From positions 1-64,000 of the forward strand of contig NZ_JAQVKP010000001.1 in the NCBI RefSeq assembly GCF_028694605.1: a stretch of 64,000 nt of DNA, given 5' to 3'. Under the pieces are notes generated by a model. The model did not search any database and was not told the DNA's origin. It worked only from the letters and a program-made list of their open reading frames with translations. The stretch is from Sulfurimonas sp. (lineage in GTDB: Bacteria; Campylobacterota; Campylobacteria; Campylobacterales; Sulfurimonadaceae). Positions within the stretch are counted from its first letter, which is position 1. The number at the start of each line of letters is the position of its first letter. Positions 1-64,000 of this stretch are shown one piece after another. A program made the translations under genes and the position numbers.

Positions 1-1
1 A

Positions 2-121
2 ATCCTTACCAACATAGCCAATATCCATAAAAATCTCAAGACTTCAAAGGAATTACAACATCTTGTCGCTGTTATCGGTGCTTACACCAAAAAAGAGCTG
101 GGTTTTATGTGCGAAAGTTGA
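2..121 (+). CDS. 3' end of an unidentified ORF open from the window edge
   Basis: Frame 2 is open from the first bases and ends with TGA at 119-121, giving about 39 residues that end in KKELGFMCES. The composition looks like real protein. It overlaps, on the opposite strand, the last ten codons of the truncated helicase, so the helicase C-terminus is antisense to this frame. I do not recognise the family. It may be the end of an inserted gene or mobile element that cut off the helicase. Only the tail is visible. Confidence 0.3.
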   Translation: MLTNIANIHKNLKTSKELQHLVAVIGAYTKKELGFMCES

Positions 122-1836
122 GTAATAGTATTTCTTCTACCAAATAGATTTTTTACAAATATTAAAAATGATGATTTATTTATCTCAAGTATAGTGTCGT
201 TTATTTTTTTATATAAACTATCAAATAAATTTTTATTTTCTTGTATCTCCTCCATGTTAAATTCATTTGACAGTTTAATGATTTTAATTTTATTTAGTTT
301 GTAAAATTCTACTCTTTCTGATATCTCAGAGTCTATAGATATATTTCTATAATCATTTATATCATTATCAAATTTTTCATAAAATATACTACTCTTATAA
401 TTTTCAATTTGTAATAGCTTTGCGTATTCATCCTTTGCAAATTGTTTAAACTTAGCTATTTGATTTATTTTGCCAGATATATCTTGTTCAAAAACTTTTA
501 TACCATCCTCTAGCTTTTCTATACTTTGTTTAGTATCTTCAATTTTTTGTTTTAAAAGATTATACGATTTTAATGAATTATCAATATCTTCACTAAGATT
601 AGAAATTTCATTAACCAATTCGTTGATACGATTATTGTCATGAATACTGGTATCGGCTTTTATTTTTGATATAGTTTCTTGAAGTCTATTTAGTGATTGA
701 TTCTTTTTATTATCATTTCCCCAAATAAAATATAGCCAACTATATTCTTGAAACTCTTTTGCAAAAGCATCACACACATTATCTACAGCTTTATTGCTGG
801 TACTTGTTATTAGCATTAGATTATCAAAATCTTTATTATCAATAATTGCCAATGCTCTTTTAACAATCCTATTTGCTATGATTGACAGAAGAAGTGTTGT
901 TTTTCCTGTTCCCGGTGCTCCTTGAACTGCTACAAGATTCTCTTCTCTTTCAATCTTTTGCATAACTTTTGCTTGTCCAAGTGCAAGTGGATGTTCTCCA
1001 AAAGAGCCTTTGTAAAAATAGGCTATATCTTCATTTTCATAGATTAATGGTTTACCAAAAAGATACTCTTGAACTAGTGTATTTTGAGACAAAATCTCTG
1101 TAGCATTATCTTTTTTATGGTTTAAATCGTTATATATTCGCACGGTATAATCTTCAGCATCAAGTTTAGATAGTATAAAATCAGGCATATTTTCTGTTTT
1201 GTGAACAACCAAATCACTACCAATATCAGATAACTTTTTTTCAATCCACTCAGATACAAAAGAAATTGCTTCTAAAAATCCTTTTGTTCTTAAGTTCGTA
1301 TTTGTTAATTTAGATAAAAACTCTATTATATTTTCACCGTCAACAATATCGTTTTCATCTATTAAAAGTTCATTTACCAAAAAGCTTTTAAAAATACTAA
1401 ATGTAGCTATGTCAGAAATAGCATCAATTTTTAAATTTGTTCCACTCAATTTAAAATTTTTTAATGGTATTGATAAAATAGGATAGATGTATCTTGCATT
1501 TTTATTGTTTAAAAAATCATTACTATTTGAACCTATCAGTAAAGCAGAAAAATATATACTATCATCGATTTCATCTTTTTTTAAAAATTTTTCTTTTTCT
1601 TCCGCTGGTAAAGTTAAAAAATAAAAATATTTTGACAACTCTTTAAAAGTATCATATTGTTTATTTGTTAAGCTAATTGATAAAAAATTATTTGCATCAT
1701 CAATTTGACTGTAATTTACAAACTGCTCATTTTTTAAAGCTTTTCCATTTTTTTTGTCAATTCTAAGTTTATTAGATTTTTCCAAATCCATAAAAGTTAG
1801 CCAATTTTTTAAAATTTTTCTTATTTTATTTTTCAT
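82..1836 (-). CDS. SF1-type AAA/DEAD-like helicase, C-terminally truncated
   Basis: The 584-residue product has a Walker A motif GAPGTGKTTLL near residue 305, preceded by a QAKVMQKI segment like the Q-motif region of superfamily 1 helicases with an AAA_11-type core. A long charged coiled coil (about residues 390-520) follows, which is the usual insertion in this family. No Walker B, motif III or C-terminal RecA domain is present, whereas relatives are usually around 1000 residues. The last residues (SHIKPSSFLV) come from DNA that codes on the other strand for a different ORF, so the gene was probably cut by an insertion or rearrangement near position 120. It lies behind the repressor in the integrative element and is probably cargo. 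It is likely non-functional as a helicase. Confidence 0.55.
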   Translation of the reverse strand: MKNKIRKILKNWLTFMDLEKSNKLRIDKKNGKALKNEQFVNYSQIDDANNFLSISLTNKQYDTFKELSKYFYFLTLPAEEKEKFLKKDEIDDSIYFSALLIGSNSNDFLNNKNARYIYPILSIPLKNFKLSGTNLKIDAISDIATFSIFKSFLVNELLIDENDIVDGENIIEFLSKLTNTNLRTKGFLEAISFVSEWIEKKLSDIGSDLVVHKTENMPDFILSKLDAEDYTVRIYNDLNHKKDNATEILSQNTLVQEYLFGKPLIYENEDIAYFYKGSFGEHPLALGQAKVMQKIEREENLVAVQGAPGTGKTTLLLSIIANRIVKRALAIIDNKDFDNLMLITSTSNKAVDNVCDAFAKEFQEYSWLYFIWGNDNKKNQSLNRLQETISKIKADTSIHDNNRINELVNEISNLSEDIDNSLKSYNLLKQKIEDTKQSIEKLEDGIKVFEQDISGKINQIAKFKQFAKDEYAKLLQIENYKSSIFYEKFDNDINDYRNISIDSEISERVEFYKLNKIKIIKLSNEFNMEEIQENKNLFDSLYKKINDTILEINKSSFLIFVKNLFGRRNTITQLSHIKPSSFLV

Positions 1837-1867
1837 TACACTTCTTACTTTCTAAATTCTACATAAA

Positions 1868-2293
1868 TCAAACTGCTGATTTTGCATCTTCTGATAATAT
1901 GCCGTTTGTTTCTTTAGCTTTTTTCTTAGCTTTAATAGCGGCTATTTTTAGTTCATGATAAAAGATTTCTTGCTCATCTTTATCAAGAGTTCTATAATCC
2001 TCCCATATCTCAATTTCTTTTTCTGAGATATGAGAATTTATTTTATTTGAAATAGAAATCTTATTTTTTTCTATATTATCTTGCAGCATCTCACCTCTGC
2101 CAGTAAGTAGCCAATCAAAAGATATATTAAACATTTGATTAATTTTTAAAACTATTGGTATCGGAATATCTCTTTTGTTTTTACTATAGTTTATATATCC
2201 CTGTGGTGTTATTTCAAGTATTTCAGCAAAAGACTTGCCTGTCATAGCGAGGCTTGTCCGAATTTTCTCTAATCTTTCACCAATTGATGACAT
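1868..2293 (-). CDS. CI-like phage repressor (HTH XRE)
   Basis: The ORF track starts earlier, but the ATG at 2293 (MSSIGERLEKI) has a strong GGAGAAAAT ribosome site just upstream and fits the start of a CI-type helix-turn-helix domain, giving 141 residues. Residues 1-65 form the HTH (SFAEILEITPQGYINYSKNK) followed by the FDWLLTGRGEM signature common in Bacteriophage_CI_repr proteins. The C-terminal 75 residues are a short charged tail with no LexA-type peptidase domain. It is divergent from the rightward early genes, and a consensus promoter with a palindrome lies in the shared intergenic region. It most likely holds the integrative element quiescent. Confidence 0.8.
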   Translation of the reverse strand: MSSIGERLEKIRTSLAMTGKSFAEILEITPQGYINYSKNKRDIPIPIVLKINQMFNISFDWLLTGRGEMLQDNIEKNKISISNKINSHISEKEIEIWEDYRTLDKDEQEIFYHELKIAAIKAKKKAKETNGILSEDAKSAV

Positions 2294-2337
2294 ATTTTCT
2301 CCAAATATACATTTGTTTAATATCCACACTTAAATAC

Positions 2338-2367
2338 TTGACATTTATTAAACAATTGTTTTATAAT
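2338..2367 (+). promoter_or_regulatory. Rightward sigma70 promoter with embedded operator palindrome
   Basis: TTGACA at 2338-2343 and TATAAT at 2362-2367 are separated by 18 bp, an almost ideal sigma70 promoter pointing at the early genes. Between the boxes lies a perfect 12-bp palindrome, AAACAATTGTTT (2350-2361). That is the expected position for an operator of the divergent CI-like repressor. The leader to the first gene at 2611 is about 235 bases. Confidence 0.7.
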
Positions 2368-2534
2368 GCTTTATTAGTTATGTATTTCTATAGATTTCTA
2401 TAGAAACTAATCTTTTATTTTAGCGAAAAATAGGTTGATGTTTGCAAAAGCATATTTGACTGCGGTTTTTGTTTTAAAGTGTTCTTATGTCTTGCTCTTT
2501 CTACATAAGAATACTTTAGAGTAAAAACTCTAAA

Positions 2535-2550
2535 TTTTCCCGCGGGAAAA
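2535..2550. promoter_or_regulatory. GC-core palindrome, copy 1
   Basis: TTTTCCCGCGGGAAAA is a perfect 16-bp palindrome in very AT-rich DNA. The same core (TTTCCCGCGGGAAA) recurs at 5819-5832 near the end of the replicative helicase gene. It lies in the leader of the rightward operon. It could be an operator, a replication-control site or a resolution site. Two copies inside one element argue against chance. Confidence 0.55.
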
Positions 2551-2559
2551 AGTTATTTG

Positions 2560-2578
2560 AAAATTTATTGTTGAAGTA
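2560..2578 (+). repeat. 19-bp inverted repeat, left arm
   Basis: AAAATTTATTGTTGAAGTA is the perfect reverse complement of 2921-2939. The arms enclose the two small ORFs at 2611-2903 and each arm lies just upstream of a gene start. They could be paired binding sites or a long RNA stem. Confidence 0.6.
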
Positions 2579-2610
2579 TTGAGGATGAAAGTATAAAAAA
2601 AGGAGACTTG

Positions 2611-2787
2611 ATGATATACAAAAGCTACGGTGAAGTAATAGCGGCAGCAAGGGAAGCTTTTCGCAATGAAAAAAGAAATAAAAAACAGTATGAAGAGTTC
2701 AAAACTAAAGTGCAGCCTAAAATGATTGGTTTTATTGACGGGATGAGAGCTTTAGGGAGCTTTAACAAAGTTAGGATTAGCGCATGA
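2611..2787 (+). CDS. Small phage-type protein, 58 aa
   Basis: Too short for the ORF track. The ATG at 2611 follows AGGAG with good spacing, and the product is a basic, helical 58-residue protein beginning MIYKSYGEVIAAAREAFRNE. It is the first gene after the rightward promoter and its stop overlaps the next start (ATGA). I do not recognise a family. Its place suggests an early regulatory or DNA-binding protein of the integrative element, but that is inference from position only. Confidence 0.55.
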   Translation: MIYKSYGEVIAAAREAFRNEKRNKKQYEEFKTKVQPKMIGFIDGMRALGSFNKVRISA

Positions 2788-2903
2788 AGTATAAACAGTT
2801 TCAATTCCTCGTAAGTTTAGCGGCTGACCAAGGAATCAAAACAATGGGTGAATTTAAAAAATTCGTTAAAAATTATAGTGCAAATAATATTAATTGCAAC
2901 TAA
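2784..2903 (+). CDS. Very small phage-type protein, 39 aa
   Basis: Begins within the stop of the 58-aa gene (ATGA overlap), which suggests translational coupling. The product MKYKQFQFLVSLAADQGIK is a short helical protein ending YSANNINCN. It has no recognisable family. The right arm of the 19-bp inverted repeat begins 17 bases after its stop. Its reality rests on the coupled start and the protein-like composition. Confidence 0.45.
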   Translation: MKYKQFQFLVSLAADQGIKTMGEFKKFVKNYSANNINCN

Positions 2904-2920
2904 AAACTAAACATCTCAAC

Positions 2921-2939
2921 TACTTCAACAATAAATTTT
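2921..2939 (-). repeat. 19-bp inverted repeat, right arm
   Basis: TACTTCAACAATAAATTTT matches the reverse complement of 2560-2578 without mismatch. It ends 16 bases before the ATG at 2956, close to the AAAAGAGG ribosome site of that gene. Confidence 0.6.
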
Positions 2940-2955
2940 TAAAAGAGGATAAAAG

Positions 2956-3261
2956 ATGAAAATACCAGCAACATTACACAAACTAAACATCACTTTGGAT
3001 GCAGAGCTTTTAAAAGAGATAGAGACATCACAAAGTCAAGACGAGCTTATCGAAAAGCTCTTAACAATCGTTGCCAATCGTCCTAAACTTCACTCAAAAG
3101 AAGATGTTATGAGATTGACAAGCATACCAAAACAGCGGTTTGAACACCTCGTGCGTGAAAATAAAATTCCTCACATCTATATCAATAACAAAATTAGACT
3201 ATTTGATATTGATGAAGTGTATGAGTATCTTAACAAAAATTGCAAAGTAGGTGTAGCATGA
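2956..3261 (+). CDS. HTH excisionase/MerR-like small protein
   Basis: The 101-residue product has a C-terminal helix-turn-helix of the excisionase type: SKEDVMRLTSIPKQRFEHLV recognises DNA, and IPHIYINNKIRLFDIDEVYEYL forms the wing seen in DNA-binding domains of the excisionase family. The first 45 residues are a charged helical region. An AGAGGATAAAAG ribosome site precedes the ATG. The stop overlaps the next gene by an ATGA. It is probably a regulator of the element rather than the recombination directionality factor, since another Xis-like gene sits next to the integrase. Confidence 0.6.
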   Translation: MKIPATLHKLNITLDAELLKEIETSQSQDELIEKLLTIVANRPKLHSKEDVMRLTSIPKQRFEHLVRENKIPHIYINNKIRLFDIDEVYEYLNKNCKVGVA

Positions 3262-3812
3262 ACTGGAACTGGCAAGAAGCTCTATCTATAAAATACAGCA
3301 GAGATGAGATCTTAAAAGATTTACTAAAAGATCAATCTCTCTTATTTGAATTGGCAAAAGAAGATGTCGCAAAAATATTGCAAAAAACAAACTATAACTA
3401 TATAGTCAGAAAGCTACACTACAACGAGATCTATGCTCTTGGGCTTGAAGTAACAAAAAAGCAAGTTGAGAAGATTTTAGAACGAAAAAAGGGATTTTTG
3501 TTTTGTAAAGATGCAAATTGCACTTTTGAAAACTTAACGCTTGTAAGAAAGATAGTTCAACGCATAGCAAACAACATCAAAAACCTATTTGACGAGCGAT
3601 ATGAAACTTGTATCAAGGAGAACTTGAAAACAAAATACATAGAAAACAATGAAGAGGGGTCTTATGATGATTATCTAACAACAATGATACTAGAAGAAGA
3701 AGCTGAAGAAATCTCAAGCAAAAGAACTAAAGAACATAACAGCTATGTAGAGTATATGCAAGAAATCATAAAAGTTGATAGTAATGGACAAACATTACTA
3801 TCATTTTGCTAA
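3258..3812 (+). CDS. Unknown phage/element protein, 184 aa
   Basis: The ORF track begins at 3240, but the ATG at 3258 (MNWNWQEALSIKYSRDEIL) overlaps the stop of the previous gene by ATGA and is the likely start. The protein is highly charged and helical, with no membrane segment or recognised motif. A pair of cysteines occurs at CKDANC. The C-terminus is acidic (ILEEEAEEISS). It lies between an HTH protein and the replicative helicase, so a part in replication initiation or its control is possible, but nothing in the sequence proves it. Confidence 0.6.
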   Translation: MNWNWQEALSIKYSRDEILKDLLKDQSLLFELAKEDVAKILQKTNYNYIVRKLHYNEIYALGLEVTKKQVEKILERKKGFLFCKDANCTFENLTLVRKIVQRIANNIKNLFDERYETCIKENLKTKYIENNEEGSYDDYLTTMILEEEAEEISSKRTKEHNSYVEYMQEIIKVDSNGQTLLSFC

Positions 3813-3815
3813 GGA

Positions 3816-3920
3816 TTAAATAATGTCAGCTATTTTCCAGTGCTTTTTAACTGCTAAATACCCAATTACAGCAGCTAACATAAAGCCAATCGGCACTACT
3901 AAAACACCTATGTTATCCAT
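3816..3920 (-). CDS. Tiny membrane protein, 34 aa
   Basis: Too short for the ORF track. The minus-strand ORF MDNIGVLVVPIGFMLAAVIG is one hydrophobic helix followed by a basic tail (KKHWK). Its ATG overlaps the end of the 84-aa membrane ORF by 8 bp, and an AGGACATGAAAA stretch upstream can serve as ribosome site. The pair is transcribed against the surrounding element genes. No family is recognised. Two overlapping small membrane proteins in a phage-like element recall holin-like or toxin-like pairs, but that is conjecture. Confidence 0.45.
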   Translation of the reverse strand: MDNIGVLVVPIGFMLAAVIGYLAVKKHWKIADII

Positions 3921-4167
3921 TTTTCATGTCCTCCAAAGCCCTTATATAAGTATTCAATTTTACATAAGTCACAAATATTGCTATAGATACCAACATAAAT
4001 ACTATAGCAAATACATATCCATAATTACTGTTCTTCTGCAAAAAATTAATTGCATAAGCACCAAATCCACCACCTATTGCAGTCAATATAACAAGTTTCT
4101 TATACAAAGCATCTACAATCTTTGCAATAAGTTCACTCTTTTCTTTATTTTCCAAAATAACTTCCAA
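3913..4167 (-). CDS. Small two-TM membrane protein, 84 aa
   Basis: The product has a charged N-terminus (about 25 residues) and two hydrophobic helices (LVILTAIGGGFGAYAINFL and YVFAIVFMLVSIAIFVTYV), then a short charged tail. The only available start is a TTG at 4165-4167 with no clear ribosome site, so the exact start is doubtful. The opposite-strand ORF at 3823-4176 looks like its shadow. It overlaps the 34-aa membrane protein and lies head to head with the replicative helicase gene, only 11 bases apart. Function unknown. Confidence 0.45.
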   Translation of the reverse strand: MEVILENKEKSELIAKIVDALYKKLVILTAIGGGFGAYAINFLQKNSNYGYVFAIVFMLVSIAIFVTYVKLNTYIRALEDMKNG

Positions 4168-4178
4168 AAGGCATAATC

Positions 4179-5948
4179 ATGAATGAACAAAATTATAACA
4201 TAAACATAGAAAAAAGCATTTTATGCTCAATTTTTTTTGAGCCACAAACATTACAAGATATTTCCAAAGTACTACATGTAGAAGATTTTTATCTTCCGCC
4301 GCATCAGCTTATCTATGATGCAATGCTTAAACTAAACAAACAAGATCTGCCTATAGATGAAGAGTTCATCAAGCGCAAGTTTCCTAAAGTAGACGATGAT
4401 GCCATGTTGCAGATTTTAGCGGCTAATGCTATCTCGCAAGCAAGTCTTTTCTCATATGTTAAAGAGCTTAAAAAAGACAGTATTGCAAGGCAAATACACC
4501 TTACTTCTCTTGAGCTGCAGCAAGGGTTTGATACTAAGCTGATAGACAAGCTTAACTTACTCAAAGAAGAGCTTGAGAGTGTTGATGGATTTACTAAGCT
4601 TAAAAAAGATAGCTTCAACAATATTTTTGATAAATTTGACATCGATTTTGAAAAAGTCGAAAATGTTAAGTTTGAATATTTGATGGATAACTTTTTAGTT
4701 AAAAATGAAATTACGATGATTTCAGCTCGTCCCGGAACAGGTAAGAGTTTGCTATCTGTTGCAGTGTCAAATATGCTGCTTATTTACAAAACGATAGAGC
4801 AGGTCTTTTATATAGACGGCGACAATAGTATTTCAACACTAAAAGATAGGAACATCCATCATCTAAAAAAACAACATGGTACAAAGTTTAGATACTTTGT
4901 AGGACTTGGCAAAAGTGAACTTTGGCAAATCATAAACACTCTTAAAAAGATGGATTTGTCGGATGCGTTGATAGTTTTTGACAGTATCAAAAACTTTATC
5001 AACGGTGATAGAGATAAAAACAAAGATGTATCACCGGTGATGGAGATACTAAGAACACTTAGAAATAACGGTGCTACCGTAGTATTTCTTCATCATCAAA
5101 ACAAAGCTCAAAAAGATTTTACAAGTGATTACGCAGGCTCTAGTGCATTTGAAGAGGATACATCAAATGCATTTACTCTCAAGCGAAACGATGATAAAAA
5201 TGCTTTGATACTAAAACCGTTTAAAGCTAGAGCTGGCGATTTACAAGAGATAGCATTTAGCTATAACGCTCACAATCATACTCTTACAAAACTAGATATA
5301 TCTTATGCAAAACAGACTAAAGAGATGGACGAGATGATAGAAGAGACGATTGAGTTTCTAAAATCATCACGCAATAAACCAATGTGGAGTGAACTATCTA
5401 AAAATCTTACGGATCTTGGGTATGACAAAGAAAAAGCAGCAAAAGTTATAAAAAATAATGAAGACAAACTTTGGAAATTCGAGAGAGGCGACAGAAATAA
5501 TCAAAAACTTTACTCTCTTATAGAAACTTCTACTACTACAAAATCAAAAGTAGTAGAAACAATTTATGAAGATATTGCAAATTCTGCTCCGATAAGTCCG
5601 ACAACTCCGAGAACTCTATTTTTAGGCACTTCCGAGAATTTAGAAATGGATACAAACAGCTCCGATAACTCCGATAAGTCAAAAGATACACTGTATAGTG
5701 AGAATATTGCACCGATAACTCCGAGAACCTTTAAAATAGGGATTTATGAGGGGTTAGATATAGTTTCCGACAAGTCCGAGAACTCCGAGAACCGAAATAT
5801 ACCACCTGCTTCTCAAAATTTCCCGCGGGAAAATATAGATACAGTGACACAATCCATTTTGGCAAATAGTTCTAATAAATTCTTTCTTGATATGAATGAC
5901 ACTGTTCCGATGGGCGCTTTTGAAAAGATAGAAATGCCGACGCTGTAA
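4179..5948 (+). CDS. DnaB-N / RepA-type replicative helicase of the element
   Basis: Residues 5-105 match the N-terminal domain of DnaB-type helicases (EKSILCSIFFEPQTLQDI). Residues 160-390 form a RepA/AAA_25-type ATPase: Walker A SARPGTGKSLLS, Walker B DALIVFDSIKNF, and VVFLHHQNK as the sensor histidine segment. Residues 385-440 may be a small winged-helix part. The last 120 residues are low complexity, Ser/Pro/Asn/Asp-rich, and are encoded by a 9-bp DNA repeat (see 5588-5792). The family unwinds DNA at plasmid or phage origins. In this position it would replicate the excised integrative element. An AAAAGG site precedes the ATG. Confidence 0.75.
   Translation: MNEQNYNINIEKSILCSIFFEPQTLQDISKVLHVEDFYLPPHQLIYDAMLKLNKQDLPIDEEFIKRKFPKVDDDAMLQILAANAISQASLFSYVKELKKDSIARQIHLTSLELQQGFDTKLIDKLNLLKEELESVDGFTKLKKDSFNNIFDKFDIDFEKVENVKFEYLMDNFLVKNEITMISARPGTGKSLLSVAVSNMLLIYKTIEQVFYIDGDNSISTLKDRNIHHLKKQHGTKFRYFVGLGKSELWQIINTLKKMDLSDALIVFDSIKNFINGDRDKNKDVSPVMEILRTLRNNGATVVFLHHQNKAQKDFTSDYAGSSAFEEDTSNAFTLKRNDDKNALILKPFKARAGDLQEIAFSYNAHNHTLTKLDISYAKQTKEMDEMIEETIEFLKSSRNKPMWSELSKNLTDLGYDKEKAAKVIKNNEDKLWKFERGDRNNQKLYSLIETSTTTKSKVVETIYEDIANSAPISPTTPRTLFLGTSENLEMDTNSSDNSDKSKDTLYSENIAPITPRTFKIGIYEGLDIVSDKSENSENRNIPPASQNFPRENIDTVTQSILANSSNKFFLDMNDTVPMGAFEKIEMPTL
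5588..5792 (+). repeat. Iteron-like array of TCCGANAAN 9-mers inside the rep gene
   Basis: Eleven copies of a 9-mer (TCCGATAAG, TCCGACAAC, TCCGAGAAC and variants) occur as clusters of 3, 1, 2, 2 and 3 at 5588-5614, 5631-5639, 5661-5678, 5711-5728 and 5766-5792. Clusters 1 and 4 are read as Pro-Ile/Thr/Arg-Ser/Thr and the others as Ser-Asp/Glu-Asn/Lys, so one DNA motif is translated in two frames. Conservation is therefore at DNA level, as expected for initiator-binding iterons. A GC-core palindrome follows 27 bp downstream. Confidence 0.65.
5819..5832. promoter_or_regulatory. GC-core palindrome, copy 2
   Basis: TTTCCCGCGGGAAA is a perfect palindrome within the coding end of the replicative helicase gene, just after the 9-mer array. 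It matches the core of the palindrome at 2535-2550. Confidence 0.55.
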
Positions 5949-5977
5949 AAATATGAATAATAAATAGGAAGGTTCAA

Positions 5978-6205
5978 ATGAAAAAATACATACAAACTAA
6001 AAATTTACCAACTATATTTGATTTAAGCACTGATTACTTTTGCCAAAGAATGGGAAAAGAATTCATAGAGAAGGTTCACTATTTTATTCCGCCAAACTCA
6101 TCAAAAACCAAAAAAGCGGTACTTTGGGATATTGAAGCTTTAGATAATTGGATCAGAGGTAATCAAATTGATGATGAGCTTAAGTCTTTGCTAGATAGAA
6201 AATAG
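5978..6205 (+). CDS. Excisionase-like small DNA-binding protein
   Basis: The 75-residue product reads like an Xis/AlpA-type winged helix: an N-terminal HTH-like part, FIEKVHYFIPPN as the wing, then VLWDIEALDNWIRG, a typical closing helix of excisionase-family proteins. It sits 9 bp upstream of the integrase, the usual place for a recombination directionality factor. A GGAAGG ribosome site precedes the ATG. It probably steers the integrase toward excision, though the family is assigned by pattern only. Confidence 0.6.
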   Translation: MKKYIQTKNLPTIFDLSTDYFCQRMGKEFIEKVHYFIPPNSSKTKKAVLWDIEALDNWIRGNQIDDELKSLLDRK

Positions 6206-6214
6206 GTTAAAATT

Positions 6215-7369
6215 ATGTCGTTAATTACAAATGGCACAAAATCCTTTAAAAAAGGAGCAAGAGTGCAAAACATAAAAGCCTCTATAATCAATAGAGAAAA
6301 TAGAAAATATTGGTATGTAATGTACCATGTGTATTTTGAAAACGGCACTGTTAAAAAAGTTGAAGAGAGTTCTAAAGTTTTAAAAACAGAAAAAACTCTT
6401 AAGTATATGCAAACGAAATATCTGCCTGCATGGATTTCTAAAAAACAGAATGAATTATCTTTGCAAAAATTTGAGAGCAAGAAGTTTTCATGTTTTTTTC
6501 AAAAATATCTGATTGAGCATGATACAGATAAAGGTTTTTTAAACAGATTACCAATTTATCGCAAAGTTGTTCAATATTTTGGAGATTTTGAAGTCTCTAA
6601 AATTAATCGGCAGATGGTAAAAGACTTTTTGTTCTCTCTTGGAGATATAAAAAATGATAGCAAAAAGAAATATCTCACTTGTATCAAAGGTGTTTTAGAT
6701 ATTGCACTAGATAGTGAACTGATTTCTAAAAATGTAGCAAAAGATATCATATTTGCAAAAGAAGCCAAAGAAGCTATAAATCCGTTTTCGACTGATGAAA
6801 TATTGCTACTCTTAAAAAATGCAGATGATATGCTTAAGAATTACCTTGGTATTGCATTTTATACAGGCATGCGGAGCGGAGAGATATTGGGACTTATGCA
6901 TGGTGATATTTTATCCAATAAGATATCAGTTAAGCGTTCTATCTCAAGAGGAAACATAACTTCACCTAAAACGATAGGGAGCATAAGAGATATCCCAATG
7001 TTTGAAAGCGTCAAACCGTTTCTGAGAGAACAGATAAAACAAAGTTCTAAGTCTTTATATCTATTCAACCAAAACGGTACAAATATAGATGATATTTCTT
7101 TTTTTAGATATCGCTGGAGAGAGTTGCTAAAAGCTTGCAATATACCTTATAGAACTATCTATAACACCAGGCACACTTTTATAACTGCAATGTTGAATAG
7201 TGGTAAGTTTAAGATTATGGATATCGCTGCGATCGTAGGACATACATCACCGCAAATGATTATGACTAGATATGCAGGGTTTATTAAAGAAAATCATCTG
7301 AAAATTGATACTCATTTAGAAATCTTTAGCGACACTTTTAGCGACAGTTTAAAATTTAAGATTGATTGA
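6215..7369 (+). CDS. int: Tyrosine recombinase (phage-type integrase)
   Basis: This 384-residue protein has an N-terminal AT-hook/Arm-binding-like part (about 1-80), a SAM-like core-binding domain (90-190) and a C-terminal catalytic domain. Visible catalytic elements are the first arginine in TGMRSGEIL, the box II arginine-histidine in YNTRHTFIT (the usual leading His of box II is Tyr here), the GHTSP histidine and the nucleophile in TRYAGF. It catalyses site-specific integration and excision. Its 3' end lies 25 bp from the CCA end of tRNA-Ser, the standard arrangement for tRNA-targeting elements. The element therefore extends left from the tRNA gene. Confidence 0.9.
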   Translation: MSLITNGTKSFKKGARVQNIKASIINRENRKYWYVMYHVYFENGTVKKVEESSKVLKTEKTLKYMQTKYLPAWISKKQNELSLQKFESKKFSCFFQKYLIEHDTDKGFLNRLPIYRKVVQYFGDFEVSKINRQMVKDFLFSLGDIKNDSKKKYLTCIKGVLDIALDSELISKNVAKDIIFAKEAKEAINPFSTDEILLLLKNADDMLKNYLGIAFYTGMRSGEILGLMHGDILSNKISVKRSISRGNITSPKTIGSIRDIPMFESVKPFLREQIKQSSKSLYLFNQNGTNIDDISFFRYRWRELLKACNIPYRTIYNTRHTFITAMLNSGKFKIMDIAAIVGHTSPQMIMTRYAGFIKENHLKIDTHLEIFSDTFSDSLKFKID

Positions 7370-7393
7370 CAAGGCTCCAAAAGTGCCTTCTGA

Positions 7394-7483
7394 TGGTGGA
7401 TAGGGAGGGATTTGAACCCTCGGTACGGTTACCCGTACGCATCCTTAGCAGGGATGTGGTATCGGCCACTCACCCACCTATCC
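7394..7483 (-). tRNA. tRNA-Ser (anticodon GCT)
   Basis: The minus strand folds as GGATAGG...CCTATCC acceptor stem with discriminator A and an encoded CCA (7394-7396). The anticodon loop CTGCTAA gives GCU, the T-arm shows GGTTCAAATCC, and the long variable arm is typical of tRNA-Ser. The 90-nt length fits. The adjacent integrase suggests its 3' end is the attachment site. A second copy of that 3' end was looked for by eye in the window and not found, so the distal att site probably lies to the left. Confidence 0.92.
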
Positions 7484-7611
7484 GTTTGGAGAATGCAATT
7501 ATAGTCATATATAAATAATATAAAGCTTAATAAAAAAATTTTGTAATCTGGACTTGCTTTTTATAAATAAAAATCATAAAATGCCGATAACATAGCTCTA
7601 AAACTTTTGTA

Positions 7612-8253
7612 TTGACTGGGAGGTGGCTACTGAAAACTTTATTGTTTTTGCTATTACCTTTTTTTCTTTTTGCTTCAAGCTATCCGGAGGTGGAGACGTT
7701 TCAGCTTGAAAAACTAGAAAATGGGTCGGACGCAACATCCAAAAACAGGGTTGTTGACTACTTTAAAACATTGGATACTCTTAAGCCTCTTCCCTTGGCG
7801 GAACGTCTTGTGAGAGTAAACTTCTATCTAAATCAGCTTCGTTCACTTCCTGATATTGTTAACTACAAGCAAAATGATTATTGGAGTACTCCAAAGGAAT
7901 TTTTGATTTGTGGGTACGGGGACTGTGAAGATTTCGCTATTATCAAGTATTTTACACTTTTAAAGCTCGGATTTGAAAAGGAGAAGCTCTTTCTTACCAC
8001 CTCAAAGGAGAAGTTTACAGGGCAATCTCATATGGTGCTGAGTTATTTTGAGTCCAAAGAGAAGCCGCCGCTCATACTTGACAATCTAAGTTATAAAGTT
8101 TTAGATTTGTCTCAGAGGGTGGATTTGGAGCCAAAAATATTTACAAATGAAGAGGGGAGTTACAAACTTGATGAGCACAACAACCTAAGCCGTATAGGTG
8201 ATGTGCCTCCTAAATTTAAAGAGCTTCTTCAAAGAGTGGCAAAAGAGGGTTAA
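7612..8253 (+). CDS. LapG-like transglutaminase-type cysteine peptidase (BTLCP)
   Basis: An N-terminal hydrophobic stretch (LLKTLLFLLLPFFLFASS) is a signal peptide. The body fits the bacterial transglutaminase-like cysteine peptidase family, with Cys in GYGDCEDFA, His in GQSHMVLSY and Asp in LILDNLS forming the triad. LapG members are periplasmic and cleave the N-terminus of large RTX-type adhesins to release biofilm, usually under c-di-GMP control. No adhesin or LapD gene is next to it here, but two diguanylate cyclases lie within 12 kb. The start is uncertain: TTG at 7612 precedes a GGGAGG motif that would fit a start slightly downstream. Confidence 0.75.
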   Translation: MTGRWLLKTLLFLLLPFFLFASSYPEVETFQLEKLENGSDATSKNRVVDYFKTLDTLKPLPLAERLVRVNFYLNQLRSLPDIVNYKQNDYWSTPKEFLICGYGDCEDFAIIKYFTLLKLGFEKEKLFLTTSKEKFTGQSHMVLSYFESKEKPPLILDNLSYKVLDLSQRVDLEPKIFTNEEGSYKLDEHNNLSRIGDVPPKFKELLQRVAKEG

Positions 8254-8933
8254 AGCGTTTGTAGAATTTTTTCAACGACCAAAGCAGGGGTGTCCGATTT
8301 GTAAATCGGGCGACCGACTACGATAAAATCGACATCCGCACTCTTTGCGTAAGCAACGTCTGCAACTCTTTGCTGATCTCCCGCATCCTCTCCAAAAGGG
8401 CGGATTCCCGGCGTTAGCGTCATAAAACTTTTATCTGTAACACTCTTTATAGATGCGCTCTCATAAGCAGAGCAGACAACCCCGTCAAGTCCACTCTCAT
8501 AAGCATCTCTTGCAAATTGGTCGGCTTTTTGTGCTATGGCGCTTCCATATACTTCATAAAACTCATCTTCATTAAAAGAGGTAAGAGCAGTAACAGCCAA
8601 AACGATAGGGCGGTTTTCATACTTTTGTAACCTACCCATAACCTCTTGCATGGCACGTTTTCCTGCACTTGCGTGGACGTTGAACATATCTATGCCAAGT
8701 CCCATGATAGACTCCGCCGCATCTGCCATTGTGTTTGGTATGTCATAAAGTTTTAAATCCAAAAATATCTTAAAATCCGGATTTATTTTTTTGATATCTT
8801 TTAAAAACTCTTCACCGTCACGGATGTAAGAACGAAGACCGACTTTTAGCCAGACAGGGTACTCTTTTATTTTATGGATTAAATCCAGATTTTCTTCTTT
8901 TGTAGGTAAATCAAGGGCGACACAAAGCTGCAT
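8250..8933 (-). CDS. pyrF: Orotidine 5'-phosphate decarboxylase
   Basis: The 227-residue TIM barrel begins MQLCVALDLPT and carries the catalytic lysine/aspartate signature DLKLYDIPNT with the phosphate loop near TPGIRPFGE and VVGRPIYKS, all expected for type 1 PyrF. It converts OMP to UMP in the last step of pyrimidine synthesis in the cytoplasm. Its 3' end overlaps the convergent LapG-like gene by 4 bp. Length is normal for the family. It is not in an obvious pyrimidine operon. Confidence 0.95.
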   Translation of the reverse strand: MQLCVALDLPTKEENLDLIHKIKEYPVWLKVGLRSYIRDGEEFLKDIKKINPDFKIFLDLKLYDIPNTMADAAESIMGLGIDMFNVHASAGKRAMQEVMGRLQKYENRPIVLAVTALTSFNEDEFYEVYGSAIAQKADQFARDAYESGLDGVVCSAYESASIKSVTDKSFMTLTPGIRPFGEDAGDQQRVADVAYAKSADVDFIVVGRPIYKSDTPALVVEKILQTL

Positions 8934-8985
8934 TTTTGGCTCTTTTTATTGGTATTGTAACATTTTTATAACTTGCAAATCGGGC

Positions 8986-9429
8986 TTAAGGTCTTGGTTT
9001 TGCTGCTTCTACATTGTAAATACGACCATCACGCTTAACAATTTTAATCCTCTCTCCAACACCAAAAGTAGTTCCAATGGAGACGACAACCACCTCTTCT
9101 TTGTTGTCAAGCATTACGGTTAACTCTTGTGCGTTTGACTTTGAAAGCTCATTACCAGCATACATTCCGATAAGTCCGCCTGCAAGTGTTGTCAAAACAG
9201 ATCCTCTGCCGCCACCCATAGTAGAACCAAGCACACCACCAGTAATACCACCCAGCAAGGCACCACCACCTTCACCTTTTACAACAACTGCGCGCGCATC
9301 CGTTATGACACCAGATTGGGTGGACATAACATACCTTGTTGCCGCCGCATCAACTTCTGGAGTTCCGCTTTGCACACAACCACCCAACATTACCATGCTT
9401 ACAAATGCTACTGCAACCAATGTTTTCAT
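8986..9429 (-). CDS. Glycine-zipper lipoprotein (SlyB / 17-kDa antigen type)
   Basis: The ORF track adds 11 residues, but the ATG at 9429 with GGAGTGGT upstream gives a proper lipoprotein signal MKTLVAVAFVSMVMLGGC with lipobox LGGC. The mature part contains a glycine zipper (GGGALLGGITGGVLGSTMGGG... GGLIGMYAGNEL) of the kind that inserts in membranes, followed by a C-terminal beta-rich domain of 50 residues. SlyB-like lipoproteins are outer-membrane components related to envelope stability. It stands alone, 79 bp from the nuclease-family gene upstream. Confidence 0.8.
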   Translation of the reverse strand: MKTLVAVAFVSMVMLGGCVQSGTPEVDAAATRYVMSTQSGVITDARAVVVKGEGGGALLGGITGGVLGSTMGGGRGSVLTTLAGGLIGMYAGNELSKSNAQELTVMLDNKEEVVVVSIGTTFGVGERIKIVKRDGRIYNVEAAKPRP

Positions 9430-9508
9430 ACCACTCCTTTTTTCTTGCAATTTTACCACCAAATATCAACACTTATTTAAATCGTTGTCAAAATTCAATG
9501 AAGAGCTT

Positions 9509-10519
9509 CTATTTTGCAACTCTAAATTGTGCTATGACTGCTAGATGGTCTGAATAGCCATTTCCTTTATGCTTCTTTACTTTGCCTTGAGATATTTCCC
9601 ATCTGTATGGTTTGTCTTTTTTGAAGAGGTACTCTTTTTCAAAAGGTGTTATGCTTTTGTGGGTGTAGGAGATGCCGCTTTCTTTTAAGAGGGTTGGAGA
9701 GACAAGGATGTTGTCTAAAACCTCTTTTTTTCCTTTAAATATATATGTGTATCTGTTTTCTTCCTCTGTGTCGTACCAAAGGTTGTAAAAGCTCTCTTTT
9801 GCAGCCGTTGTCTCTTTGGCTTCAAATCTTTGGTGGATTGTGCCTAGTATGTGGTTGATGCCTGTGATGCCATCGGTGTCGTTTAAATTTCTTTTTCGCT
9901 TAAATTTTTCAAACTCTTCATAGTCTGAGTTGAAGTCTCCCAGTACAATCATGTTTTTATCAAAACCTATCTCTTTTGCTCTTTTTATAAGCGCTTTTGC
10001 GGAGATGATGCGCTCGCTCTCTGCTCCTGATTTTGATTTCCAGTGGTTGATAAAGATGTAGAGTTCTTTGCCCTCTATCCTAAATTTGATCTCAAGAATG
10101 TTTCTGTGTTCCAGTGTTCTTGTGACAGCCAACTCTTGTGCGTAAACAAATGGGAGTTTGCTCAAAATAGCTACTTTGACAGTTGTGTTTTTTTTGTCTG
10201 CGATGGCGTAATGTTCATAGTAAAGTCCGCTCTGCTTGAGTGCAAAGCGCAAATCAAGGAGAGCTTGGAGCGACTCTACCTCTTGGAGTGCGATGATATC
10301 GGCGTTGATATCTTTGATGACTTGCGTGATATTTTTGAGTTTTATCTTGTAGGTTTGCTGATTCCACTCTGATGTGCCGTTTGGTACGTACTCATCATAT
10401 TCATTACCGCTTTTTTCCAAATCAAAGAGATTTTCTACATTGTAGGTTGCTATTTTCAAGGTGGTTTCTCCAAAAAGTTGTGCCAAAAAAAGGAGTGTTA
10501 ATAGTAAAAACTTTATCAT
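9509..10519 (-). CDS. Secreted endonuclease/exonuclease/phosphatase-family protein
   Basis: A short signal peptide (MIKFLLLTLLFLAQLFG) is followed by the EEP fold: TYNVENLFD, the metal-binding ALQEVES, the INHWKSKSG catalytic segment, VLGDFNSDY and the closing GYSDHLAV. These are the DNase I/sphingomyelinase-type active-site blocks. The substrate cannot be told from sequence; extracellular DNA or phosphoesters are candidates. Its ATG overlaps the stop of the M3 peptidase gene (ATGA), so the two are co-transcribed. Length 336 is typical. Confidence 0.85.
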   Translation of the reverse strand: MIKFLLLTLLFLAQLFGETTLKIATYNVENLFDLEKSGNEYDEYVPNGTSEWNQQTYKIKLKNITQVIKDINADIIALQEVESLQALLDLRFALKQSGLYYEHYAIADKKNTTVKVAILSKLPFVYAQELAVTRTLEHRNILEIKFRIEGKELYIFINHWKSKSGAESERIISAKALIKRAKEIGFDKNMIVLGDFNSDYEEFEKFKRKRNLNDTDGITGINHILGTIHQRFEAKETTAAKESFYNLWYDTEEENRYTYIFKGKKEVLDNILVSPTLLKESGISYTHKSITPFEKEYLFKKDKPYRWEISQGKVKKHKGNGYSDHLAVIAQFRVAK

Positions 10520-12459
10520 AGGATTCCATTTAGTTGAAGTAGAGCGTCCGGATTTGGCTCTCTACCCATAAGCTCTTGAAAAAATGCATCCATGCTCTTT
10601 GCTCCGCCGCCCCTTAAAACCGTATCAAGGTATCTTTGGGCTGTCGTTGAGCCAAATATGCCCTCGTTTACCACACCAAAAAAAGCATCGGCACTTAGCA
10701 CTTCCGCCCATTTGTAGCTGTAGTATCCCGCTGCATATCCGCCTGCAAAGATGTGTGAAAAGCCATGTTGAAACTTGTTGTACGCCGGTGGTTTTATAAG
10801 CGCACTCTCTTCTCTGATGGAGTTAAGAAGCGTTTGGATTTCGCTTGCCTGATGAAGTTTTGTATGAAGTTGAAAATCAAAGAGCGAAAATTCAAGCTGT
10901 CTTAGCATCGACATGGCAGAGAGAAAATTTTTGCTTCGTACGAGTTTTTCTATCATCTCTTGTGGCAGGATTTCGCCTGTTTTATAGTGTTTTGCAAAGA
11001 GTTGGAGTACTTTTGGCTCATAGGCAAAGTTTTCCAAAAACTGGGACGGAAACTCCACCGCATCCCACTCTACGCCATTTACACCGCTTACGCTGTTCTC
11101 ATCGACATGGCTTAGCATGTGGTGCAGAGCGTGTCCCATCTCATGAAAGAGGGTTACCACATCATCATGGCGTAAAAGGGACGGGCTTTTGCCCTTGGAT
11201 GGCGGGAAGTTGCACACTATGACGGCAGATGCCAACTGCTCTTTGCCTTTTTCGTCAAGGTGGTGCGACTGGAAGTTGTTCATCCATGCACCCCCTTGTT
11301 TGCCTTTTCTTGCTTCTAGGTCGAGGTAGAGTCTCGCCTTTAGAGCGTTATCGACAAAAACATCATAAGAGAGTGCTTTTTTATCCCATAACGCCTCCTC
11401 TTTTTTTTCAAATCTGATGCCAAAGAGCCTCTTTAAAAAGGTAAACATCCCCTCTAAAACACTTTTTTGTTCAAAGTATGGTCGGTACTCTTCCTCATCT
11501 ATATCGTATTTTGCTTTTTTGAGTATCTCGCTGTAATAGGCGGTGTCAAAACTTTGCAGCTCTCTTTGTGCAATCTCTTGGAGTTCTTGAAGCTCTCTTT
11601 TTGCTTGGTTTTGGGAGTTTGTCATCAACTTTTCTAAGAAAGAGAGAACGCTTTGTTCATCTTTTGCCATTTTGCTCGCAATAGAGTATGCGGCATAGCT
11701 CTCAAATCCCAAAAGGCGGCTCATCTCGTCTCTTAAACTTAGTATCTCGTCTATGATAGCCTCATTTTGCGGCGCTCTGGTGACATAGGCACGGTAGAGT
11801 TCTTCTCGAATCTGCTCATTTTTGCCATAGGTCATGTATGCCAGGTATGAAGGCATTTGGAGTGTGAATTTGTACTTTGTGATTCCGTCTTCTTTGAACT
11901 TTGCGCTCTGTAAATCGCTTGGCGGTATGCCCTCTACATCTTTTTCGTCGGTGATGATGTATTTGTAGTCGTTGGTTGCGTTGAGCAGATTTTGGCTAAA
12001 GTCGTTGGAGAGACTGCTTTTTTTTATGTTAATCTCTTGAAGCCTCTCTTTTGTTTTTTCATCCAGATGTGCGCCGCTAAGCTCAAAGCCCAAGATACTC
12101 AGCTCCAAAACTCTTCTTTGCTCTTGGTTTAGATGCTCATGTGCCAAAATCTTCTTGTATGCCTTGTATATCTCTATGTTTTGTGAGAGTTTGGTAGAGT
12201 ACTCGGTAATGATAGGAAGTGCTTTTGCATAGACTTTTTGCGTCTTTGCGCTGTTGTTGACAGAGTTGAGATGCGAAAGTTTGACAAAAAACTGCTCTAA
12301 ATGTTCGTCCATCAGCTCTAGTGGTTTGACAAAGTTTGCAAAGGTTTTCTCTTTTGTTTTTAAAAGTTTGCTTACTTTTTTGTTGTTTTTCTCAATTCTC
12401 TCGTTTAGTTCCTCTATAAAGCTATCTAAATCAATACTTAAATCTAAAAATTTACTCAT
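10516..12459 (-). CDS. prlC: M3-family metallopeptidase (oligopeptidase A type)
   Basis: The 647-residue protein has the zinc motif HEMGHALHH in the context TLFHEMGHALHHMLSH, and a downstream glutamate helix, as in thimet oligopeptidase-like M3 enzymes. The C-terminal segment FSHIFAGGYAAGYYSYKWAEVLSADAF is characteristic of the oligopeptidase A/Dcp group. It degrades cytoplasmic oligopeptides, including signal-peptide fragments in studied species. It starts one base into the stop of the DegP-like protease gene and overlaps the EEP-family gene at its end, so three or four genes form one operon. The symbol is by homology. Confidence 0.85.
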   Translation of the reverse strand: MSKFLDLSIDLDSFIEELNERIEKNNKKVSKLLKTKEKTFANFVKPLELMDEHLEQFFVKLSHLNSVNNSAKTQKVYAKALPIITEYSTKLSQNIEIYKAYKKILAHEHLNQEQRRVLELSILGFELSGAHLDEKTKERLQEINIKKSSLSNDFSQNLLNATNDYKYIITDEKDVEGIPPSDLQSAKFKEDGITKYKFTLQMPSYLAYMTYGKNEQIREELYRAYVTRAPQNEAIIDEILSLRDEMSRLLGFESYAAYSIASKMAKDEQSVLSFLEKLMTNSQNQAKRELQELQEIAQRELQSFDTAYYSEILKKAKYDIDEEEYRPYFEQKSVLEGMFTFLKRLFGIRFEKKEEALWDKKALSYDVFVDNALKARLYLDLEARKGKQGGAWMNNFQSHHLDEKGKEQLASAVIVCNFPPSKGKSPSLLRHDDVVTLFHEMGHALHHMLSHVDENSVSGVNGVEWDAVEFPSQFLENFAYEPKVLQLFAKHYKTGEILPQEMIEKLVRSKNFLSAMSMLRQLEFSLFDFQLHTKLHQASEIQTLLNSIREESALIKPPAYNKFQHGFSHIFAGGYAAGYYSYKWAEVLSADAFFGVVNEGIFGSTTAQRYLDTVLRGGGAKSMDAFFQELMGREPNPDALLQLNGIL

Positions 12460-13550
12460 TATTCATCCTCTTTGTCTCGTTTTTGTTTTGTGGCATTGAA
12501 TTTTTTTATCAAAATATCATCATAGCTGTCCGCATACTTAAAAAGCCTCTCAAGTGCAATTTTACCCTCTTTAAGTGTCAATGACGAATCCGGGATAAGG
12601 TAGGAGAGGTAGATAAAATTTTCATTGATGGAGAAGTGCAGATATGAGAACTTTTGGTTTTCGTCAAGCAGATAGTCATAGAGTTTTTCTATGTTCTCCT
12701 GCGGGATAACGCAAAGTTTGGAGTCCGCTATGATAATGCCGTTGTCATAGTAGTTTATCTCAATGCGTGCGGTGTTATAGTCCACTCTCCATGAAGCCTG
12801 CGAGCGTCTGGCAAGTGTGACGTTGACATCAAGCAAAGCCAAAATCTCTTCAAGCAGTTTCGTACTTCCCGTGGGTTTATACCCTTTTCTTCTGAGTTTT
12901 GCGACTTCAAGTTTTATGCCGCATCTTGGGCAGTAGTCCTCTTTTATCTCTATTTCATCGATAAGATTTTTGCATGAAGGACATTTGAGAACATTTTTGA
13001 TGTTGAAATTTTTGTAGCTCTTAAGAGCCTCGTCCACGTAAAAGTATGGAAGCGCAAAACCTAAGTTGTTGGAGTCTTGGATGATAAATGTGTTCACGCC
13101 TACCACCTCACCGTCTATACTCAACAGAGGTCCGCCGCTGTTTCCGGGGTTGATGGCGGCGTCAAGCTGTACATACTCAAGCTCTCCGTAAATCCTTGAA
13201 GCTTTGGAGACGATGCCCTCGGTAGCACTGTAGTTTAGCCCGTATGGGTGTCCGATAGCGATAACGGTATCGCCGTTTTGAATCGTTTTTTGCGAGAGTT
13301 GCAGTGGATTTTGCGGTGTCTCAAACGAAGATGTTATAAATGCAAGGTCAAAATATGCATCGTCATAAACCACCTCCGCAATAGAGCGTTTTATAGTTTT
13401 TGAGCTGATAACAACCTCTTTGAGACCTGCGACGACATGGGAGTTTGTGACGATTAAATCACCCAAGATAAACCCTGTACCGCTTCCATACGGGGTCATG
13501 ATTTGGATAATGTTTTCGATATAGCGTTCAAGTACGATTTGTGTATTCAC
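12459..13550 (-). CDS. Cytoplasmic-looking trypsin-like protease with zinc ribbon and C-terminal YbjN-like domain
   Basis: Residues 10-180 form a DegP/trypsin-type domain with His in TNSHVVAG, Asp in YFDLAFI and Ser in NPGNSGGPL. Then comes a zinc ribbon (CPSCKNL... CPRCG), and residues 235-350 look like a YbjN/secretion-chaperone-like fold. There is no signal peptide and no PDZ domain, unlike ordinary DegP/HtrA. The start is GTG at 13550. It follows the 437-aa unknown gene by 2 bp, suggesting that the two proteins act together. The substrate is unknown. The protease domain is certain; the C-terminal domain assignment is tentative. Confidence 0.75.
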   Translation of the reverse strand: MNTQIVLERYIENIIQIMTPYGSGTGFILGDLIVTNSHVVAGLKEVVISSKTIKRSIAEVVYDDAYFDLAFITSSFETPQNPLQLSQKTIQNGDTVIAIGHPYGLNYSATEGIVSKASRIYGELEYVQLDAAINPGNSGGPLLSIDGEVVGVNTFIIQDSNNLGFALPYFYVDEALKSYKNFNIKNVLKCPSCKNLIDEIEIKEDYCPRCGIKLEVAKLRRKGYKPTGSTKLLEEILALLDVNVTLARRSQASWRVDYNTARIEINYYDNGIIIADSKLCVIPQENIEKLYDYLLDENQKFSYLHFSINENFIYLSYLIPDSSLTLKEGKIALERLFKYADSYDDILIKKFNATKQKRDKEDE

Positions 13551-13552
13551 GG

Positions 13553-14866
13553 CTAAATATCCTCGTAGTTGAGATTTTTGAGTTGGAGATAAAAGCTGTT
13601 GTTAAACTCGCTCAGTGAGGTGAAATTGAGTTTGTCTCCAAAGGGTTTGAGCATTTTAAAGCGGCTTTGATAAGGGGTGATAATGCTCTCAATCTTAGAG
13701 ATGATAGCTTTTTTTGCAAAGGTTGCATTTTGTGCGTCATAGAGCGTAGTGTAGCCCAGAGCTTTAAAAAAAGCGGGATTTTGAACCTCTACAAGAGTGT
13801 GCAGCAGCTCCCTTGTAACGGGATGCAGTCCGTAGTTGTAGAGCAGATACATAGCGACATATTTGTACATGGTCGGGATGATTTGGTTGTAGCGGTTGCT
13901 TTTGTACCACCGCACTTTTGCAAGGGACTCTGTTATAAAAATATCTATCTCTTCATGAGAGGCTTTTTCTGTCGGGTTGAAGGTGTATTTGGCATTGTAA
14001 AAATTTGTCTTAAACTTATCAAAACTCATCTCTTGAAGTTCGGCGATGTACTCTCTTAGCTCGTCGTTTTTTGCCTCTACCGTTAGGTTCTCATCGCTAA
14101 AATAGTCTTGGATTTTTTTGGTTGATTTTTTAAAGATAGAAAATTTCGGCACCAAAAGATAATCAATTTTAAAAAGAAGATAGAGTAGCAAAAATGATTG
14201 CATCCCCGCATTGTCGTTTGATGGAAGCGATGAGATTTTGGCATTTACCTCATCTATCCACTCGTGCATAAAACGGTACTTCAAGGAGAGTTCCTCTTCA
14301 TCCAAAGAAGAAATATGGGCGATATCCTCAAGAGCAATATCCGCAAACTCGCTTTTGACATACTCTTTGTCATAGTCGGCGTTGAGTGCAATCTCTCTAA
14401 GAGGAAAAAAGAGTTTTTGCGGACTCATGGTGATGTTGTCCATTGAGAGTTTAAGCTTGATATGCTCTTCATCGCTAAAGTAGTAGCAGTAGGTAAACTG
14501 GTAGTTCCTCTCCAAAATAAGGCGTTTAAGTGCGACATTTGCAGAGCTTTTTTTAACAAGAATCGCTTCTGCATGAAGATTTTCTTTGGTTATCGTACCT
14601 TTGATTTTCGCACTGCCTTGGTAGAGTTTAAAGTGGAGTTTTTCATCCTCTTTTTGAATGATGATGTTCTCATTTGCATACCCGTTTGAGTAGTTCTGAA
14701 GTGATTGTAGGAAGTACTCGTATGCAGCGAGGATTTTTTTGGACTCAAACGCCTCATACGATTTGTTGAAAAGCTCCTCTTCGTCTTCTGCAAGATTTGC
14801 ATTTGTGCCTCGTCCAAAAGCGTGTTTTAACTCTGTTTTTATCTCAAAAAAATCTAACCAGCCCAT
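13553..14866 (-). CDS. Unknown protein paired with the trypsin-like protease, 437 aa
   Basis: No signal peptide, membrane helix or known motif is seen. Residues 30-60 (ELFNKSYEAFESKKILAAYEY) resemble a single TPR-like helix pair, the next 80 residues alternate beta strands like a small chaperone-type domain, and the C-terminal half is helical with many aromatic residues. It is the first gene of an operon with the zinc-ribbon protease (2-bp gap), the M3 peptidase and the EEP-family gene. A role as adaptor or substrate recogniser for the protease is an inference from this linkage only. Confidence 0.6.
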   Translation of the reverse strand: MGWLDFFEIKTELKHAFGRGTNANLAEDEEELFNKSYEAFESKKILAAYEYFLQSLQNYSNGYANENIIIQKEDEKLHFKLYQGSAKIKGTITKENLHAEAILVKKSSANVALKRLILERNYQFTYCYYFSDEEHIKLKLSMDNITMSPQKLFFPLREIALNADYDKEYVKSEFADIALEDIAHISSLDEEELSLKYRFMHEWIDEVNAKISSLPSNDNAGMQSFLLLYLLFKIDYLLVPKFSIFKKSTKKIQDYFSDENLTVEAKNDELREYIAELQEMSFDKFKTNFYNAKYTFNPTEKASHEEIDIFITESLAKVRWYKSNRYNQIIPTMYKYVAMYLLYNYGLHPVTRELLHTLVEVQNPAFFKALGYTTLYDAQNATFAKKAIISKIESIITPYQSRFKMLKPFGDKLNFTSLSEFNNSFYLQLKNLNYEDI

Positions 14867-15039
14867 GTTCCCTCTTATAAAAAATAGTATTATAACCGAC
14901 CTTTGTTACAAAGGGTTTGGTACAAGACCTCTTTTTTGATAAGTTTGAAAATAGAATATTTTTTTAAGATTAGAAATTGTAATATTGAAACATTGTTGTT
15001 TTAGATGAATATTATTTTATCAAAGCGGAGGGTAGGTAT

Positions 15040-16581
15040 ATGCAAAGCTTGTATCAAGAAAAAAAAGCAAGAAGCTTCTACTTTTTTCTGCTTATTACTG
15101 CCGTGCCTATCATCGGTGTCATAATCATCTTCTCTTTTATGCATATCCATATCAGAAACAATATAGAGTTTGTATCGCATGAATTAAGAGGTCTTGAGAT
15201 AGTATCTCAGATACAAAAAAGTGTTTTAGATATACAAAAAATGAGAGGTCTGGTCTGTATAGACTGTCCAAGCAAAGAGACGCTAGGGAAGATAGAGACG
15301 CTTCAAGACGTTATCGTAAAGGATATGGAAGCCTTGCAAGTTGCCACTATCGCATTAAATGGGGATACACCTCTAAAAAAAGAACTTTTGGCGTTTGTAT
15401 ATTTTGTAAATACAAGCAAGTTTGAGTATCTCAACTTTGAAGAATTTACTGATATAGTAGATAGTTTTATGTCATTTTCAAATTATATCTCCTATCACTG
15501 CAAGCTTATACTGGAGCCTGATTTGAACAGATATCTTTTAGTGGAAAATATTGTCTCTCTGTTTCCTTCGCTAATCGAGTATAACGGACAAATCAGAGCA
15601 GTTGCGTCAAGCACAAAAAAGGGCAGCATCGCTTCTGTACAAAAGCAGCATATATCTATACAGTTAAGCAAGATTCAAGATAAGATGCAAAAGATAGAGT
15701 TTAACCTCTACATACTGCAAAAAACACTCAACAGTCCCGAGTTGGAAACGACCTATAAAAATATGAAAAAGGCTCAGAAAAACATAGAGGAATTTGCAAA
15801 AAATGAGTTGCTGGCAGCCGATGGGGTATCTGTTGAACCAAACGGGATATATGTGCAGATGACTCAAAATGTGGATTTTATAGTAGCTTTGTACGATATG
15901 AACCGTAAGATTTTGAAAAGTGATTTGGATAAAGAACTAAAAGAAAACAGCCTATATCTTTTTTATATATCTTCATTCGGGCTTATTTGTGTTGTGTTTG
16001 TCATTTTTATAAATAGAAAATTTTATTTGAAAAATAAAAAATATATAGATAAAATAGAGGAGCTGACCGTAACAGACGCTATGACGGCGTTATACAACAG
16101 AAGGCATTTTGATGAGGTGTTTGAAAAGAGCTTAAAAATCCAACAGCGGACAGGGCAGACACTTATTTTTATCATTTTTGACATTGACTTTTTTAAACAG
16201 TACAATGACACTTACGGGCACCAAGCGGGCGATGTTGCTATAAAGGCAGTCGCACAAAGTGCAAAAGAATCCCTCAGACGAGCGGGCGATATGGCTTTTA
16301 GGCTTGGGGGAGAGGAGTTTGGCATCTTGTGTGTGGGCATGAGCGAATCAGAAGCACTCTTGTTTGCAAACAATATAAGAGAAAAGATAGAAAGCAAAAA
16401 AATTGAACACAAGAGTAGTTATGTTAGCCGCTACTTGACCGTCTCAATGGGTGTTATAGTTGTTGAATCCGGGATGGTGAGTAGCACAAGCGAGATATAC
16501 AAACATGCTGATGATGCTCTTTATTTGGCAAAAGAGAGTGGACGTAACCAAGCTGTGTTTCATGATGCAAAAGCTTTTTAG
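15040..16581 (+). CDS. Membrane diguanylate cyclase with all-helical periplasmic sensor
   Basis: A TM helix (residues 14-36) leads into a 270-residue helical periplasmic domain starting with EIVSQIQKSVLDIQKMRGL, similar to NIT or four-helix sensor domains, and it contains a CIDCPS cysteine pair. A second TM (about 303-323) leads into a GGDEF domain with intact active site RLGGEEFG and an RAGD inhibitory site five residues upstream. It should make c-di-GMP from two GTP in response to a periplasmic signal, with product feedback. A GGAGGG ribosome site precedes the ATG. The FNT channel gene follows but has its own promoter. Confidence 0.85.
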   Translation: MQSLYQEKKARSFYFFLLITAVPIIGVIIIFSFMHIHIRNNIEFVSHELRGLEIVSQIQKSVLDIQKMRGLVCIDCPSKETLGKIETLQDVIVKDMEALQVATIALNGDTPLKKELLAFVYFVNTSKFEYLNFEEFTDIVDSFMSFSNYISYHCKLILEPDLNRYLLVENIVSLFPSLIEYNGQIRAVASSTKKGSIASVQKQHISIQLSKIQDKMQKIEFNLYILQKTLNSPELETTYKNMKKAQKNIEEFAKNELLAADGVSVEPNGIYVQMTQNVDFIVALYDMNRKILKSDLDKELKENSLYLFYISSFGLICVVFVIFINRKFYLKNKKYIDKIEELTVTDAMTALYNRRHFDEVFEKSLKIQQRTGQTLIFIIFDIDFFKQYNDTYGHQAGDVAIKAVAQSAKESLRRAGDMAFRLGGEEFGILCVGMSESEALLFANNIREKIESKKIEHKSSYVSRYLTVSMGVIVVESGMVSSTSEIYKHADDALYLAKESGRNQAVFHDAKAF

Positions 16582-16639
16582 AAATTGTCTAAAATCTGTC
16601 ATTTTGTTCGTTTTGTAAAGAAGTTTTTCAATTTTTATG

Positions 16640-16664
16640 ATACTGTATAAAATTTATACAGTAT
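16640..16664. promoter_or_regulatory. 25-bp operator-like palindrome upstream of the FNT channel
   Basis: ATACTGTATAAA, one central A, then its exact reverse complement gives a 25-bp inverted repeat without mismatch. It ends 2 bp before a -35 box. It is too AT-rich and lacks a T-run for a good terminator, so an activator or repressor site is more likely. The regulator is not identified. Confidence 0.6.
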
Positions 16665-16666
16665 AG

Positions 16667-16695
16667 TTGACTAAATATTGTGCTTTAAATATACA
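16667..16695 (+). promoter_or_regulatory. sigma70 promoter of FNT channel operon
   Basis: TTGACT (16667-16672) and TATACA (16690-16695) are spaced by 17 bp and point toward the channel gene at 16741. The palindrome immediately upstream suggests regulated expression. Confidence 0.6.
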
Positions 16696-16740
16696 ATTTT
16701 GCCATCACAACAGTGAAATATTTTTTTTGAGGAGTGTACC

Positions 16741-17553
16741 ATGTCTTACTTGGTTCCTACGGAGTTTGTTACAAAAATGGTGGATGCTGGCGAGTCAAAA
16801 GTCTATATGTCCACAAAAGATACGCTTATCAGAGCTTTTATGGCAGGAGCTATTTTGGCACTTGCGGCTGCTTTTGCCATCACAGTGACGATGAAGACGG
16901 GTTCGCCGCTTGTTGGTGCGATGCTTTTTCCTGTCGGTTTTATCATGCTCTATCTTATGGGCTTTGACCTTTTAACCGGTGTTTTCGTTTTGGTTCCTTT
17001 AGCGCTCATCGACAAACGCCCCGGGGTCACCGTGAAGCAGGTTCTTAGAAACTGGGGGCTTGTGTTTGTGGGTAACTTTGCGGGTGCATTACTTGTTGCG
17101 TTTATGATTTCGTTTATCCTTACTTACGGGTATCAGATAGAACCGGGGGAAGTCGGTAAAAAGATAGCGACTATCGGTGAATCAAGAACACTTGGATATC
17201 AAGAGCATGGTATTTGGGGCTGGATGACGGTTTTTATCCGTGGTATGCTTTGTAACTGGATGGTCTCTATGGGTGTTGTGGGGGCGATGATCTCAACTAC
17301 GGTAAGCGGCAAGGCTATCGCTATGTGGATGCCTATCATGCTCTTTTTCTTTATGGGTTTTGAGCACTCTATCGTTAACATGTTTTTGTTTCCATTCTCT
17401 ATGATTATGGGTGGCGGCTTTACAGTTTGGGATTATCTTTTGTGGAATGAGCTTCCGGTTGCTCTTGGAAACCTTGTGGGCGGACTTGCATTTACAGGTT
17501 TGACACTCTATGCAACCCATGTCAAAACCGGTGCAAAAAGAAAACTAAACTGA
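16741..17553 (+). CDS. Formate/nitrite transporter-family channel
   Basis: The 270-residue protein has six hydrophobic segments and the FNT architecture: GAMLFPVGFIMLYLMGFDLLTG, a GNFAGALLV stretch, MLCNWMVSMGV and GFEHSIVNMF with the conserved lumen histidine. FNT channels move formate, nitrite or hydrosulfide across the inner membrane. An ACCATG start follows GAGGAGTGT. A PP2C-kinase fusion gene follows by 7 bp, an arrangement known for nitrate/nitrite assimilation loci. Given nirA and the gNOR-like genes in the window, nitrite is the likely substrate, but hydrosulfide or formate cannot be excluded. Confidence 0.85.
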   Translation: MSYLVPTEFVTKMVDAGESKVYMSTKDTLIRAFMAGAILALAAAFAITVTMKTGSPLVGAMLFPVGFIMLYLMGFDLLTGVFVLVPLALIDKRPGVTVKQVLRNWGLVFVGNFAGALLVAFMISFILTYGYQIEPGEVGKKIATIGESRTLGYQEHGIWGWMTVFIRGMLCNWMVSMGVVGAMISTTVSGKAIAMWMPIMLFFFMGFEHSIVNMFLFPFSMIMGGGFTVWDYLLWNELPVALGNLVGGLAFTGLTLYATHVKTGAKRKLN

Positions 17554-17560
17554 TTTTTCT

Positions 17561-19282
17561 ATGAAAAGCCGCTTAGAACTCTCTATCTCTCAGTACTCCA
17601 CTGAGGGACGCAAAGAGATAAATCAAGACTTTCACGATATCTGTATTCCGCAGGAGCCTCAACTCACACACAAAGGTGTTGCTATCGCCATCGCTGATGG
17701 TATCGGCAGCAGCAGTGTGAGCCAAATCGCCTCCAAAACGGCCGTTACCTCTTTTTTGATGGATTACTTAAGCACGCCTGATGCGTGGTCTGTCAAAAAA
17801 TCAGCTCTTAGAGTTTTGGGTGCCGCGAACTCTTGGCTACACTCCCAAACCATGCAGAGCAACTACTCACATGACAAAAACCGAGGCTATGTCTGCACTT
17901 TTAGCGCAATGGTGCTTCGCTCAAGCAGTGCGTACATTTTTCATGCGGGCGATACCAGAATTTATCGTTTGCGTGAGGGTGTGATGGAACAGCTTACGCA
18001 AGACCATCGTCTATGGGTCTCAAGGGAAGAGAGCTACTTAAGCCGTGCTTTGGGCATGGAGCCGCATGTGCGTATGGACTATAGCAGTTTTAGCGTGGAA
18101 GTGGGGGATATTTTTCTCTTTATGAGTGACGGTGTTTATGAGTTTGTGAGTGATGCAGTGATGGCACAGACGGTGCAAAGTCATCTCGGTTCTTTTGAAA
18201 ATGCCGCTCAAACTATCGGCGAGACGGCGTTTGAGATAGGGAGTGATGACAACATCACCATCCAGCTTGTGCGTGTGGATGCGTTGCCAAAAAAAGAGGT
18301 AAAAGAGATTTACAAACAGCTTGAGGAGAAGCCTTTTGCACCTCTGCTTGAAGCACGGGAAGAGTTTGAGGGTTACACTATTGTTAGAGAACTCAGTGCA
18401 AGCAATAGAAGCCATGTTTATCTGGGTGTGGACAAAGAGAGCGGTGCATCGGTGGTACTTAAAATCCCATCCATAGATATGCGTGGCGACAAGGCGTATC
18501 TGGAGCGGTTTTTGATGGAGGAGTGGGTGGCTAGACGCATCAACAGTGCGAATGTTTTAAAAGCTTTTACTCCTAAGCGCAAGAAAAACTACCTCTATAA
18601 CACTTTGGAGTATGTCGAAGGGCAGACGCTCTCTCAGTGGATTATAGACAATCCGCATCCATCACTTGAGACGGTGCGTCAGATGGCGGAGCAGATAGCA
18701 AAAGGGCTTTTGGCACTGCATCGTCAAGAGATGCTGCATCAAGACCTAAGACCGCAAAATATCATGATAGATGCTTCCGGAACGCTAAAAATCATAGACT
18801 TTGGCGCAACAAGAGTGGAGGGCATCATGGATATCAATATCCGGCTTGAGCAGGAAAATCTCTTGGGAACAGCACTCTACAGCGCACCGGAATACTTTTT
18901 AGGCAAAGATGGAACAACCCGCTCAGACCTATTTTCACTCGGCGTTATCGTTTATGAGATGCTTTGCGGTCACTTTCCTTATGGCGTTGAGGTTGCAAGA
19001 GTTAAAAATGAGGCAGCGCAAAAGAGACTCCGTTACACGCCGCTTTACCGCTACAACCAAGAGATTCCCGTGTGGGTCGATGAGGCTGTGAAAAAAGCTG
19101 TTGCCATCAAAGCAAATGAGCGTTACGAAGAACTAAGCGAGTTTTTGTATGACCTGCGCCACCCAAACGAGGAGTTTTTAAAGAAGAAAAAACCGCCGCT
19201 TGTAGAGAAAAACAGTGTCGTCTTTTGGCAGGGAGTTTCGTTTGTGTTAGCAGTGTTATTGGTTTTTTCTTTTGTTTGGTAA
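17561..19282 (+). CDS. Bifunctional PP2C phosphatase / Ser-Thr kinase, membrane-anchored
   Basis: Residues 1-240 are a PP2C domain with ADGIGSSS, GDTRIYRL, MSDGVYEFV and GSDDNITI metal-site motifs. Residues 270-530 are a Hanks-type kinase with the ATP lysine in VVLKIPS, catalytic loop HQDLRPQNIM (HQD rather than HRD), DFGATR and SAPEYF. A C-terminal TM helix (VSFVLAVLLVFSFVW) anchors it with both domains in the cytoplasm. One polypeptide both adds and removes phosphate. It is 7 bp from the FNT channel gene and probably co-transcribed, so it may regulate the channel or nitrogen enzymes. No strong ribosome site is seen, which suggests coupling. Confidence 0.88.
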   Translation: MKSRLELSISQYSTEGRKEINQDFHDICIPQEPQLTHKGVAIAIADGIGSSSVSQIASKTAVTSFLMDYLSTPDAWSVKKSALRVLGAANSWLHSQTMQSNYSHDKNRGYVCTFSAMVLRSSSAYIFHAGDTRIYRLREGVMEQLTQDHRLWVSREESYLSRALGMEPHVRMDYSSFSVEVGDIFLFMSDGVYEFVSDAVMAQTVQSHLGSFENAAQTIGETAFEIGSDDNITIQLVRVDALPKKEVKEIYKQLEEKPFAPLLEAREEFEGYTIVRELSASNRSHVYLGVDKESGASVVLKIPSIDMRGDKAYLERFLMEEWVARRINSANVLKAFTPKRKKNYLYNTLEYVEGQTLSQWIIDNPHPSLETVRQMAEQIAKGLLALHRQEMLHQDLRPQNIMIDASGTLKIIDFGATRVEGIMDINIRLEQENLLGTALYSAPEYFLGKDGTTRSDLFSLGVIVYEMLCGHFPYGVEVARVKNEAAQKRLRYTPLYRYNQEIPVWVDEAVKKAVAIKANERYEELSEFLYDLRHPNEEFLKKKKPPLVEKNSVVFWQGVSFVLAVLLVFSFVW

Positions 19283-19333
19283 AATCGTTAGATTGATAGA
19301 AATATGAAAAAAAAGGCTGTGAAAATATTTGTG

Positions 19334-19969
19334 TTAAATCACCTTTTCACAAACCACATACCCGTTTTTGCCGCTCTCTTTTGCTTTGTATAGCGCCTTG
19401 TCGGCGTAAGCTAGAAGTTCTGCTTGCGTGACTTTTGCTGCTGCATCTTTAAATGCTATACCGATACTGATGGTAATGTATGGTATAGTTTTTGATTTTT
19501 CATGAGGGATTTGAAGCAATTTTATAGCCAAAATAAGCTGATTTGCCATAGTGGATGCCCCATCAAGAGAGATATCTTTTAAGAGAACGACAAACTCCTC
19601 TCCGCCGTAGCGTGCGATAAAGTCAGATGGGCGTTTGAGTGTTTTTTGTAGTGTTTTTGCGATTTGAATCAAAACTTCATCTCCCTTAACGTGACCATAA
19701 AAGTCATTGTATGCCTTAAAACAGTCAATGTCTATCATAAAAACAGCAAGGTTCGTGTTGTCTCTGATATGCTCTTTGTAGAGCTTAGTGTAGATGTCAT
19801 CCAAAAATCTGCGGTTTGGAATTTGTGTGAGAGCATCAATCATTGCAAGATTTTCATAGTGTGCATTTTTTTCAAGAAGATTTTCATATTGTCCATTAAG
19901 TTTACGATACTCCATAAAGCACACTAGCGTAAAAAGTGCTGCAAGAGAAAGCGAGAAAAGACAAAGCAT
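19334..19969 (-). CDS. Small membrane diguanylate cyclase
   Basis: One N-terminal TM helix (LFSLSLAALFTLVCFME), a short coiled coil (ENLLEKNAHYENL), and a complete GGDEF domain with RYGGEEF active site and an RPSD inhibitory site five residues upstream. No sensor domain is present, so activity may be set by expression or by partner binding. It converges with the kinase-fusion gene. The 211-residue length is near minimal for a membrane diguanylate cyclase. The product, c-di-GMP, would affect surface attachment, which also concerns the LapG-like protein upstream in this window. Confidence 0.85.
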   Translation of the reverse strand: MLCLFSLSLAALFTLVCFMEYRKLNGQYENLLEKNAHYENLAMIDALTQIPNRRFLDDIYTKLYKEHIRDNTNLAVFMIDIDCFKAYNDFYGHVKGDEVLIQIAKTLQKTLKRPSDFIARYGGEEFVVLLKDISLDGASTMANQLILAIKLLQIPHEKSKTIPYITISIGIAFKDAAAKVTQAELLAYADKALYKAKESGKNGYVVCEKVI

Positions 19970-20148
19970 TTTTTTCCAATATCGGATTAATTTTACAAAT
20001 ATTTGTTTCGTATAATATAAAAAAATAGATTTTTTATGAAAAAATATTCTATTTTCTCATTATAGAAAAAATAAACATAAAACAAACTGATTGTTTTCTC
20101 ATACTCGTAAAACTATAATCGTTAGCAAATAAAAATACGGATATCGTA

Positions 20149-20610
20149 ATGCTTAGTATAAAAGAGATTTCTCAAAAGTTTAATATTTCAAAAAGTACGC
20201 TTTATGGCTGGGAAAAAGAGAGACCAGAGATTTTTGCCTATCTTCAAAGAGCCGATTATAAGTATGAGGAGTTGCGAAATCTTGTCATCGTGTTAGAAAA
20301 ATATGCTAAAACAATTACCCCTGCATTTGAATTTAAAGAGATTGAATTTATTTTGGGACTTGGGTTTCATGCCACAAATATGAATAATATAGAGAATCTT
20401 CATATTATTTACAGTCAGGCGATTGTAAATCACATCAAACAAAAAGCCGCCTTCGTGATGCCAATATATACGAAATTGGAACGGCTAAACCTTATAGAGC
20501 GGTATATTTTTGTTAACAGTTGCAAGGAGATAGCAGCAAAGCTTCCAAAGATGAAAAAAGAGGAGCATAATGGGCTGATTATGCACTATTTTAGGACTTT
20601 TATTATTTAG
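20149..20610 (+). CDS. HTH protein with unknown C-terminal domain
   Basis: Residues 1-30 form a MerR/XRE-like helix-turn-helix (IKEISQKFNISKSTLYGWEKE). The same TLYxWEK motif occurs in the HTH protein at 36058, though the rest differs. Residues 60-150 are a helical domain with no recognised family. A -10-like TATAAT lies near 20113. The gene stands alone at the left edge of the accessory block and could be its regulator. It could equally be a remnant regulator of a lost element. Confidence 0.55.
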   Translation: MLSIKEISQKFNISKSTLYGWEKERPEIFAYLQRADYKYEELRNLVIVLEKYAKTITPAFEFKEIEFILGLGFHATNMNNIENLHIIYSQAIVNHIKQKAAFVMPIYTKLERLNLIERYIFVNSCKEIAAKLPKMKKEEHNGLIMHYFRTFII

Positions 20611-20721
20611 AACGGTGACTAGGATATAAGTCGGCACTTTTGCGTTATCTTTTATATTTTTTACAAAATATTGTTATTATTCACAATAATAACATTTGCT
20701 TTAGATAAATTCTATAGGATC

Positions 20722-20775
20722 TTAAACTATTTTGATAAAATAGTGTGAATATTCTGATTAGATATAGTTCAAAAA
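20722..20775 (+). repeat. Relic of the promoter and first codons of the AAA/DUF4143 gene
   Basis: The 32 bases from 20722 match 21620-21651 with two differences (TTAAACTATTTTGATAAAAT shared exactly). A few bases on, TGATTAGATATAGTTCAAAA resembles the first codons of the AAA gene (ATGATTAGATATATTCAAAA at 21664). It therefore looks like the 5' stump of a second copy of that gene. It may still serve as promoter for the small membrane gene at 20788. Confidence 0.5.
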
Positions 20776-20787
20776 AAAGAAAACCAA

Positions 20788-20988
20788 GTGATGAGTGATA
20801 CAACTAAAAAAATTCTCTTTTTTATAGTGATTTTAATGATTGCACTCTATTTTAAGTTTGAAGACAGTGCTGCAAAACAAAAAGAGCAGCTTCTTCAAGA
20901 AGCGATAAATAAACCGCTGAGTGAGATAGAAAAAGAGCTAAACCTTGTATTTGTCGATATGATGAAAGATAAAAATATAACAAAATGA
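20788..20988 (+). CDS. Small single-TM protein, 66 aa
   Basis: One hydrophobic helix (ILFFIVILMIALYF) is followed by a charged helical tail ending DMMKDKNITK. The start may be GTG at 20788 or ATG at 20791. Its stop overlaps the next membrane gene by ATGA, so the two are coupled. No family is recognised. A relic with promoter-like sequence lies just upstream. Confidence 0.55.
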   Translation: MMSDTTKKILFFIVILMIALYFKFEDSAAKQKEQLLQEAINKPLSEIEKELNLVFVDMMKDKNITK

Positions 20989-21518
20989 GAAACTTGCCTA
21001 TTGTTAGTACAAAATGGTGGATTGTATGGGGGATAATTTCTCCTATGTTAGTTATACTGAGTTTTTTGAGCGGTTTTTTTATAAGCCCATATTTAATGAT
21101 AGTTTTTGAACTTTTGCCTCCGGCTTTCTTTGGGTTGTGGGTGCAAGACAAAGAAAATTTTAAAATAAACTCTTATAAGTTTATATTTTTATTTTTGGTA
21201 CTTGCACTTTTGATTATTACCTTTGGGAAGGCTTTTGTTTGGATAAGCATATTGATTATGCTTGGATTGCTTTGGGCAGTAAGATTTACAAAAGAGCAAT
21301 TTTTATGGTCATTTGGAGCTATGATGTTATACGGTATTTTGGGACTTATACCTGTTTTTGCACTGATATTTGGTACAAATATTGAAATAGACGGAATTAA
21401 AGAAGTTTTAGGTCGTTTATCATTGTTATATGTGGTTGCTATTTTATTTGTATATTTTATAAAAGGGGCTATTTTCGGTTTGATTATGCAAAGGTTTAAG
21501 ATAAATGTTTTTAAATAG
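20985..21518 (+). CDS. Unknown polytopic membrane protein, 177 aa
   Basis: Five or six hydrophobic helices are visible, starting WWIVWGIISPMLVILSFLSG and ending VAILFVYFIKGAIFGLIM. No transporter motif is recognised. It is coupled to the 66-aa protein by an ATGA overlap. Its last codons (RFKINVFK) lie in a 32-bp repeat whose second copy holds the start of the 264-aa gene at 22884, which suggests that the two genes once overlapped directly. Confidence 0.6.
   Translation: MRNLPIVSTKWWIVWGIISPMLVILSFLSGFFISPYLMIVFELLPPAFFGLWVQDKENFKINSYKFIFLFLVLALLIITFGKAFVWISILIMLGLLWAVRFTKEQFLWSFGAMMLYGILGLIPVFALIFGTNIEIDGIKEVLGRLSLLYVVAILFVYFIKGAIFGLIMQRFKINVFK
21487..21518 (+). repeat. 32-bp direct repeat flanking the AAA gene, left copy
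   Basis: TGCAAAGGTTTAAGATAAAT and the following 12 bases are identical to 22866-22897. This copy contains the end of the 177-aa gene plus an orphan start (MFLNS) of the 264-aa gene. Confidence 0.8.
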
Positions 21519-21619
21519 TGTAAAAGTAAATAGGATAGGCTATTGTTGCAAGTTTTTATAAGCCCCACTATGTTTATATGTGTACTTTAAGTAAATTGCA
21601 TAAAATATTAAACTACATT

Positions 21620-21651
21620 TTAAACTATTTTGATAAAATGGTGTAAATATT
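21620..21651 (+). repeat. Promoter-region repeat of the AAA gene
   Basis: This 32-bp stretch matches 20722-20753 with two differences and includes GATAAAAT, a likely extended -10 region. It ends 12 bases before the AAA gene start. It is probably the native promoter that travels with the gene. Confidence 0.55.
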
Positions 21652-21663
21652 TAAAGGTGTTTA

Positions 21664-22860
21664 ATGATTAGATATATTCAAAACAAACAAATTAGAAATA
21701 TTAAAGCAGTTGATTTAAAGTTTTCACGAGAGCTTTATCTCTCAAAACTTACTTCAAGCAATCGGCTAGTGGGACTAGTCGGTCAAAGAGGTGTTGGAAA
21801 GACGACCCTTTTGCTTCAGTATCTAAAGCTAAATTTTAAACCGTCTGACTATCTATATTTTAGTGCAGATGATGTCTATATTATCAATAGTTCTATTTAT
21901 GATATAGCTGATGAGTTTGTCAGACTTGGCGGAAAAGTGATTGTCATCGATGAGATTCACAAATACCAAAACTGGGCAAATGAGATAAAATCCATCTACG
22001 ACAGTTTTCCTGATCTTCTTATACGATTTAGCGGTTCATCAATGCTCAATATTTTGAGTGAAAAATTTGATTTAAGTCGTAGATGTGTGATAAGTTATGT
22101 TATGCCGCTGAGCTTTAGAGAGTTTATGAAACTCTCGCTTGATATTGATTTGCCACTACTTAGTTTTGAAGAGATTTTAAAAAAACATAACGAGTTAAGC
22201 TCAAATCTGGCGCTAGAACATCCAACTTTATATAAAAACTTCTTACGCTACCTTCAAATCGGTTACTACCCATTTTTTGTAGAAGATGAGATTGAGTATA
22301 AAAACAAGCTCTTTAATGCCTGCGAGAAGATAATCAATGAAGACATCCCATCACTAAACAAGATAGATTACACGCACTTAAATATTTTTAAAAAATTTAT
22401 CGCAAAACTTATCTATGCAAAAGTGCCGTTTAAAGTCAATATCGCCGAGCTATGTCGAGAGCTTGAAGTATCTCATCCGACACTTGCCACCTATCTTGAA
22501 ATCTTGCATAGATCAAAACTTATTCGCCCCATCAAAAAATACTCAAACAATATCTCCAAAAAACCTGAAAAACTCCTCTTTGGCAATACCAATCTTTTAT
22601 ATACTTTTGCAGATGAGTTTGGGGTAGAGGTAGATGTTGGCACAGCCAGAGAGACATTTTTTGCAAGTCAGTTTGAAACTATTTACTATAGCGATATCGG
22701 TGATTTTGTAGCAAACGAGACTGTTTTTGAGATAGGCGGCAAAAATAAAAAATTCACTCAAATCAAAGACAACCCAAATAGTTATCTTGTTGTAGATACA
22801 GACTATACCATGGAAAAAAACAAGATTGCGCTATGGCTTTTTGGATTGATGCAGAGATGA
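21664..22860 (+). CDS. AAA_14 / DUF4143-type ATPase
   Basis: Walker A GQRGVGKTTLLLQYL near residue 40 and Walker B KVIVIDEIHKYQNW near residue 100 are followed by FSGSSML (sensor) and SFREFM, the usual order in AAA_14 ATPases with a C-terminal DUF4143 winged-helix/nuclease-like domain. The family is widespread in bacteria and archaea and tends to sit in variable regions; its role is mostly unknown. The gene with its promoter is bracketed by a 32-bp direct repeat made of the junction of its neighbours, and a 5' relic of a second copy lies 0.9 kb upstream. Length 398 is normal, so it is intact. Confidence 0.85.
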   Translation: MIRYIQNKQIRNIKAVDLKFSRELYLSKLTSSNRLVGLVGQRGVGKTTLLLQYLKLNFKPSDYLYFSADDVYIINSSIYDIADEFVRLGGKVIVIDEIHKYQNWANEIKSIYDSFPDLLIRFSGSSMLNILSEKFDLSRRCVISYVMPLSFREFMKLSLDIDLPLLSFEEILKKHNELSSNLALEHPTLYKNFLRYLQIGYYPFFVEDEIEYKNKLFNACEKIINEDIPSLNKIDYTHLNIFKKFIAKLIYAKVPFKVNIAELCRELEVSHPTLATYLEILHRSKLIRPIKKYSNNISKKPEKLLFGNTNLLYTFADEFGVEVDVGTARETFFASQFETIYYSDIGDFVANETVFEIGGKNKKFTQIKDNPNSYLVVDTDYTMEKNKIALWLFGLMQR

Positions 22861-22865
22861 TGCAG

Positions 22866-22897
22866 TGCAAAGGTTTAAGATAAATGTTTTTAAATAG
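22866..22897 (+). repeat. 32-bp direct repeat flanking the AAA gene, right copy
   Basis: Identical to 21487-21518. This copy contains the ATG (22884) and first codons of the 264-aa gene. Confidence 0.8.
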
Positions 22898-23678
22898 CGA
22901 CACAATCAAAAAAAGAGCTATCAGATTTGATGAAGCAAATGATTATTTTGAAGATGATGGTCGCACTATACGATTTGAAGATATACTCTCCTTTTATCAT
23001 CAAGAAATAATGCAGGTGACAAACAGTGTTTATGAGGGTACAAAGCTTGTTTTTACGCTTTATCTAAAAAATGATACAAAGCCGTATATCGTAGAAATAG
23101 ATAGCAACAAAGAAGATAAGTACAAAACCATCTACACCATATCAAACGCCATAGCACGGTATAGAGCTAAAAAGATTTTAGCAAACTTGCAAAATGGACA
23201 AGGAGAAGTGTTTGAAACTCTAAGAGATTTTAATCTCTCTTTTGAAAATGGTGTTTTAGAGTTATGCTATACAAAAAACCGCTTTGCAGTGCAAAAAGTA
23301 AAACTGCAAAAAAATCTTTTGGTGTTAGAGTGTGAAGATGGCAGCAAAGAGACACTTTATGCAAACAGCATTTCTGACATTGGTATCTTTTTGCAGATTG
23401 TTTCAACGAAAGATTTTTTTAGTGATGAAACCGATACTATAAAAAAACGAGATGATAAAGCCTATTTTGTGCTTATGGCTCTTATGGCTTTTTTTGGTAT
23501 CAATGGATTTTTTGATATATGTTGTATGCAAAATGATGTCTTGGAGGGAGTTTCACGACTTTCGCAGGTTATGCTTGGGGTTTTCATCATGACCGCTCCT
23601 GTGTTTTGGCTCTCTAGTAAGAGCAACTATAAAAAGATGAAAAAAGAGATGGATAGTTTGATGCAAAAAGAGAACTAA
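22884..23678 (+). CDS. Unknown two-TM membrane protein, 264 aa
   Basis: The N-terminal 190 residues are a soluble beta-rich part that may be PH-like (TKLVFTLYLKNDTKPYIVEID). Two TM helices follow (AYFVLMALMAFFGINGFF and VMLGVFIMTAPVFWL), then a basic tail KKMKKEMDSLMQKEN. The start lies in the 32-bp repeat. A similar tail, KKEMENLINQKEN, is encoded by a relic just before the HD gene at 27361, pointing to a lost paralogue. Function unknown. It belongs with the neighbouring small membrane proteins. Confidence 0.6.
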   Translation: MFLNSDTIKKRAIRFDEANDYFEDDGRTIRFEDILSFYHQEIMQVTNSVYEGTKLVFTLYLKNDTKPYIVEIDSNKEDKYKTIYTISNAIARYRAKKILANLQNGQGEVFETLRDFNLSFENGVLELCYTKNRFAVQKVKLQKNLLVLECEDGSKETLYANSISDIGIFLQIVSTKDFFSDETDTIKKRDDKAYFVLMALMAFFGINGFFDICCMQNDVLEGVSRLSQVMLGVFIMTAPVFWLSSKSNYKKMKKEMDSLMQKEN

Positions 23679-23784
23679 GCTAAAGGTATCTCTAAAGCAA
23701 AATAGTTTTATATTGATAGCTATTATAGTAAAAGGTATAATACGACCATTACTGAAGCACATATTGTGGTTAAGTAATCAAAAA

Positions 23785-24099
23785 TTAGTCTATTTCTGCA
23801 ATGATGCTATCAAGCACTACCTCATCAATACTCTCTGTCTCTGATTTGTCGTAAATAATCAAAAAGGTAACTGACTCGTCGGTGATCGTGTAGTAGTAGG
23901 TGCGATAGCCACCGCGTTTACCTTTGGCTTTATCACTGTTTTTGATACGGGCTTTGAAAATGTTTTTTTGGATTGTAGTGGCGTGTGAATGCTCGTTGGT
24001 AAAGCTTTCTAAAAAACGGTCAAAATCCTCTTCGATATGACGATATTTTTTGGCAAGATGTTTAAAATTTTTGATGAATTGTTTAGAAAACCTAAACAT
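23785..24099 (-). CDS. RelE/HigB-like type II toxin
   Basis: The 104-residue basic protein shows the RelE-superfamily pattern: an N-terminal helical hairpin (MFRFSKQFIKNFKHLAKKY), KNIFKARIKNSDKAKGKRGGYRTYYYTITDE in the beta-sheet, and VTFLIIYDKSE. The KGKRGGYR segment matches the HigB/RelE subgroup that cleaves mRNA, often in a ribosome-dependent manner. It overlaps by one base with the antitoxin gene upstream, the usual order for this pair. It should stall growth when unopposed. The assignment is from motif pattern. Confidence 0.75.
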   Translation of the reverse strand: MFRFSKQFIKNFKHLAKKYRHIEEDFDRFLESFTNEHSHATTIQKNIFKARIKNSDKAKGKRGGYRTYYYTITDESVTFLIIYDKSETESIDEVVLDSIIAEID

Positions 24100-24305
24100 T
24101 ATTTTAAACTTGCCTTGAACTCATCATAGCTAAGCGTTTCACCGCGTTTCATCTGCTGGTAGGATTCGTCAAATTCTTTGGCTATTTTTTCTTCTGTCGA
24201 AGGTTTTGATTTGACAATCTTGACCTCTTTTTTTGGAAGCTGACGCAAAAAATACATGACATGTTCAGCAACGGAATCGGACATTTGCAAGGTTACGGTT
24301 TGCAT
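24099..24305 (-). CDS. Antitoxin partner of RelE-like toxin, 68 aa
   Basis: The ORF track extends to 24416, but the ATG at 24305 (MQTVTLQMSDSVAEHVMYFL) has an AGAGGAAATC ribosome site and gives a typical 68-residue antitoxin. The N-terminal part may be a Phd- or ribbon-helix-helix-like dimer, and the acidic C-terminal tail (EEKIAKEFDESYQQMKRGE) would wrap the toxin. Its stop overlaps the toxin start. It is likely autoregulatory, as such pairs generally are. Confidence 0.7.
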   Translation of the reverse strand: MQTVTLQMSDSVAEHVMYFLRQLPKKEVKIVKSKPSTEEKIAKEFDESYQQMKRGETLSYDEFKASLK

Positions 24306-24555
24306 GATTTCCTCTATTGAATCTAAATGTAAAATTATAGCGTATTCTTGAACAACCCATAAACGCGCAAACTCTGCACTATACCAAAAAGGTATGTAAT
24401 GATTAATTTTTATCAATCGCGTTCAAATCATTTCATTCACACCCTCTATAGATACTATGTTGATAGAGGAAAAAAACAGTGCTTCTGTGGTGAGAAATAG
24501 AGAAAATAACGCAAAATATAACCATATAAGGTTATAATTGTCTAAAAAATAAGGC

Positions 24556-25011
24556 ATGAGAATGGTTTGTATAGAATTTACGGCGGATGGAATAAGTGCA
24601 TTTGCAGATATGGGCATGCTTGCTATAACTATAATATTGGCTTTTATTGCACAAAAAGCATTAGGGCAAATTGAAGAGATGAAAAAACAAAATAAAAACG
24701 AAGCTATCAATCAGCTTTATACCAGAATGTTTTAAATACAAAGCTTGTTAATTTCACAAGGTAAGTATGAAGATTTTTTCAAAAATGAAGAGTCTGAAAA
24801 TAAAGAAAATCAATCTAAGGATTTTGAAATTTATACTCAAATGTATGCTGACTTTCTAGACCAGATTATGATACAAAAAGACCAATTAGCCAATCCTTCA
24901 AATTGGGAAAATTATGTTAATGATGTTCTCAAAAAAAGTTCCCGTGTAGAAAATTACATAAAAAAGCATAAAGAATTGTACTGCAATGAGTTATTCAAAA
25001 TGTGTAGATAA
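24556..25011 (+). pseudogene. Membrane/coiled-coil protein interrupted by an in-frame TAA
   Basis: A 59-codon ORF from ATG 24556 (TM helix MGMLAITIILAFIAQKA, then GQIEEMKKQNKNEAINQLYTRMF) stops at TAA 24733-24735. Exactly the same frame then continues to 25011, where the track reports an 88-aa ORF from an artificial TTG. Together they make a 151-codon protein of one TM plus a helical cytoplasmic domain, a common design in accessory regions. A TATAAT lies at 24532-24537. The likely change is one base creating the stop. Readthrough or re-initiation cannot be excluded. Confidence 0.6.
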
Positions 25012-25023
25012 AAAGGAATTACT

Positions 25024-27174
25024 ATGAAAGCAAACTCACTATTGTTTTATTTAACATTCGCATGTAGCTCTTTTGCATTACCCTGCGATATTCCAGCACC
25101 TTATCAGAGTTTATGTAACTATAAACCTATCAATATAGCAGCTCCTAACGACACATTTGGATTTGCGACAGAAAGAATTGATGCATATTTGGATGGAACT
25201 ACTAGGTTTCCTGCACAAGAGCTTTTAGGATTTGCTTTGGCTGGAAATACTGACGCTATGAAGAGATTAGCAGATGCTTTTGAAAATAAAGATTGGAGTG
25301 ATTATTGGTGGAAAAAAATATATGAAACTAGAGGCATTAATAAGCCTATTCCACCTTTACAATTAAAAAAAATGCCCTTGTCTGATCAAGAGATATACAA
25401 AAATAAGCAATCTGTTGCAATAAAAGAGATGCTAAAGAAAGCGGATAATCAATACATCAAAGATAAATTAAATTGCTGGCTTGCTCAATATGACAAAAGC
25501 ATATCAATGGAAGAGCTTGCCATAGGTGGTTCAGAGTGTGCAATAATGTCATTATCGCGAAAAGATATACTTCGAGCAAATGAATTAAAACAACAGGGAC
25601 AGCCTTATCAAATTAATTATAGCCTTGAAAAAATTTTGAGTTTAAGCGATTCAGTTTATGCTTATGAGAGAGCTATAGATTGTTATTCTTGGAGAAATCA
25701 AGAACCATCTGGTATCCCAACTGTTTGTGAAAATACCAAGCCAGACAGAGTTAAAGTTCTCCAATATACTGATTTGTATGTGCAGGCTTATGCTAGTCAG
25801 CTTGCATCGAAATCAACAAAAAATATAAATTACACGTTAAATGCAAACAATACAAAGTTTAATAAGTTGCGAGATAGGGCAAGGGATATTTTATGGATTG
25901 GCTATAAGAAAAATAATCAAGATATGATTGAAGATGCTATCTTTTACTATAAAGAAGCTTTAAAAGTACCCATAAAGTCAACTATGTCAAAAGATATACT
26001 TTTACATGAACTTGCCATTGTCTTAGATCCTGCATCAAAAATCTACTCAAAAGCAAGTATGAAAAAAGTGATAGAACTTTTTTATCCAGATGTAAATCTT
26101 CCGCTAAATAATAGGAAAAGATGTATAGCATACGGTGGCTACAGTGATAATAGCTGTGGTAAACTTTTTAGATATTTAACTCAAATAAAACCATTTTTGT
26201 TTGACTCTAAACAAAGTTATAGTTTTGATTTTAGCAGTAATGACATGTATAAAAATTTTCCTTCCACGTTTAAAGAGGAATATATCCGTCACATTAAAAA
26301 TATGAGCGGTAGAGAAAAAGAGTTGAACAAACTTGGATTATATACTTACACTGATATAAAAGAAAAAGACTGGTCGGAGCTTGGGGATAAACAAGCAATA
26401 GAAGAAAAATCCGCAAGAATTGAAAAAATGGATTTTGAAGGCGCCATAGTTGCTATAAGAGATTCGTACTATCGTAGTGGTGATGAAATACTTGAACGGT
26501 TCCAAAAATCTAAACAAATCAATGATCAGTATTTAAAACTTGATGTATCAAAGCTTGATCCTGCGAAATACCATTTTGACAAACTATATCTAAAATATAT
26601 AGCTAATGGTATTGAGCCACTATCGTTGATTTTAAAAAATAATAAAAATTCTATAAAACTATCCGACTTTAGAGATAATCGTATAGATGATTATAAAATT
26701 GAGATGGATTTTACTCCATCGTTGAAGCAAAAATTTCAGAATTTGAGACCTTTTGAAGAAAATTGCTATGGAGCTAAAGATGATGAGATGTTTGCAGAAT
26801 GTAATGTGCATTTTATTTTTGATAAAACAAAAATAGTTCAAATGGATGAGTATAAAAAAGCAAAAGAAAATGGCTCTATTTATGCCTTGATAGCGGATGG
26901 AACTCTGAAGCCTAAAACAATAATAAGAGATAATGAAAAAAATGAATTTATGGGGCTAGAACGGTACTGGATATATAGCCCAAATATTCTTGGGCATTTC
27001 AATGGTGGATATTTCATAACTTCCAATACTGATTATAAAAGTAAATTTAATTTTTTATGGCTTATAGAAGCGTTGGATAAATATCAAATCAAGCACAATA
27101 TAGAACTCTTTTATGGTAATGAACGTCCGTCATCTATTTATATAAAAAATTTTCCCAAAGAATTGGAACACTAA
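25024..27174 (+). CDS. Large secreted/periplasmic protein of unknown function, 716 aa
   Basis: A signal peptide (MKANSLLFYLTFACSSFA) precedes a long mostly helical protein. The first part (ELLGFALAGNTDAMKRLADAFENKDW) resembles a single Sel1/TPR-like repeat, and the middle has further paired helices. Cysteines occur in spaced pairs (CDIPAPYQSLC, CYGAKDDEMFAEC), which suits disulfides in the periplasm. No enzyme motif is recognised. AAAAGGAATTACT gives a good ribosome site. It lies 12 bp after the broken membrane gene, so the two likely formed an operon. Confidence 0.6.
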   Translation: MKANSLLFYLTFACSSFALPCDIPAPYQSLCNYKPINIAAPNDTFGFATERIDAYLDGTTRFPAQELLGFALAGNTDAMKRLADAFENKDWSDYWWKKIYETRGINKPIPPLQLKKMPLSDQEIYKNKQSVAIKEMLKKADNQYIKDKLNCWLAQYDKSISMEELAIGGSECAIMSLSRKDILRANELKQQGQPYQINYSLEKILSLSDSVYAYERAIDCYSWRNQEPSGIPTVCENTKPDRVKVLQYTDLYVQAYASQLASKSTKNINYTLNANNTKFNKLRDRARDILWIGYKKNNQDMIEDAIFYYKEALKVPIKSTMSKDILLHELAIVLDPASKIYSKASMKKVIELFYPDVNLPLNNRKRCIAYGGYSDNSCGKLFRYLTQIKPFLFDSKQSYSFDFSSNDMYKNFPSTFKEEYIRHIKNMSGREKELNKLGLYTYTDIKEKDWSELGDKQAIEEKSARIEKMDFEGAIVAIRDSYYRSGDEILERFQKSKQINDQYLKLDVSKLDPAKYHFDKLYLKYIANGIEPLSLILKNNKNSIKLSDFRDNRIDDYKIEMDFTPSLKQKFQNLRPFEENCYGAKDDEMFAECNVHFIFDKTKIVQMDEYKKAKENGSIYALIADGTLKPKTIIRDNEKNEFMGLERYWIYSPNILGHFNGGYFITSNTDYKSKFNFLWLIEALDKYQIKHNIELFYGNERPSSIYIKNFPKELEH

Positions 27175-27360
27175 AATACAAATGAATAAAAAGAGTAAAG
27201 CTAAGATGGGATTTCTTTGATTTGTAGAACTGAAATACTTAGGCTTTGTGTGAAAATTGAATGGTGTGTTATATACCTCATTACACAATAAATTGAAAAG
27301 GCTATGATCTAGGATAAAAAAAGAGATGGAAAATTTAATTAACCAAAAGGAAAACAAAAA

Positions 27361-27915
27361 ATGACACAAACATCCCAAGAACTTTTTAGCGTAGAGAGTT
27401 TCAAAAAGCATTTAGCTATTGCACTCAAGGCACATGGTGAGCAAAAAACACCTCACGGACTTCCGTATAGTTTTCATATCATCAGCGTAGCTACTGAAGT
27501 TGTAAACTCTTTGCCGGCTGAAAATATTTCATCTTTTGAAGCCGATATCGCTATTGCTTGTGCATTGCTTCACGATGTGCTTGAAGATACCACTTACCCG
27601 CTTTTGGATGAAAATCTTGACCCGATAATAGTAGAGGGCGTAAAAGCTCTTACAAAAAACAGCACACTCTCAAAAGAGGAACAAATGGGTGATAGTATCG
27701 CTAGACTTCAAAAACTCCCACGATATATCCAGATGGTTAAACTTGCCGATCGCATTACAAATCTAGGAGTACCGCCAAGTCATTGGAGTAAAGAGAAGAT
27801 GCAAAAATATCAAGAAGAAGCGAGGGTGATTCATCGTGAACTGCAAAGCCCAAACGGTGTTTTAAGATATAAACTAGAGAAGATTATAAGTGGGTATAAC
27901 CAATATTATAGATGA
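27361..27915 (+). CDS. HD-domain hydrolase, small alarmone hydrolase-like
   Basis: The 184-residue protein has the HD signature of the RelA/SpoT hydrolase group: ALKAHGEQKTPHG, YSFHIISVATEV, CALLHDVLEDT and VKLADRITNL. Stand-alone members with this layout are Mesh1-like small alarmone hydrolases that remove pyrophosphate from ppGpp, although other nucleotides are possible. AAAAGGAAAAC precedes the ATG. It overlaps the next gene by ATGA and heads a three-gene operon with a membrane protein and a WG-repeat protein. The full-length SpoT is at 60419. Confidence 0.7.
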   Translation: MTQTSQELFSVESFKKHLAIALKAHGEQKTPHGLPYSFHIISVATEVVNSLPAENISSFEADIAIACALLHDVLEDTTYPLLDENLDPIIVEGVKALTKNSTLSKEEQMGDSIARLQKLPRYIQMVKLADRITNLGVPPSHWSKEKMQKYQEEARVIHRELQSPNGVLRYKLEKIISGYNQYYR

Positions 27916-28517
27916 TGCAAACCATGAAAATCAAAACTCCACACGATTTAGGCAAAATCAGATACCAAGAAAAGCTTATCCCAAAAGATGAGATAAAAAA
28001 AGAATTTTTTTCAAATATTTTTGTACTCTCATTTAGTTTGTTTGGGAGTTTGATTTCTATGGGTATGTTTATATATGCTTACCAAAAAACAGATTTGTGG
28101 AGCCTAATTTTTGGAGTGATTTTTCTCCCGTTTTTTGTCTATTTGTACAATAGCGTAAAATCATTTTTTAGAGTTAAGCTTTACACAGTTTGCGATAATG
28201 GCTTAGCCGTCTATGAGTATGGCTTTGATAATAAGCTCAAAAATCAAGAATTTTTCTATTTTAAACCACATTTTACATACACTGTCGAAGAAGTTAAAAA
28301 TCACCATATAGCGGGGAGATACAAATACACTTACGATATATTTTGTAATTTTTTGGATAATGAAAAAGTTGTTTATACTCTGTCGTGTAGTTGTGTCTCA
28401 GATGAAAATATCTTAACAAAACGGCAAAAGAGGTTTTTTGATGAAGCGCTAGAGGCTTTTATGAAGTATAAATTTAAGTATAGAGACAGTTACGTAAAGG
28501 AACAGTTAAATGTTTAA
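27912..28517 (+). CDS. Two-TM membrane protein in HD/WG operon, 201 aa
   Basis: Two hydrophobic helices (FVLSFSLFGSLISMGMFIYAY and LIFGVIFLPFFVYLYN) are followed by a soluble beta-rich domain with a cysteine pair (LSCSCVS). It overlaps the HD gene by 4 bp and the WG-repeat gene by 8 bp, so all three are translated together. The topology (TM first, then a PH-like domain) is the reverse of the 264-aa protein at 22884. No family is recognised. Confidence 0.6.
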   Translation: MMQTMKIKTPHDLGKIRYQEKLIPKDEIKKEFFSNIFVLSFSLFGSLISMGMFIYAYQKTDLWSLIFGVIFLPFFVYLYNSVKSFFRVKLYTVCDNGLAVYEYGFDNKLKNQEFFYFKPHFTYTVEEVKNHHIAGRYKYTYDIFCNFLDNEKVVYTLSCSCVSDENILTKRQKRFFDEALEAFMKYKFKYRDSYVKEQLNV

Positions 28518-30027
28518 TTTCTTCAAATCAAAAACAAATGAAGCAAGAGAAGAACTCGCAAATGTTATCACATTTAAAGAGGTGTACGATAATGATTCTC
28601 TCGGTGGAGTAGATAGCTCTTTGCCTCTTTATTATCTCAAACTTCGCAATGATGAGATGGAAATATATAATTCTACGATTTGCCTATGCAAAAGTGAATT
28701 TGTTGCTCTTAAAACTATCTATCAAGTCAAATACAGCTACTCCACAAAAAAAGTCTATAGTCTTGAGTCAGAACCAAGCAGGATAACTATTTTAGATGAG
28801 GTGCAAACGACACTGCAAGAAGTATTTTCAAATGAAAAACTAAAGTCAAATTTTCGGTATAGACTAGATGAGGGTGTCACTCCTTATACCAAAAAAGATT
28901 TAAAAAATATAGATGCAAAATGCGAATTGATTTGGGATATGTACTCAAGGAAGCCTATGTGCATAGTCAAAAGAGGAGATGGATTTGTTTTGCCAAAAGA
29001 CGCTCTAAGCAGTAAGTCAAATATGCCGTTTGGTCTAAGTGGCGGAAGTAGAGAGATGATAGATAAAAACGGCAAATATGGGATAATAAACAGCGGTGAT
29101 AGTCTTAAAAATGACCTAAAGTATAAACTCCTTTATCCGTTTGAGTATCACTACATAAGACTTGACGGTTTTGGAAATGCGGAACTTTTAAAAGATGAAA
29201 TTGTTCACGGCGGGGATTATAAAAAGCTAGTTTGCACCATGGTAAATCTTTGGGATGAAAAAAGCGAACCAAAACAAGTGCTTCTTAACTCCACTACAAG
29301 GGATGAATACATCACTATAGATGATAGCAGACTCTTGACGCAACACACTAAAAATGGCTTTTCAAAACCATATCAGACGATAATGCAAAGATTTTTAAGT
29401 ATAAAACCGGTCCAAGATATAAATGGACTTTGGGGATATATAGATAAAGATGCAAATGAGATAATAGCTTGTAAATTTAAAGATTGGAATTTTTTTAATA
29501 ATGGCTATGCCGTGTTGGAAGAAAATAATAAATCTTTTATTATTGATGCAATCGGTAATATTATTATCGATTCTCTGGATTTTGTAGAGCACTATAAAGA
29601 TGATATGTACTTTGTAAATCGTGGTAAACTTTGGGGAGTATTTAAAAAAGGTGAGCTATATATAGATTTTTGCGATAAAAAACCAATTGAACTGGTAGAA
29701 CAGATGCAAAATAAAAAAAGAGAGCTTCATGCTAAGATGTATGAACTACCACTAAAAGAGTATATGACACTCTTTGATACTCCACAAAAGCAAAATGATC
29801 TCATAGAGATGGGGCTTTGGGATAAAAAAGTGAGTGTAAAAGAGTGTGAGATAATCACTCGATACAAAGAGATTTTAAAAGACCCGTCATTTGGAGTTAT
29901 AGGATATTACCATCAGATAGGAGCAGGCGTCTATGCTATGGATATAGAACTGCCTGTTATATTTGAAAAACAAGATGGAAGCGCTATAGCCCTAGGGATT
30001 GGATTTGAGAATCTAGCAATACAATAA
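28510..30027 (+). CDS. WG-repeat protein, 505 aa
   Basis: WG-type repeats are visible: NGKYGIINSGD, NGLWGYIDKDANEIIACKFKDWNFFNNGYAVLEE and RGKLWGVFKKGELYID. These short beta repeats occur in bacterial proteins of unclear, probably protein-binding, function. The C-terminal 100 residues are helical and end with a small beta domain. No signal peptide is seen. It is the last gene of the HD operon (8-bp overlap) and is followed by the MITE. Confidence 0.7.
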   Translation: MFNFFKSKTNEAREELANVITFKEVYDNDSLGGVDSSLPLYYLKLRNDEMEIYNSTICLCKSEFVALKTIYQVKYSYSTKKVYSLESEPSRITILDEVQTTLQEVFSNEKLKSNFRYRLDEGVTPYTKKDLKNIDAKCELIWDMYSRKPMCIVKRGDGFVLPKDALSSKSNMPFGLSGGSREMIDKNGKYGIINSGDSLKNDLKYKLLYPFEYHYIRLDGFGNAELLKDEIVHGGDYKKLVCTMVNLWDEKSEPKQVLLNSTTRDEYITIDDSRLLTQHTKNGFSKPYQTIMQRFLSIKPVQDINGLWGYIDKDANEIIACKFKDWNFFNNGYAVLEENNKSFIIDAIGNIIIDSLDFVEHYKDDMYFVNRGKLWGVFKKGELYIDFCDKKPIELVEQMQNKKRELHAKMYELPLKEYMTLFDTPQKQNDLIEMGLWDKKVSVKECEIITRYKEILKDPSFGVIGYYHQIGAGVYAMDIELPVIFEKQDGSAIALGIGFENLAIQ

Positions 30028-30064
30028 AAAATCTATTTGATAAAATCTAAATAATTTTTCTTAA

Positions 30065-30330
30065 GGGCACCTCTAAAAACTCTAGCCGTCTTCAGAGGGA
30101 ATCAAAAAAGATGAGATGATGCAAAATCTTTTTTGAGCCTTAGCCGAAGCTAAGGCGATAAAAAGTTTTGCGGCATATCGCTTTTTTGAACCCTCCCGTA
30201 GGGCGATAGAGCCAAGCCCACACTCTGCGTTGCCTCTTTTTGCCTTAGCCTTAGCTAGGGCTGCAAAGAGCCGCCTTGATTGTGAACTTGGCTCTATCGC
30301 TGAAGATGGCTAGAGTTTTTAGAGGTGCCC
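30065..30330. mobile_element. 266-bp MITE, copy 1
   Basis: The element is bounded by inverted repeats of about 30 bp starting GGGCACCTCTAAAAACTCTA with one mismatch, and flanked by the 4-bp duplication TTAA (30061-30064, 30331-30334). Inside are nested palindromes: GCCTTAGC-loop-GCTAAGGC and a 14-bp pair GCGATAGAGCCAAG / CTTGGCTCTATCGC. It has no transposase. The ends and 4-bp duplication resemble IS5-group elements, so a related IS elsewhere probably mobilised it. It is nearly identical to the copy at 57197-57462. Confidence 0.85.
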
Positions 30331-30346
30331 TTAAAGTTATAGCAAA

Positions 30347-30943
30347 CTATTTTGCATAAATCTCTTGATATGTAAAATCCACATTTTGAAGTCCCTCTTC
30401 AATCATAGTTTTGGTTTTTGTGTATGTTGCGGCGAAAACTTTGTGCTGCGCGTCGTGGTTGTTTTTTACTTTGATGTAACCAAAGTAAGTGAGCCATAAA
30501 ACGATGCAAAACGAGATATAAACGGCGCTCTCGTGCGTTGTGTATAGGTCACTAAAGAGTGCGATGATGTTGTGTGCCATAAAGACAACCATTACGCCTA
30601 TGCTTCCTATCCAGATGGGGTAGGCACTGTTCTTGGAGTCGCCCTCGAAGTTTTCCAGGTTTTTTAGTATCTGAACATTCTCGTTTATCTCTCTTTTTCT
30701 TTGTGCTGCTTGTGGAGTGTCACCCGCTTTGACTACAAGCTCTTTTATCTGAATGCTTGAGAGTTCGCTTTGGCGGTTTATCTCTTTGTATTCGCTCAAG
30801 AGTGAAGGCTCTTTTTTTAAGATATCTTCTATCATTAAGGGCGTTATCTCATGAGCAAAGAGCTTCTCTTTTATCTCAAAGAGAAGCGTGTTGTAAAGCG
30901 AGTCGTTTAGAATTTGGTTTGATACTTTTTGTATGTTTACCAT
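30347..30943 (-). CDS. Unknown two-TM protein downstream of the heme-copper enzyme
   Basis: The N-terminal 110 residues are charged and helical (KEPSLLSEYKEINRQSELSS). Two TM helices follow (WIGSIGVMVVFMAHNIIALFS and VYISFCIVLWLTYFGYI), then a short tail. It starts 12 bp after the heme-copper subunit I stop and is on the same strand, so it is probably an accessory or assembly protein of that complex. The MITE lies directly after it. No family is recognised. Confidence 0.6.
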   Translation of the reverse strand: MVNIQKVSNQILNDSLYNTLLFEIKEKLFAHEITPLMIEDILKKEPSLLSEYKEINRQSELSSIQIKELVVKAGDTPQAAQRKREINENVQILKNLENFEGDSKNSAYPIWIGSIGVMVVFMAHNIIALFSDLYTTHESAVYISFCIVLWLTYFGYIKVKNNHDAQHKVFAATYTKTKTMIEEGLQNVDFTYQEIYAK

Positions 30944-30955
30944 TAAAAAAACCTT

Positions 30956-32593
30956 TTAAACCTCAGGCACTAAGGCGGTTGTTTGGAGTTTTGATTTGCT
31001 AAAGATGCCAAGAAGCCCTTTTAGTCCTACGCTCATGATGAGGTTTAACAAAAGTGCAATCCATGCTCCAAGTAGTAAAAGTCCGCAAATACCCGCCAGT
31101 ATCATGTATGTTTGGTACTCGCCATCCATGTAGAGCGTACGTCTTAGCATCCCGTCCATTGCTGCCATACCCATAAATGCACCCATGCCGATGCCGCCGA
31201 CTAGCTGCCCCCAGAAGTGGAAGTTTGCCAGTTTTTGACTGTATAGTTTTACGCCGTTTGTAAGGGTTGGCCATAAGATATAGACCGCACTGTAAAGCGT
31301 CATTGTAAGTCCGACAAGCAAAGCGACATGGAAGTGCGGACCTGCAACCCACTGTGTGTTGTGTAGGATACGGTTAAGCCCCATATCTGCTTGAATGATA
31401 CCAGCCGGAACTGCAAGCATAAAGCCCAGAATCCCAGCTAGAAGAAACTTCAGTTCATTTGTCATCTTGAGCGGTCTCGCACTCCAAAGTGTTACAAGCG
31501 TAATAAAAATCGCAATCCCCTGAGTGACAAGTTCAAATGCCGTTACCATCTCACCGCTGACAAGCTTCATCATGTTGTTCTGCCCCTGATCCGCCAAAAG
31601 GTGGTGCGACCAAACCGCCCATGAAACGATTAGCTCTAAAAGAAGTGCCGCTCTTGCAATATTTTGCATAAAGAGCTTTTTGCCTGTAATGAGCATTGCC
31701 AGAAGATACCAAGAACCTGCTATATAAATAAGCACTAATCCGTCTGCAATTAAGTCAAGTCCCCACCAAAAGAAGTTTTTGTAAAGAAGTGCATTTACAG
31801 AGGTGTAGTCCATGGTTGCACCCGACAAATCACCGATGATGTAAACAAGTATCAAGATACCGCATGTAAGGATGACAAGCGCATCAAGAAAAGTATCTAT
31901 TGTTCCGCGAAAGATTGCCACTACCGGAAGCGAGACCGCCGGCTCTTTTGAGTATGGCTCACGACCTTTCATTTTGTACCAGATGTTAAGCATTCCGTCA
32001 ATCCCCAAAGCAGAGATAAGAAGCGGTTTCATCGGTCGCTTTTCATGCCCCTCTTCTGTGTAAAAAACAGTTGCAAAGATATTGTAGATAAAGCCCAAAG
32101 TTCCTATCATGATAAGCGCAACACCCGTAATAAAGACAAGTCCGCCCACTGCATCAAACTGTGAAAAGTCCACAGGCAGCGGCCAGTAGAGCGTGTAGAG
32201 CGGTGCGTAGTGAAACAAAAATCCGCCAAGCCATGCGAGTAAAACCCCAAAGGCGATAAGCATCCATGTTGCGTTTGCGAGTTTGATGCTGTAGAGCGGT
32301 TTTTTCATAAGGTACGGCACTAAAAATGTGAATGCGCCAAAGACCACAAGGTATGTAGAGCCAAAAATACCCACAATCGGGTGAACCGTCATAACAGAGA
32401 AGTAGTGCGAATCGTTTAGCATAGGCAGCGGAGTAACGGCGTGTGCACGCATCATCATCCCCTCAAATGCCGATAAACCGTAGTAAAGTATCCCTATGAT
32501 TACGGCTCTTAGTGTCACTTTTTGCGTAGGTGTCAAACCGTCTGCTTTAAGTCCGCCCTCGTTACCGTTGATGAAAGTGTTTAAAAAACTCAT
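30956..32593 (-). CDS. Heme-copper oxidoreductase subunit I, probable NO reductase (gNOR-like)
   Basis: About 14 TM helices with heme ligands H71 (helix II) and H420/H422 (PHFH), and the CuB-type pair H330-H331 (WSHHL). The third metal-ligand histidine of helix VI is Asp280 (WWGLDLIADG), and the cross-linked tyrosine position of oxidases is Asp284. The pattern lines up with HLWVEG of cNOR, where Glu sits at the same place. An oxygen reductase is therefore unlikely, and a nitric oxide reductase branching from the B-type oxidases fits better. It overlaps subunit II by 4 bp. I recall gNOR enzymes from Campylobacterota with such changes, but this was not checked. Confidence 0.75.
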   Translation of the reverse strand: MSFLNTFINGNEGGLKADGLTPTQKVTLRAVIIGILYYGLSAFEGMMMRAHAVTPLPMLNDSHYFSVMTVHPIVGIFGSTYLVVFGAFTFLVPYLMKKPLYSIKLANATWMLIAFGVLLAWLGGFLFHYAPLYTLYWPLPVDFSQFDAVGGLVFITGVALIMIGTLGFIYNIFATVFYTEEGHEKRPMKPLLISALGIDGMLNIWYKMKGREPYSKEPAVSLPVVAIFRGTIDTFLDALVILTCGILILVYIIGDLSGATMDYTSVNALLYKNFFWWGLDLIADGLVLIYIAGSWYLLAMLITGKKLFMQNIARAALLLELIVSWAVWSHHLLADQGQNNMMKLVSGEMVTAFELVTQGIAIFITLVTLWSARPLKMTNELKFLLAGILGFMLAVPAGIIQADMGLNRILHNTQWVAGPHFHVALLVGLTMTLYSAVYILWPTLTNGVKLYSQKLANFHFWGQLVGGIGMGAFMGMAAMDGMLRRTLYMDGEYQTYMILAGICGLLLLGAWIALLLNLIMSVGLKGLLGIFSKSKLQTTALVPEV

Positions 32594-33183
32594 AAATTTC
32601 CCCCTTTTTGCGAGTATTTGTCATCCTCGTCGCATCCTTTGACTTCAAAAACATCTTTTATATACATTTTAGCTCCCTTAGGACCTGAATACTCCGTAGA
32701 GCGCAAATGGTAAACGCCGTTTTTGCCAAACTTCCACATAAGGTCGTTTTTGCTTCCGGGAACCACCTGCATCTGCGTAACCATCGAGTTGTTTTGTCGA
32801 AAAATCCCAAAACCGTAAGTAATATCTTTTGAAACGACATCAAAAAGAACATACTCGTTGCACTTAAGCTCTATTTTTGGGCTAGGAAGCTTGAACTCAT
32901 GCTTCTCTATGGTTATATTTACCACTTGAGTGCTTTTTAGAGAGTCTCTTTTGAAGTCAATCTCAACCCACGGTATCTTGTTAAATGTGACGATATGTAT
33001 CGCTATACCTATTGTTACTAAGCCTCCTACATACATATAAAATGTTGATGGTTTTACTATACGAGGTTTGCCGTTTTCATTAACAACCCCCATAGCAAAC
33101 CAAGCCATTAATGATATAACTGCTAGTGTATATATGGTATATACCAGTTTTAGCATACCAAGCACATCTACTGAATCTGCCAC
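32590..33183 (-). CDS. Heme-copper subunit II-like cupredoxin lacking the CuA site
   Basis: Two TM helices (about 12-31 and 48-66) anchor a periplasmic cupredoxin domain like B-type oxidase subunit II. In the CuA region the sequence is STEYSGPKGAKM: both bridging cysteines are Ser (162, 166), the histidine is Gly170, only the Met remains, and the upstream histidine is Tyr123. CuA cannot form, so electrons do not enter by the usual route. The start is GTG at 33183 with GGAGAAAAG before it. It is the first gene of the operon. A 14-bp palindrome lies about 100 bp upstream. Confidence 0.75.
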   Translation of the reverse strand: MADSVDVLGMLKLVYTIYTLAVISLMAWFAMGVVNENGKPRIVKPSTFYMYVGGLVTIGIAIHIVTFNKIPWVEIDFKRDSLKSTQVVNITIEKHEFKLPSPKIELKCNEYVLFDVVSKDITYGFGIFRQNNSMVTQMQVVPGSKNDLMWKFGKNGVYHLRSTEYSGPKGAKMYIKDVFEVKGCDEDDKYSQKGGNL

Positions 33184-33278
33184 CTTTTCTCCTTAAAAAT
33201 AAAAATTAATAGTAAAACTTTAATATATTTTTTTAAATTGACAACCAATTAATTGTATAAATATTAATCAATAAAATG

Positions 33279-33292
33279 GATTTATATAAATC
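33279..33292. promoter_or_regulatory. Palindrome upstream of the gNOR-like operon
   Basis: GATTTATATAAATC is a perfect 14-bp palindrome, with TTGAT at one edge on the minus strand, resembling but not equal to the FNR/CRP consensus. It lies about 100 bp upstream of the subunit II start and may bind an NO- or oxygen-responsive regulator. Confidence 0.4.
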
Positions 33293-33347
33293 AATTTGTT
33301 GTAGTTTTGCTTTTTTTATTTTTTTTCTTCATTTTTATAATTTTGGT

Positions 33348-33443
33348 ATGACTTTTGAATATGATGAAAATAAGAGTAAATCGAATAAACTCAAGTATGG
33401 TGTAGATTTTGAAGAAGCAAAAGAGCTGTGGGATGATCGATAA
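33348..33443 (+). pseudogene. BrnT-type toxin remnant, 31 aa
   Basis: MTFEYDENKSKSNKLKYGVD matches the start of BrnT ribonuclease toxins, followed by FEEAKELWDDR and a stop. Full BrnT proteins are about 90 residues, so some 60 residues with the catalytic part are missing. The stop lies inside the start of the antitoxin gene, which implies a deletion between the two genes. Confidence 0.6.
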
Positions 33444-33657
33444 AATATTTGATGAAAATCAAGAAGAGATACTTGACTACTTTGACACATCTAAAGTTAA
33501 GATGATAAATGAAGAGATAAAGAGAGTAAATATAGATTTTCCTGCATGGATGGTGCAATCTCTTGACAAGGAAGCAGGGCATTTAGGCGTAAGCCGTCAA
33601 GCGGTTATCAAGATGTGGCTTGCAGATAAGCTAAGAGATTTAAACTTAAAATCTTAG
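33433..33657 (+). CDS. BrnA/CopG-type ribbon-helix-helix antitoxin, orphan
   Basis: The ORF track uses a TTG at 33409, but the ATG at 33433 (MIDKIFDENQEEILDYFDTS) gives the normal antitoxin form. The N-terminal part is the toxin-binding region and VNIDFPAWMVQSLDKEAGHLGVSRQAVIKMWL is a ribbon-helix-helix DNA-binding domain. It overlaps the 31-aa BrnT remnant, so it no longer has a full toxin to neutralise. It could still repress its own promoter or act on another BrnT elsewhere. Confidence 0.65.
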   Translation: MIDKIFDENQEEILDYFDTSKVKMINEEIKRVNIDFPAWMVQSLDKEAGHLGVSRQAVIKMWLADKLRDLNLKS

Positions 33658-33776
33658 TGTAGCGACGCTATAGCTATCTAGTCGATATAAACTTCACCAT
33701 ACTTTAATAATGACTCAATTACGGCTATGCCATAGCGTGTCATATCCAGCAAAAGGGTGGTGTGGTCTTGAACCTA

Positions 33777-34880
33777 TTACTTCCCAGACTTCATCCTATT
33801 ATGCAACTTGCAAAGCATTTGACAATTGTTTGGTTCTGTTTTACCGCCCTCATGCCATGGAGTAATGTGGTCTGCTTCCATTTCGTCTAGTTTATAGTGA
33901 TTGTTTGGCTCTACGCATTTTGGGCAGATTCCGTTTTGCCGCTCATACGCTTCTCTTTTTTGCTTGTCCGTAAATGTTCGGATATTTAAGTGTTTTTCTT
34001 TACCTGTTAGTAAATACTCATATATCCCTTTTTTGCTTGTAACATCTTCATCTTGCATAAGCTCAGATATTTTAACTTCTAATGTTTTTGGGTCTAAACT
34101 TTTATCATTTTTAAACTCATTGTATAAAATTCCCCACTCCAAACCTTTCATCTCTTTACGATATTTTGGAAATATAGCACTTACCCAGTCTATAACACTT
34201 TTAAAATAGAGCCATAATTCGGTAGCATTAGGCTCTCGTTGATGAGTTGCCATGTAGTTTTCTATAGTCGTTTTATCTCTTTGTGCAATCCATGAAATAG
34301 CCGTCTCTAAATAATCTTGACGATTTACCGCACCACTCATATATGTATGTGCCATACTATATGCCACACAACCGTTTTTGCTAAAATACTTTTTTGCTTC
34401 ACTTACCCAAGAACCGCTATACACGGCATTTCTCAACTCTTGCTCAGTTAATTCTTCACCTGCTATATTGATAGTTTTAAACCACTCTAGTTTTTCACTA
34501 TCGCTTCCGCTACAAAAATAGACCATCAGTTTATAATCCAAAATCTGTTCTTGTTCATCTTTTTGCAAGTTGTGGAAATATCGCATCATGTAGGCAAAAT
34601 CGCCGTTGATATATTGAGAAATGGATATAGTTCTTTGTTGCCCGTCTATGACCTCATAACTGCCGTCTTCTTTCATCGCCCAGTACATCACATTAAGCGG
34701 AAAACCCTTTGTCGCGGTATCTATAACGGCTTCTCGTTGTTTATCTTTATATACAAACTCTCGCTGATAAGGCGGTCTTATGTCAAGCTTGCCTCCGTAT
34801 CCGACAACGCCGTTTTCTTCGTTGTCAATATAACCGTTTGTGAGTTCTCGTATGGTTATCTCTTTTAGTTCTATGTTCAT
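33777..34880 (-). CDS. DUF262 + HNH nuclease protein
   Basis: The N-terminal DUF262 (ParB/sulfiredoxin-like) domain carries RPPYQREFVY and the signature VIDGQQRTISI. The C-terminal part is an HNH nuclease: CPKCVEPNNHYKLDEMEADHITPWHEGGKTEPNNCQMLCKLHN. DUF262 hydrolyses NTPs in GmrD/GmrSD-like enzymes and often occurs in anti-phage systems. Its start overlaps the methylase stop (ATGA), so the two are one operon. It would be the cleaving partner of the EcoRI-type methylase. No separate EcoRI-like endonuclease is seen. Confidence 0.8.
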   Translation of the reverse strand: MNIELKEITIRELTNGYIDNEENGVVGYGGKLDIRPPYQREFVYKDKQREAVIDTATKGFPLNVMYWAMKEDGSYEVIDGQQRTISISQYINGDFAYMMRYFHNLQKDEQEQILDYKLMVYFCSGSDSEKLEWFKTINIAGEELTEQELRNAVYSGSWVSEAKKYFSKNGCVAYSMAHTYMSGAVNRQDYLETAISWIAQRDKTTIENYMATHQREPNATELWLYFKSVIDWVSAIFPKYRKEMKGLEWGILYNEFKNDKSLDPKTLEVKISELMQDEDVTSKKGIYEYLLTGKEKHLNIRTFTDKQKREAYERQNGICPKCVEPNNHYKLDEMEADHITPWHEGGKTEPNNCQMLCKLHNRMKSGK

Positions 34881-35899
34881 AGTTTTTTGTTCCTTATAAA
34901 AATTCTTTTATATACTCGCTTTTTATTTATCAAAGGTTGGGAAATTTTACTTTTTTCATTCCAAAGCCCATTGGAAAAGCCTTTTCCTTCACTTTCAGTT
35001 GCTCCCAAAATTTCAAACTGTTCAGGACTGTATTTATCCATAAAAGTTATCGGAACTCCCATAACTCCCTCATAATCGATGGGTATATCTTTTGTTTTAT
35101 CAATATTAATTGCATCATAATTATCATATATTGGATATTCACTTTCATGACCATAATAGGATCGATACAAAGGCAAATCTTCGTGCCGTTTTTTTATTTC
35201 CATATTGGTAAACCATACCACACCAGAAACCCGTATCATTCCCTCTTTTCTGTCCGTTGCCGTTGCATAGTCTTCATAGTGTTGATTTATAAAATGACTC
35301 GCACCGCCTTTAAAGCCATAGCCCAACCAAAGCTTATTTTCTTTAATAAGTGGAAAAATTTCTTTGTAAGTAATGGCGTTTTGGTGACCAACTATGATAA
35401 ACTTTTTATCATACTCAATGAGTTGTGCGACATAATCTCGAAATAGAGAAAAAGGCGGGTTTGTCACGACTATGTCGGCTTGTTTTAAAAGTTCTATACT
35501 CTCTTTTGAACGAAAATCCCCATCGCCTTTGAGTTCGTGGATACCTATCTCTTCGGGATTTGGCACTTTGTCGCCGTTTTTATCGCCGTTATACTCCAGC
35601 CATATCGCTTGTTCTGAAGTATTATCGCTAAAGAGGTCTTTATTTTGATTTTTGTAACATGTTGTAATGAGTTTTTTAAGCCCTAATTTTTCAAAATTGT
35701 AAGAAAAATAGTGAAAAAAGTTGCTAATTCTTGGGTCATCACAGTTACAGTAAATAACTTTGTTTTTGAAATGCTCTTTGTAGTGCTTAAGCTCTCGTTC
35801 TATATCTTCTAGTTGTGTATAAAACTCATCATTTTTACCTTTTTTTGCACTATGTAAATTTTTGTTTAATGCTTTTTTTTGCTGATTCTCTTTTGGCAT
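34877..35899 (-). CDS. EcoRI-type adenine-specific DNA methyltransferase
   Basis: The 340-residue protein fits the EcoRI_methylase family: NDEFYTQLEDIERELKHY at the N-terminus, YCNCDDPRISNFFHYF, catalytic VTNPPFSLFRDYV (NPPF), and GVMGVPITFMDKYSPEQFEI in the C-terminal half. It transfers methyl from SAM to adenine in a specific site. It is followed immediately by the DUF262-HNH gene. An HTH gene is divergent, 158 bp away, and TTCAACA motifs occur three times in the intergenic region. The target sequence cannot be read from the protein. Confidence 0.85.
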   Translation of the reverse strand: MPKENQQKKALNKNLHSAKKGKNDEFYTQLEDIERELKHYKEHFKNKVIYCNCDDPRISNFFHYFSYNFEKLGLKKLITTCYKNQNKDLFSDNTSEQAIWLEYNGDKNGDKVPNPEEIGIHELKGDGDFRSKESIELLKQADIVVTNPPFSLFRDYVAQLIEYDKKFIIVGHQNAITYKEIFPLIKENKLWLGYGFKGGASHFINQHYEDYATATDRKEGMIRVSGVVWFTNMEIKKRHEDLPLYRSYYGHESEYPIYDNYDAINIDKTKDIPIDYEGVMGVPITFMDKYSPEQFEILGATESEGKGFSNGLWNEKSKISQPLINKKRVYKRIFIRNKKL

Positions 35900-36057
35900 A
35901 TTTCAACACTTTTAATAATTTTTGTCTATTTGTTCAACATTGTATTTTAGAAATGTTTAATATATCTACATAAATTTAATAAATAGTTGTTTATTTCAAC
36001 AGTTGTTTTTTTATGAGTTGATTTGTAACCTTTAGCAATAAAAAAGGGCGAAAATTG

Positions 36058-36255
36058 ATGAATAAAAGAGATATTGCTGGTTATTTAGGGATAGATAGAA
36101 CAACTTTATATAATTGGGAAAAATTTAAACCAAACCTCTATAAAACAGTTATGAAAGGCTTGGCGTTTGATGAGATGATAGAGAAGTCTGAACAAAATCT
36201 AAATGAGCTTAAAGAGTTAAAAAAGAAGTTTGAGGTAAAAAAGCAAAAATCTTAA
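36058..36255 (+). CDS. Small HTH protein divergent from the methylase
   Basis: The ATG at 36058 gives a 65-residue protein: HTH NKRDIAGYLGIDRTTLYNWEK, then a helical tail rich in Glu/Lys (NELKELKKKFEVKKQKS). The motif resembles the HTH of the protein at 20149. Its position, divergent from a restriction-modification-type operon, is that of a controller protein, but the family differs from classic C proteins. AAAGGGCG precedes the start. Confidence 0.55.
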   Translation: MNKRDIAGYLGIDRTTLYNWEKFKPNLYKTVMKGLAFDEMIEKSEQNLNELKELKKKFEVKKQKS

Positions 36256-36281
36256 ATTTACTCAACATAAACATCATTTTG

Positions 36282-36294
36282 TTTTAGAGGTGCC
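36282..36294 (+). repeat. Solo MITE-end remnant
   Basis: TTTTAGAGGTGCCC followed by TTTA is the right end of the MITE and the target sequence seen at 57462, without the rest of the element. It may be a scar of an excised or deleted copy. Confidence 0.5.
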
Positions 36295-36446
36295 CTTTAG
36301 TGAGTAACTATCTTCGCTAAGAGGTTTTCCATTATAATGGTGGTAATATTTTTTGTGTTTAGCCTATTTTACATCTTATTAAATTGGTGTGTTACTTTAT
36401 TTGTTTTACTATTTCGTATGAGTAACTGATATATAAAGGCAGAGCG

Positions 36447-37652
36447 ATGAAAAACGCCAAAATACTCTCTTTTTTACACTTTTTGCTTTTTGTTTTGCCG
36501 CTGAGTGCGCAAGAGGCGGGATTTCTCTCTTCACAAAAGCAAGAACTGCTGCTTCAGGAGCAAAACAGGTACGAATCAGAAAATGAAAAGTTGCGCTACA
36601 ATTGGGTAGCCCCGCTCAATCTTGGTGTTTCATGGGGGTTTGAGAAGAGTTATCTGGGGGATTACGGTTTTAGTAAAAATACATCCGCCTCCATAACGCA
36701 GGATATCTTCCGTTCAGGAGGCATAGAGTACCAAATAGAGTACGCAGACGCCAAAAAAAGAGCGGATGCGATGGCTCTAAACTACCAAAGGGCGGCGTTA
36801 AATGAGGAAGTTTTCACCTATGTTTTGAACTACAAAAAAACTCTTTATCAAAAAGAGCAGGGCGAGTTGACGCTTAAAAACCAAGAGATTGCTATTTTTA
36901 TAAAACAGCAGTTATACGATGCGGGAAAAGCCGATATCACGGAGCTAAACAATGCGCTTGTAGAGCAGAGCAGCCAGTTAAAAAACCTCGTTACTTATGA
37001 CTACACACTTGCAAAACTCAAAGAGGATATAGCAAAGATAAGCGACATAAACCCGTCTGAGGTTATACTTCCAACCCTCTCTTTAGTGCAAAAGGAGACC
37101 TTTTTGCAAGAAAATATCTCGCTTAGTTATGAGAAGCTTCATTTAGAGAGCCTCAAAGGGCTTCACGGCGTGACAAAAAGCGGCTATCTTCCATCACTCA
37201 GCGTAAATGCGGATGTCGGGTACAGAGAGTACGAGTCCAAAAAATACGCTTCCAGAGATGACGGCGCATACTATGGAGTGGGAGTTGCGCTTAACATTCC
37301 TTTGGCGTATAATGCTCAAGCGACCATCCAAGAAGCACAGGCAACGCAGATGAAGCAGTCTGCACAAGTTGCTGACAAGCAAAGAGCGCTTAGTGCTTCA
37401 TACGAGCAGTCTATTGCGCTGATAGAGAGTTATCGCAGATACAACGAGGTAAGCACAAAAAACCTTTCTTTGTATGATGGGCTGATTGATGCCATCAAAG
37501 CGGGGGTGGACGCAGGGACAAAAACAGGGTACGATTTGCAAATCATCAAAAACACAAGGGCCATAGAAGAGCTCAACATAAAAATAAGCGAGATAGATAT
37601 GCAGCTAGAGTTGGCAAAACTCCATTTTTCACAAATTTCAAACAAAGAGTAG
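36447..37652 (+). CDS. TolC-family outer-membrane efflux protein
   Basis: A signal peptide (MKNAKILSFLHFLLFVLPLSAQ) precedes the TolC-type duplicated helical structure: long helices (ELLLQEQNRYESENEKL, GELTLKNQEIAIFIKQQLYDAGKADITELNNALVE) with a barrel strand between. The C-terminal second half repeats the pattern (GLIDAIKAGVDAGTKTGYDLQ). It forms the outer-membrane exit duct of the MacAB-like system that follows in the same operon, 3 bp apart. It is shorter than E. coli TolC but usual for this group. Confidence 0.8.
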   Translation: MKNAKILSFLHFLLFVLPLSAQEAGFLSSQKQELLLQEQNRYESENEKLRYNWVAPLNLGVSWGFEKSYLGDYGFSKNTSASITQDIFRSGGIEYQIEYADAKKRADAMALNYQRAALNEEVFTYVLNYKKTLYQKEQGELTLKNQEIAIFIKQQLYDAGKADITELNNALVEQSSQLKNLVTYDYTLAKLKEDIAKISDINPSEVILPTLSLVQKETFLQENISLSYEKLHLESLKGLHGVTKSGYLPSLSVNADVGYREYESKKYASRDDGAYYGVGVALNIPLAYNAQATIQEAQATQMKQSAQVADKQRALSASYEQSIALIESYRRYNEVSTKNLSLYDGLIDAIKAGVDAGTKTGYDLQIIKNTRAIEELNIKISEIDMQLELAKLHFSQISNKE

Positions 37653-37655
37653 CAG

Positions 37656-38834
37656 ATGGCAGTTGAGAATATAGAGCAGACACTCGGTGTGGGTGCGCAT
37701 AAAAAGAGAAGTTTTAAGATATATTTTATATTTTTGTCTCTTGCCGTACTTGCGGCAGGAGCTTTTTTTTGGTACAAAACAAGCAAAAACAAAAATGAGA
37801 TAGAGTATCTAAGCGCACCGCTTGAGAGAAAAACCATCACCGTAATGGTGGATGCAAGCGGAAACATGGAACCTACAAACAGCGTTGACGTCGGTATAGA
37901 GGTCTCAGGAACGATAAGCGAGGTTTTGGTTGACTATAACCAGCATGTCAAAAAAGGGGAGGTGATGGCTCGTTTGGATACCGTCAAACTCTCCTCAAAA
38001 GTGACAAGCTACCAAGCCGCACTTGCAAAATATGAGGCAAATGTGGCAGAGGCAACTGCTACGCTTACAAAATCCAAAAACGAATGGCTTCGTGTAGATA
38101 AGATGATAAAAGCGACCAACGGAGGCTACCCATCAAGACAGGAGGTTGACAGTGCGTACGCCGCATACCAACTCTCGCTTGCCTCTTTGGAGGTTGCAAA
38201 AGCAGGGCGAAATCAGGCAAATGCGGAGCTAAAAGCGGCTCAGGACGACCTTAAAAAAGCTGTTGTCGTCTCGCCTATCGACGGTGTAGTTTTGGCAAAA
38301 AAGGTAGAAGCAGGACAGAGCGTGGTTGCGGCGATGACTATTCCAGTTCTCTTTAGCTTGGCGGAGGATTTGACAAAGATGAAGGTGATTGTCAGTGTCG
38401 ATGAAGCCGATATTGCTTATGTAAAAGAGGGACAAAATGTCGAGTTTAGCGTAGATGCGTACCCGCAAAAAACCTTTAAGGGTGTTGTAGCGCAGCTGCG
38501 CTTGAACTCACAGATAGTGAGCGGCGTTGTCACCTATGATGCGGTTGTCGATGTGCAAAATCCGGAGCTGCTTCTTCGCCCTGGGATGACTGTTTTTGCA
38601 CATATCGTTACCGATGTCATAAAAGATGCTCTTGTTGTACCAAATACGGCACTTCGTTTTACGCCGCCGATGCAAAAAAGAGATGCTTTGGGTAAACATG
38701 TATGGGTTTTGCGAGAGAACAAACCATCTAAAGTTGGGCTCAAAGTCGGGAAAAGCGATGGAAGTTTTAGTGTTGTCGAGAGTGTGGAACTAAGCGAGAG
38801 AGATTCTGTTTTGGTGGGAATCAAAGAGCGATGA
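37656..38834 (+). CDS. macA: MacA-like periplasmic adaptor
   Basis: An N-terminal TM (IYFIFLSLAVLAAGAFFWY) is followed by a lipoyl half (VDVGIEVSGTISEVLVDYNQHVKKGEVMARLD), a coiled-coil hairpin (YQAALAKYEANVAEATATLTKSK), the second lipoyl half (VVVSPIDGVVLAKKVEAGQSV), a beta-barrel and a membrane-proximal domain. This is the membrane fusion protein that joins MacB to TolC. Its stop overlaps the ATPase gene by ATGA. The transported compound is not shown by sequence; macrolides, peptides or siderophores are typical. Confidence 0.85.
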   Translation: MAVENIEQTLGVGAHKKRSFKIYFIFLSLAVLAAGAFFWYKTSKNKNEIEYLSAPLERKTITVMVDASGNMEPTNSVDVGIEVSGTISEVLVDYNQHVKKGEVMARLDTVKLSSKVTSYQAALAKYEANVAEATATLTKSKNEWLRVDKMIKATNGGYPSRQEVDSAYAAYQLSLASLEVAKAGRNQANAELKAAQDDLKKAVVVSPIDGVVLAKKVEAGQSVVAAMTIPVLFSLAEDLTKMKVIVSVDEADIAYVKEGQNVEFSVDAYPQKTFKGVVAQLRLNSQIVSGVVTYDAVVDVQNPELLLRPGMTVFAHIVTDVIKDALVVPNTALRFTPPMQKRDALGKHVWVLRENKPSKVGLKVGKSDGSFSVVESVELSERDSVLVGIKER

Positions 38835-39532
38835 GAGAGCAAAAGTATGTTATAGAGCTTCAAAACGCCACAAAATCATACGGAGAGGCAGAGGCAAAAA
38901 CATTTGCCATGCAGGGTGTCAATCTTCAAGTAAAACATGGAGAGTTTTTAGCCATCATGGGTCCAAGCGGTTCGGGAAAATCAACCACCATGAACATCAT
39001 CGGCTGTTTGGACACACTCAGTGGCGGAGCGTACTTTTTTGAGGGGGTCAATGTCGGTTTGCTTTCGCAAGACCAACGGGCACTTTTGCGCAGAAACTAC
39101 ATAGGGTTTATCTTTCAGGGGTTCAATCTGCTAGGAAAAACAACCGCCGTTGAAAATGTCGAACTCCCGCTTCTTTACCGTGGCTATGATATGCATGAAA
39201 GAAGAAAGATGGCGATGGAGGCACTTAAAAATGTAGGGCTTGAACATGTCGCACACCACACGCCCGGCGAACTCTCAGGCGGACAGCAACAAAGAGTGGC
39301 GATTGCAAGGGCTATCGTTACAAATCCGCTTATTTTGCTTGCGGATGAACCGACAGGCAACTTGGATACCGCAAAAAGCATCGAGATTATGGAACTTTTG
39401 CGCTCTTTTAACAAAGAAAAAGGGATTACCGTTTTGATGGTAACGCATGAGATGGATATGGCAAAGTACGCTTCAAGAAGAGTATATTTTAGAGACGGAA
39501 GTATAGAGAAGAGTGAAGAGGAGAGCCAATGA
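38831..39532 (+). CDS. MacB/LolD-type ABC ATPase
   Basis: Walker A GPSGSGKSTTMN, signature LSGGQQQRVAIARA, Walker B LLADEPTGNLD and switch His VTHEMD are all present in 233 residues. The sequence matches the MacB/LolD/FtsE class. It powers the transporter by ATP hydrolysis at the inner face. The ATPase and permease are separate genes here, whereas E. coli MacB is a fusion. It overlaps the permease gene by ATGA. Confidence 0.9.
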   Translation: MREQKYVIELQNATKSYGEAEAKTFAMQGVNLQVKHGEFLAIMGPSGSGKSTTMNIIGCLDTLSGGAYFFEGVNVGLLSQDQRALLRRNYIGFIFQGFNLLGKTTAVENVELPLLYRGYDMHERRKMAMEALKNVGLEHVAHHTPGELSGGQQQRVAIARAIVTNPLILLADEPTGNLDTAKSIEIMELLRSFNKEKGITVLMVTHEMDMAKYASRRVYFRDGSIEKSEEESQ

Positions 39533-40740
39533 TTTGGAACGCTTTTTTACTTGCTCTTCGTGAAATTCGCAGAAGTGCTTTGCGCTCGGCACTCACCACG
39601 CTTGGTATAGTCATAGGCATAGCCTCTGTTATTGCTATGGTTATGTTAGGTGATGCCACAACAGCCTATATCACGCAAAGTATCTCAAAACTTGGGACAA
39701 ATATGCTTATCCTTGTCCCGGGGCAAAAACAGAAAGGTCCGCCCTCAACAGACTCAACGGCAAGAAGATTTACGCACAGTGATGTGGAAGCCCTTAAAAA
39801 AGAGCTTGCAAATATCCGAGGTGTTGCACCCATTGGCTCAAGCCAAATGCATGCCGTTTATGGAAACAAAAACTATGCAACAACTGTTGAGGGAAGCGAC
39901 AATGACTACTTTGTCGTCAAAGATTGGGTTTTTGCGTCGGGAAGAGAGTTCTCACCCATAGAGCTTCAAAACGGAAAAGCGGTGTGCGTCATAGGCGAGA
40001 CCATACGCAAAGAGCTTTTTGGAGCGTTAAATCCAGTCGGAGAGTCCATCCGTCTTGAGAGTTTTTCATGTGAGGTTGTCGGTTTGCTTGAAGCAAAAGG
40101 CGCGGCAATGTTTGGGATGGATCAAGATGCTATCATCGTCACCCCTATCCGCATGTTTCAAAGACGCATCGGCGGAAACAAAGAAGTTGCAAGAATGATT
40201 ATTTCGGCAAACTCCTCATCGCAAATCGAGAGTGTCAAAGAAGCCGCCACCTTTCTTATGCAGGAACGCCGCAAGATAAGAGCAGGGCAGGAAGATGATT
40301 TTAACCTCCATGATATGCGTGAAATGGTACAAACCCTCTCTTCCACAACACAGATGTTGACCGTTTTGCTTGGAGCAGTTGCGGCGATTAGTCTGCTTGT
40401 AGGCGGCATAGGCATCATGAATATCATGCTAGTCTCCGTCACGGAGCGAACCCGTGAGATAGGCATACGGCTTGCCATCGGTGCGCTTGAGAGAGAAGTT
40501 TTGCTTCAGTTTTTAGTAGAAGCGATAGTTCTCTCCTCTCTTGGGGGTGTTTTGGGGATTATCATAGGTGTGGGTGCAGGAGTGGGTATATCGTTCTTTT
40601 TTGATTTGCCTCTTATCTTTAACACTTTTATCGTTATCGTTGCATTTTTGTTCTCAACGATGGTTGGTGTCATTTTTGGCTACTTTCCAGCCAGAAAAGC
40701 CGCACGCCTAAACCCTATCGAGGCGCTCAGGCATGAGTAA
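39529..40740 (+). CDS. macB: MacB/FtsX-type ABC permease
   Basis: The N-terminal TM (ALTTLGIVIGIASVIAMVML) precedes a large periplasmic MacB_PCD domain, and three C-terminal TM helices follow (GAVAAISLLVGGIGIMNIMLVSVTERTREIGIRLAIGA...). The motif VTERTREIGIRLAIGA is typical of the FtsX family. It uses mechanotransmission to drive substrate from the periplasm through MacA-TolC. It is the last gene of the four-gene operon and lies before nirA with a 102-bp gap. Confidence 0.88.
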   Translation: MIWNAFLLALREIRRSALRSALTTLGIVIGIASVIAMVMLGDATTAYITQSISKLGTNMLILVPGQKQKGPPSTDSTARRFTHSDVEALKKELANIRGVAPIGSSQMHAVYGNKNYATTVEGSDNDYFVVKDWVFASGREFSPIELQNGKAVCVIGETIRKELFGALNPVGESIRLESFSCEVVGLLEAKGAAMFGMDQDAIIVTPIRMFQRRIGGNKEVARMIISANSSSQIESVKEAATFLMQERRKIRAGQEDDFNLHDMREMVQTLSSTTQMLTVLLGAVAAISLLVGGIGIMNIMLVSVTERTREIGIRLAIGALEREVLLQFLVEAIVLSSLGGVLGIIIGVGAGVGISFFFDLPLIFNTFIVIVAFLFSTMVGVIFGYFPARKAARLNPIEALRHE

Positions 40741-40842
40741 TAGGATATTTCATCACTGATTAAAAAGTAATCAATAGATTGCCTATTTGCACTTTTGTAA
40801 CTGCTAAAATTGTGACTATATTCGATAGAGATCGGAGTTACA

Positions 40843-42750
40843 ATGCAATCTTTACAAAAAGCGTATGACGCAAGAGCAAAAAAACTAAACAAAGTCGAAG
40901 AGACAAAAGCACTCAAATCCCCAAAAGAGGCGTTTGAGATGTTAGAGCAGTATGCAAAAAAGGGTTACGAATCCATTCCTGATGAAGATAAAAACTACTT
41001 TTTAAAGTGCTTTGGCATCTATGACAAAAACGACCAGACACCGCAAAAGTTTATGATAAGAGTTCGTATCAGCGGCGGTTATCTAAACGCTTTACAAGCG
41101 AGAGTTTTGGGTGAAATCGCACAAGAGTTTGGAGAGGACTATATCGACATCACAACCCGTGCACAGATAGAGCTTCGCTACATCGACATCAAAGATATAC
41201 CGACTATCTTTGAACGTATGAGTGCAGTGGGGATAAGCTCGTATCAAACGGGTGTGGACAACTTTAGAAACATCGTTACAGACCCGCTTGATACACGTGG
41301 GTTTGATAATGTCTTGCCATCGTATGAACTACTTAAAAAACTAGAGAGTACATTTTTGCATAACTATGAGTGGATAAGCGCACTTCCCAGAAAGTTTAAC
41401 ACATCCATCACAGGCTCAATCTCCAACCGATGCAACGCATTTGGACATGACTGCTGTTTTGTTTTGGCGCAAAAAGAGGGGATGTACGGCTACAATATGT
41501 ACCTTGGCGGAAAAGTAGGCAAAGTGGCAAAAAGTGCAGACATCTTTTTACTACCGCATGAGGTTCCTCTTGCGTATAACTCTATCATCGACATCTTTAA
41601 GCGGTTTGGATTTCGTGACAACAGAAACAAAAACCGCCTCTCTTTTTTAGTCGAAGCTGTGGGCATGGAGGAGATACGCTCTGCTATCTGCCAAAATGCC
41701 GGTGTAGAGTTTGCAACCGCAGGCGAGACGATGACAAAGCTAGACTTCAATGACCCAGACCACGGCAAAGTAAGCTTAAGAGACGGAACTTTTGGTGTGC
41801 ATCTGGTTGTGCCGGCGGGTATCTTTAGTGGAAGTGATTTGGTGCGTGTGGCGGATGCGAGTGAGCGATGGGGAGACGGAGAGATTCGTTTTGACATCGG
41901 GCAGAGCATCTACATACTTGGTGTAAAAGAGATGGACGCACTAAAAGGCGAGGCAGTTTTTCAAAAATACAAAAGCGTTGATTCGCCCTACAAAAACCAC
42001 CTAATTGCATGTGCAGGTTCACAGCACTGCCCCTTTGGTGTCATCGAGAACAAAAGTGATGCCATCAAAATGGCGGAATATCTGGAGAAAAAAGTACCGC
42101 TTGCAGAGGGAAGGGTACGCATGTACTGGTCTGGGTGCATCAAAGGATGCGGTCTGCATGGGCTTGGAGATATCGGTTTTGAGGGATGTAAAGTCAAAGT
42201 AGATGGCGAAATGGAGGGCGGTGTAAACATCTCCCTTGGCGGAAAAATCACAAGCGAGGGACTGGAGGGTTATACCATCATCAAATCGGCTCCGCTACGA
42301 TACGCACACCTTTATGTCGAGACCCTGATGCTGGAGTATAGAAGATTAAAAAAACCATTTGAGAGTTTTGAGATGTTTCATGAACGCATCCTAAAGCTTT
42401 ACACCCCCGCTTGCATCGGCTTTATGATGAAACTGGGAGCGTATTTGAGAGAGAAAAATATTGAGATTGAGATAGGTTTTGGCGAAAAAGTAAACACAGG
42501 AAAAAATGAGGAGTTTGAGCTTTTTGAACTGGGACGCAAACTCTACATGAAACTCTCAGGGCGAGAAGCATACAGTGCATACGATAGATTTACAAATGTG
42601 CTAAAGAGCGAAAAACTCCAAAGCATCCGCTCTCTCGCACCAAGCACAGATGAAAACCTCTCTCTTTTGTGTGAGAAGATTTTAGAGACAAAAGAGCAAA
42701 ACAGAGCGGTAGTTTTTTCAGAGGTGGAGCATTTTATAAGTAGAGGGTAA
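40843..42750 (+). CDS. nirA: Siroheme [4Fe-4S] nitrite/sulfite reductase (NirA-like)
   Basis: The 635-residue protein has two ferredoxin-like half domains (FMIRVRISGGYLNALQ; TRAQIELRYI) and the siroheme/iron-sulfur cluster motifs CAGSQHC near residue 390 and GCIKGCG near 431, as in ferredoxin-nitrite and sulfite reductases. It reduces nitrite to ammonia (or sulfite to sulfide) with six electrons. The C-terminal 110 residues are an extra helical part. GGAG precedes the ATG, and an inverted repeat TGATTA-N5-TAATCA lies at 40757-40773. Nitrite is likelier given the FNT channel in the window. Confidence 0.8.
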   Translation: MQSLQKAYDARAKKLNKVEETKALKSPKEAFEMLEQYAKKGYESIPDEDKNYFLKCFGIYDKNDQTPQKFMIRVRISGGYLNALQARVLGEIAQEFGEDYIDITTRAQIELRYIDIKDIPTIFERMSAVGISSYQTGVDNFRNIVTDPLDTRGFDNVLPSYELLKKLESTFLHNYEWISALPRKFNTSITGSISNRCNAFGHDCCFVLAQKEGMYGYNMYLGGKVGKVAKSADIFLLPHEVPLAYNSIIDIFKRFGFRDNRNKNRLSFLVEAVGMEEIRSAICQNAGVEFATAGETMTKLDFNDPDHGKVSLRDGTFGVHLVVPAGIFSGSDLVRVADASERWGDGEIRFDIGQSIYILGVKEMDALKGEAVFQKYKSVDSPYKNHLIACAGSQHCPFGVIENKSDAIKMAEYLEKKVPLAEGRVRMYWSGCIKGCGLHGLGDIGFEGCKVKVDGEMEGGVNISLGGKITSEGLEGYTIIKSAPLRYAHLYVETLMLEYRRLKKPFESFEMFHERILKLYTPACIGFMMKLGAYLREKNIEIEIGFGEKVNTGKNEEFELFELGRKLYMKLSGREAYSAYDRFTNVLKSEKLQSIRSLAPSTDENLSLLCEKILETKEQNRAVVFSEVEHFISRG

Positions 42751-42787
42751 AGTCTTGTATGCCACACACTCCACCCACTCCTAAAGC

Positions 42788-42805
42788 CTCCCGCAAATGC
42801 GGGAG
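42788..42805. terminator. Hairpin between convergent nirA and RND genes
   Basis: CTCCCGC-AAAT-GCGGGAG is a perfect 7-bp GC-rich stem with a 4-base loop between the 3' ends of two convergent genes. A proper T-run is lacking on either side, so it may be a weak bidirectional terminator or an mRNA-stabilising hairpin. Confidence 0.55.
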
Positions 42806-42831
42806 AGAAATAAGTTTTACGCACTTTTAAA

Positions 42832-45800
42832 TCATATATTTTTATTATCTTTTGTAAATTTTAGATATAGCAGAGGCAAGACTATAAGAGTTAATAGCGT
42901 TGAGCTGATTAAACCGTTGATAACCACTATAGCAAGAGGTTTTTGTATCTCAGAACCCGGACCTGTCGCAAAAAGCAGAGGTACTAAACCAAGAGCTGCT
43001 ATGGTTGCAGTCATCAGTACGGGGCGAAACCTCTTTAGTGTACCCTCTTTTACAGCATCTAAAACACTGTGTCCTTTGTCTATGAGGTAGTTAAAGTAGT
43101 TTACAAGCACTACGCCGTTTAATACTGCTATACCAAGCAGTGCTATAAAACCTACCGATGCAGGAACGGATATATATTCGCCGCTAAAATATAGCCCCGC
43201 AAAACCTCCGATAAGTGCCAAAGGTACATTGATGAGAACCAATATAGCTTGAATTATAGAGTTAAACGAGACAAACAGCAGTATAAAAATCAAAAAAAGT
43301 GCAATAGGTACTATAAAAAGTAGTTTTGAAGCGGCTCTTTGTTGATTTTCAAATTGACCGCCGTAAGTTATATAGTAGCCTGATGGAAGTTTAACTTGTT
43401 GTTCTATCTGATATTTAACATCTTCTACAAATCCGACAAGATCTCTTCCTTCTACATTGCTTTGTACGACTGTTTTACGATATCCGTTTTCATGTTCAAT
43501 CATAACCGCTCCGGTAGTTTTTGTAAATGTTACAAGGTTGCCAAGAGGGATACTTTTACCGTTATTTAGAGTATAGTAGAGTGTTTGTATAGCATTTAGC
43601 GAGTTATCTACACTGCCTTTTACCATAAGTTTGATGCGACGCATACCCTCTTGAACTACTCCTACTTGAGTACCGCTTAGCATTGTTTTCATAAATAGGG
43701 CTACATCTTGTTCATTTAGTCCATAAAGGCTTAATGCTTCTTTGTTAAATGTGAGTTCTAAATACTCTACACCCTCATTGCTTTTTTTATAAACATCACT
43801 GCTTCCGTGTGTTTTTACTAAGATAGCTTTTATCTGCTGGGCTATGCGTTCTAGTTCATCATGATTTTCGCCGAATATATTGATGGCCAAATCTCCCCTA
43901 ACTCCCGTTAGCATCTCTGAAACACGCATCTCGATAGGTTGTGTAAAGACATATTCGACACCGCTCATACTATCAAGAGACTCTCTTATGCGTTCTTTTA
44001 CCCACTCTTTTGATTGTTCGCGCCACTCTTCTATAGGTTTTAGAATAAAAAAAGTATCCGTATCATTAAGGCTCATTGGATCTAATCCGATTTCATCGGT
44101 ACCTGTTCTAGCTATTATGGATTTGATCTCGGGAACATCTGCCATAAGTTTTGCTTGTAGCTTGTTGTTAAGCTCTATACTCTCTTCAAGACTGATAGAA
44201 GGGAGTGACTCAACCATAGCTATAAGTGTTCCCTCATCCATCGTAGGCATAAAAGTTTTACCTGTTTTTGAAGCAAGATAGAGAGAAGATGCAAATAAAA
44301 TAGCAACAGAGATAAAGACTATTTTAGTATGTTTGATAGCAAAATCAAGAGTAGGCTCAAAAATTTTAAGAAGTGTTCTAATCGCCCATGACTCTTTATC
44401 GGGACGGATTTTTAGTATAAATGAACTTAGTACCGGTATAAGCGTAAGAGATAAAATCAAAGAGCTAAAGAGTGCAAAAACAATACTAAGAGCAACAGGT
44501 TTAAATAATTTTCCCTCAAGCCCTTCAAGTGTTAAAAGCGGCATAAATACTATGATGATGATAAGTACGCCGGTTAGAATTGAAGGAGCCATTTCAATTG
44601 CGGCTTTATAGATAATTTGGAGTTTATTTATATTTTTGTGTCTTGTATCTCCAAGCTCTGCGGTGATATGTTCAACCATAACTATTGCCGAATCGACAAG
44701 CATACCTATAGCAATGGCAAGTCCGCCTAAGCTCATAAGATTTGCACTTAATCCGAAATAGTCCATAGCTATAAAACTCATAAGCAGTGCAAAAGGCAGT
44801 ATTAGTGCAACACTAAGAGCGGAAGCAAAGTTCCCAAGCAGAACTAAAAGTATAATGACAATAAGCACGGTAGCTTCAAATAGCGAATTTTTTACGGTTG
44901 AAGTTGCCAAATCTACCAAATTTGAGCGATCGTAGAAGATGTTTATCTTTGTCTGTTCAGGTAGCATAGGCTCTATTTGAGATAGTTTTTCCTTTACCTC
45001 TTTTAGTACTGCTTGTGTGTTTGTACCTTTTAATCCTAAAACCACTCCTTGAACTGCTTCGCCTTGTGCATCTTTAGTCGAAAAACCGGCTCTTGTTAAA
45101 TGACCTATGCCTATATCTGCAACATCTTTTACATAGATTGGTTTATTTGCAATAGTTGCAACAGTTAAACTCTCAATGTCGCTTATATCTTTTATGCTTC
45201 CCACACTTCTTACTAAAACGCTGTTTACTCCCTGCGTAACTCTTCCTGCTCCGTCATTTAGATTATTTTTCTCAAGCGTAGATATAATCTGCTCCAGTGT
45301 AATACTGTATGTTTGCATTGCATCAAGCTTTGGAGATACTTCATAAGTTTTTACTTTACCTCCCAAAGCATTAACTTCGGCAACTCCGCTTATGGAACGA
45401 AGCTGTGGCGAAATAACCCAGTCTAGCAAAGAGCGTTTTTGTGTTAAGTCAAGTGTTTGCGATTCAATCGTAAACATAAGTATCTCACTCAAAGGTGTGC
45501 TAATGGGTGCAAGTCCGCCTTCAATGTTTGAGGGCAGCTCATCCATTATACCGCTTAGTCTCTCATTAACTTGTTGTCTTGCCCAGTAGATATCGGTTCC
45601 TTCTTTAAAATCGACGGATATATCGCAAATACCGTATTTAGCAGCTGAACGCATCATCACTTCATTGGGTATGCCAAGCATTGCAGTTTCAATCGGTATA
45701 ACAATACGAGATTCCATCTCATCCGGAGTCATACCGCTTGATTTTAAAATGACTCTTACCTGAATAGGTGAAATGTCCGGAAAGGCATCTACGGTAAGAT

Positions 45801-45894
45801 TCTTATAAGAATAGACACCAAATCCAAGTATTACAAGAGCAAATAAAGAGGTAAAAAGCCTTTGCGAAAGTGCAAAAGAGATTATTTTATTCAT
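42832..45894 (-). CDS. CusA/CzcA-type heavy-metal RND pump
   Basis: The 1020-residue inner-membrane transporter has 12 TM helices and two large periplasmic loops. The TM4 motif LSLGGLAIAIGMLVDSAIVMVEH is closer to the Cu/Ag (HME4) signature than to the DFGxxVDGAV of zinc/cobalt CzcA. It takes metal from periplasm or cytoplasm to the exterior with the adaptor and duct encoded next. The stop is at 42832, convergent with nirA. Its start overlaps the adaptor gene by 8 bp. Substrate assignment is by motif only. Confidence 0.88.
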   Translation of the reverse strand: MNKIISFALSQRLFTSLFALVILGFGVYSYKNLTVDAFPDISPIQVRVILKSSGMTPDEMESRIVIPIETAMLGIPNEVMMRSAAKYGICDISVDFKEGTDIYWARQQVNERLSGIMDELPSNIEGGLAPISTPLSEILMFTIESQTLDLTQKRSLLDWVISPQLRSISGVAEVNALGGKVKTYEVSPKLDAMQTYSITLEQIISTLEKNNLNDGAGRVTQGVNSVLVRSVGSIKDISDIESLTVATIANKPIYVKDVADIGIGHLTRAGFSTKDAQGEAVQGVVLGLKGTNTQAVLKEVKEKLSQIEPMLPEQTKINIFYDRSNLVDLATSTVKNSLFEATVLIVIILLVLLGNFASALSVALILPFALLMSFIAMDYFGLSANLMSLGGLAIAIGMLVDSAIVMVEHITAELGDTRHKNINKLQIIYKAAIEMAPSILTGVLIIIIVFMPLLTLEGLEGKLFKPVALSIVFALFSSLILSLTLIPVLSSFILKIRPDKESWAIRTLLKIFEPTLDFAIKHTKIVFISVAILFASSLYLASKTGKTFMPTMDEGTLIAMVESLPSISLEESIELNNKLQAKLMADVPEIKSIIARTGTDEIGLDPMSLNDTDTFFILKPIEEWREQSKEWVKERIRESLDSMSGVEYVFTQPIEMRVSEMLTGVRGDLAINIFGENHDELERIAQQIKAILVKTHGSSDVYKKSNEGVEYLELTFNKEALSLYGLNEQDVALFMKTMLSGTQVGVVQEGMRRIKLMVKGSVDNSLNAIQTLYYTLNNGKSIPLGNLVTFTKTTGAVMIEHENGYRKTVVQSNVEGRDLVGFVEDVKYQIEQQVKLPSGYYITYGGQFENQQRAASKLLFIVPIALFLIFILLFVSFNSIIQAILVLINVPLALIGGFAGLYFSGEYISVPASVGFIALLGIAVLNGVVLVNYFNYLIDKGHSVLDAVKEGTLKRFRPVLMTATIAALGLVPLLFATGPGSEIQKPLAIVVINGLISSTLLTLIVLPLLYLKFTKDNKNI

Positions 45895-46969
45895 GTTGGC
45901 TCTCTTGCATCTTGTTTAGTAATACGCTTATTTGACTTGTAGCGATATCACCTCTTAGCTCATCGCTATACTCTAAATAACATAAATTTTTATCTTCTGC
46001 AAGAACGCTCACCTTTATAGGTTTATAAGCTTGTTCTTTTTTTACAAAGACTATATTTTGCGTATCGCTTTGGCTAAGTGCTTTTTTGGTTATTACTAAA
46101 GCTTTTTTTATTATATTAAGCTCTGCTTTTGCTATAAATCCATCTATGAGTTTCGCATCTTTTGGTAGAAATATGCGAATATATCTGCTTTGATTTTGAG
46201 GGTTTATTGTCGGAGATATAAGTAGTATTTTTGATTTTATCTCTTTGTTGTCTATTTTTACAATAATCTCTTGTGCCGGTTTAAGAGTATTTGCGATAGT
46301 ATGAGTTATCTCACCCTCTAGCCAATCTTCTCCTGCGGTTTTAATCATAAAAAGAGTATCCGAGGCAGATATATTTTTACCTAATTCCATATTTGTTTGT
46401 ACAATAACACCGTTTGCAGGAGAGTATAATTCTATATTTGGAACAATAGTCGAATCTCTTGTGAGCTTTTGTATAGCCTCATCGGTTGCACCGTAAGATT
46501 TTAGCAAGTTTTTAGCACTTGATAGTTTGACCTTTACCCTCTGCAACTCTGCATCGGCTGCTATGCACTCTTTCTCGGCAATAATCTGCTCTTGACATAG
46601 CTTTGATTTGCGATTTGCTTCGTTTTGGTTATGAGAAAACTCTATATAAGCATCGATAGCATCTTTTTGTGCTTCTATCCATTTAGATGAACTCAGTACT
46701 GCTAAGAGTTCACCTTTTGTTACACTCTCAAAATTTGCTTTGCTTAGCCTTATAACTTTTGCCTCATAAGGCAGAGATATAGTTTGTAAAAGCTTCGGCG
46801 GAGTAGTTACTCTCATCATAGAAGTAGCAACAGGTACAAAAGAGGTCTCTTTGGCTTTTGAGAGTTCTATTTGCCAGTTTTTCTCTTGCTCTTGAGTGAG
46901 GATAATATCTGCTAGTAGCATATTTGTACATAGCACGAAAAGTATAAATAGTCTCTTTTTCATAGTCAT
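45887..46969 (-). CDS. CusB-like periplasmic adaptor
   Basis: A signal peptide (MTMKKRLFILFVLCTNMLLAD) precedes the lipoyl/hairpin architecture (KVIRLSKANFESVTKGELLAVL; a helical hairpin with EANRKSKLCQEQIIAEKECIA; IELYSPANGVIVQTNMELGKNI). This is the membrane fusion protein that links the RND pump to its outer-membrane duct. No N-terminal metal-binding methionine cluster of CusB is obvious. It overlaps both neighbours by 4-8 bp, so the three genes are translationally coupled. Confidence 0.85.
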   Translation of the reverse strand: MTMKKRLFILFVLCTNMLLADIILTQEQEKNWQIELSKAKETSFVPVATSMMRVTTPPKLLQTISLPYEAKVIRLSKANFESVTKGELLAVLSSSKWIEAQKDAIDAYIEFSHNQNEANRKSKLCQEQIIAEKECIAADAELQRVKVKLSSAKNLLKSYGATDEAIQKLTRDSTIVPNIELYSPANGVIVQTNMELGKNISASDTLFMIKTAGEDWLEGEITHTIANTLKPAQEIIVKIDNKEIKSKILLISPTINPQNQSRYIRIFLPKDAKLIDGFIAKAELNIIKKALVITKKALSQSDTQNIVFVKKEQAYKPIKVSVLAEDKNLCYLEYSDELRGDIATSQISVLLNKMQESQHE

Positions 46970-48156
46970 TCCTTTATTTGTGCAACACTCAAAAGTTCAA
47001 AGAGTGTTTGGTAATATTTTTTATGTTTTGTCGTAAGTTCGGCTTTTAGTTTTAGGTACTCTCTTTGATGCAATAAAAACTCTATAGCGGAGTTTTCACC
47101 TAACAAATAAGCAGTTTTTGCAAGAGGCAGCAATTCATCTTCATATTTTTTTACAATGCCCTTTTGTGCTTCTATGCTTTCAAAATCAAAACTAAGCTCT
47201 TTTTGAAGCAACTCTATGTCAGCTTTTTTTTCTAACATATATGCCTCTTTGTCGTAGGAAGCCGCACTTTGATTGTGTAGGGCTTCTGAACGGCTTTGCT
47301 CATATACGGAAGCAGTAAAATTCAGAGGTATAGAGAGTGATACGGTAGCTTTGTTTAGATCTATCTCTTTTGCGTATGATAAACCAAGCGTAAAACTATC
47401 AAAAGAGTTATTGTATCGTCTGGCATCGCTTTGATATGATTTGATTTTTTTATCAAATGATTGCTCTATGAGAGTTTGGTTTTGGTTGTCAACTTCAAGC
47501 TCTTTAACAAAGGGATTTAAATCATTACAAGAGAGCTCTTTATCCGTAAAATACTCAAGAAGCACCTTGCTTTGCAGACGAGAGCGAGAAGATAGCAGAA
47601 CATTTTTATACTGCTTATGTTCATTTCTTAGCCTCTCTAACTCTAAGCTTAGCTCTAAAAGCTCTTTTTTTGAGATCTCTTTATATTCATAAGCTTTTGC
47701 TTTTTTTGTATAAAGCTCTTCAAAAGATTTTAGCTCTTGGCTAAAGTTTGATAAGTTTGTTTTATCAAGACAACTGTTATGATAAAGAAGTGCTATATCA
47801 TTCTGCAAAAGTGCAAAGTTATATTTTAGCTCCAGCATCTGAGCTTCATTTTTGTAGCTATTCGCTTGAGCTATGTTTTTTTTCACACTTGGAAGAGTTA
47901 TGTTCTGTGTAACTCCGATATCGTATTCATGTTCTGCTTTATTAAACTTTGGGTTTGCATAACTGTTTTGAATATTTAGCTGCGCTGCTTCTCTTGAAGA
48001 GATAGCTTGATTTTGGTTTTTATGTGCATAGTCTATCTCTTGAAGAGATTTTGCCATAGGATGCTCTTTTTGTACCGCCGTTAAAATCTCATCTAAATTA
48101 ATGGTTGAAGCATTTAACAAAAGATGTACAAAAAATAAAAATAACAAAATTCTCAT
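46966..48156 (-). CDS. TolC-family outer-membrane factor of the metal pump
   Basis: A signal peptide (MRILLFLFFVHLLLNAS) and two long helical hairpins (YELQN... ALLYHNSCLDKTNLSNFSQELKSFEELYTKKAKAYEYKEISKKELLEL) are typical of outer-membrane efflux proteins. It forms the trimeric channel of the tripartite metal pump. It is the upstream partner in the operon, overlapping the adaptor by 4 bp. The second TolC-like protein of the window belongs to the MacAB operon. Confidence 0.82.
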   Translation of the reverse strand: MRILLFLFFVHLLLNASTINLDEILTAVQKEHPMAKSLQEIDYAHKNQNQAISSREAAQLNIQNSYANPKFNKAEHEYDIGVTQNITLPSVKKNIAQANSYKNEAQMLELKYNFALLQNDIALLYHNSCLDKTNLSNFSQELKSFEELYTKKAKAYEYKEISKKELLELSLELERLRNEHKQYKNVLLSSRSRLQSKVLLEYFTDKELSCNDLNPFVKELEVDNQNQTLIEQSFDKKIKSYQSDARRYNNSFDSFTLGLSYAKEIDLNKATVSLSIPLNFTASVYEQSRSEALHNQSAASYDKEAYMLEKKADIELLQKELSFDFESIEAQKGIVKKYEDELLPLAKTAYLLGENSAIEFLLHQREYLKLKAELTTKHKKYYQTLFELLSVAQIKE

Positions 48157-48470
48157 CGATCCTCCTTCTTTATGACGGTACCGTCAAGTGCATTTATAAG
48201 TAATGTGTAGTGTTGCGTGGATGCTTTATAAACAAGATAATTGCCCTGGGTTGTTAAAACAAGAGACTCAGTATCTTCTTGTGTTAATGTTTTTACAATC
48301 TCTTTTGCATTTTTTATCCTACTCAATCTATACATTCTCTCTTTATAGTGAGGTTTGCTTATAAATGGTTGTTTTTTTGCCTTATCAAAGTAAAGAGCAT
48401 CCATAACACTCATTCTCTCCCCAAAAGCAAATATAGTTATAGGTATAATAAATAATAAAACTATTTTCAT
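48153..48470 (-). CDS. Small secreted protein of the metal operon, 105 aa
   Basis: A signal peptide (MKIVLLFIIPITIFAFG) is followed by an 85-residue beta-rich domain ending LLINALDGTVIKKEDR that resembles PepSY-like or metal-operon accessory proteins. It overlaps the outer-membrane factor gene (ATGA), so it is part of the operon, probably as its first gene. Function unknown. Confidence 0.6.
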   Translation of the reverse strand: MKIVLLFIIPITIFAFGERMSVMDALYFDKAKKQPFISKPHYKERMYRLSRIKNAKEIVKTLTQEDTESLVLTTQGNYLVYKASTQHYTLLINALDGTVIKKEDR

Positions 48471-48624
48471 AGATAATCCTTTTTTATATAATAAGTATTA
48501 ATAGAATTCTCTGAGTAATTATGACTACGCTTCGTCACAAGTTTATAGCAATGACCGTCGTCTAGCAAGGCTTTGAAAAAACCGCAGCAGTCTGTTTAAT
48601 CAGAGGTTTAAATAAAAAAAAGGA

Positions 48625-48939
48625 TTATAAAATAGGGGGCTTTAGAAAGGTAAAAATGTGTAATGAAAAAAGATTGTTTGTATAAACAAAAATACTTTTA
48701 ACTTTTTGTCGGCTTAAGAATGATACGGGACTCATCAAAAACAAGTATATTGAATGATAGTCGTGATGTATTTCACACATTGTGTCCGTATGTCTATCTG
48801 CATTATGTAAACAAGCATCTGCCACATAAGAGCTGTTTGCAGGGTGTTTTGTATCTAAAATGTTAAATGTATAGTCATGCACTACCGAGAAGCAAATAGC
48901 AAACACTAGAACCAATAACCATATTTTTTTTAGACGCAT
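48625..48939 (-). CDS. Small single-TM/secreted protein upstream of the metal operon
   Basis: The N-terminus is a hydrophobic signal (KKIWLLVLVFAICFSVVHDY). The middle holds Cys/His/Asp-rich sequence (DACLHNADRHTDTMCEIHHDYHS) that could bind metal, and the C-terminus is hydrophobic. It is on the same strand as the pump operon, 154 bp upstream of it. A metal-linked role is plausible from the Cys/His content. No family is recognised. Confidence 0.5.
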   Translation of the reverse strand: MRLKKIWLLVLVFAICFSVVHDYTFNILDTKHPANSSYVADACLHNADRHTDTMCEIHHDYHSIYLFLMSPVSFLSRQKVKSIFVYTNNLFSLHIFTFLKPPIL

Positions 48940-49245
48940 AGTGCAATTTTAGCAAATTATTGGTTAATTTTAAACTACTGACTCTAGGACACCTCTAAAT
49001 ATTGACTCAAATATGGTTTGGTTACTTTTTGACGCTATCTAAAAGTAGCCTGTCCACATTTCTCTTTTCCAAAGAGGAGCATTTTATAAGATTAGCTTAT
49101 GGGTAAGAACCCCTAGTCGCTACTTGCCTTTTAGTTGTACGGATTGTTTAGATAGAGCATGTTTTTATCAAGTTCAAGCAATCTTTCAAACTGCTCTTAA
49201 AATTGTTGAATAGGTATTGCCTCTTGTGGAGATACAAACGAAAAA
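48940..49245. other. Decayed intergenic region with MITE-end-like sequence
   Basis: No intact gene is seen. GGACACCTCTAAA at 48987-48999 resembles the MITE left end with one change. On the minus strand, fragments such as ERLLELDKNMLYLNNPYN are protein-like but interrupted by stops. This looks like degraded mobile DNA or a decayed gene after the end of the mod operon. Confidence 0.4.
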
Positions 49246-49638
49246 TTATTTGTTCTGTAAAGTAACCTCGTTTGCCTTCACAACCCACAAAAACTCATCG
49301 CCGATTTTGCATTTTAGCCCATGCAACGCTCCTTTGGTGATGATGGCGTTGATGTTGTTGCCTAAAAAATCAAGCGTGATATTTGCAAGAAGTTTGCCGT
49401 TTTCTATGTGGGTGATTTTTGAGCAAAATGCGTTTCTCTCACTTACGACGGATGATGTCGTTGCAAGCGTGACTTCTGTCTCTTTAAAGAGCAGATGCAC
49501 ATCCATAGAGACTTCAAGACGGTTTTCATCGCTTGCAATAACAAGAGAGCTAAAAAGATGTCCCTCGACATCTATAAAAATAAGCTGTAAATTATCACTC
49601 TGTTTTATGGATACAATCGTTCCTTTTAAGGTATTCAA
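49246..49638 (-). CDS. TOBE/Mop-type molybdate-binding protein
   Basis: The 130-residue protein consists of two related TOBE-like halves (LKGTIVSIKQSDNLQLIFIDVEGH; AFCSKITHIENGKLLANITLDFLGNNINAIITKGAL), the second with the HIENGKLLANITLD pattern of molbindins. Such proteins bind molybdate for storage or sensing. It lies 15 bp after modC on the same strand. It may be the partner of the short TOBE tail of ModC, or a molybdate buffer. Confidence 0.7.
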   Translation of the reverse strand: MNTLKGTIVSIKQSDNLQLIFIDVEGHLFSSLVIASDENRLEVSMDVHLLFKETEVTLATTSSVVSERNAFCSKITHIENGKLLANITLDFLGNNINAIITKGALHGLKCKIGDEFLWVVKANEVTLQNK

Positions 49639-49653
49639 TGTTGCCCCTTTTTT

Positions 49654-50526
49654 TTAAATTTTCGTCACTATCGGATTGAAAGCTTTGCTTGAGAGCAATA
49701 CTTTATCGCCGATGTTTAGATTTTTTATATCTTTTTGTGTTGCCGTAATTTTTATAATTTCATTGTGAGACAAAACTTTTACAATATACAAAATATCATT
49801 TTTTTCTATACTAAGAATCTCGCCTACTATCTTAAACTTGCCGCTTAGGTTCTGATTTGCAAATACTTTTGCAGGAGAGCCGTCGTCTGTAATACTACCA
49901 GATGAGATTTTAAAAACACGGTTTGAGAGTTTAAAAACTTCACTTATATCGTGAGATACCAAGATGGAAGTGATACCGAATTTTTTATGGACAGATGCCA
50001 GCTCCTCTTGAAGTTTGAGCCGCATGGAGCTATCAAGTGCCGAGAGCGGTTCGTCAAGAAGAAGTATTTTAGGGCCATTCATCAAAGACCGCGCCACCGC
50101 GATTCTCTGCTTTTGCCCTCCGCTTAGATGATCTGGTTTCATAGAAGAGAGATTTTGTATCTCCATGATTTCAAGTATCTCATCCACTTTTTTTGTCTCT
50201 TTCTTATCTTTGAGGGCAAACTCCAAGTTCTGCCTCACGCTCATATTTGGAAAAAGCGCATAGTCTTGAAATACAAACCCGACATTTCGCTTTTGCGGCG
50301 GCAGGTTTATATTTTTTGCACTGTCAAACCAAACAACCCCGTCCACAACAATCGTTCCGCTCTGCGGAGTCTCAAGCCCGGCGATAATGCGCAAAAGCGT
50401 AGTTTTCCCGCTCCCGCTCTTTCCAAAAAGCGTCAAAAAATCCCCGTCATGTATCTCTTTGTTTACCTCTAAAACTATCTCCCCGTCCGCAGTGTTTAGT
50501 GTTTTTTTGATGTTTATAGCTATCAT
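49654..50526 (-). CDS. modC: Molybdate ABC transporter ATPase
   Basis: Walker A GKSGSGKTTLLRI, signature LSGGQKQRIAVARSL, Walker B LLLDEPLSALD and switch SHDISEVF are all present, with a short C-terminal TOBE region (SGKFKIVGEILSIEKNDILY). At 290 residues it is shorter than the 350 of E. coli ModC, with one TOBE unit only. It energises ModB for molybdate import. It is separated from modB by about 3.7 kb of foreign-looking genes on the same strand, which is unusual. Confidence 0.88.
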   Translation of the reverse strand: MIAINIKKTLNTADGEIVLEVNKEIHDGDFLTLFGKSGSGKTTLLRIIAGLETPQSGTIVVDGVVWFDSAKNINLPPQKRNVGFVFQDYALFPNMSVRQNLEFALKDKKETKKVDEILEIMEIQNLSSMKPDHLSGGQKQRIAVARSLMNGPKILLLDEPLSALDSSMRLKLQEELASVHKKFGITSILVSHDISEVFKLSNRVFKISSGSITDDGSPAKVFANQNLSGKFKIVGEILSIEKNDILYIVKVLSHNEIIKITATQKDIKNLNIGDKVLLSSKAFNPIVTKI

Positions 50527-50597
50527 TAATTATCCTCTTTATTATCAACTCTTTTTTGAAGCCATACTATCAAATTTGATAGCTTCTATTTTGAACA

Positions 50598-50984
50598 CTA
50601 TTCAAAATCCATATAATAAAACTCATCTTTTACAAACTCTTCAAGCAGTTCAAGATTTTTAAAATCTATCTTTTGATTTACAAAATATGTCATAGCTTGG
50701 AGTTCTTTATCTTCTAGCATAAGTGTTATCTCATCTCTATCATAATGCTCTGGATACCCCTCAAGCATATCAAGATGACTAAGTATCTTTTCATCGATTT
50801 GATAAGCTTCCCCCTTGATGATTTTGCCTTGACCTTTTTGATTTATAAGGTATGGATAGGCTTTTACAACATTTACCATAGGATATTTTTCTTTTGTGGT
50901 TGCATTGCCTATAAACTTTGCACCATCTAAAAAGTGATGGTTTTCAAAGCTTTTTTTGAGGGTTCCATAAACAAAGAGGGTCAT
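50598..50984 (-). CDS. Gamma-glutamylcyclotransferase-like (YtfP/GGCT)
   Basis: The fold's signature MTLFVYGTLKKSFENHHFL begins the protein, and the probable acid catalyst lies in LEGYPEHYDRDEI. GGCT-fold proteins act on gamma-glutamylamine or remain uncharacterised as in YtfP. It follows the PD-(D/E)XK gene by 2 bp, which suggests co-transcription. At 128 residues it is complete. The exact substrate is unknown. Confidence 0.78.
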   Translation of the reverse strand: MTLFVYGTLKKSFENHHFLDGAKFIGNATTKEKYPMVNVVKAYPYLINQKGQGKIIKGEAYQIDEKILSHLDMLEGYPEHYDRDEITLMLEDKELQAMTYFVNQKIDFKNLELLEEFVKDEFYYMDFE

Positions 50985-50986
50985 AA

Positions 50987-51592
50987 TTAATGCCTAATTG
51001 AAAATACAACTGAAGCATAAACATCTTTGTCATTTTCACTATATCTTTCGTAGTATGGTTCAACACATAAACCTTTTTTAGAAACTATATTTTTAGTTTG
51101 TTGGAAAAAATTATTTATTTGTTTATCTATCTTATTTACTGCATCATTTTTATAAACACTATTCATATAAAACGCTATCAGTCCACAGCGGATTGATGAT
51201 TCAGATGATTTTCTATTAAGAGTTTCACAAATTCTATTTACATCCTCTTCAATATTTGCGAATTTATACACACGATGCTTTACTTCAATGATTGCTCTAG
51301 GATCTCCTTTTGCCCACCATACAACTATGTCAAATCTTCCATTTGCTCTTATTTTTGAAGGAACTCTACCTGTGCCTTTAGCATTAGAACTATGTAATGT
51401 TTTTTCTACATTATCTTCAAGTGTTACAAATTTATTTTTATCAATATTGGCAATTTTTTCAGCTATTTTTACAGTTAATAAATATTCTGGTGCATTCCAT
51501 AACCATTCGTTTCCACTCCATTCTAAGTATGTTTCATGGGTATCTATAATAGCATCTAATGTGGTATTTATGAGTTCGTCTTTAGTTATCAT
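50987..51592 (-). CDS. Probable PD-(D/E)XK nuclease
   Basis: The core GRFDIVVWWAKGDPRAIIEVKHRV has the pattern D...(D)ExK of restriction-like nucleases: Asp in RFDIV and Glu-Val-Lys in IEVKH. The rest is helical with no other domain, 201 residues in all. Its start overlaps the EVE-like gene's stop by ATGA. This pairing of a nuclease with a base-recognition fold suggests a two-protein modified-DNA restriction system. The nuclease call rests on the motif and needs structure or HMM support. Confidence 0.55.
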   Translation of the reverse strand: MITKDELINTTLDAIIDTHETYLEWSGNEWLWNAPEYLLTVKIAEKIANIDKNKFVTLEDNVEKTLHSSNAKGTGRVPSKIRANGRFDIVVWWAKGDPRAIIEVKHRVYKFANIEEDVNRICETLNRKSSESSIRCGLIAFYMNSVYKNDAVNKIDKQINNFFQQTKNIVSKKGLCVEPYYERYSENDKDVYASVVFSIRH

Positions 51593-52251
51593 TTCACTAC
51601 ACTTTCAATAGCTTCAAACTGCTTTCTTTCAATACTTCTGCTTTGCATACTATTAAAAATATCCTCTCCCAATATTTCAACGGCTTGTTGTTTTGAAATT
51701 TGTTTACTTTTTTTGTAAAAGTTGTCAATAACTTTTATATTTACATAAAAATCTCCATATTCATCTTCAAAAGTTACAAAATTTTCATCATCTTTGACTA
51801 TTTCAAAAATTCCATAAATACCTGATTCCACTAAAGGCACAATATTTTCATTTTCATCAGTTCTTTGTTGAATTGTTCTTTTATCTTCACTTACTTTAAT
51901 GATACCTCTTTCTCCCTCTTTCATTTGTAAAGAAATATCAGTATTCTTATTAATTGACCATTGAATAATCTCTTCATCATTTAGATTTAAAATGGTTTCA
52001 TTAAAGGCATATTCTGGAATATCATCTCCCCATTTTTGTGGATTAGAAATCAACATCCAAAATCTTTTATTTTTTTCTTTAATTAATTTTCTTCGTTCAA
52101 TATGCTCTATTATCTCATCTTTGATATTATCAAAAACATCTGCACCATGTTTTGAAACAACAAACATCTCTATTTGCTCGAATGTTTCATCATCCTTGTC
52201 AATTTTACTTTTTGCTATTTGAACTAACAATTTTAAATCTTCATTTTTCAT
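51589..52251 (-). CDS. EVE/PUA-like domain protein
   Basis: After 65 helical residues the sequence RFWMLISNPQKWGDDIPEYA, followed by IIQWSINKN, a GERGIIKV strand and ESGIYGIFEIVKD, has the order seen in EVE domains (aromatic start, W near residue 80, GIYGIFEI strand). EVE domains read modified bases in DNA or RNA and are often fused to nucleases. Here it is a separate protein directly before the PD-(D/E)XK gene. The C-terminal 60 residues are helical. Assignment is by pattern and is moderate. Confidence 0.5.
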   Translation of the reverse strand: MKNEDLKLLVQIAKSKIDKDDETFEQIEMFVVSKHGADVFDNIKDEIIEHIERRKLIKEKNKRFWMLISNPQKWGDDIPEYAFNETILNLNDEEIIQWSINKNTDISLQMKEGERGIIKVSEDKRTIQQRTDENENIVPLVESGIYGIFEIVKDDENFVTFEDEYGDFYVNIKVIDNFYKKSKQISKQQAVEILGEDIFNSMQSRSIERKQFEAIESVVK

Positions 52252-52794
52252 CTATTCCTCCCAACTTTTTTCACTCAAAGCCTTTTGAACAAACTCTATA
52301 CTTACAAGGTTGTCACTAACCTTTGCCAACTCTATAGCCTCATACAAACTTATATCCCTATCAGTCTCTCCTAAGATATGTATTATATGATTTTCTATTG
52401 GCTCATAAAGCTCGGCAGTTGCATAAATATCTCTTGCTACCTCTTTAAATTCTACCACTTTTACTTTTGATGCTAAGGCTTGTTGCATTATCATTAAAGC
52501 ACTTTTGTCAAGCCCTTTTGCTAAACAGATAGTTTGATTATCTTGTGTAAAATGCAAAGCCACTGCAAAATGTGTAGGATTTGTTACCACTAGATGAACT
52601 GGGTTTTTAGCTTCTTTTACTAAAATTTCACCAATTCTAAAAAAAGATTTTACAGCATGTGAGTGCTTTAGTTTTTTTAGCTCTTCCTTTTGCTCATCAC
52701 TTAAAGATTCTTCCATCTCCAAAGATTCTATTTTTGCTTCAATCTCTTCTATTACCTTATCTATCATAGGAATTGCTGGATTTTTTATCAACAT
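52252..52794 (-). CDS. FlhB C-terminal-like protein with NPTH motif, 180 aa
   Basis: The segment VVTNPTHFAVALHF, with LAKGLDKSALMIMQQALASKVKVVEFKEVARDIYATAELYEPI, follows the cytoplasmic autocleavage domain of FlhB/YscU, including the NPTH cleavage motif. The N-terminal 60 residues are a charged coiled coil without TM helices, and the C-terminal 45 are extra. No flagellar or type III genes are near. It may be a FlhX-like fragment or a repurposed domain. Its stop directly abuts the start of the EVE-like gene. Confidence 0.65.
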   Translation of the reverse strand: MLIKNPAIPMIDKVIEEIEAKIESLEMEESLSDEQKEELKKLKHSHAVKSFFRIGEILVKEAKNPVHLVVTNPTHFAVALHFTQDNQTICLAKGLDKSALMIMQQALASKVKVVEFKEVARDIYATAELYEPIENHIIHILGETDRDISLYEAIELAKVSDNLVSIEFVQKALSEKSWEE

Positions 52795-52888
52795 TTTGCA
52801 CCTCTTTGTTTTATAGCATTTTCTACCAAATTATATACTCATACATAGACACCTTTATGTCCACTTCAAAAACTTCTCTAAGGTTTTT

Positions 52889-53125
52889 TTAAACTGCCAC
52901 ACTTTCCAAATACAAAGTATCAGGGCATAAATCTTGACCGTTTTTCCATTGAATCGAGTCCATAAACGGTTTAACGGTTTTGAAGTAGGTTTTATCTTGA
53001 AGTTGTTTGAAAAAGCCTTTGTCAATATATGGCTTCATATCAAATATTTTATTTTCACCATTTTCAAAAGTAAGTAGTATGGTATAGTCGTCTTGTGCTA
53101 TTACTGCTTTTACTCGTGGGTTCAT
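52889..53125 (-). CDS. DUF2442 protein
   Basis: The 78-residue protein matches DUF2442: VKAVIAQDDYTILLTFENGENKIFDMKPYI and IQWKNGQDLCPDTLYLES. The family is small, often next to DUF4160 genes, and frequently suspected to be a toxin-antitoxin partner. It starts 11 bp after the DUF4160 gene. Function unproven. Confidence 0.75.
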   Translation of the reverse strand: MNPRVKAVIAQDDYTILLTFENGENKIFDMKPYIDKGFFKQLQDKTYFKTVKPFMDSIQWKNGQDLCPDTLYLESVAV

Positions 53126-53136
53126 TTGATTTTCTC

Positions 53137-53406
53137 CTATTTTAAAGGGTCGATTTTAAATATCTCTTCACCGTTGATTGCAAGTTCCCAATCAGCCATA
53201 AGCTCATCTTGATGAATCTCTATCCAAGCAACTACAAGTTTTCTTTTGCTTGATTTCATAGTGCCTTCGAGAATCTCACCGTTGGGGATAGAAAACACCG
53301 CCTCTTCATCTTGATACTTCACATGAATATGAGGAATTTTGTGTTGTTTGTTATCAAAATAGTACATGGAGATAATAATCCCATAAAACATAGATATGAT
53401 TGCCAT
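53137..53406 (-). CDS. DUF4160 protein
   Basis: MAIISMFYGIIISMYYFDN then HKIPHIHVKYQDEEAVFSIPNGEILEG is the DUF4160 signature (HxPHIH). AAGGAAAAACACA before the ATG supports the start. It is paired with DUF2442. Such pairs sit in accessory islands and behave like toxin-antitoxin modules in gene context, but the activity is not established here. Confidence 0.75.
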   Translation of the reverse strand: MAIISMFYGIIISMYYFDNKQHKIPHIHVKYQDEEAVFSIPNGEILEGTMKSSKRKLVVAWIEIHQDELMADWELAINGEEIFKIDPLK

Positions 53407-53515
53407 TGTGTTTTTCCTTAGTTTAAGTTAAATTTTAGCTAAATATTTTTTAGAAGCTTTTGAAATATTCAAAGCTCATTCCAAAGTTTTTCTATTGGTT
53501 GCACTCTGGCGTTTT

Positions 53516-53926
53516 TTATCTCAAAAGATTATGTAAACTCTGCTTTTTCAAAGTCCTATAAACATCAAAGTCGCTATCGATACTTACGATATTTTTTATC
53601 CCCTCTTTATTTGCTATGTACATTAAAGTTGCATCCGCCAAATCCATAGGGATATCAAGATATTTCTCCATCATCACTCGTATGTTTGTTATCTCATTTT
53701 GAGGAATCTCATAAACATTTACCCCACCAAGCTCCACCCATTTTAAAAAATCAATCTGTACTTGTAGGTTAAAATCCAGCATATGAGAAACTTCGGTGAG
53801 AACTGCCCAAGAGGTGATGAGTTTGCCTTTGAAAGTTTTTAGAAACTCTAAAGATTTTTGATGAAACTTATCGCTTCTATCAAAAAGGGCTATGATAACT
53901 CCGCTGTCAATGAGTGTTTTTGTCAT
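53516..53926 (-). CDS. PIN-domain toxin (VapC-like)
   Basis: The 136-residue PIN domain has the acidic residues expected: LIDSGVIIALFDRSD near the start, LTEVSHMLDF, LADATLMYIANKE and VSIDSDFDVY at the end. VapC toxins are Mg-dependent RNases that cut tRNA or rRNA. It overlaps the ribbon-helix-helix antitoxin gene by 20 bp, the usual VapBC order. The active site seems intact. Confidence 0.8.
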   Translation of the reverse strand: MTKTLIDSGVIIALFDRSDKFHQKSLEFLKTFKGKLITSWAVLTEVSHMLDFNLQVQIDFLKWVELGGVNVYEIPQNEITNIRVMMEKYLDIPMDLADATLMYIANKEGIKNIVSIDSDFDVYRTLKKQSLHNLLR

Positions 53927-54164
53927 GAAGTTTTGCTTTTAGTTTTTGTTTATAAGTAGTAGAGAGTGAGCCGTCATGACTTTCAAACTTTCCAAAAAGC
54001 TCCTTGCCGAGTTCGTAGGATGTTTTTTCTTTTGCCTCAGATTTGAGCATATCAAAATAGTAAACCAAAGCCTCTTTTATTATCTGGCTTTTTTGTTTTG
54101 AAAGTTGAGCAGATACAAGATTTAGCTGATTTTCAAGCATATTATCTAGTCTTACCGAAACCAT
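53907..54164 (-). CDS. Ribbon-helix-helix antitoxin (VapB-like)
   Basis: The ORF track begins at 54200, but ATG at 54164 (MVSVRLDNMLENQLNLVSAQL) has AGGAGACAATT before it. The first 45 residues are an RHH DNA-binding domain and the C-terminal half (TSYELGKELFGKFESHDGSLS) resembles the toxin-inhibiting tail of such antitoxins. It pairs with the overlapping PIN toxin. The pair lies directly after modB, at the left boundary of the insertion in the mod operon. Confidence 0.75.
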   Translation of the reverse strand: MVSVRLDNMLENQLNLVSAQLSKQKSQIIKEALVYYFDMLKSEAKEKTSYELGKELFGKFESHDGSLSTTYKQKLKAKLHDKNTH

Positions 54165-54215
54165 AATTGTCTCCTGTTTTTGTATGACAGATTGTATCAC
54201 ACAAGAGTTAAAATT

Positions 54216-54896
54216 TTATCTAAACTCACTTTTCAGCATACTTTTATTGATAGCGTAAACAAAAAGCAAGATGGCAAAGGTGATGACAAAAAGGGTAAAA
54301 GCGTATTGGTTGGCAACTGCGTAGTTGAGTGATTCTACTTCATCGTAGATCGCTATGCTTGCTACTTTTGTCTCTCCCGCTATGTTTCCGCCGATCATTA
54401 AAACCACTCCGAACTCTCCTACCGTGTGGGCGAATGTGATGACTGATGCTGTGAGCAAAGAGGGTTTGATATTTGGAAGCAGAACAAACCAGAGAGTCTC
54501 GATGGGGCTTTTTCCAAGAGTAAATGAAGCCTCTTTTAGAGATTTTGAAAGAGCGGAAAAGCCGCTTTGGATGGGGTGAACCATAAAAGGGAGGCTAAAA
54601 ATAACGGATGCTACGATAAGTCCCTCAAAGCTAAAGACGAGTTTTATATCAAAAGTTTTATCAAGCCATGCGCCAAAACTGTTTTTTGGGCTAAAGGCAA
54701 GTAACATGTAAAAACCCAAAACAGAGGGAGGCAGTACTAAGGGCATTGATACCAATGCCTCGATGATAGGTTTAAATCTTGATTTTGTTTGTGATAGGTG
54801 GTACCCAAGCGGGATTCCTATACATAACAGTATGAGAGTAGTAATTGCCGCTAACTCAAATGTAAGCTTCATGGTTTGGATAAAATTTGCGTCCAC
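54216..54896 (-). CDS. modB: Molybdate ABC transporter permease
   Basis: The 226-residue inner-membrane protein has five TM helices and the permease EAA-loop equivalent ALSKSLKEASFTLGKSPIETLWFVLLPNIKPSLLTA, with MPLVLPPSVLGFYML as in ModB. It forms the pore for molybdate passed by ModA. It follows modA by 24 bp. The modC gene that normally overlaps it is about 3.7 kb downstream. Confidence 0.9.
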   Translation of the reverse strand: MDANFIQTMKLTFELAAITTLILLCIGIPLGYHLSQTKSRFKPIIEALVSMPLVLPPSVLGFYMLLAFSPKNSFGAWLDKTFDIKLVFSFEGLIVASVIFSLPFMVHPIQSGFSALSKSLKEASFTLGKSPIETLWFVLLPNIKPSLLTASVITFAHTVGEFGVVLMIGGNIAGETKVASIAIYDEVESLNYAVANQYAFTLFVITFAILLFVYAINKSMLKSEFR

Positions 54897-54920
54897 GATT
54901 GCACCTTTAAAATGAAAAAC

Positions 54921-55664
54921 CTATTTTACACCAAATCCATACTCTTTAAATATCTCTTTTGCTCTTTGTGAAACTATAAAGTCGCCAAATTTTGCAGCCA
55001 GCGGTTTGTCTTTAGCATATTTTGTAAGTACAAACGACTGCTCCATCGGAGTGTACTTTGTAGTGTCTATAAGTTTGTATTCGCTCTCTTTTTTTGCTTT
55101 TTTGATAAGAGAAAATGCTACAAGCCCGACTTCCGCCGCATGAGTGTCCACAAACTGTACGCTCTGAGCGATGTTATCTCCAAGAACGAGTCTGTTTTTT
55201 ACGCTCTCTTCAAGGTTATAGTTTTTTAGTATCTCCATTGCTGCCTCCCCATAAGGTGCGACTTTTGGATTTGCTATTGAGATATGTTTTACGCTCGCAT
55301 CTTTTATGCTGTCTATCCCTTTTGCCGCTAAATTTTCGTCGTATGAATATAGAGCAAGAATACCTAGAGCATATATTTTTGCTTCACCCATAGCGAGAGA
55401 ATCTTGAATGATCTTTTGCGGATATTTGCTGTCTGCCGCCATAAATACATCGTATTCAAGCCCGTTTGCAAGCTGTGCATACGCTTTTCCAGTTGCACTG
55501 TAAGTAACTTCCAGCTTATCGTTTGGATTTTTGGATTCAAACTCTTTGACTATCTCTTGCATTGCGCTTTTCGTACTTGAAGCGGCAAATACTTTTATGC
55601 TGTCTGCCCATAAAACGCCGTTAAAGCTTAAAGCTAAAAAGAGGAGCGCTGTTAATTTTTTCAT
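54921..55664 (-). CDS. modA: Molybdate-binding periplasmic protein
   Basis: A signal peptide (MKKLTALLFLALSFNGVLWA) precedes the ModA fold: IKVFAASSTKSAMQEIVKEF at the anion site, TYSATGKAYAQLANGLEYDVFMAAD, and VGLVAFSLIKKA. The Ser residues of ASS/SATGK are the expected molybdate ligands. Length 247 is normal. It starts 13 bp after the porin gene, so the porin and modAB are one operon. Confidence 0.9.
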   Translation of the reverse strand: MKKLTALLFLALSFNGVLWADSIKVFAASSTKSAMQEIVKEFESKNPNDKLEVTYSATGKAYAQLANGLEYDVFMAADSKYPQKIIQDSLAMGEAKIYALGILALYSYDENLAAKGIDSIKDASVKHISIANPKVAPYGEAAMEILKNYNLEESVKNRLVLGDNIAQSVQFVDTHAAEVGLVAFSLIKKAKKESEYKLIDTTKYTPMEQSFVLTKYAKDKPLAAKFGDFIVSQRAKEIFKEYGFGVK

Positions 55665-55677
55665 TTTTTTCCTTGTA

Positions 55678-57156
55678 TTAAAAGAGATAGTTTAGCTCAA
55701 AACGAGCATCTAGTGAGTCTGCGTTAACCTGTTTTGTATCTGCATAGCCAAGTCTAAGACGCCATTGCAAATCTATAAACGAAGGTATATTTTGAACAAA
55801 TCCTGCATAATAGTAGTTTTCGTCAAAATAACCTTTTGCTTCATCTGCATCCGTATGAAGAACGGAAAACTGCATCAACAAATCTCTATAAACACCTGTT
55901 TTGTTTTGGTTTATATTAAGCTCTGCGCGGTAACTTTTAGTATTTGCCATCCAGTTGTATCTTGCCATAGAACGGGTATATCCTGCTGTTGGAAATCCTC
56001 TCCAAGGGGTGATGAGATCTGCTTCGTCAAGAACTTGTGAATAGCCTAAATTTAGATTATAGTTTTTGTATGCACCGACTAAACGAGCCGCAACCATCTG
56101 CGAATCAAGAGAAGAGGCATCTTTATATCCGCCGGATGCACCGACTTTGCCTGCAAGTTTGCCGCTGTAGCTAGCACCCCCGATTTCGCCTGCACCGTTG
56201 TCAAACTGTTTTATGTACCTTACTCCGGGCGAGAGTGAAAAACCATCAAGATTTATTTTATAGTTCGCTTCAGCCATAACTTCTGATACTAAATCCGGAA
56301 CCGTGTAGAAAGAGGTATCAAGTGTCAGATTTTTTATAGATTTGTTCCTTAAATCACCGGTTATTAACGGGGCATCCGTATCGACCCCTGCATTTCTCAG
56401 ATTTGTATAGGTAAGTCCTTTGTGCATGGCACTATCGTCGTTTGAATCCCATATCGGTTTTAATCCTGAAGAAGAACTTGAGTCCCCGTATGCCAAGACT
56501 GAGTGATTGTCGGTATGTCCTCTAAGTTTTTCTTCCGTTAAATAGGCAAGTTTTGCAGTAGTATCGGGAAGGGCTTTTGTCTGGAGTGTTACTCCGTCAA
56601 AAGTGTTTGGTATCATCTTTGTGTCGTTTGAAGCGACATAAAAAGTATCTACAAGTTGACGACCTAAATTGATTTCTGTTTTTGGCAATCCTTTGTAAGT
56701 TATGTAAGCTTGACCCAAAACAGTCATAGATTTACCGTTACCATTGATAAAATCATAACGGCTCAATAGGTCATAACCTGGCTTTAGCTTATCAACGGGA
56801 TCATTGTCTTCATTGAAAAAAGCCTTTGAATAGTAAAGAGCGGCAGTAAAATCAAAATCTTTAAATGTCGCACTTTTATAAGCAAGCGAACCTCCGATAG
56901 CACTTATAACATGAGAGTCTTGAGTAGATGTCTCTTTTTCCCACTCATATAAGAATGTATTTGAACGAAGCCTCCCGTAAAACATACCATCTTGAAACAT
57001 CTCCGAGATATTGTCAACAGATTTTGGCAGCTTATTGTATGTTACTTGATAATTTGCTTTTAGTGATTGCTTTGGCAAAACTTCATCCGCACTTATTGCT
57101 GATGTCGCTAAAAGTGCAATAACCGTGGAAATACTTAGTGTACTTCTTTTATTCAT
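55678..57156 (-). CDS. OprD-type outer-membrane porin linked to modAB
   Basis: A signal peptide (MNKRSTLSISTVIALLATSAISA) and about 18 amphipathic strands end in a C-terminal aromatic ELNYLF, as in outer-membrane barrels. LITPWRGFPTAGYTRSMARYN and YITYKGLPKTEINLGRQLVDTFY are typical of Campylobacterota OprD-family porins. Being 13 bp upstream of modA, it may admit molybdate or tungstate across the outer membrane; this is inferred from context. The MITE ends 40 bp upstream of the ATG, so the promoter may have been altered. Confidence 0.8.
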   Translation of the reverse strand: MNKRSTLSISTVIALLATSAISADEVLPKQSLKANYQVTYNKLPKSVDNISEMFQDGMFYGRLRSNTFLYEWEKETSTQDSHVISAIGGSLAYKSATFKDFDFTAALYYSKAFFNEDNDPVDKLKPGYDLLSRYDFINGNGKSMTVLGQAYITYKGLPKTEINLGRQLVDTFYVASNDTKMIPNTFDGVTLQTKALPDTTAKLAYLTEEKLRGHTDNHSVLAYGDSSSSSGLKPIWDSNDDSAMHKGLTYTNLRNAGVDTDAPLITGDLRNKSIKNLTLDTSFYTVPDLVSEVMAEANYKINLDGFSLSPGVRYIKQFDNGAGEIGGASYSGKLAGKVGASGGYKDASSLDSQMVAARLVGAYKNYNLNLGYSQVLDEADLITPWRGFPTAGYTRSMARYNWMANTKSYRAELNINQNKTGVYRDLLMQFSVLHTDADEAKGYFDENYYYAGFVQNIPSFIDLQWRLRLGYADTKQVNADSLDARFELNYLF

Positions 57157-57196
57157 AATCTTTCCTTTAATGTAATTTTACTTTGTTATAATTTTA

Positions 57197-57462
57197 GGGC
57201 ACCTCTAAAAACTCTAGCCGTCTTCAGAGGGATTTAAAAAAGATGAGATGATGCAAAATCTTTTTTGAGCCTTAGCCAACGCTAAGGCGATAAAAAGTTT
57301 TGCGGCATATCGCTTTTTTGAACCCTCCCGTAGGGCGATAGAGCCAAGCCCACACTCTGCGTTGCCTCTTTTTGCCTTAGCCTTAGCTAGGGCTGCAAAG
57401 AGCCGCCTTGATTGTGAACTTGGCTCTATCGCTGAAGATGGCTAGAGTTTTTAGAGGTGCCC
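57197..57462. mobile_element. 266-bp MITE, copy 2
   Basis: Same length and ends as the copy at 30065, flanked by the 4-bp duplication TTTA (57193-57196, 57463-57466). It differs from copy 1 at about four or five positions, including the loop of the GCCTTAGC/GCTAAGGC hairpin (CAAC versus CGAA) while the stem is unchanged. It separates the porin-modAB operon from the upstream modD and a decayed gene. Confidence 0.85.
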
Positions 57463-57488
57463 TTTATTGCTTCTTCCAAAGCACTTGT

Positions 57489-57517
57489 CTTGCAGTTACC
57501 GCTGCAAGGCTTTTTTT
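57489..57517 (+). terminator. Hairpin with T-run, plus-strand orientation
   Basis: CTTGCAG, 6-base loop, CTGCAAG, GC, then seven T's has the form of a rho-independent terminator read on the plus strand. No plus-strand gene precedes it, so it may limit antisense transcription out of the MITE or be left over from an older arrangement. Confidence 0.45.
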
Positions 57518-57571
57518 ATCTTTTTTTAATGTTTCCTCCTCATTTGCAAATAAACAAGATGTTGTAAAAAA

Positions 57572-57664
57572 TTAAAATATAGTTGTAAATACTTTGAGAC
57601 TTTCCGCAGCAGAGTTGCTCATAAGTGCAATGATTATCGCAGCTGTTTTGATAAATTTTTTCAT
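57572..57664 (-). pseudogene. Signal-peptide stump of a lost secreted protein
   Basis: The ATG overlaps the modD stop (ATGA) after GGAGCAAAA. It encodes MKKFIKTAAIIIALMSNSAAE, then SLKVFTTIF and a stop. The start resembles ModA (DSIKVFAAS), so it may be the stump of a ModA paralogue. Downstream (to 57463) only short protein-like fragments remain before the MITE. Confidence 0.5.
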
Positions 57665-58476
57665 TTTTGCTCCATAATGACTTTGATGTCTGCGGGTTTT
57701 GCGTGGTAGGGTGAAGATGTGATGATGGCATCTACTCCGCACGCTACAAACTCGGCAATATTTGAAGCGTTGATGCCGCCTGTTGCGGAGACTAGAAGAT
57801 GCCCAAACTCTTTTTTAAGGCCTACACACTCACTTAGCATGGCAGGGCTCATTTTTTCGCACTGAAGAACATCTGCACCAAGCTGAGCAAAATATCTTGC
57901 CTGCTCATAGCTCTCTACTTCAACGATAATTTTTTTCTCAATAAAACTCTTTTTTAATTTATGAAAATTTTTTATAAGCTCCTCCTCGTTTTGCAAAAAA
58001 ACAAGATGCTGTTCAAAAATCAAAACCGAGTCAAAAAGACCGAGCCGATGCGCCACTCCGCCGCCGTCCATAACTGCTTTTAGCATCAACTCTTTTGTTC
58101 CGGGAAAATTTTTGCGTGTTGTTGCAATTGTGATGTCAGGATTTATAAGTTGTGCTTTTTGCACCATCTCGTGCGTGTAAGTCGCAATACCGCTCATATA
58201 TTCAAAGATATTTTGCGCTGTTTTCCAAGCACGGTGAAGTGATTTTGCATCACCCTTGCACTCTGCTATTTTTTGACCTGCCTTAACCAAAGTGCCGTTT
58301 TTTTGAAAAAATGTGTACTCCAACTGACACTCTTGAAAAACTTTTTTTGCCTCATCACAGCCACTAAGAATGGTGTCGGATTTTGGAGCAAATGAGATGC
58401 TGCCCAGCTTCTCACCGATACCAAGCCCAAAAGTAGTCAAATCAAAATAGCCGCTATCTTCACGTAATAAATCCAT
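57661..58476 (-). CDS. modD: ModD-like phosphoribosyltransferase-fold protein
   Basis: The 271-residue protein belongs to the NadC/ModD family: TTRKNFPGTKELMLKAVMDGGGVAHRLGL and LVSATGGINASNIAEFVACGVDAIITSSPYHA. NadC makes nicotinate mononucleotide, but ModD relatives sit in molybdate operons and their reaction is unproven. The position next to modE supports ModD. It is followed directly by the truncated signal-peptide ORF and then the MITE. Confidence 0.8.
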   Translation of the reverse strand: MDLLREDSGYFDLTTFGLGIGEKLGSISFAPKSDTILSGCDEAKKVFQECQLEYTFFQKNGTLVKAGQKIAECKGDAKSLHRAWKTAQNIFEYMSGIATYTHEMVQKAQLINPDITIATTRKNFPGTKELMLKAVMDGGGVAHRLGLFDSVLIFEQHLVFLQNEEELIKNFHKLKKSFIEKKIIVEVESYEQARYFAQLGADVLQCEKMSPAMLSECVGLKKEFGHLLVSATGGINASNIAEFVACGVDAIITSSPYHAKPADIKVIMEQK

Positions 58477-58523
58477 CTAAAACCTCATTGTATAATAAAA
58501 TATATATCGATACCTAAATTTTT

Positions 58524-59315
58524 TTACCATATACCAAGCATGATGCTCTTAGGTTTGCAAAAAGAGAGAACTTCCATACCTGTTTGTAAACCCAAATCAT
58601 CAAAAAGCTCAACGCTCATCGTTGCACAGAGCGTATGAGAAGATTTAAGTTCTATGATGACTTCACAGTTAAAGCTGTCGCGGTTGATTCTGCTGATTTT
58701 GCCAAAAAAACGGTTCATATCGCTTTTTTGAAGTGTCAAATCTCTGCTGATTGTCAAGGCATTTGCTTTAAAAAGAGCATATACTTCCATGCCTAAAGTG
58801 ATTTCCAGTTGCTCAAGCGAATCATTGGTGATAACCGCCATAAATGTATCTTTGTTGTTTAGTTCTAAAAAAATCTCACTCTCAACAACCCCTTTTTGAA
58901 TCCTTAAAACCATTGCTCGAAGCTGGTTTCTGGCACTTATGCGGACATCAAAACTCTTTAAAAGATGGATATGTCCATTTTTTTCATTGATGCGCTTGGA
59001 TAGATTGTTTAAAAAAGCTTCATGTTCTTCTTGTAAAATTTTGTAAGTATCAATCAGCTCTTTTGCATAGGTCGTGAGGTGTGTGCCGCCGCCGCCTTTG
59101 CCCCCTTTTGCGCTTTGCACAAGCGGGTGCTCTGAGAGATTGTTCATTGCATCAACAGCGTCCCATGCGGCTTTATAGCTCATCTTCATCTCTTTGGCTG
59201 CTTTGGTTATAGAGCCGCTTTTACCGATGTTGATAAGCAGCTCAATGCGCCCCTCGCCAAGAAAGTTATGCTCCGATTTGTTGAGCCAAAAGCGACCGTT
59301 GATACTGTTTTGCAC
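58524..59315 (-). CDS. modE: ModE molybdate-responsive regulator
   Basis: The track start at 59471 is too long. The GTG at 59315 with AAGGGG seven bases upstream gives 263 residues. Residues 15-110 are the winged-helix DNA-binding domain (GRIELLINIGKSGSITKAAKEMKMSYKAAWDAVDAMNN, then the Gly-rich KGGKGGGGTHLT). The rest holds two Mop/TOBE domains that bind molybdate (ISARNQLRAMVLRIQ; GKISRINRDSF). It represses mod genes when molybdate is plentiful. A ModE-box-like palindrome lies 29 bp upstream. Confidence 0.88.
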   Translation of the reverse strand: MQNSINGRFWLNKSEHNFLGEGRIELLINIGKSGSITKAAKEMKMSYKAAWDAVDAMNNLSEHPLVQSAKGGKGGGGTHLTTYAKELIDTYKILQEEHEAFLNNLSKRINEKNGHIHLLKSFDVRISARNQLRAMVLRIQKGVVESEIFLELNNKDTFMAVITNDSLEQLEITLGMEVYALFKANALTISRDLTLQKSDMNRFFGKISRINRDSFNCEVIIELKSSHTLCATMSVELFDDLGLQTGMEVLSFCKPKSIMLGIW

Positions 59316-59343
59316 TAAAACCCCTTGAGTTTGGTATTGATAG

Positions 59344-60174
<831 letters not shown>

Positions 60175-60189
60175 TCTTAAGGAGATAAA

Positions 60190-60408
60190 ATGAAAGTAGA
60201 AGTATTAACAGCAAAAATTTTAGACAACAACCCGAGCATGGATCGCTACCAGCTTGCAATCGCTGTAGCAAAGAGAACAGACGAGCTTTTAAACGGCGCA
60301 ACAAGCAAGTTGAATGTTTCCAAAAAAATAAAAACAGCCGATTTGGCACTGATGGAAATTGCACAGGGTCTTGTATCTGTCAAAGGCTTTTCCGATATAA
60401 AAAAGTAG
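60190..60408 (+). CDS. rpoZ: RNA polymerase omega subunit
   Basis: The 72-residue protein begins MKVEVLTAKILDNNPSMDRYQLAIAVAKRT, which matches omega (Rpb6-like): an N-terminal helix, NPSMDRYQLAIAVAKR and TADLALMEIAQG. Omega helps assemble the beta' subunit and in some bacteria is part of the ppGpp site. It lies directly before spoT, a common arrangement. AAGGAGAT gives a strong ribosome site. Confidence 0.92.
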   Translation: MKVEVLTAKILDNNPSMDRYQLAIAVAKRTDELLNGATSKLNVSKKIKTADLALMEIAQGLVSVKGFSDIKK

Positions 60409-60418
60409 TAGATTAAAC

Positions 60419-62566
60419 TTGAATCAGGTAGATATCAAGCAGATAAAAGAGATAAACAGTATCACATCTGCTACAGAGTATCTTTACTCTTTTATCGCAC
60501 CAAGTCCTATGTTGCAAAAAGCGTTAGATTACTCCAAGTCTGCGCACGAAAATCAGTTTCGTAAAAGTGGAGAACCTTATGTTGTCCACCCTATTTTAGT
60601 AGCAGGGATTGTCTCTTCCATAACAAACGATGAGTCGATGGCGATAGCTGCGCTTTTACATGATGTCGTAGAAGATACTATTATCAGTATCGAAGAGGTA
60701 AAAGAGCTTTTTGGCCCAGATGTAGCACATCTTGTAGAGGGTCTTACAAAGATAGACACTATCCGCGATGCAGAACTTATCCCATCCAACTCTAACGAAA
60801 AACTTGTTGTCTCAGCACTCTCATTTCGCAAAATGCTTCTTGCAAGCATCAAGGATGTGCGTGTTTTGGTGGTCAAGTTGTGCGACAGACTGCATAACAT
60901 GCTCACTCTTGACTCGCTCGCACCTCACAAACAAGAGCGCATTGCTGAAGAGACACTGGTGGTTTATGCCCCTATCGCACACCGTCTAGGTATCTCTTTT
61001 TTAAAAAATCTGCTGGAAGATTTGAGCTTTTCTTATCTTTTTAAAGAGGAGAAAGCGCAGATTGACACTTATCTGGAAAATCATTACCATGCTATTGAGA
61101 TGAGACTTAATGAGTTTCGTGAGGCTATTCACAAGATATTGGTGCAAAACGGTTTTTGCGAAGATGATATTGAGATACTCTCTCGTGTAAAGCATAGATA
61201 CTCCATATACCTAAAGATGCAGCGCAAAGGGGTGGGGATAGAAGAAGTTTTAGACCTTTTGGCACTCAGGGTTCTTACAAACGATCCCGTGAAATGCTAC
61301 AACATTTTAGGGCTTATCCATCTCCACTTTCAGCCGCTCTCTTCACGCTTCAAGGACTATATCGCCGTACCTAAAGATAATGGGTACAAAACCATCCATA
61401 CAACTGTTTTTTACAAAACAGCTATTTTTGAAGTGCAAATCAGAACATACGATATGCACCAAACCGCAGAGCTTGGTGTTGCGGCACATTGGAAATACAA
61501 AAGCGGGGGCAATGACAATATCAAACTTGACTGGCTCCACAATCTTGGCTATCAAAATGAGTCTGTTGAAGATTTTTATGATTTAATCAAAAATGACCTG
61601 TATAGCGAGGATATTTCTGTTTTTTCTCCAAAGGGAGAAGTTTTTACCCTTCCACGCGGTGCGGTTGTACTTGACTTTGCTTATGCCGTACACACACATG
61701 TGGGCAACCATGCCAAATCAGCTCTGGTAAACAAAGTCAAAACATCTCTCATCAACGAACTCCACAACGGCGATATTGTCAAAATTGAACTTGATGAAAA
61801 TACTATCACAAGGTGCAGCTGGCTTGATGCGGTAAAAACTTCCAAAGCCAAAACAAATATCAGATATAACTGTAACGCACGTGTGCGAGAGATTGATGCA
61901 AGATCAAGTGTCAATATCGTTGCCACGGCGATGAATGAGAATCCTCTCAAAGTGGAAGAGTGGCTCGATAAAAATAACTGTGATAAAAGAGCAGGTGTCG
62001 CAACAGATATAGAACATTTTAAAGACGTCCTGCATAGATATATGAGCCAAATCAGCGAAAGTAACCGTTTGAAGGGATTTTTTTCAAGACATATGTTAAA
62101 ACTAAAACTCTATAGCCTAAGAGGGTTGGAGATTTTTAGTACATCAAGTGTCAATGATGTTGTATTTGACTACTGTTGCCATCCAAAAAACGGTGATGAG
62201 GTTATGGCGTTTTTGGAGAAGGGAAAAGCACATGTGCATCATAAAATGTGTTCAAGCGCTGCAAAAAAACTTGATGCAAAAGAACCTATGATTTTTGTTC
62301 GATGGGAAAAACTCAAGATTTACAATTATGACATGATTGTTTCGCTTCAAAGCGGGGTAGGGACTTTGGCGGAGTTTTTAAACTTTTTGGCAAAACTCAA
62401 AATCGATATCAACCAGATAGAACTCGGAAAAAACAAAAGTGAATCCACACGCTACTGCGAAATAGGATTTGAGAGCAAAGAAGCAGATATTAACGCACTT
62501 CGTGCTAAAATCGAACAAAAGATAAAAGTGATACATTTTATCCGCACGGATGATGCGTATAGATAA
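60419..62566 (+). CDS. spoT: Bifunctional (p)ppGpp synthetase/hydrolase
   Basis: Domains in order: HD hydrolase ([23 protein letters not shown]), synthetase ([45 protein letters not shown]), TGS ([27 protein letters not shown]), and a C-terminal ACT-like region ([17 protein letters not shown]). Both catalytic centres look intact, so one enzyme makes and degrades the alarmone. The start is TTG at 60419, 10 bp after rpoZ, suggesting coupling. It is the only long RSH seen here; the HD protein at 27361 is a second possible hydrolase. Confidence 0.93.
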
Positions 62567-62595
62567 TTTATAATTATAACAGGAAGTTAGATAGT

Positions 62596-63798
62596 ATGTT
62601 ACAAGAAGCCATAAGAGAGATACAAAGAGGAAGTGCTGAGATTATAGACAGCCAAAGAATAGAGAAACTTTTAAAAGCATATTTTGAAGAAGGCAAGAAC
62701 TATACGGTCAAAGCGGGTTTTGACCCGACTGCTCCGGATTTGCATCTTGGACACACGGTTCTTTTGCAAAAGCTCGCAACTTTTCAGAAGTACGGCGCAA
62801 AGATTCAGTTTCTTATAGGTGACTTTACCGCACAAATCGGCGATCCGACAGGCAAAAGCGCTACAAGAAAAACTTTAAGTGCCGTGGAAATCCTAGAAAA
62901 TGCAAAGAGCTACGAAGAGCAGGTTTTTAAGATTTTAGACCCGCTAAAAACTGAGGTTGTATTTAACTCTGAGTGGATAAACCCTCTTGGAGCTTCTGGG
63001 ATGCTTACACTTACAACCACTTTTAATGTTGCAAGAATGTTAGAACGAGATGATTTTGACAAAAGATACAAAAGCCAAACACCCATTGCTATCAGCGAAT
63101 TTATCTACCCTTTGCTTCAAGGATATGACAGTGTTCATCTCAAAAGCGATATCGAGATAGGCGGAACAGACCAGAAGTTTAACCTTCTCATGGGAAGACA
63201 CCTTCAAAGAGCTTACGAGATAGGAAAAGAGCAGGCTGTGCTTATGATGCCTATCTTAGAGGGGCTTGACGGTGTGCAGAAAATGAGCAAATCTTTAGGC
63301 AATTATATCGGTGTGGCAGATGCGCCAAACGATATGTTTGCCAAAGTGCTCAGTGTCTCAGATGAGCTTATGTGGCGTTACTATGAGCTGCTCAGCACAA
63401 AAACATTGAGCGAGATTGAAGTACTTAAAGCGGGTGTGGCTGAGGGTTCATTGCATCCAAAGAGAGTAAAAGAGGATTTGGCTTTAGAGATTACGGCAAG
63501 GTTTCACTCTCTTGAAGTTGCAAATGCCGCAAAAGAGGAGTTTGAACGAGTTCATGCAAAAAATGAGATTCCAACCGAGATGGAAGAGTTTAGCGTGGAC
63601 GGGGAGATTTCTATCACTAAGGCGCTTGTGGATTGCGGCTTGACACCTTCAACTTCTCAAGCAAGAAGAGATATTAAACAGGGTGCCGCAAAGATAAATC
63701 AAGAAAAGATTAGCGATGAACAGCTACAATTAGGAAATGGGGAGTATATACTCCAAATCGGAAAAAGAAAATTTGCAAAGTTAAAGGTCAACGCATGA
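62596..63798 (+). CDS. tyrS: Tyrosyl-tRNA synthetase
   Basis: The class I motifs are present: [18 protein letters not shown] (HIGH equivalent HLGH) and [10 protein letters not shown] (KMSKS). A C-terminal S4-like RNA-binding domain ([33 protein letters not shown]) follows. It charges tRNA-Tyr. The 400-residue length fits the short TyrRS form. It follows spoT by 29 bp. The stop overlaps the next gene's ATG (ATGA). Confidence 0.95.
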
Positions 63799-64000
63799 GC
63801 TATAAATCACTCAAAATCGGTAAATATATTATAGAAAAACCTATAGTTCAAGGCGGAATGGGGGTCGGCATAAGTTGGGATCAGCTAGCCGGCAATGTTT
63901 CAAAAGAGGGCGGTTTGGGTGTTATCAGTGCTGTTGGAACAGGGTATTATGAAGACAAAAAGTACGCTTCAAAACTTGTGGCGGGCAGACCGCTTGAAGC
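63795..64000 (+). CDS. Nitronate monooxygenase / FabK-like flavoprotein, partial
   Basis: The ORF begins in the tyrS stop (ATGA) and runs off the window. The first 68 residues are [20 protein letters not shown], then [33 protein letters not shown]. This is the start of 2-nitropropane dioxygenase-type TIM-barrel flavoproteins ([15 protein letters not shown]). It oxidises alkyl nitronates, or reduces enoyl-ACP if FabK. The 3' part is needed to decide. Confidence 0.75.

What the first reader, a model, noticed from the sequence alone, without database searches (positions are those of the whole stretch)
5588..5792. A 9-bp DNA repeat inside the rep gene is translated in two different frames: candidate origin iterons
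Eleven copies of TCCGANAAN lie in five clusters. Clusters at 5588 and 5711 are offset so that they encode Pro-x-Thr/Ser triplets, while those at 5631, 5661 and 5766 encode Ser-Asp/Glu-Asn/Lys. Protein selection cannot explain one motif kept in two frames, so the DNA itself seems to be what is conserved. Origins inside initiator genes are known (lambda O). The array follows a DnaB-N/RepA helicase core and is next to a palindrome.
Basis: partly seen in the sequence, partly recalled or inferred. Interest (0 to 1): 0.72.

Follow-up and report, generated by a model that had tools for sequence, protein, structure and literature searches.

The report
Origin repeats inside mobile-element helicase gene
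A short DNA repeat hidden inside a helicase gene of a bacterial conjugative element is very probably the DNA site that this helicase itself recognises, likely to start copying the element, and every well-resolved relative carries a second matching site, facing the first, near its opposite end.

Summary
The repeat is real: ten exact TCCGANAA plus one one-mismatch copy, in two reading frames, far above chance even at fixed protein sequence. It lies in a Sulfurimonas integrative conjugative element (tRNA-Ser, about 46 kb over two contigs). Beyond the finding: (1) arrays share an architecture, 2-3 nine-mers, a CCTATTTTAGGG-like spacer, 1-3 nine-mers; (2) nine elements carry a second array near the opposite end, on the opposite strand, so the two converge across attP in the excised circle; (3) both arrays co-vary within an element; (4) the motif tracks Rep's C-terminal domain, not its helicase core nor the neighbouring HTH protein, with natural domain swaps; (5) candidate integrase arm sites are different repeats. 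Best reading: iterons bound by a DnaB-like Rep that carries its own DNA-binding domain, the replication origin of the excised element, built like PICI/SaPI origins and placed like SGI1 oriV. Binding and replication are inferred; origin versus control site is open. The nearby palindrome is a separate, element-wide, probably ParB-type site. New variant of a known kind.

The parts
4179..5948 (+). rep: DnaB_N + AAA_25 (DnaB/RadA-like) helicase, C-terminal domain, disordered tail that contains the iterons
   Evidence: Pfam DnaB 2.5e-19 and AAA_25 2.5e-11; Foldseek to DnaB structures 6e-13
5334..5528 (+). Rep C-terminal domain (residues about 386-450), proposed iteron-reading domain, possibly winged-helix (fold not established)
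   Evidence: Motif similarity tracks this domain, not the helicase core; fold predicted only at low confidence
5588..5614 (+). array 1, cluster 1: three 9-mers
5615..5630 (+). spacer TCTATTTTTAGGCACT, a degenerate copy of the conserved CCTATTTTAGGG spacer
   Evidence: sequence; compare relatives
5631..5639 (+). array 1, cluster 2: one 9-mer
5661..5678 (+). array 1, cluster 3: two 9-mers
5711..5728 (+). array 1, cluster 4: two 9-mers (first has one mismatch)
5729..5765 (+). conserved spacer between iteron sets (CTTTAAAATAGGGATTT...)
   Evidence: same position and sequence type in relatives and in the far-end arrays
5766..5792 (+). array 1, cluster 5: three 9-mers
5978..6205 (+). small HTH-type protein, probably excisionase
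   Evidence: position between rep and int; no significant family; replaced by unrelated proteins in relatives
6215..7369 (+). tyrosine integrase
   Evidence: Phage_integrase 3.2e-13
7325..7350 (+). 12-bp direct repeats TTTAGCGACACT, candidate integrase arm sites
   Evidence: the same repeat lies beside both att cores in G327
7394..7454 (-). att: 3' end of tRNA-Ser, repeated at the other element end (contig C25, L055:7656-7716)
   Evidence: 61-bp identity; tRNA-Ser 7394-7483

Best explanation
The 9-mers are iterons: binding sites for the element's own Rep, a DnaB-type helicase that carries a C-terminal DNA-binding domain. After excision, Rep binds the two iteron sets on either side of the CCTATTTTAGGG-like spacer at the 3' end of its own gene, melts the DNA or loads there without a DnaA box, and starts replication of the circular element. 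A second, convergent array on the other side of attP-int, about 2-2.5 kb away in the circle, binds the same Rep and acts as a second origin or as a looping or handcuffing control site. Shown here: the repeats, their DNA-level conservation, the two-set architecture, the second array, co-variation of the two arrays, and motif tracking of Rep's C-terminal domain. Inferred: binding, unwinding, and which array fires.
For: Statistical excess at fixed protein. The array persists inside, across or after the rep stop codon in relatives. In G327 a noncoding second array is identical at 202 of 203 bases to the coding one, and identity ends exactly at the first and last unit. Second arrays lie towards the far end in nine elements, always on the opposite strand. 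Within-element array similarity 80 against 38 across elements, permutation p<1e-5; 68 against 32, p=1e-4, without G327 and G199. Motif tracks Rep C-terminal domain: partial Mantel 0.43, p=0.0025 given core and p=0.001 given HTH; core 0.08, p=0.31; HTH 0.19, p=0.09. Swaps: G000/G419 core 49%, C-terminal domain 87%, same motif; G009/G402 core 87%, domain 36%, different motif; G009/G406 domain 73%, unrelated HTH, similar motif. GATAASTCNGATAAS has 28 hits in 17 genomes, about 24 of them in such arrays, control pattern 1 hit. Distant plasmid Reps are followed by iteron arrays (9 x 22 bp in pHRV44, 10 copies in pSULKU02). SGI1 has rep - iteron oriV - xis - int in the same order, and deleting its oriV abolishes replication (PMC7433901).
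Against: No binding or replication data. The array region of the window is not AT-rich compared with its flanks, and GC skew gives no clear origin signal. The C-terminal domain fold is unresolved: low-confidence models and no significant PDB or Pfam match. Two arrays per element is unusual for a simple oriV. Units for the Mantel test were picked by eye and the elements are related, so its p-values are approximate. Array 2 is followed by a promoter-like sequence in G000, G199 and G327, compatible with an operator role.
Confidence: 0.72

Rival explanations
1. Rep-bound control sites rather than the origin: the arrays serve copy-number control (handcuffing), incompatibility or regulation of xis/int and the far-end toxin-antitoxin genes, and replication starts elsewhere.
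For: Array 2 precedes a conserved TATAAT-like promoter and small genes; array 1 precedes the HTH and int genes; two distant copies suit looping or handcuffing.
Against: Array position directly 3' of rep and two sets around a spacer match proven origins (PMC6092414; PMC7433901); no other iteron array was seen near rep.
Confidence: 0.15
2. Excisionase or HTH-protein binding sites (Cox/Xis-like boxes) that control excision and the int operon from both element ends.
For: Short tandem direct repeats towards both ends; an HTH gene directly follows array 1 in nearly all elements.
Against: The HTH proteins are unrelated between elements that share the motif (G009/G406); the HTH effect is weak once Rep is accounted for; array 1 lies about 1.5-1.8 kb from the att core.
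Confidence: 0.07
3. Integrase arm-type sites.
For: Present towards both ends of the element, as arm sites are.
Against: Different tandem repeats sit right beside the att cores (TTTAGCGACACT type in G327 and in the window; TTTATACACAG in G125); the array persists in G369, whose integrase looks of another type and is on the opposite strand.
Confidence: 0.02
4. Repeat-encoded protein tail: a low-complexity Ser/Pro/Asp tail selected as protein, or neutral repeat expansion.
For: The array is coding in the window and in several relatives.
Against: Two frames, noncoding copies, arrays after the stop codon, motif co-variation.
Confidence: 0.02

Closest known systems
SGI1 rep - oriV (iterons) - xis - int module (PMC7433901)
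   Same: Integrative mobilisable island; iteron array directly downstream of rep and before xis and int; replicates after excision
   Different: SGI1 Rep is a RepA_C/Rep_3-type initiator with 17-bp iterons and a DnaA box; here Rep is a DnaB-like helicase with 9-bp units, no DnaA box, iterons inside the rep ORF, and a second far-end array
PICI / SaPI origins (PMC6092414)
   Same: Two iteron sets flanking a spacer, immediately 3' of a rep gene
   Different: PICIs are phage satellites; here a conjugative element with a DnaB_N + AAA_25 Rep. [quoted passage not shown]
Satellite phage P4 alpha protein with ori and crr
   Same: Helicase carrying its own winged-helix domain that binds short repeats (PMC4234260); two separated cis sites with the same repeats (own knowledge)
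   Different: P4 alpha is a primase plus helicase of another superfamily; here a DnaB-type helicase without a detected primase domain
Lambda ori inside gene O; R6K beta origin at the end of pir (own knowledge)
   Same: Iterons or origin lie within the initiator's coding sequence
   Different: Unrelated initiators; no second array at the opposite end of an integrated element
DnaB-like Rep plasmids of Campylobacterota (pHRV44, pSULKU02)
   Same: Distantly related Rep followed by an iteron array
   Different: Iterons about 21-22 bp apart and of other sequence, intergenic, one gene further downstream

Membership tests
Iteron-type replication origin | Several short direct repeats next to the gene of an initiator | tested here: met
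Iteron-type replication origin | Repeat sequence matched to the cognate initiator's DNA-binding domain | tested here: met
   Comparative evidence only: partial Mantel and domain swaps
Iteron-type replication origin | Initiator binds the repeats and the fragment replicates | not testable with these tools
   needs the bench
Iteron-type replication origin | AT-rich unwinding region and DnaA box | tested here: inconclusive
   No DnaA box in the window array; array not AT-enriched over its flanks. DnaA boxes are not universal
PICI/SaPI-type origin | Two iteron sets flanking a spacer, immediately 3' of rep | tested here: met
   in the window clade the array lies inside rep rather than 3' of it
PICI/SaPI-type origin | Element is a phage-inducible satellite (no conjugation genes) | tested here: not met
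   TraG, TraU, TraH, TrbI and coupling protein in the window's element; relaxase-like protein in G327
P4 ori/crr system | Two separated cis sites with shared repeats | tested here: met
P4 ori/crr system | P4 alpha-type initiator (primase + helicase fused) | tested here: not met
   DnaB_N + AAA_25; Foldseek to DnaB
SGI1-type oriV | Gene order rep - iterons - xis - int | tested here: met
   the xis role of the HTH gene is inferred
SGI1-type oriV | Rep_3/RepA_C-type initiator | tested here: not met
Tyrosine-integrase arm sites | Lie close to the att core and follow the integrase | tested here: not met
   Other repeats occupy that place; the array does not follow integrase type

The most novel reading that the evidence does not exclude
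A split, circle-dependent origin: the two convergent arrays lie towards opposite ends of the integrated element and only come within about 2-2.5 kb of each other, across attP and int, after excision. Rep would bridge both arrays, so replication starts only on the excised circle and not from within the chromosome, a built-in switch tying replication to excision.
Probability: 0.15. Interest if true: 0.8.

Novelty: new variant of a known kind. Interest (0 to 1): 0.6.

Why it matters
Many conjugative elements carry replication genes but few have a located origin. Here comparative sequence alone points to a compact initiator-origin pair in a phylum with few genetic tools, shows a PICI-like two-set layout outside phage satellites, and supplies natural domain swaps that make the Rep-iteron code directly testable. 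The convergent second array raises a testable idea for how an element keeps its origin silent while integrated.

Tried and rejected
Chance or codon bias: rejected by shuffles. Protein-tail selection: rejected by noncoding copies and post-stop arrays. Integrase arm sites: rejected, other repeats flank the att cores. Palindrome as part of the origin: rejected, it is dispersed over the element. DnaA boxes near the arrays: none in the window. GC skew of the G327 element: no clear inflection. AlphaFold of Rep with three sequences and of the C-terminal domain alone: too low in confidence to call the fold. PDB and Pfam searches with the C-terminal domain profile: nothing significant. Viral-contig scan: no relatives. 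The same 9-mers were not present beside the distant plasmid and phage relatives, which have other repeats or none. Element ends of G369 and of the second G327 element were not cleanly resolved. Four of the 28 genome-wide pattern hits lie in unrelated genes and are chance. Weaker or absent array: G351, which also lacks the HTH gene.

Full report
OBSERVATION. Codon shuffling gives a mean of 0.30 and a maximum of 4; redrawing synonymous codons under the fixed protein gives at most 6 in 20,000 trials, against 10 observed. Protein sequence therefore does not explain the repeats.

SETTING. The host gene (4179-5948) is a DnaB_N + AAA_25 helicase whose model matches DnaB structures. It is followed by a small HTH-type protein, a tyrosine integrase and tRNA-Ser. 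The 3' end of the tRNA is repeated over 61 bases on contig C25 (L055:7656-7716), which marks the other end of the element. C25 carries F-type conjugation genes (TraG, TraU, TraH, TrbI, coupling protein) and ParA/ParB, so this is an integrative conjugative element of about 46 kb if C25 and C13 are adjacent (inference). The closest relative in a single-contig genome, G327, sits in tRNA-Met, is about 16.4 kb between 49-bp repeats, and carries a relaxase-like and a TraG_N protein. Named relatives are Sulfurimonas.

DNA IS CONSERVED, PROTEIN IS NOT. Close relatives (G199, G327, G419) have the same 9-mers in the same two frames. More distant relatives keep a GAYAAS-type nine-mer array at the 3' end of rep, but the stop codon falls after the array (G310, G402, G406, G125), within it (G327 second element, G484) or before it (G009, G369). 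The common plan is 2-3 nine-mers, a CCTATTTTAGGG-like spacer, then 1-3 nine-mers.

A SECOND ARRAY. Nine elements have another array towards their far end, on the opposite strand to the first: G000 L055:8544-8633, G199 L056:3031-3118, G327 L050:7881-8085, G009 L063, G369 L065 (two), G125 L057, G402 L091, G406 L093, G484 L096. Where the att site was found (G000, G199, G327, G009, G125), the array is about 0.15-0.9 kb from it. Seven of ten second arrays overlap no ORF of 60 codons or more; three touch short mechanical ORFs, and in G000 the first three units fall in the last codons of an 81-codon ORF. In G327 the coding and the noncoding array agree at 202 of 203 bases, and identity stops exactly at the first and last unit. 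In the excised circle the two arrays would converge across attP and int, about 2-2.5 kb apart (arithmetic from these coordinates).

WHO READS THE MOTIF. Array 1 and array 2 of one element resemble each other more than arrays of different elements: mean score 80 against 38, p<1e-5; 68 against 32, p=1e-4, without G327 and G199. In G402 both arrays have switched to TACAAG-type units. Across 15 elements motif similarity follows Rep's C-terminal domain (partial Mantel 0.43, p=0.0025 given the helicase core; p=0.001 given the HTH protein), not the core (0.08, p=0.31), and only weakly the HTH protein (0.19, p=0.09). Natural swaps agree: G000 and G419 share 87% of the domain but 49% of the core and have the same motif; G009 and G402 share 87% of the core but 36% of the domain and differ in motif; G009 and G406 share the domain (73%) and the motif type but have unrelated HTH proteins. 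Units were chosen by eye, and the elements are related, so these p-values are approximate.

SPECIFICITY. GATAASTCNGATAAS occurs 28 times in 17 genomes; the reversed control occurs once. About 24 hits lie in such arrays; four lie in unrelated genes.

NOT INTEGRASE SITES. Other tandem repeats flank the att cores: TTTAGCGACACT type in G327 at both ends and in the window at 7325-7350, and TTTATACACAG in G125 at both ends. G369 keeps the array although its integrase looks of another type and is on the opposite strand.

PALINDROME. TTTCCCRYGGGAAA occurs seven times in G000, all within this element (C13 2536 and 5819; C25 156281-180415), and nowhere else in that genome. The element encodes a ParB-type protein. 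It is probably a dispersed ParB or KorB-like site and not part of the origin (inference).

MECHANISM. Most likely Rep binds the iterons through its C-terminal domain and starts replication of the excised element. The layout matches SGI1 (rep - iteron oriV - xis - int; deletion of oriV abolishes replication; PMC7433901) and PICI origins (two iteron sets around a spacer, 3' of rep; PMC6092414). A helicase carrying its own repeat-binding domain works like P4 alpha (PMC4234260). Distant Campylobacterota plasmid Reps of the same general type are followed by iteron arrays. Shown: anatomy, conservation, co-variation, motif tracking. Inferred: binding, unwinding, origin use. The second array may be a second origin, a looping partner or a copy-control site.

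LIMITS. No binding or replication data; the C-terminal domain's fold is unresolved; the array is not AT-rich against its flanks and has no DnaA box; skew is uninformative.

Noticed in passing
window 2536-2549 and 5819-5832; L072:3282, 8979, 11278, 17948; L073:7417: Palindrome TTTCCC(G/A)(C/T)GGGAAA, seven copies, all within the conjugative element and none elsewhere in the 2.1-Mb genome; the element encodes ParA and ParB, so these are probably dispersed partition or KorB-like operator sites.
   Followed up: partly
window 1-7454 and contig C25 143655-182610: The element appears to continue from the window onto C25, with F-type conjugation genes and ParA/ParB, about 46 kb in all; an SF1 helicase seems split at the contig junction (window 82-1836 with AAA_11, L073:7962-9548 with AAA_11/AAA_12).
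   Followed up: partly
window 7325-7350; L038:6520 and L050:8701; L042:9940 and L057:7950: Short tandem direct repeats beside the att cores, candidate integrase arm sites, different for different integrases.
   Followed up: partly
Rep residues 386-450, G000 against G419 and G009 against G402: Modular exchange of Rep's C-terminal domain between elements with otherwise dissimilar or similar helicase cores.
   Followed up: yes
L050:8085-8140, L055:8460-8540, L056:3110-3170: A conserved promoter-like TAGTATGTTATAATTTTAAA directly follows the second array and precedes small genes; a ParE-type toxin gene lies just downstream in G327.
   Followed up: no
L098:5643-6175 (pHRV44) and L100:5833-6185 (pSULKU02): Iteron arrays (9 x 22 bp and 10 copies of about 17 bp) downstream of distantly related DnaB-like Rep genes on Campylobacterota plasmids.
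   Followed up: partly
L103:3446 (G125 C9), L106:3521 (G377 C75): Further noncoding arrays with the same spacer, each near a ribB-like gene, suggesting other element ends at that locus.
   Followed up: no
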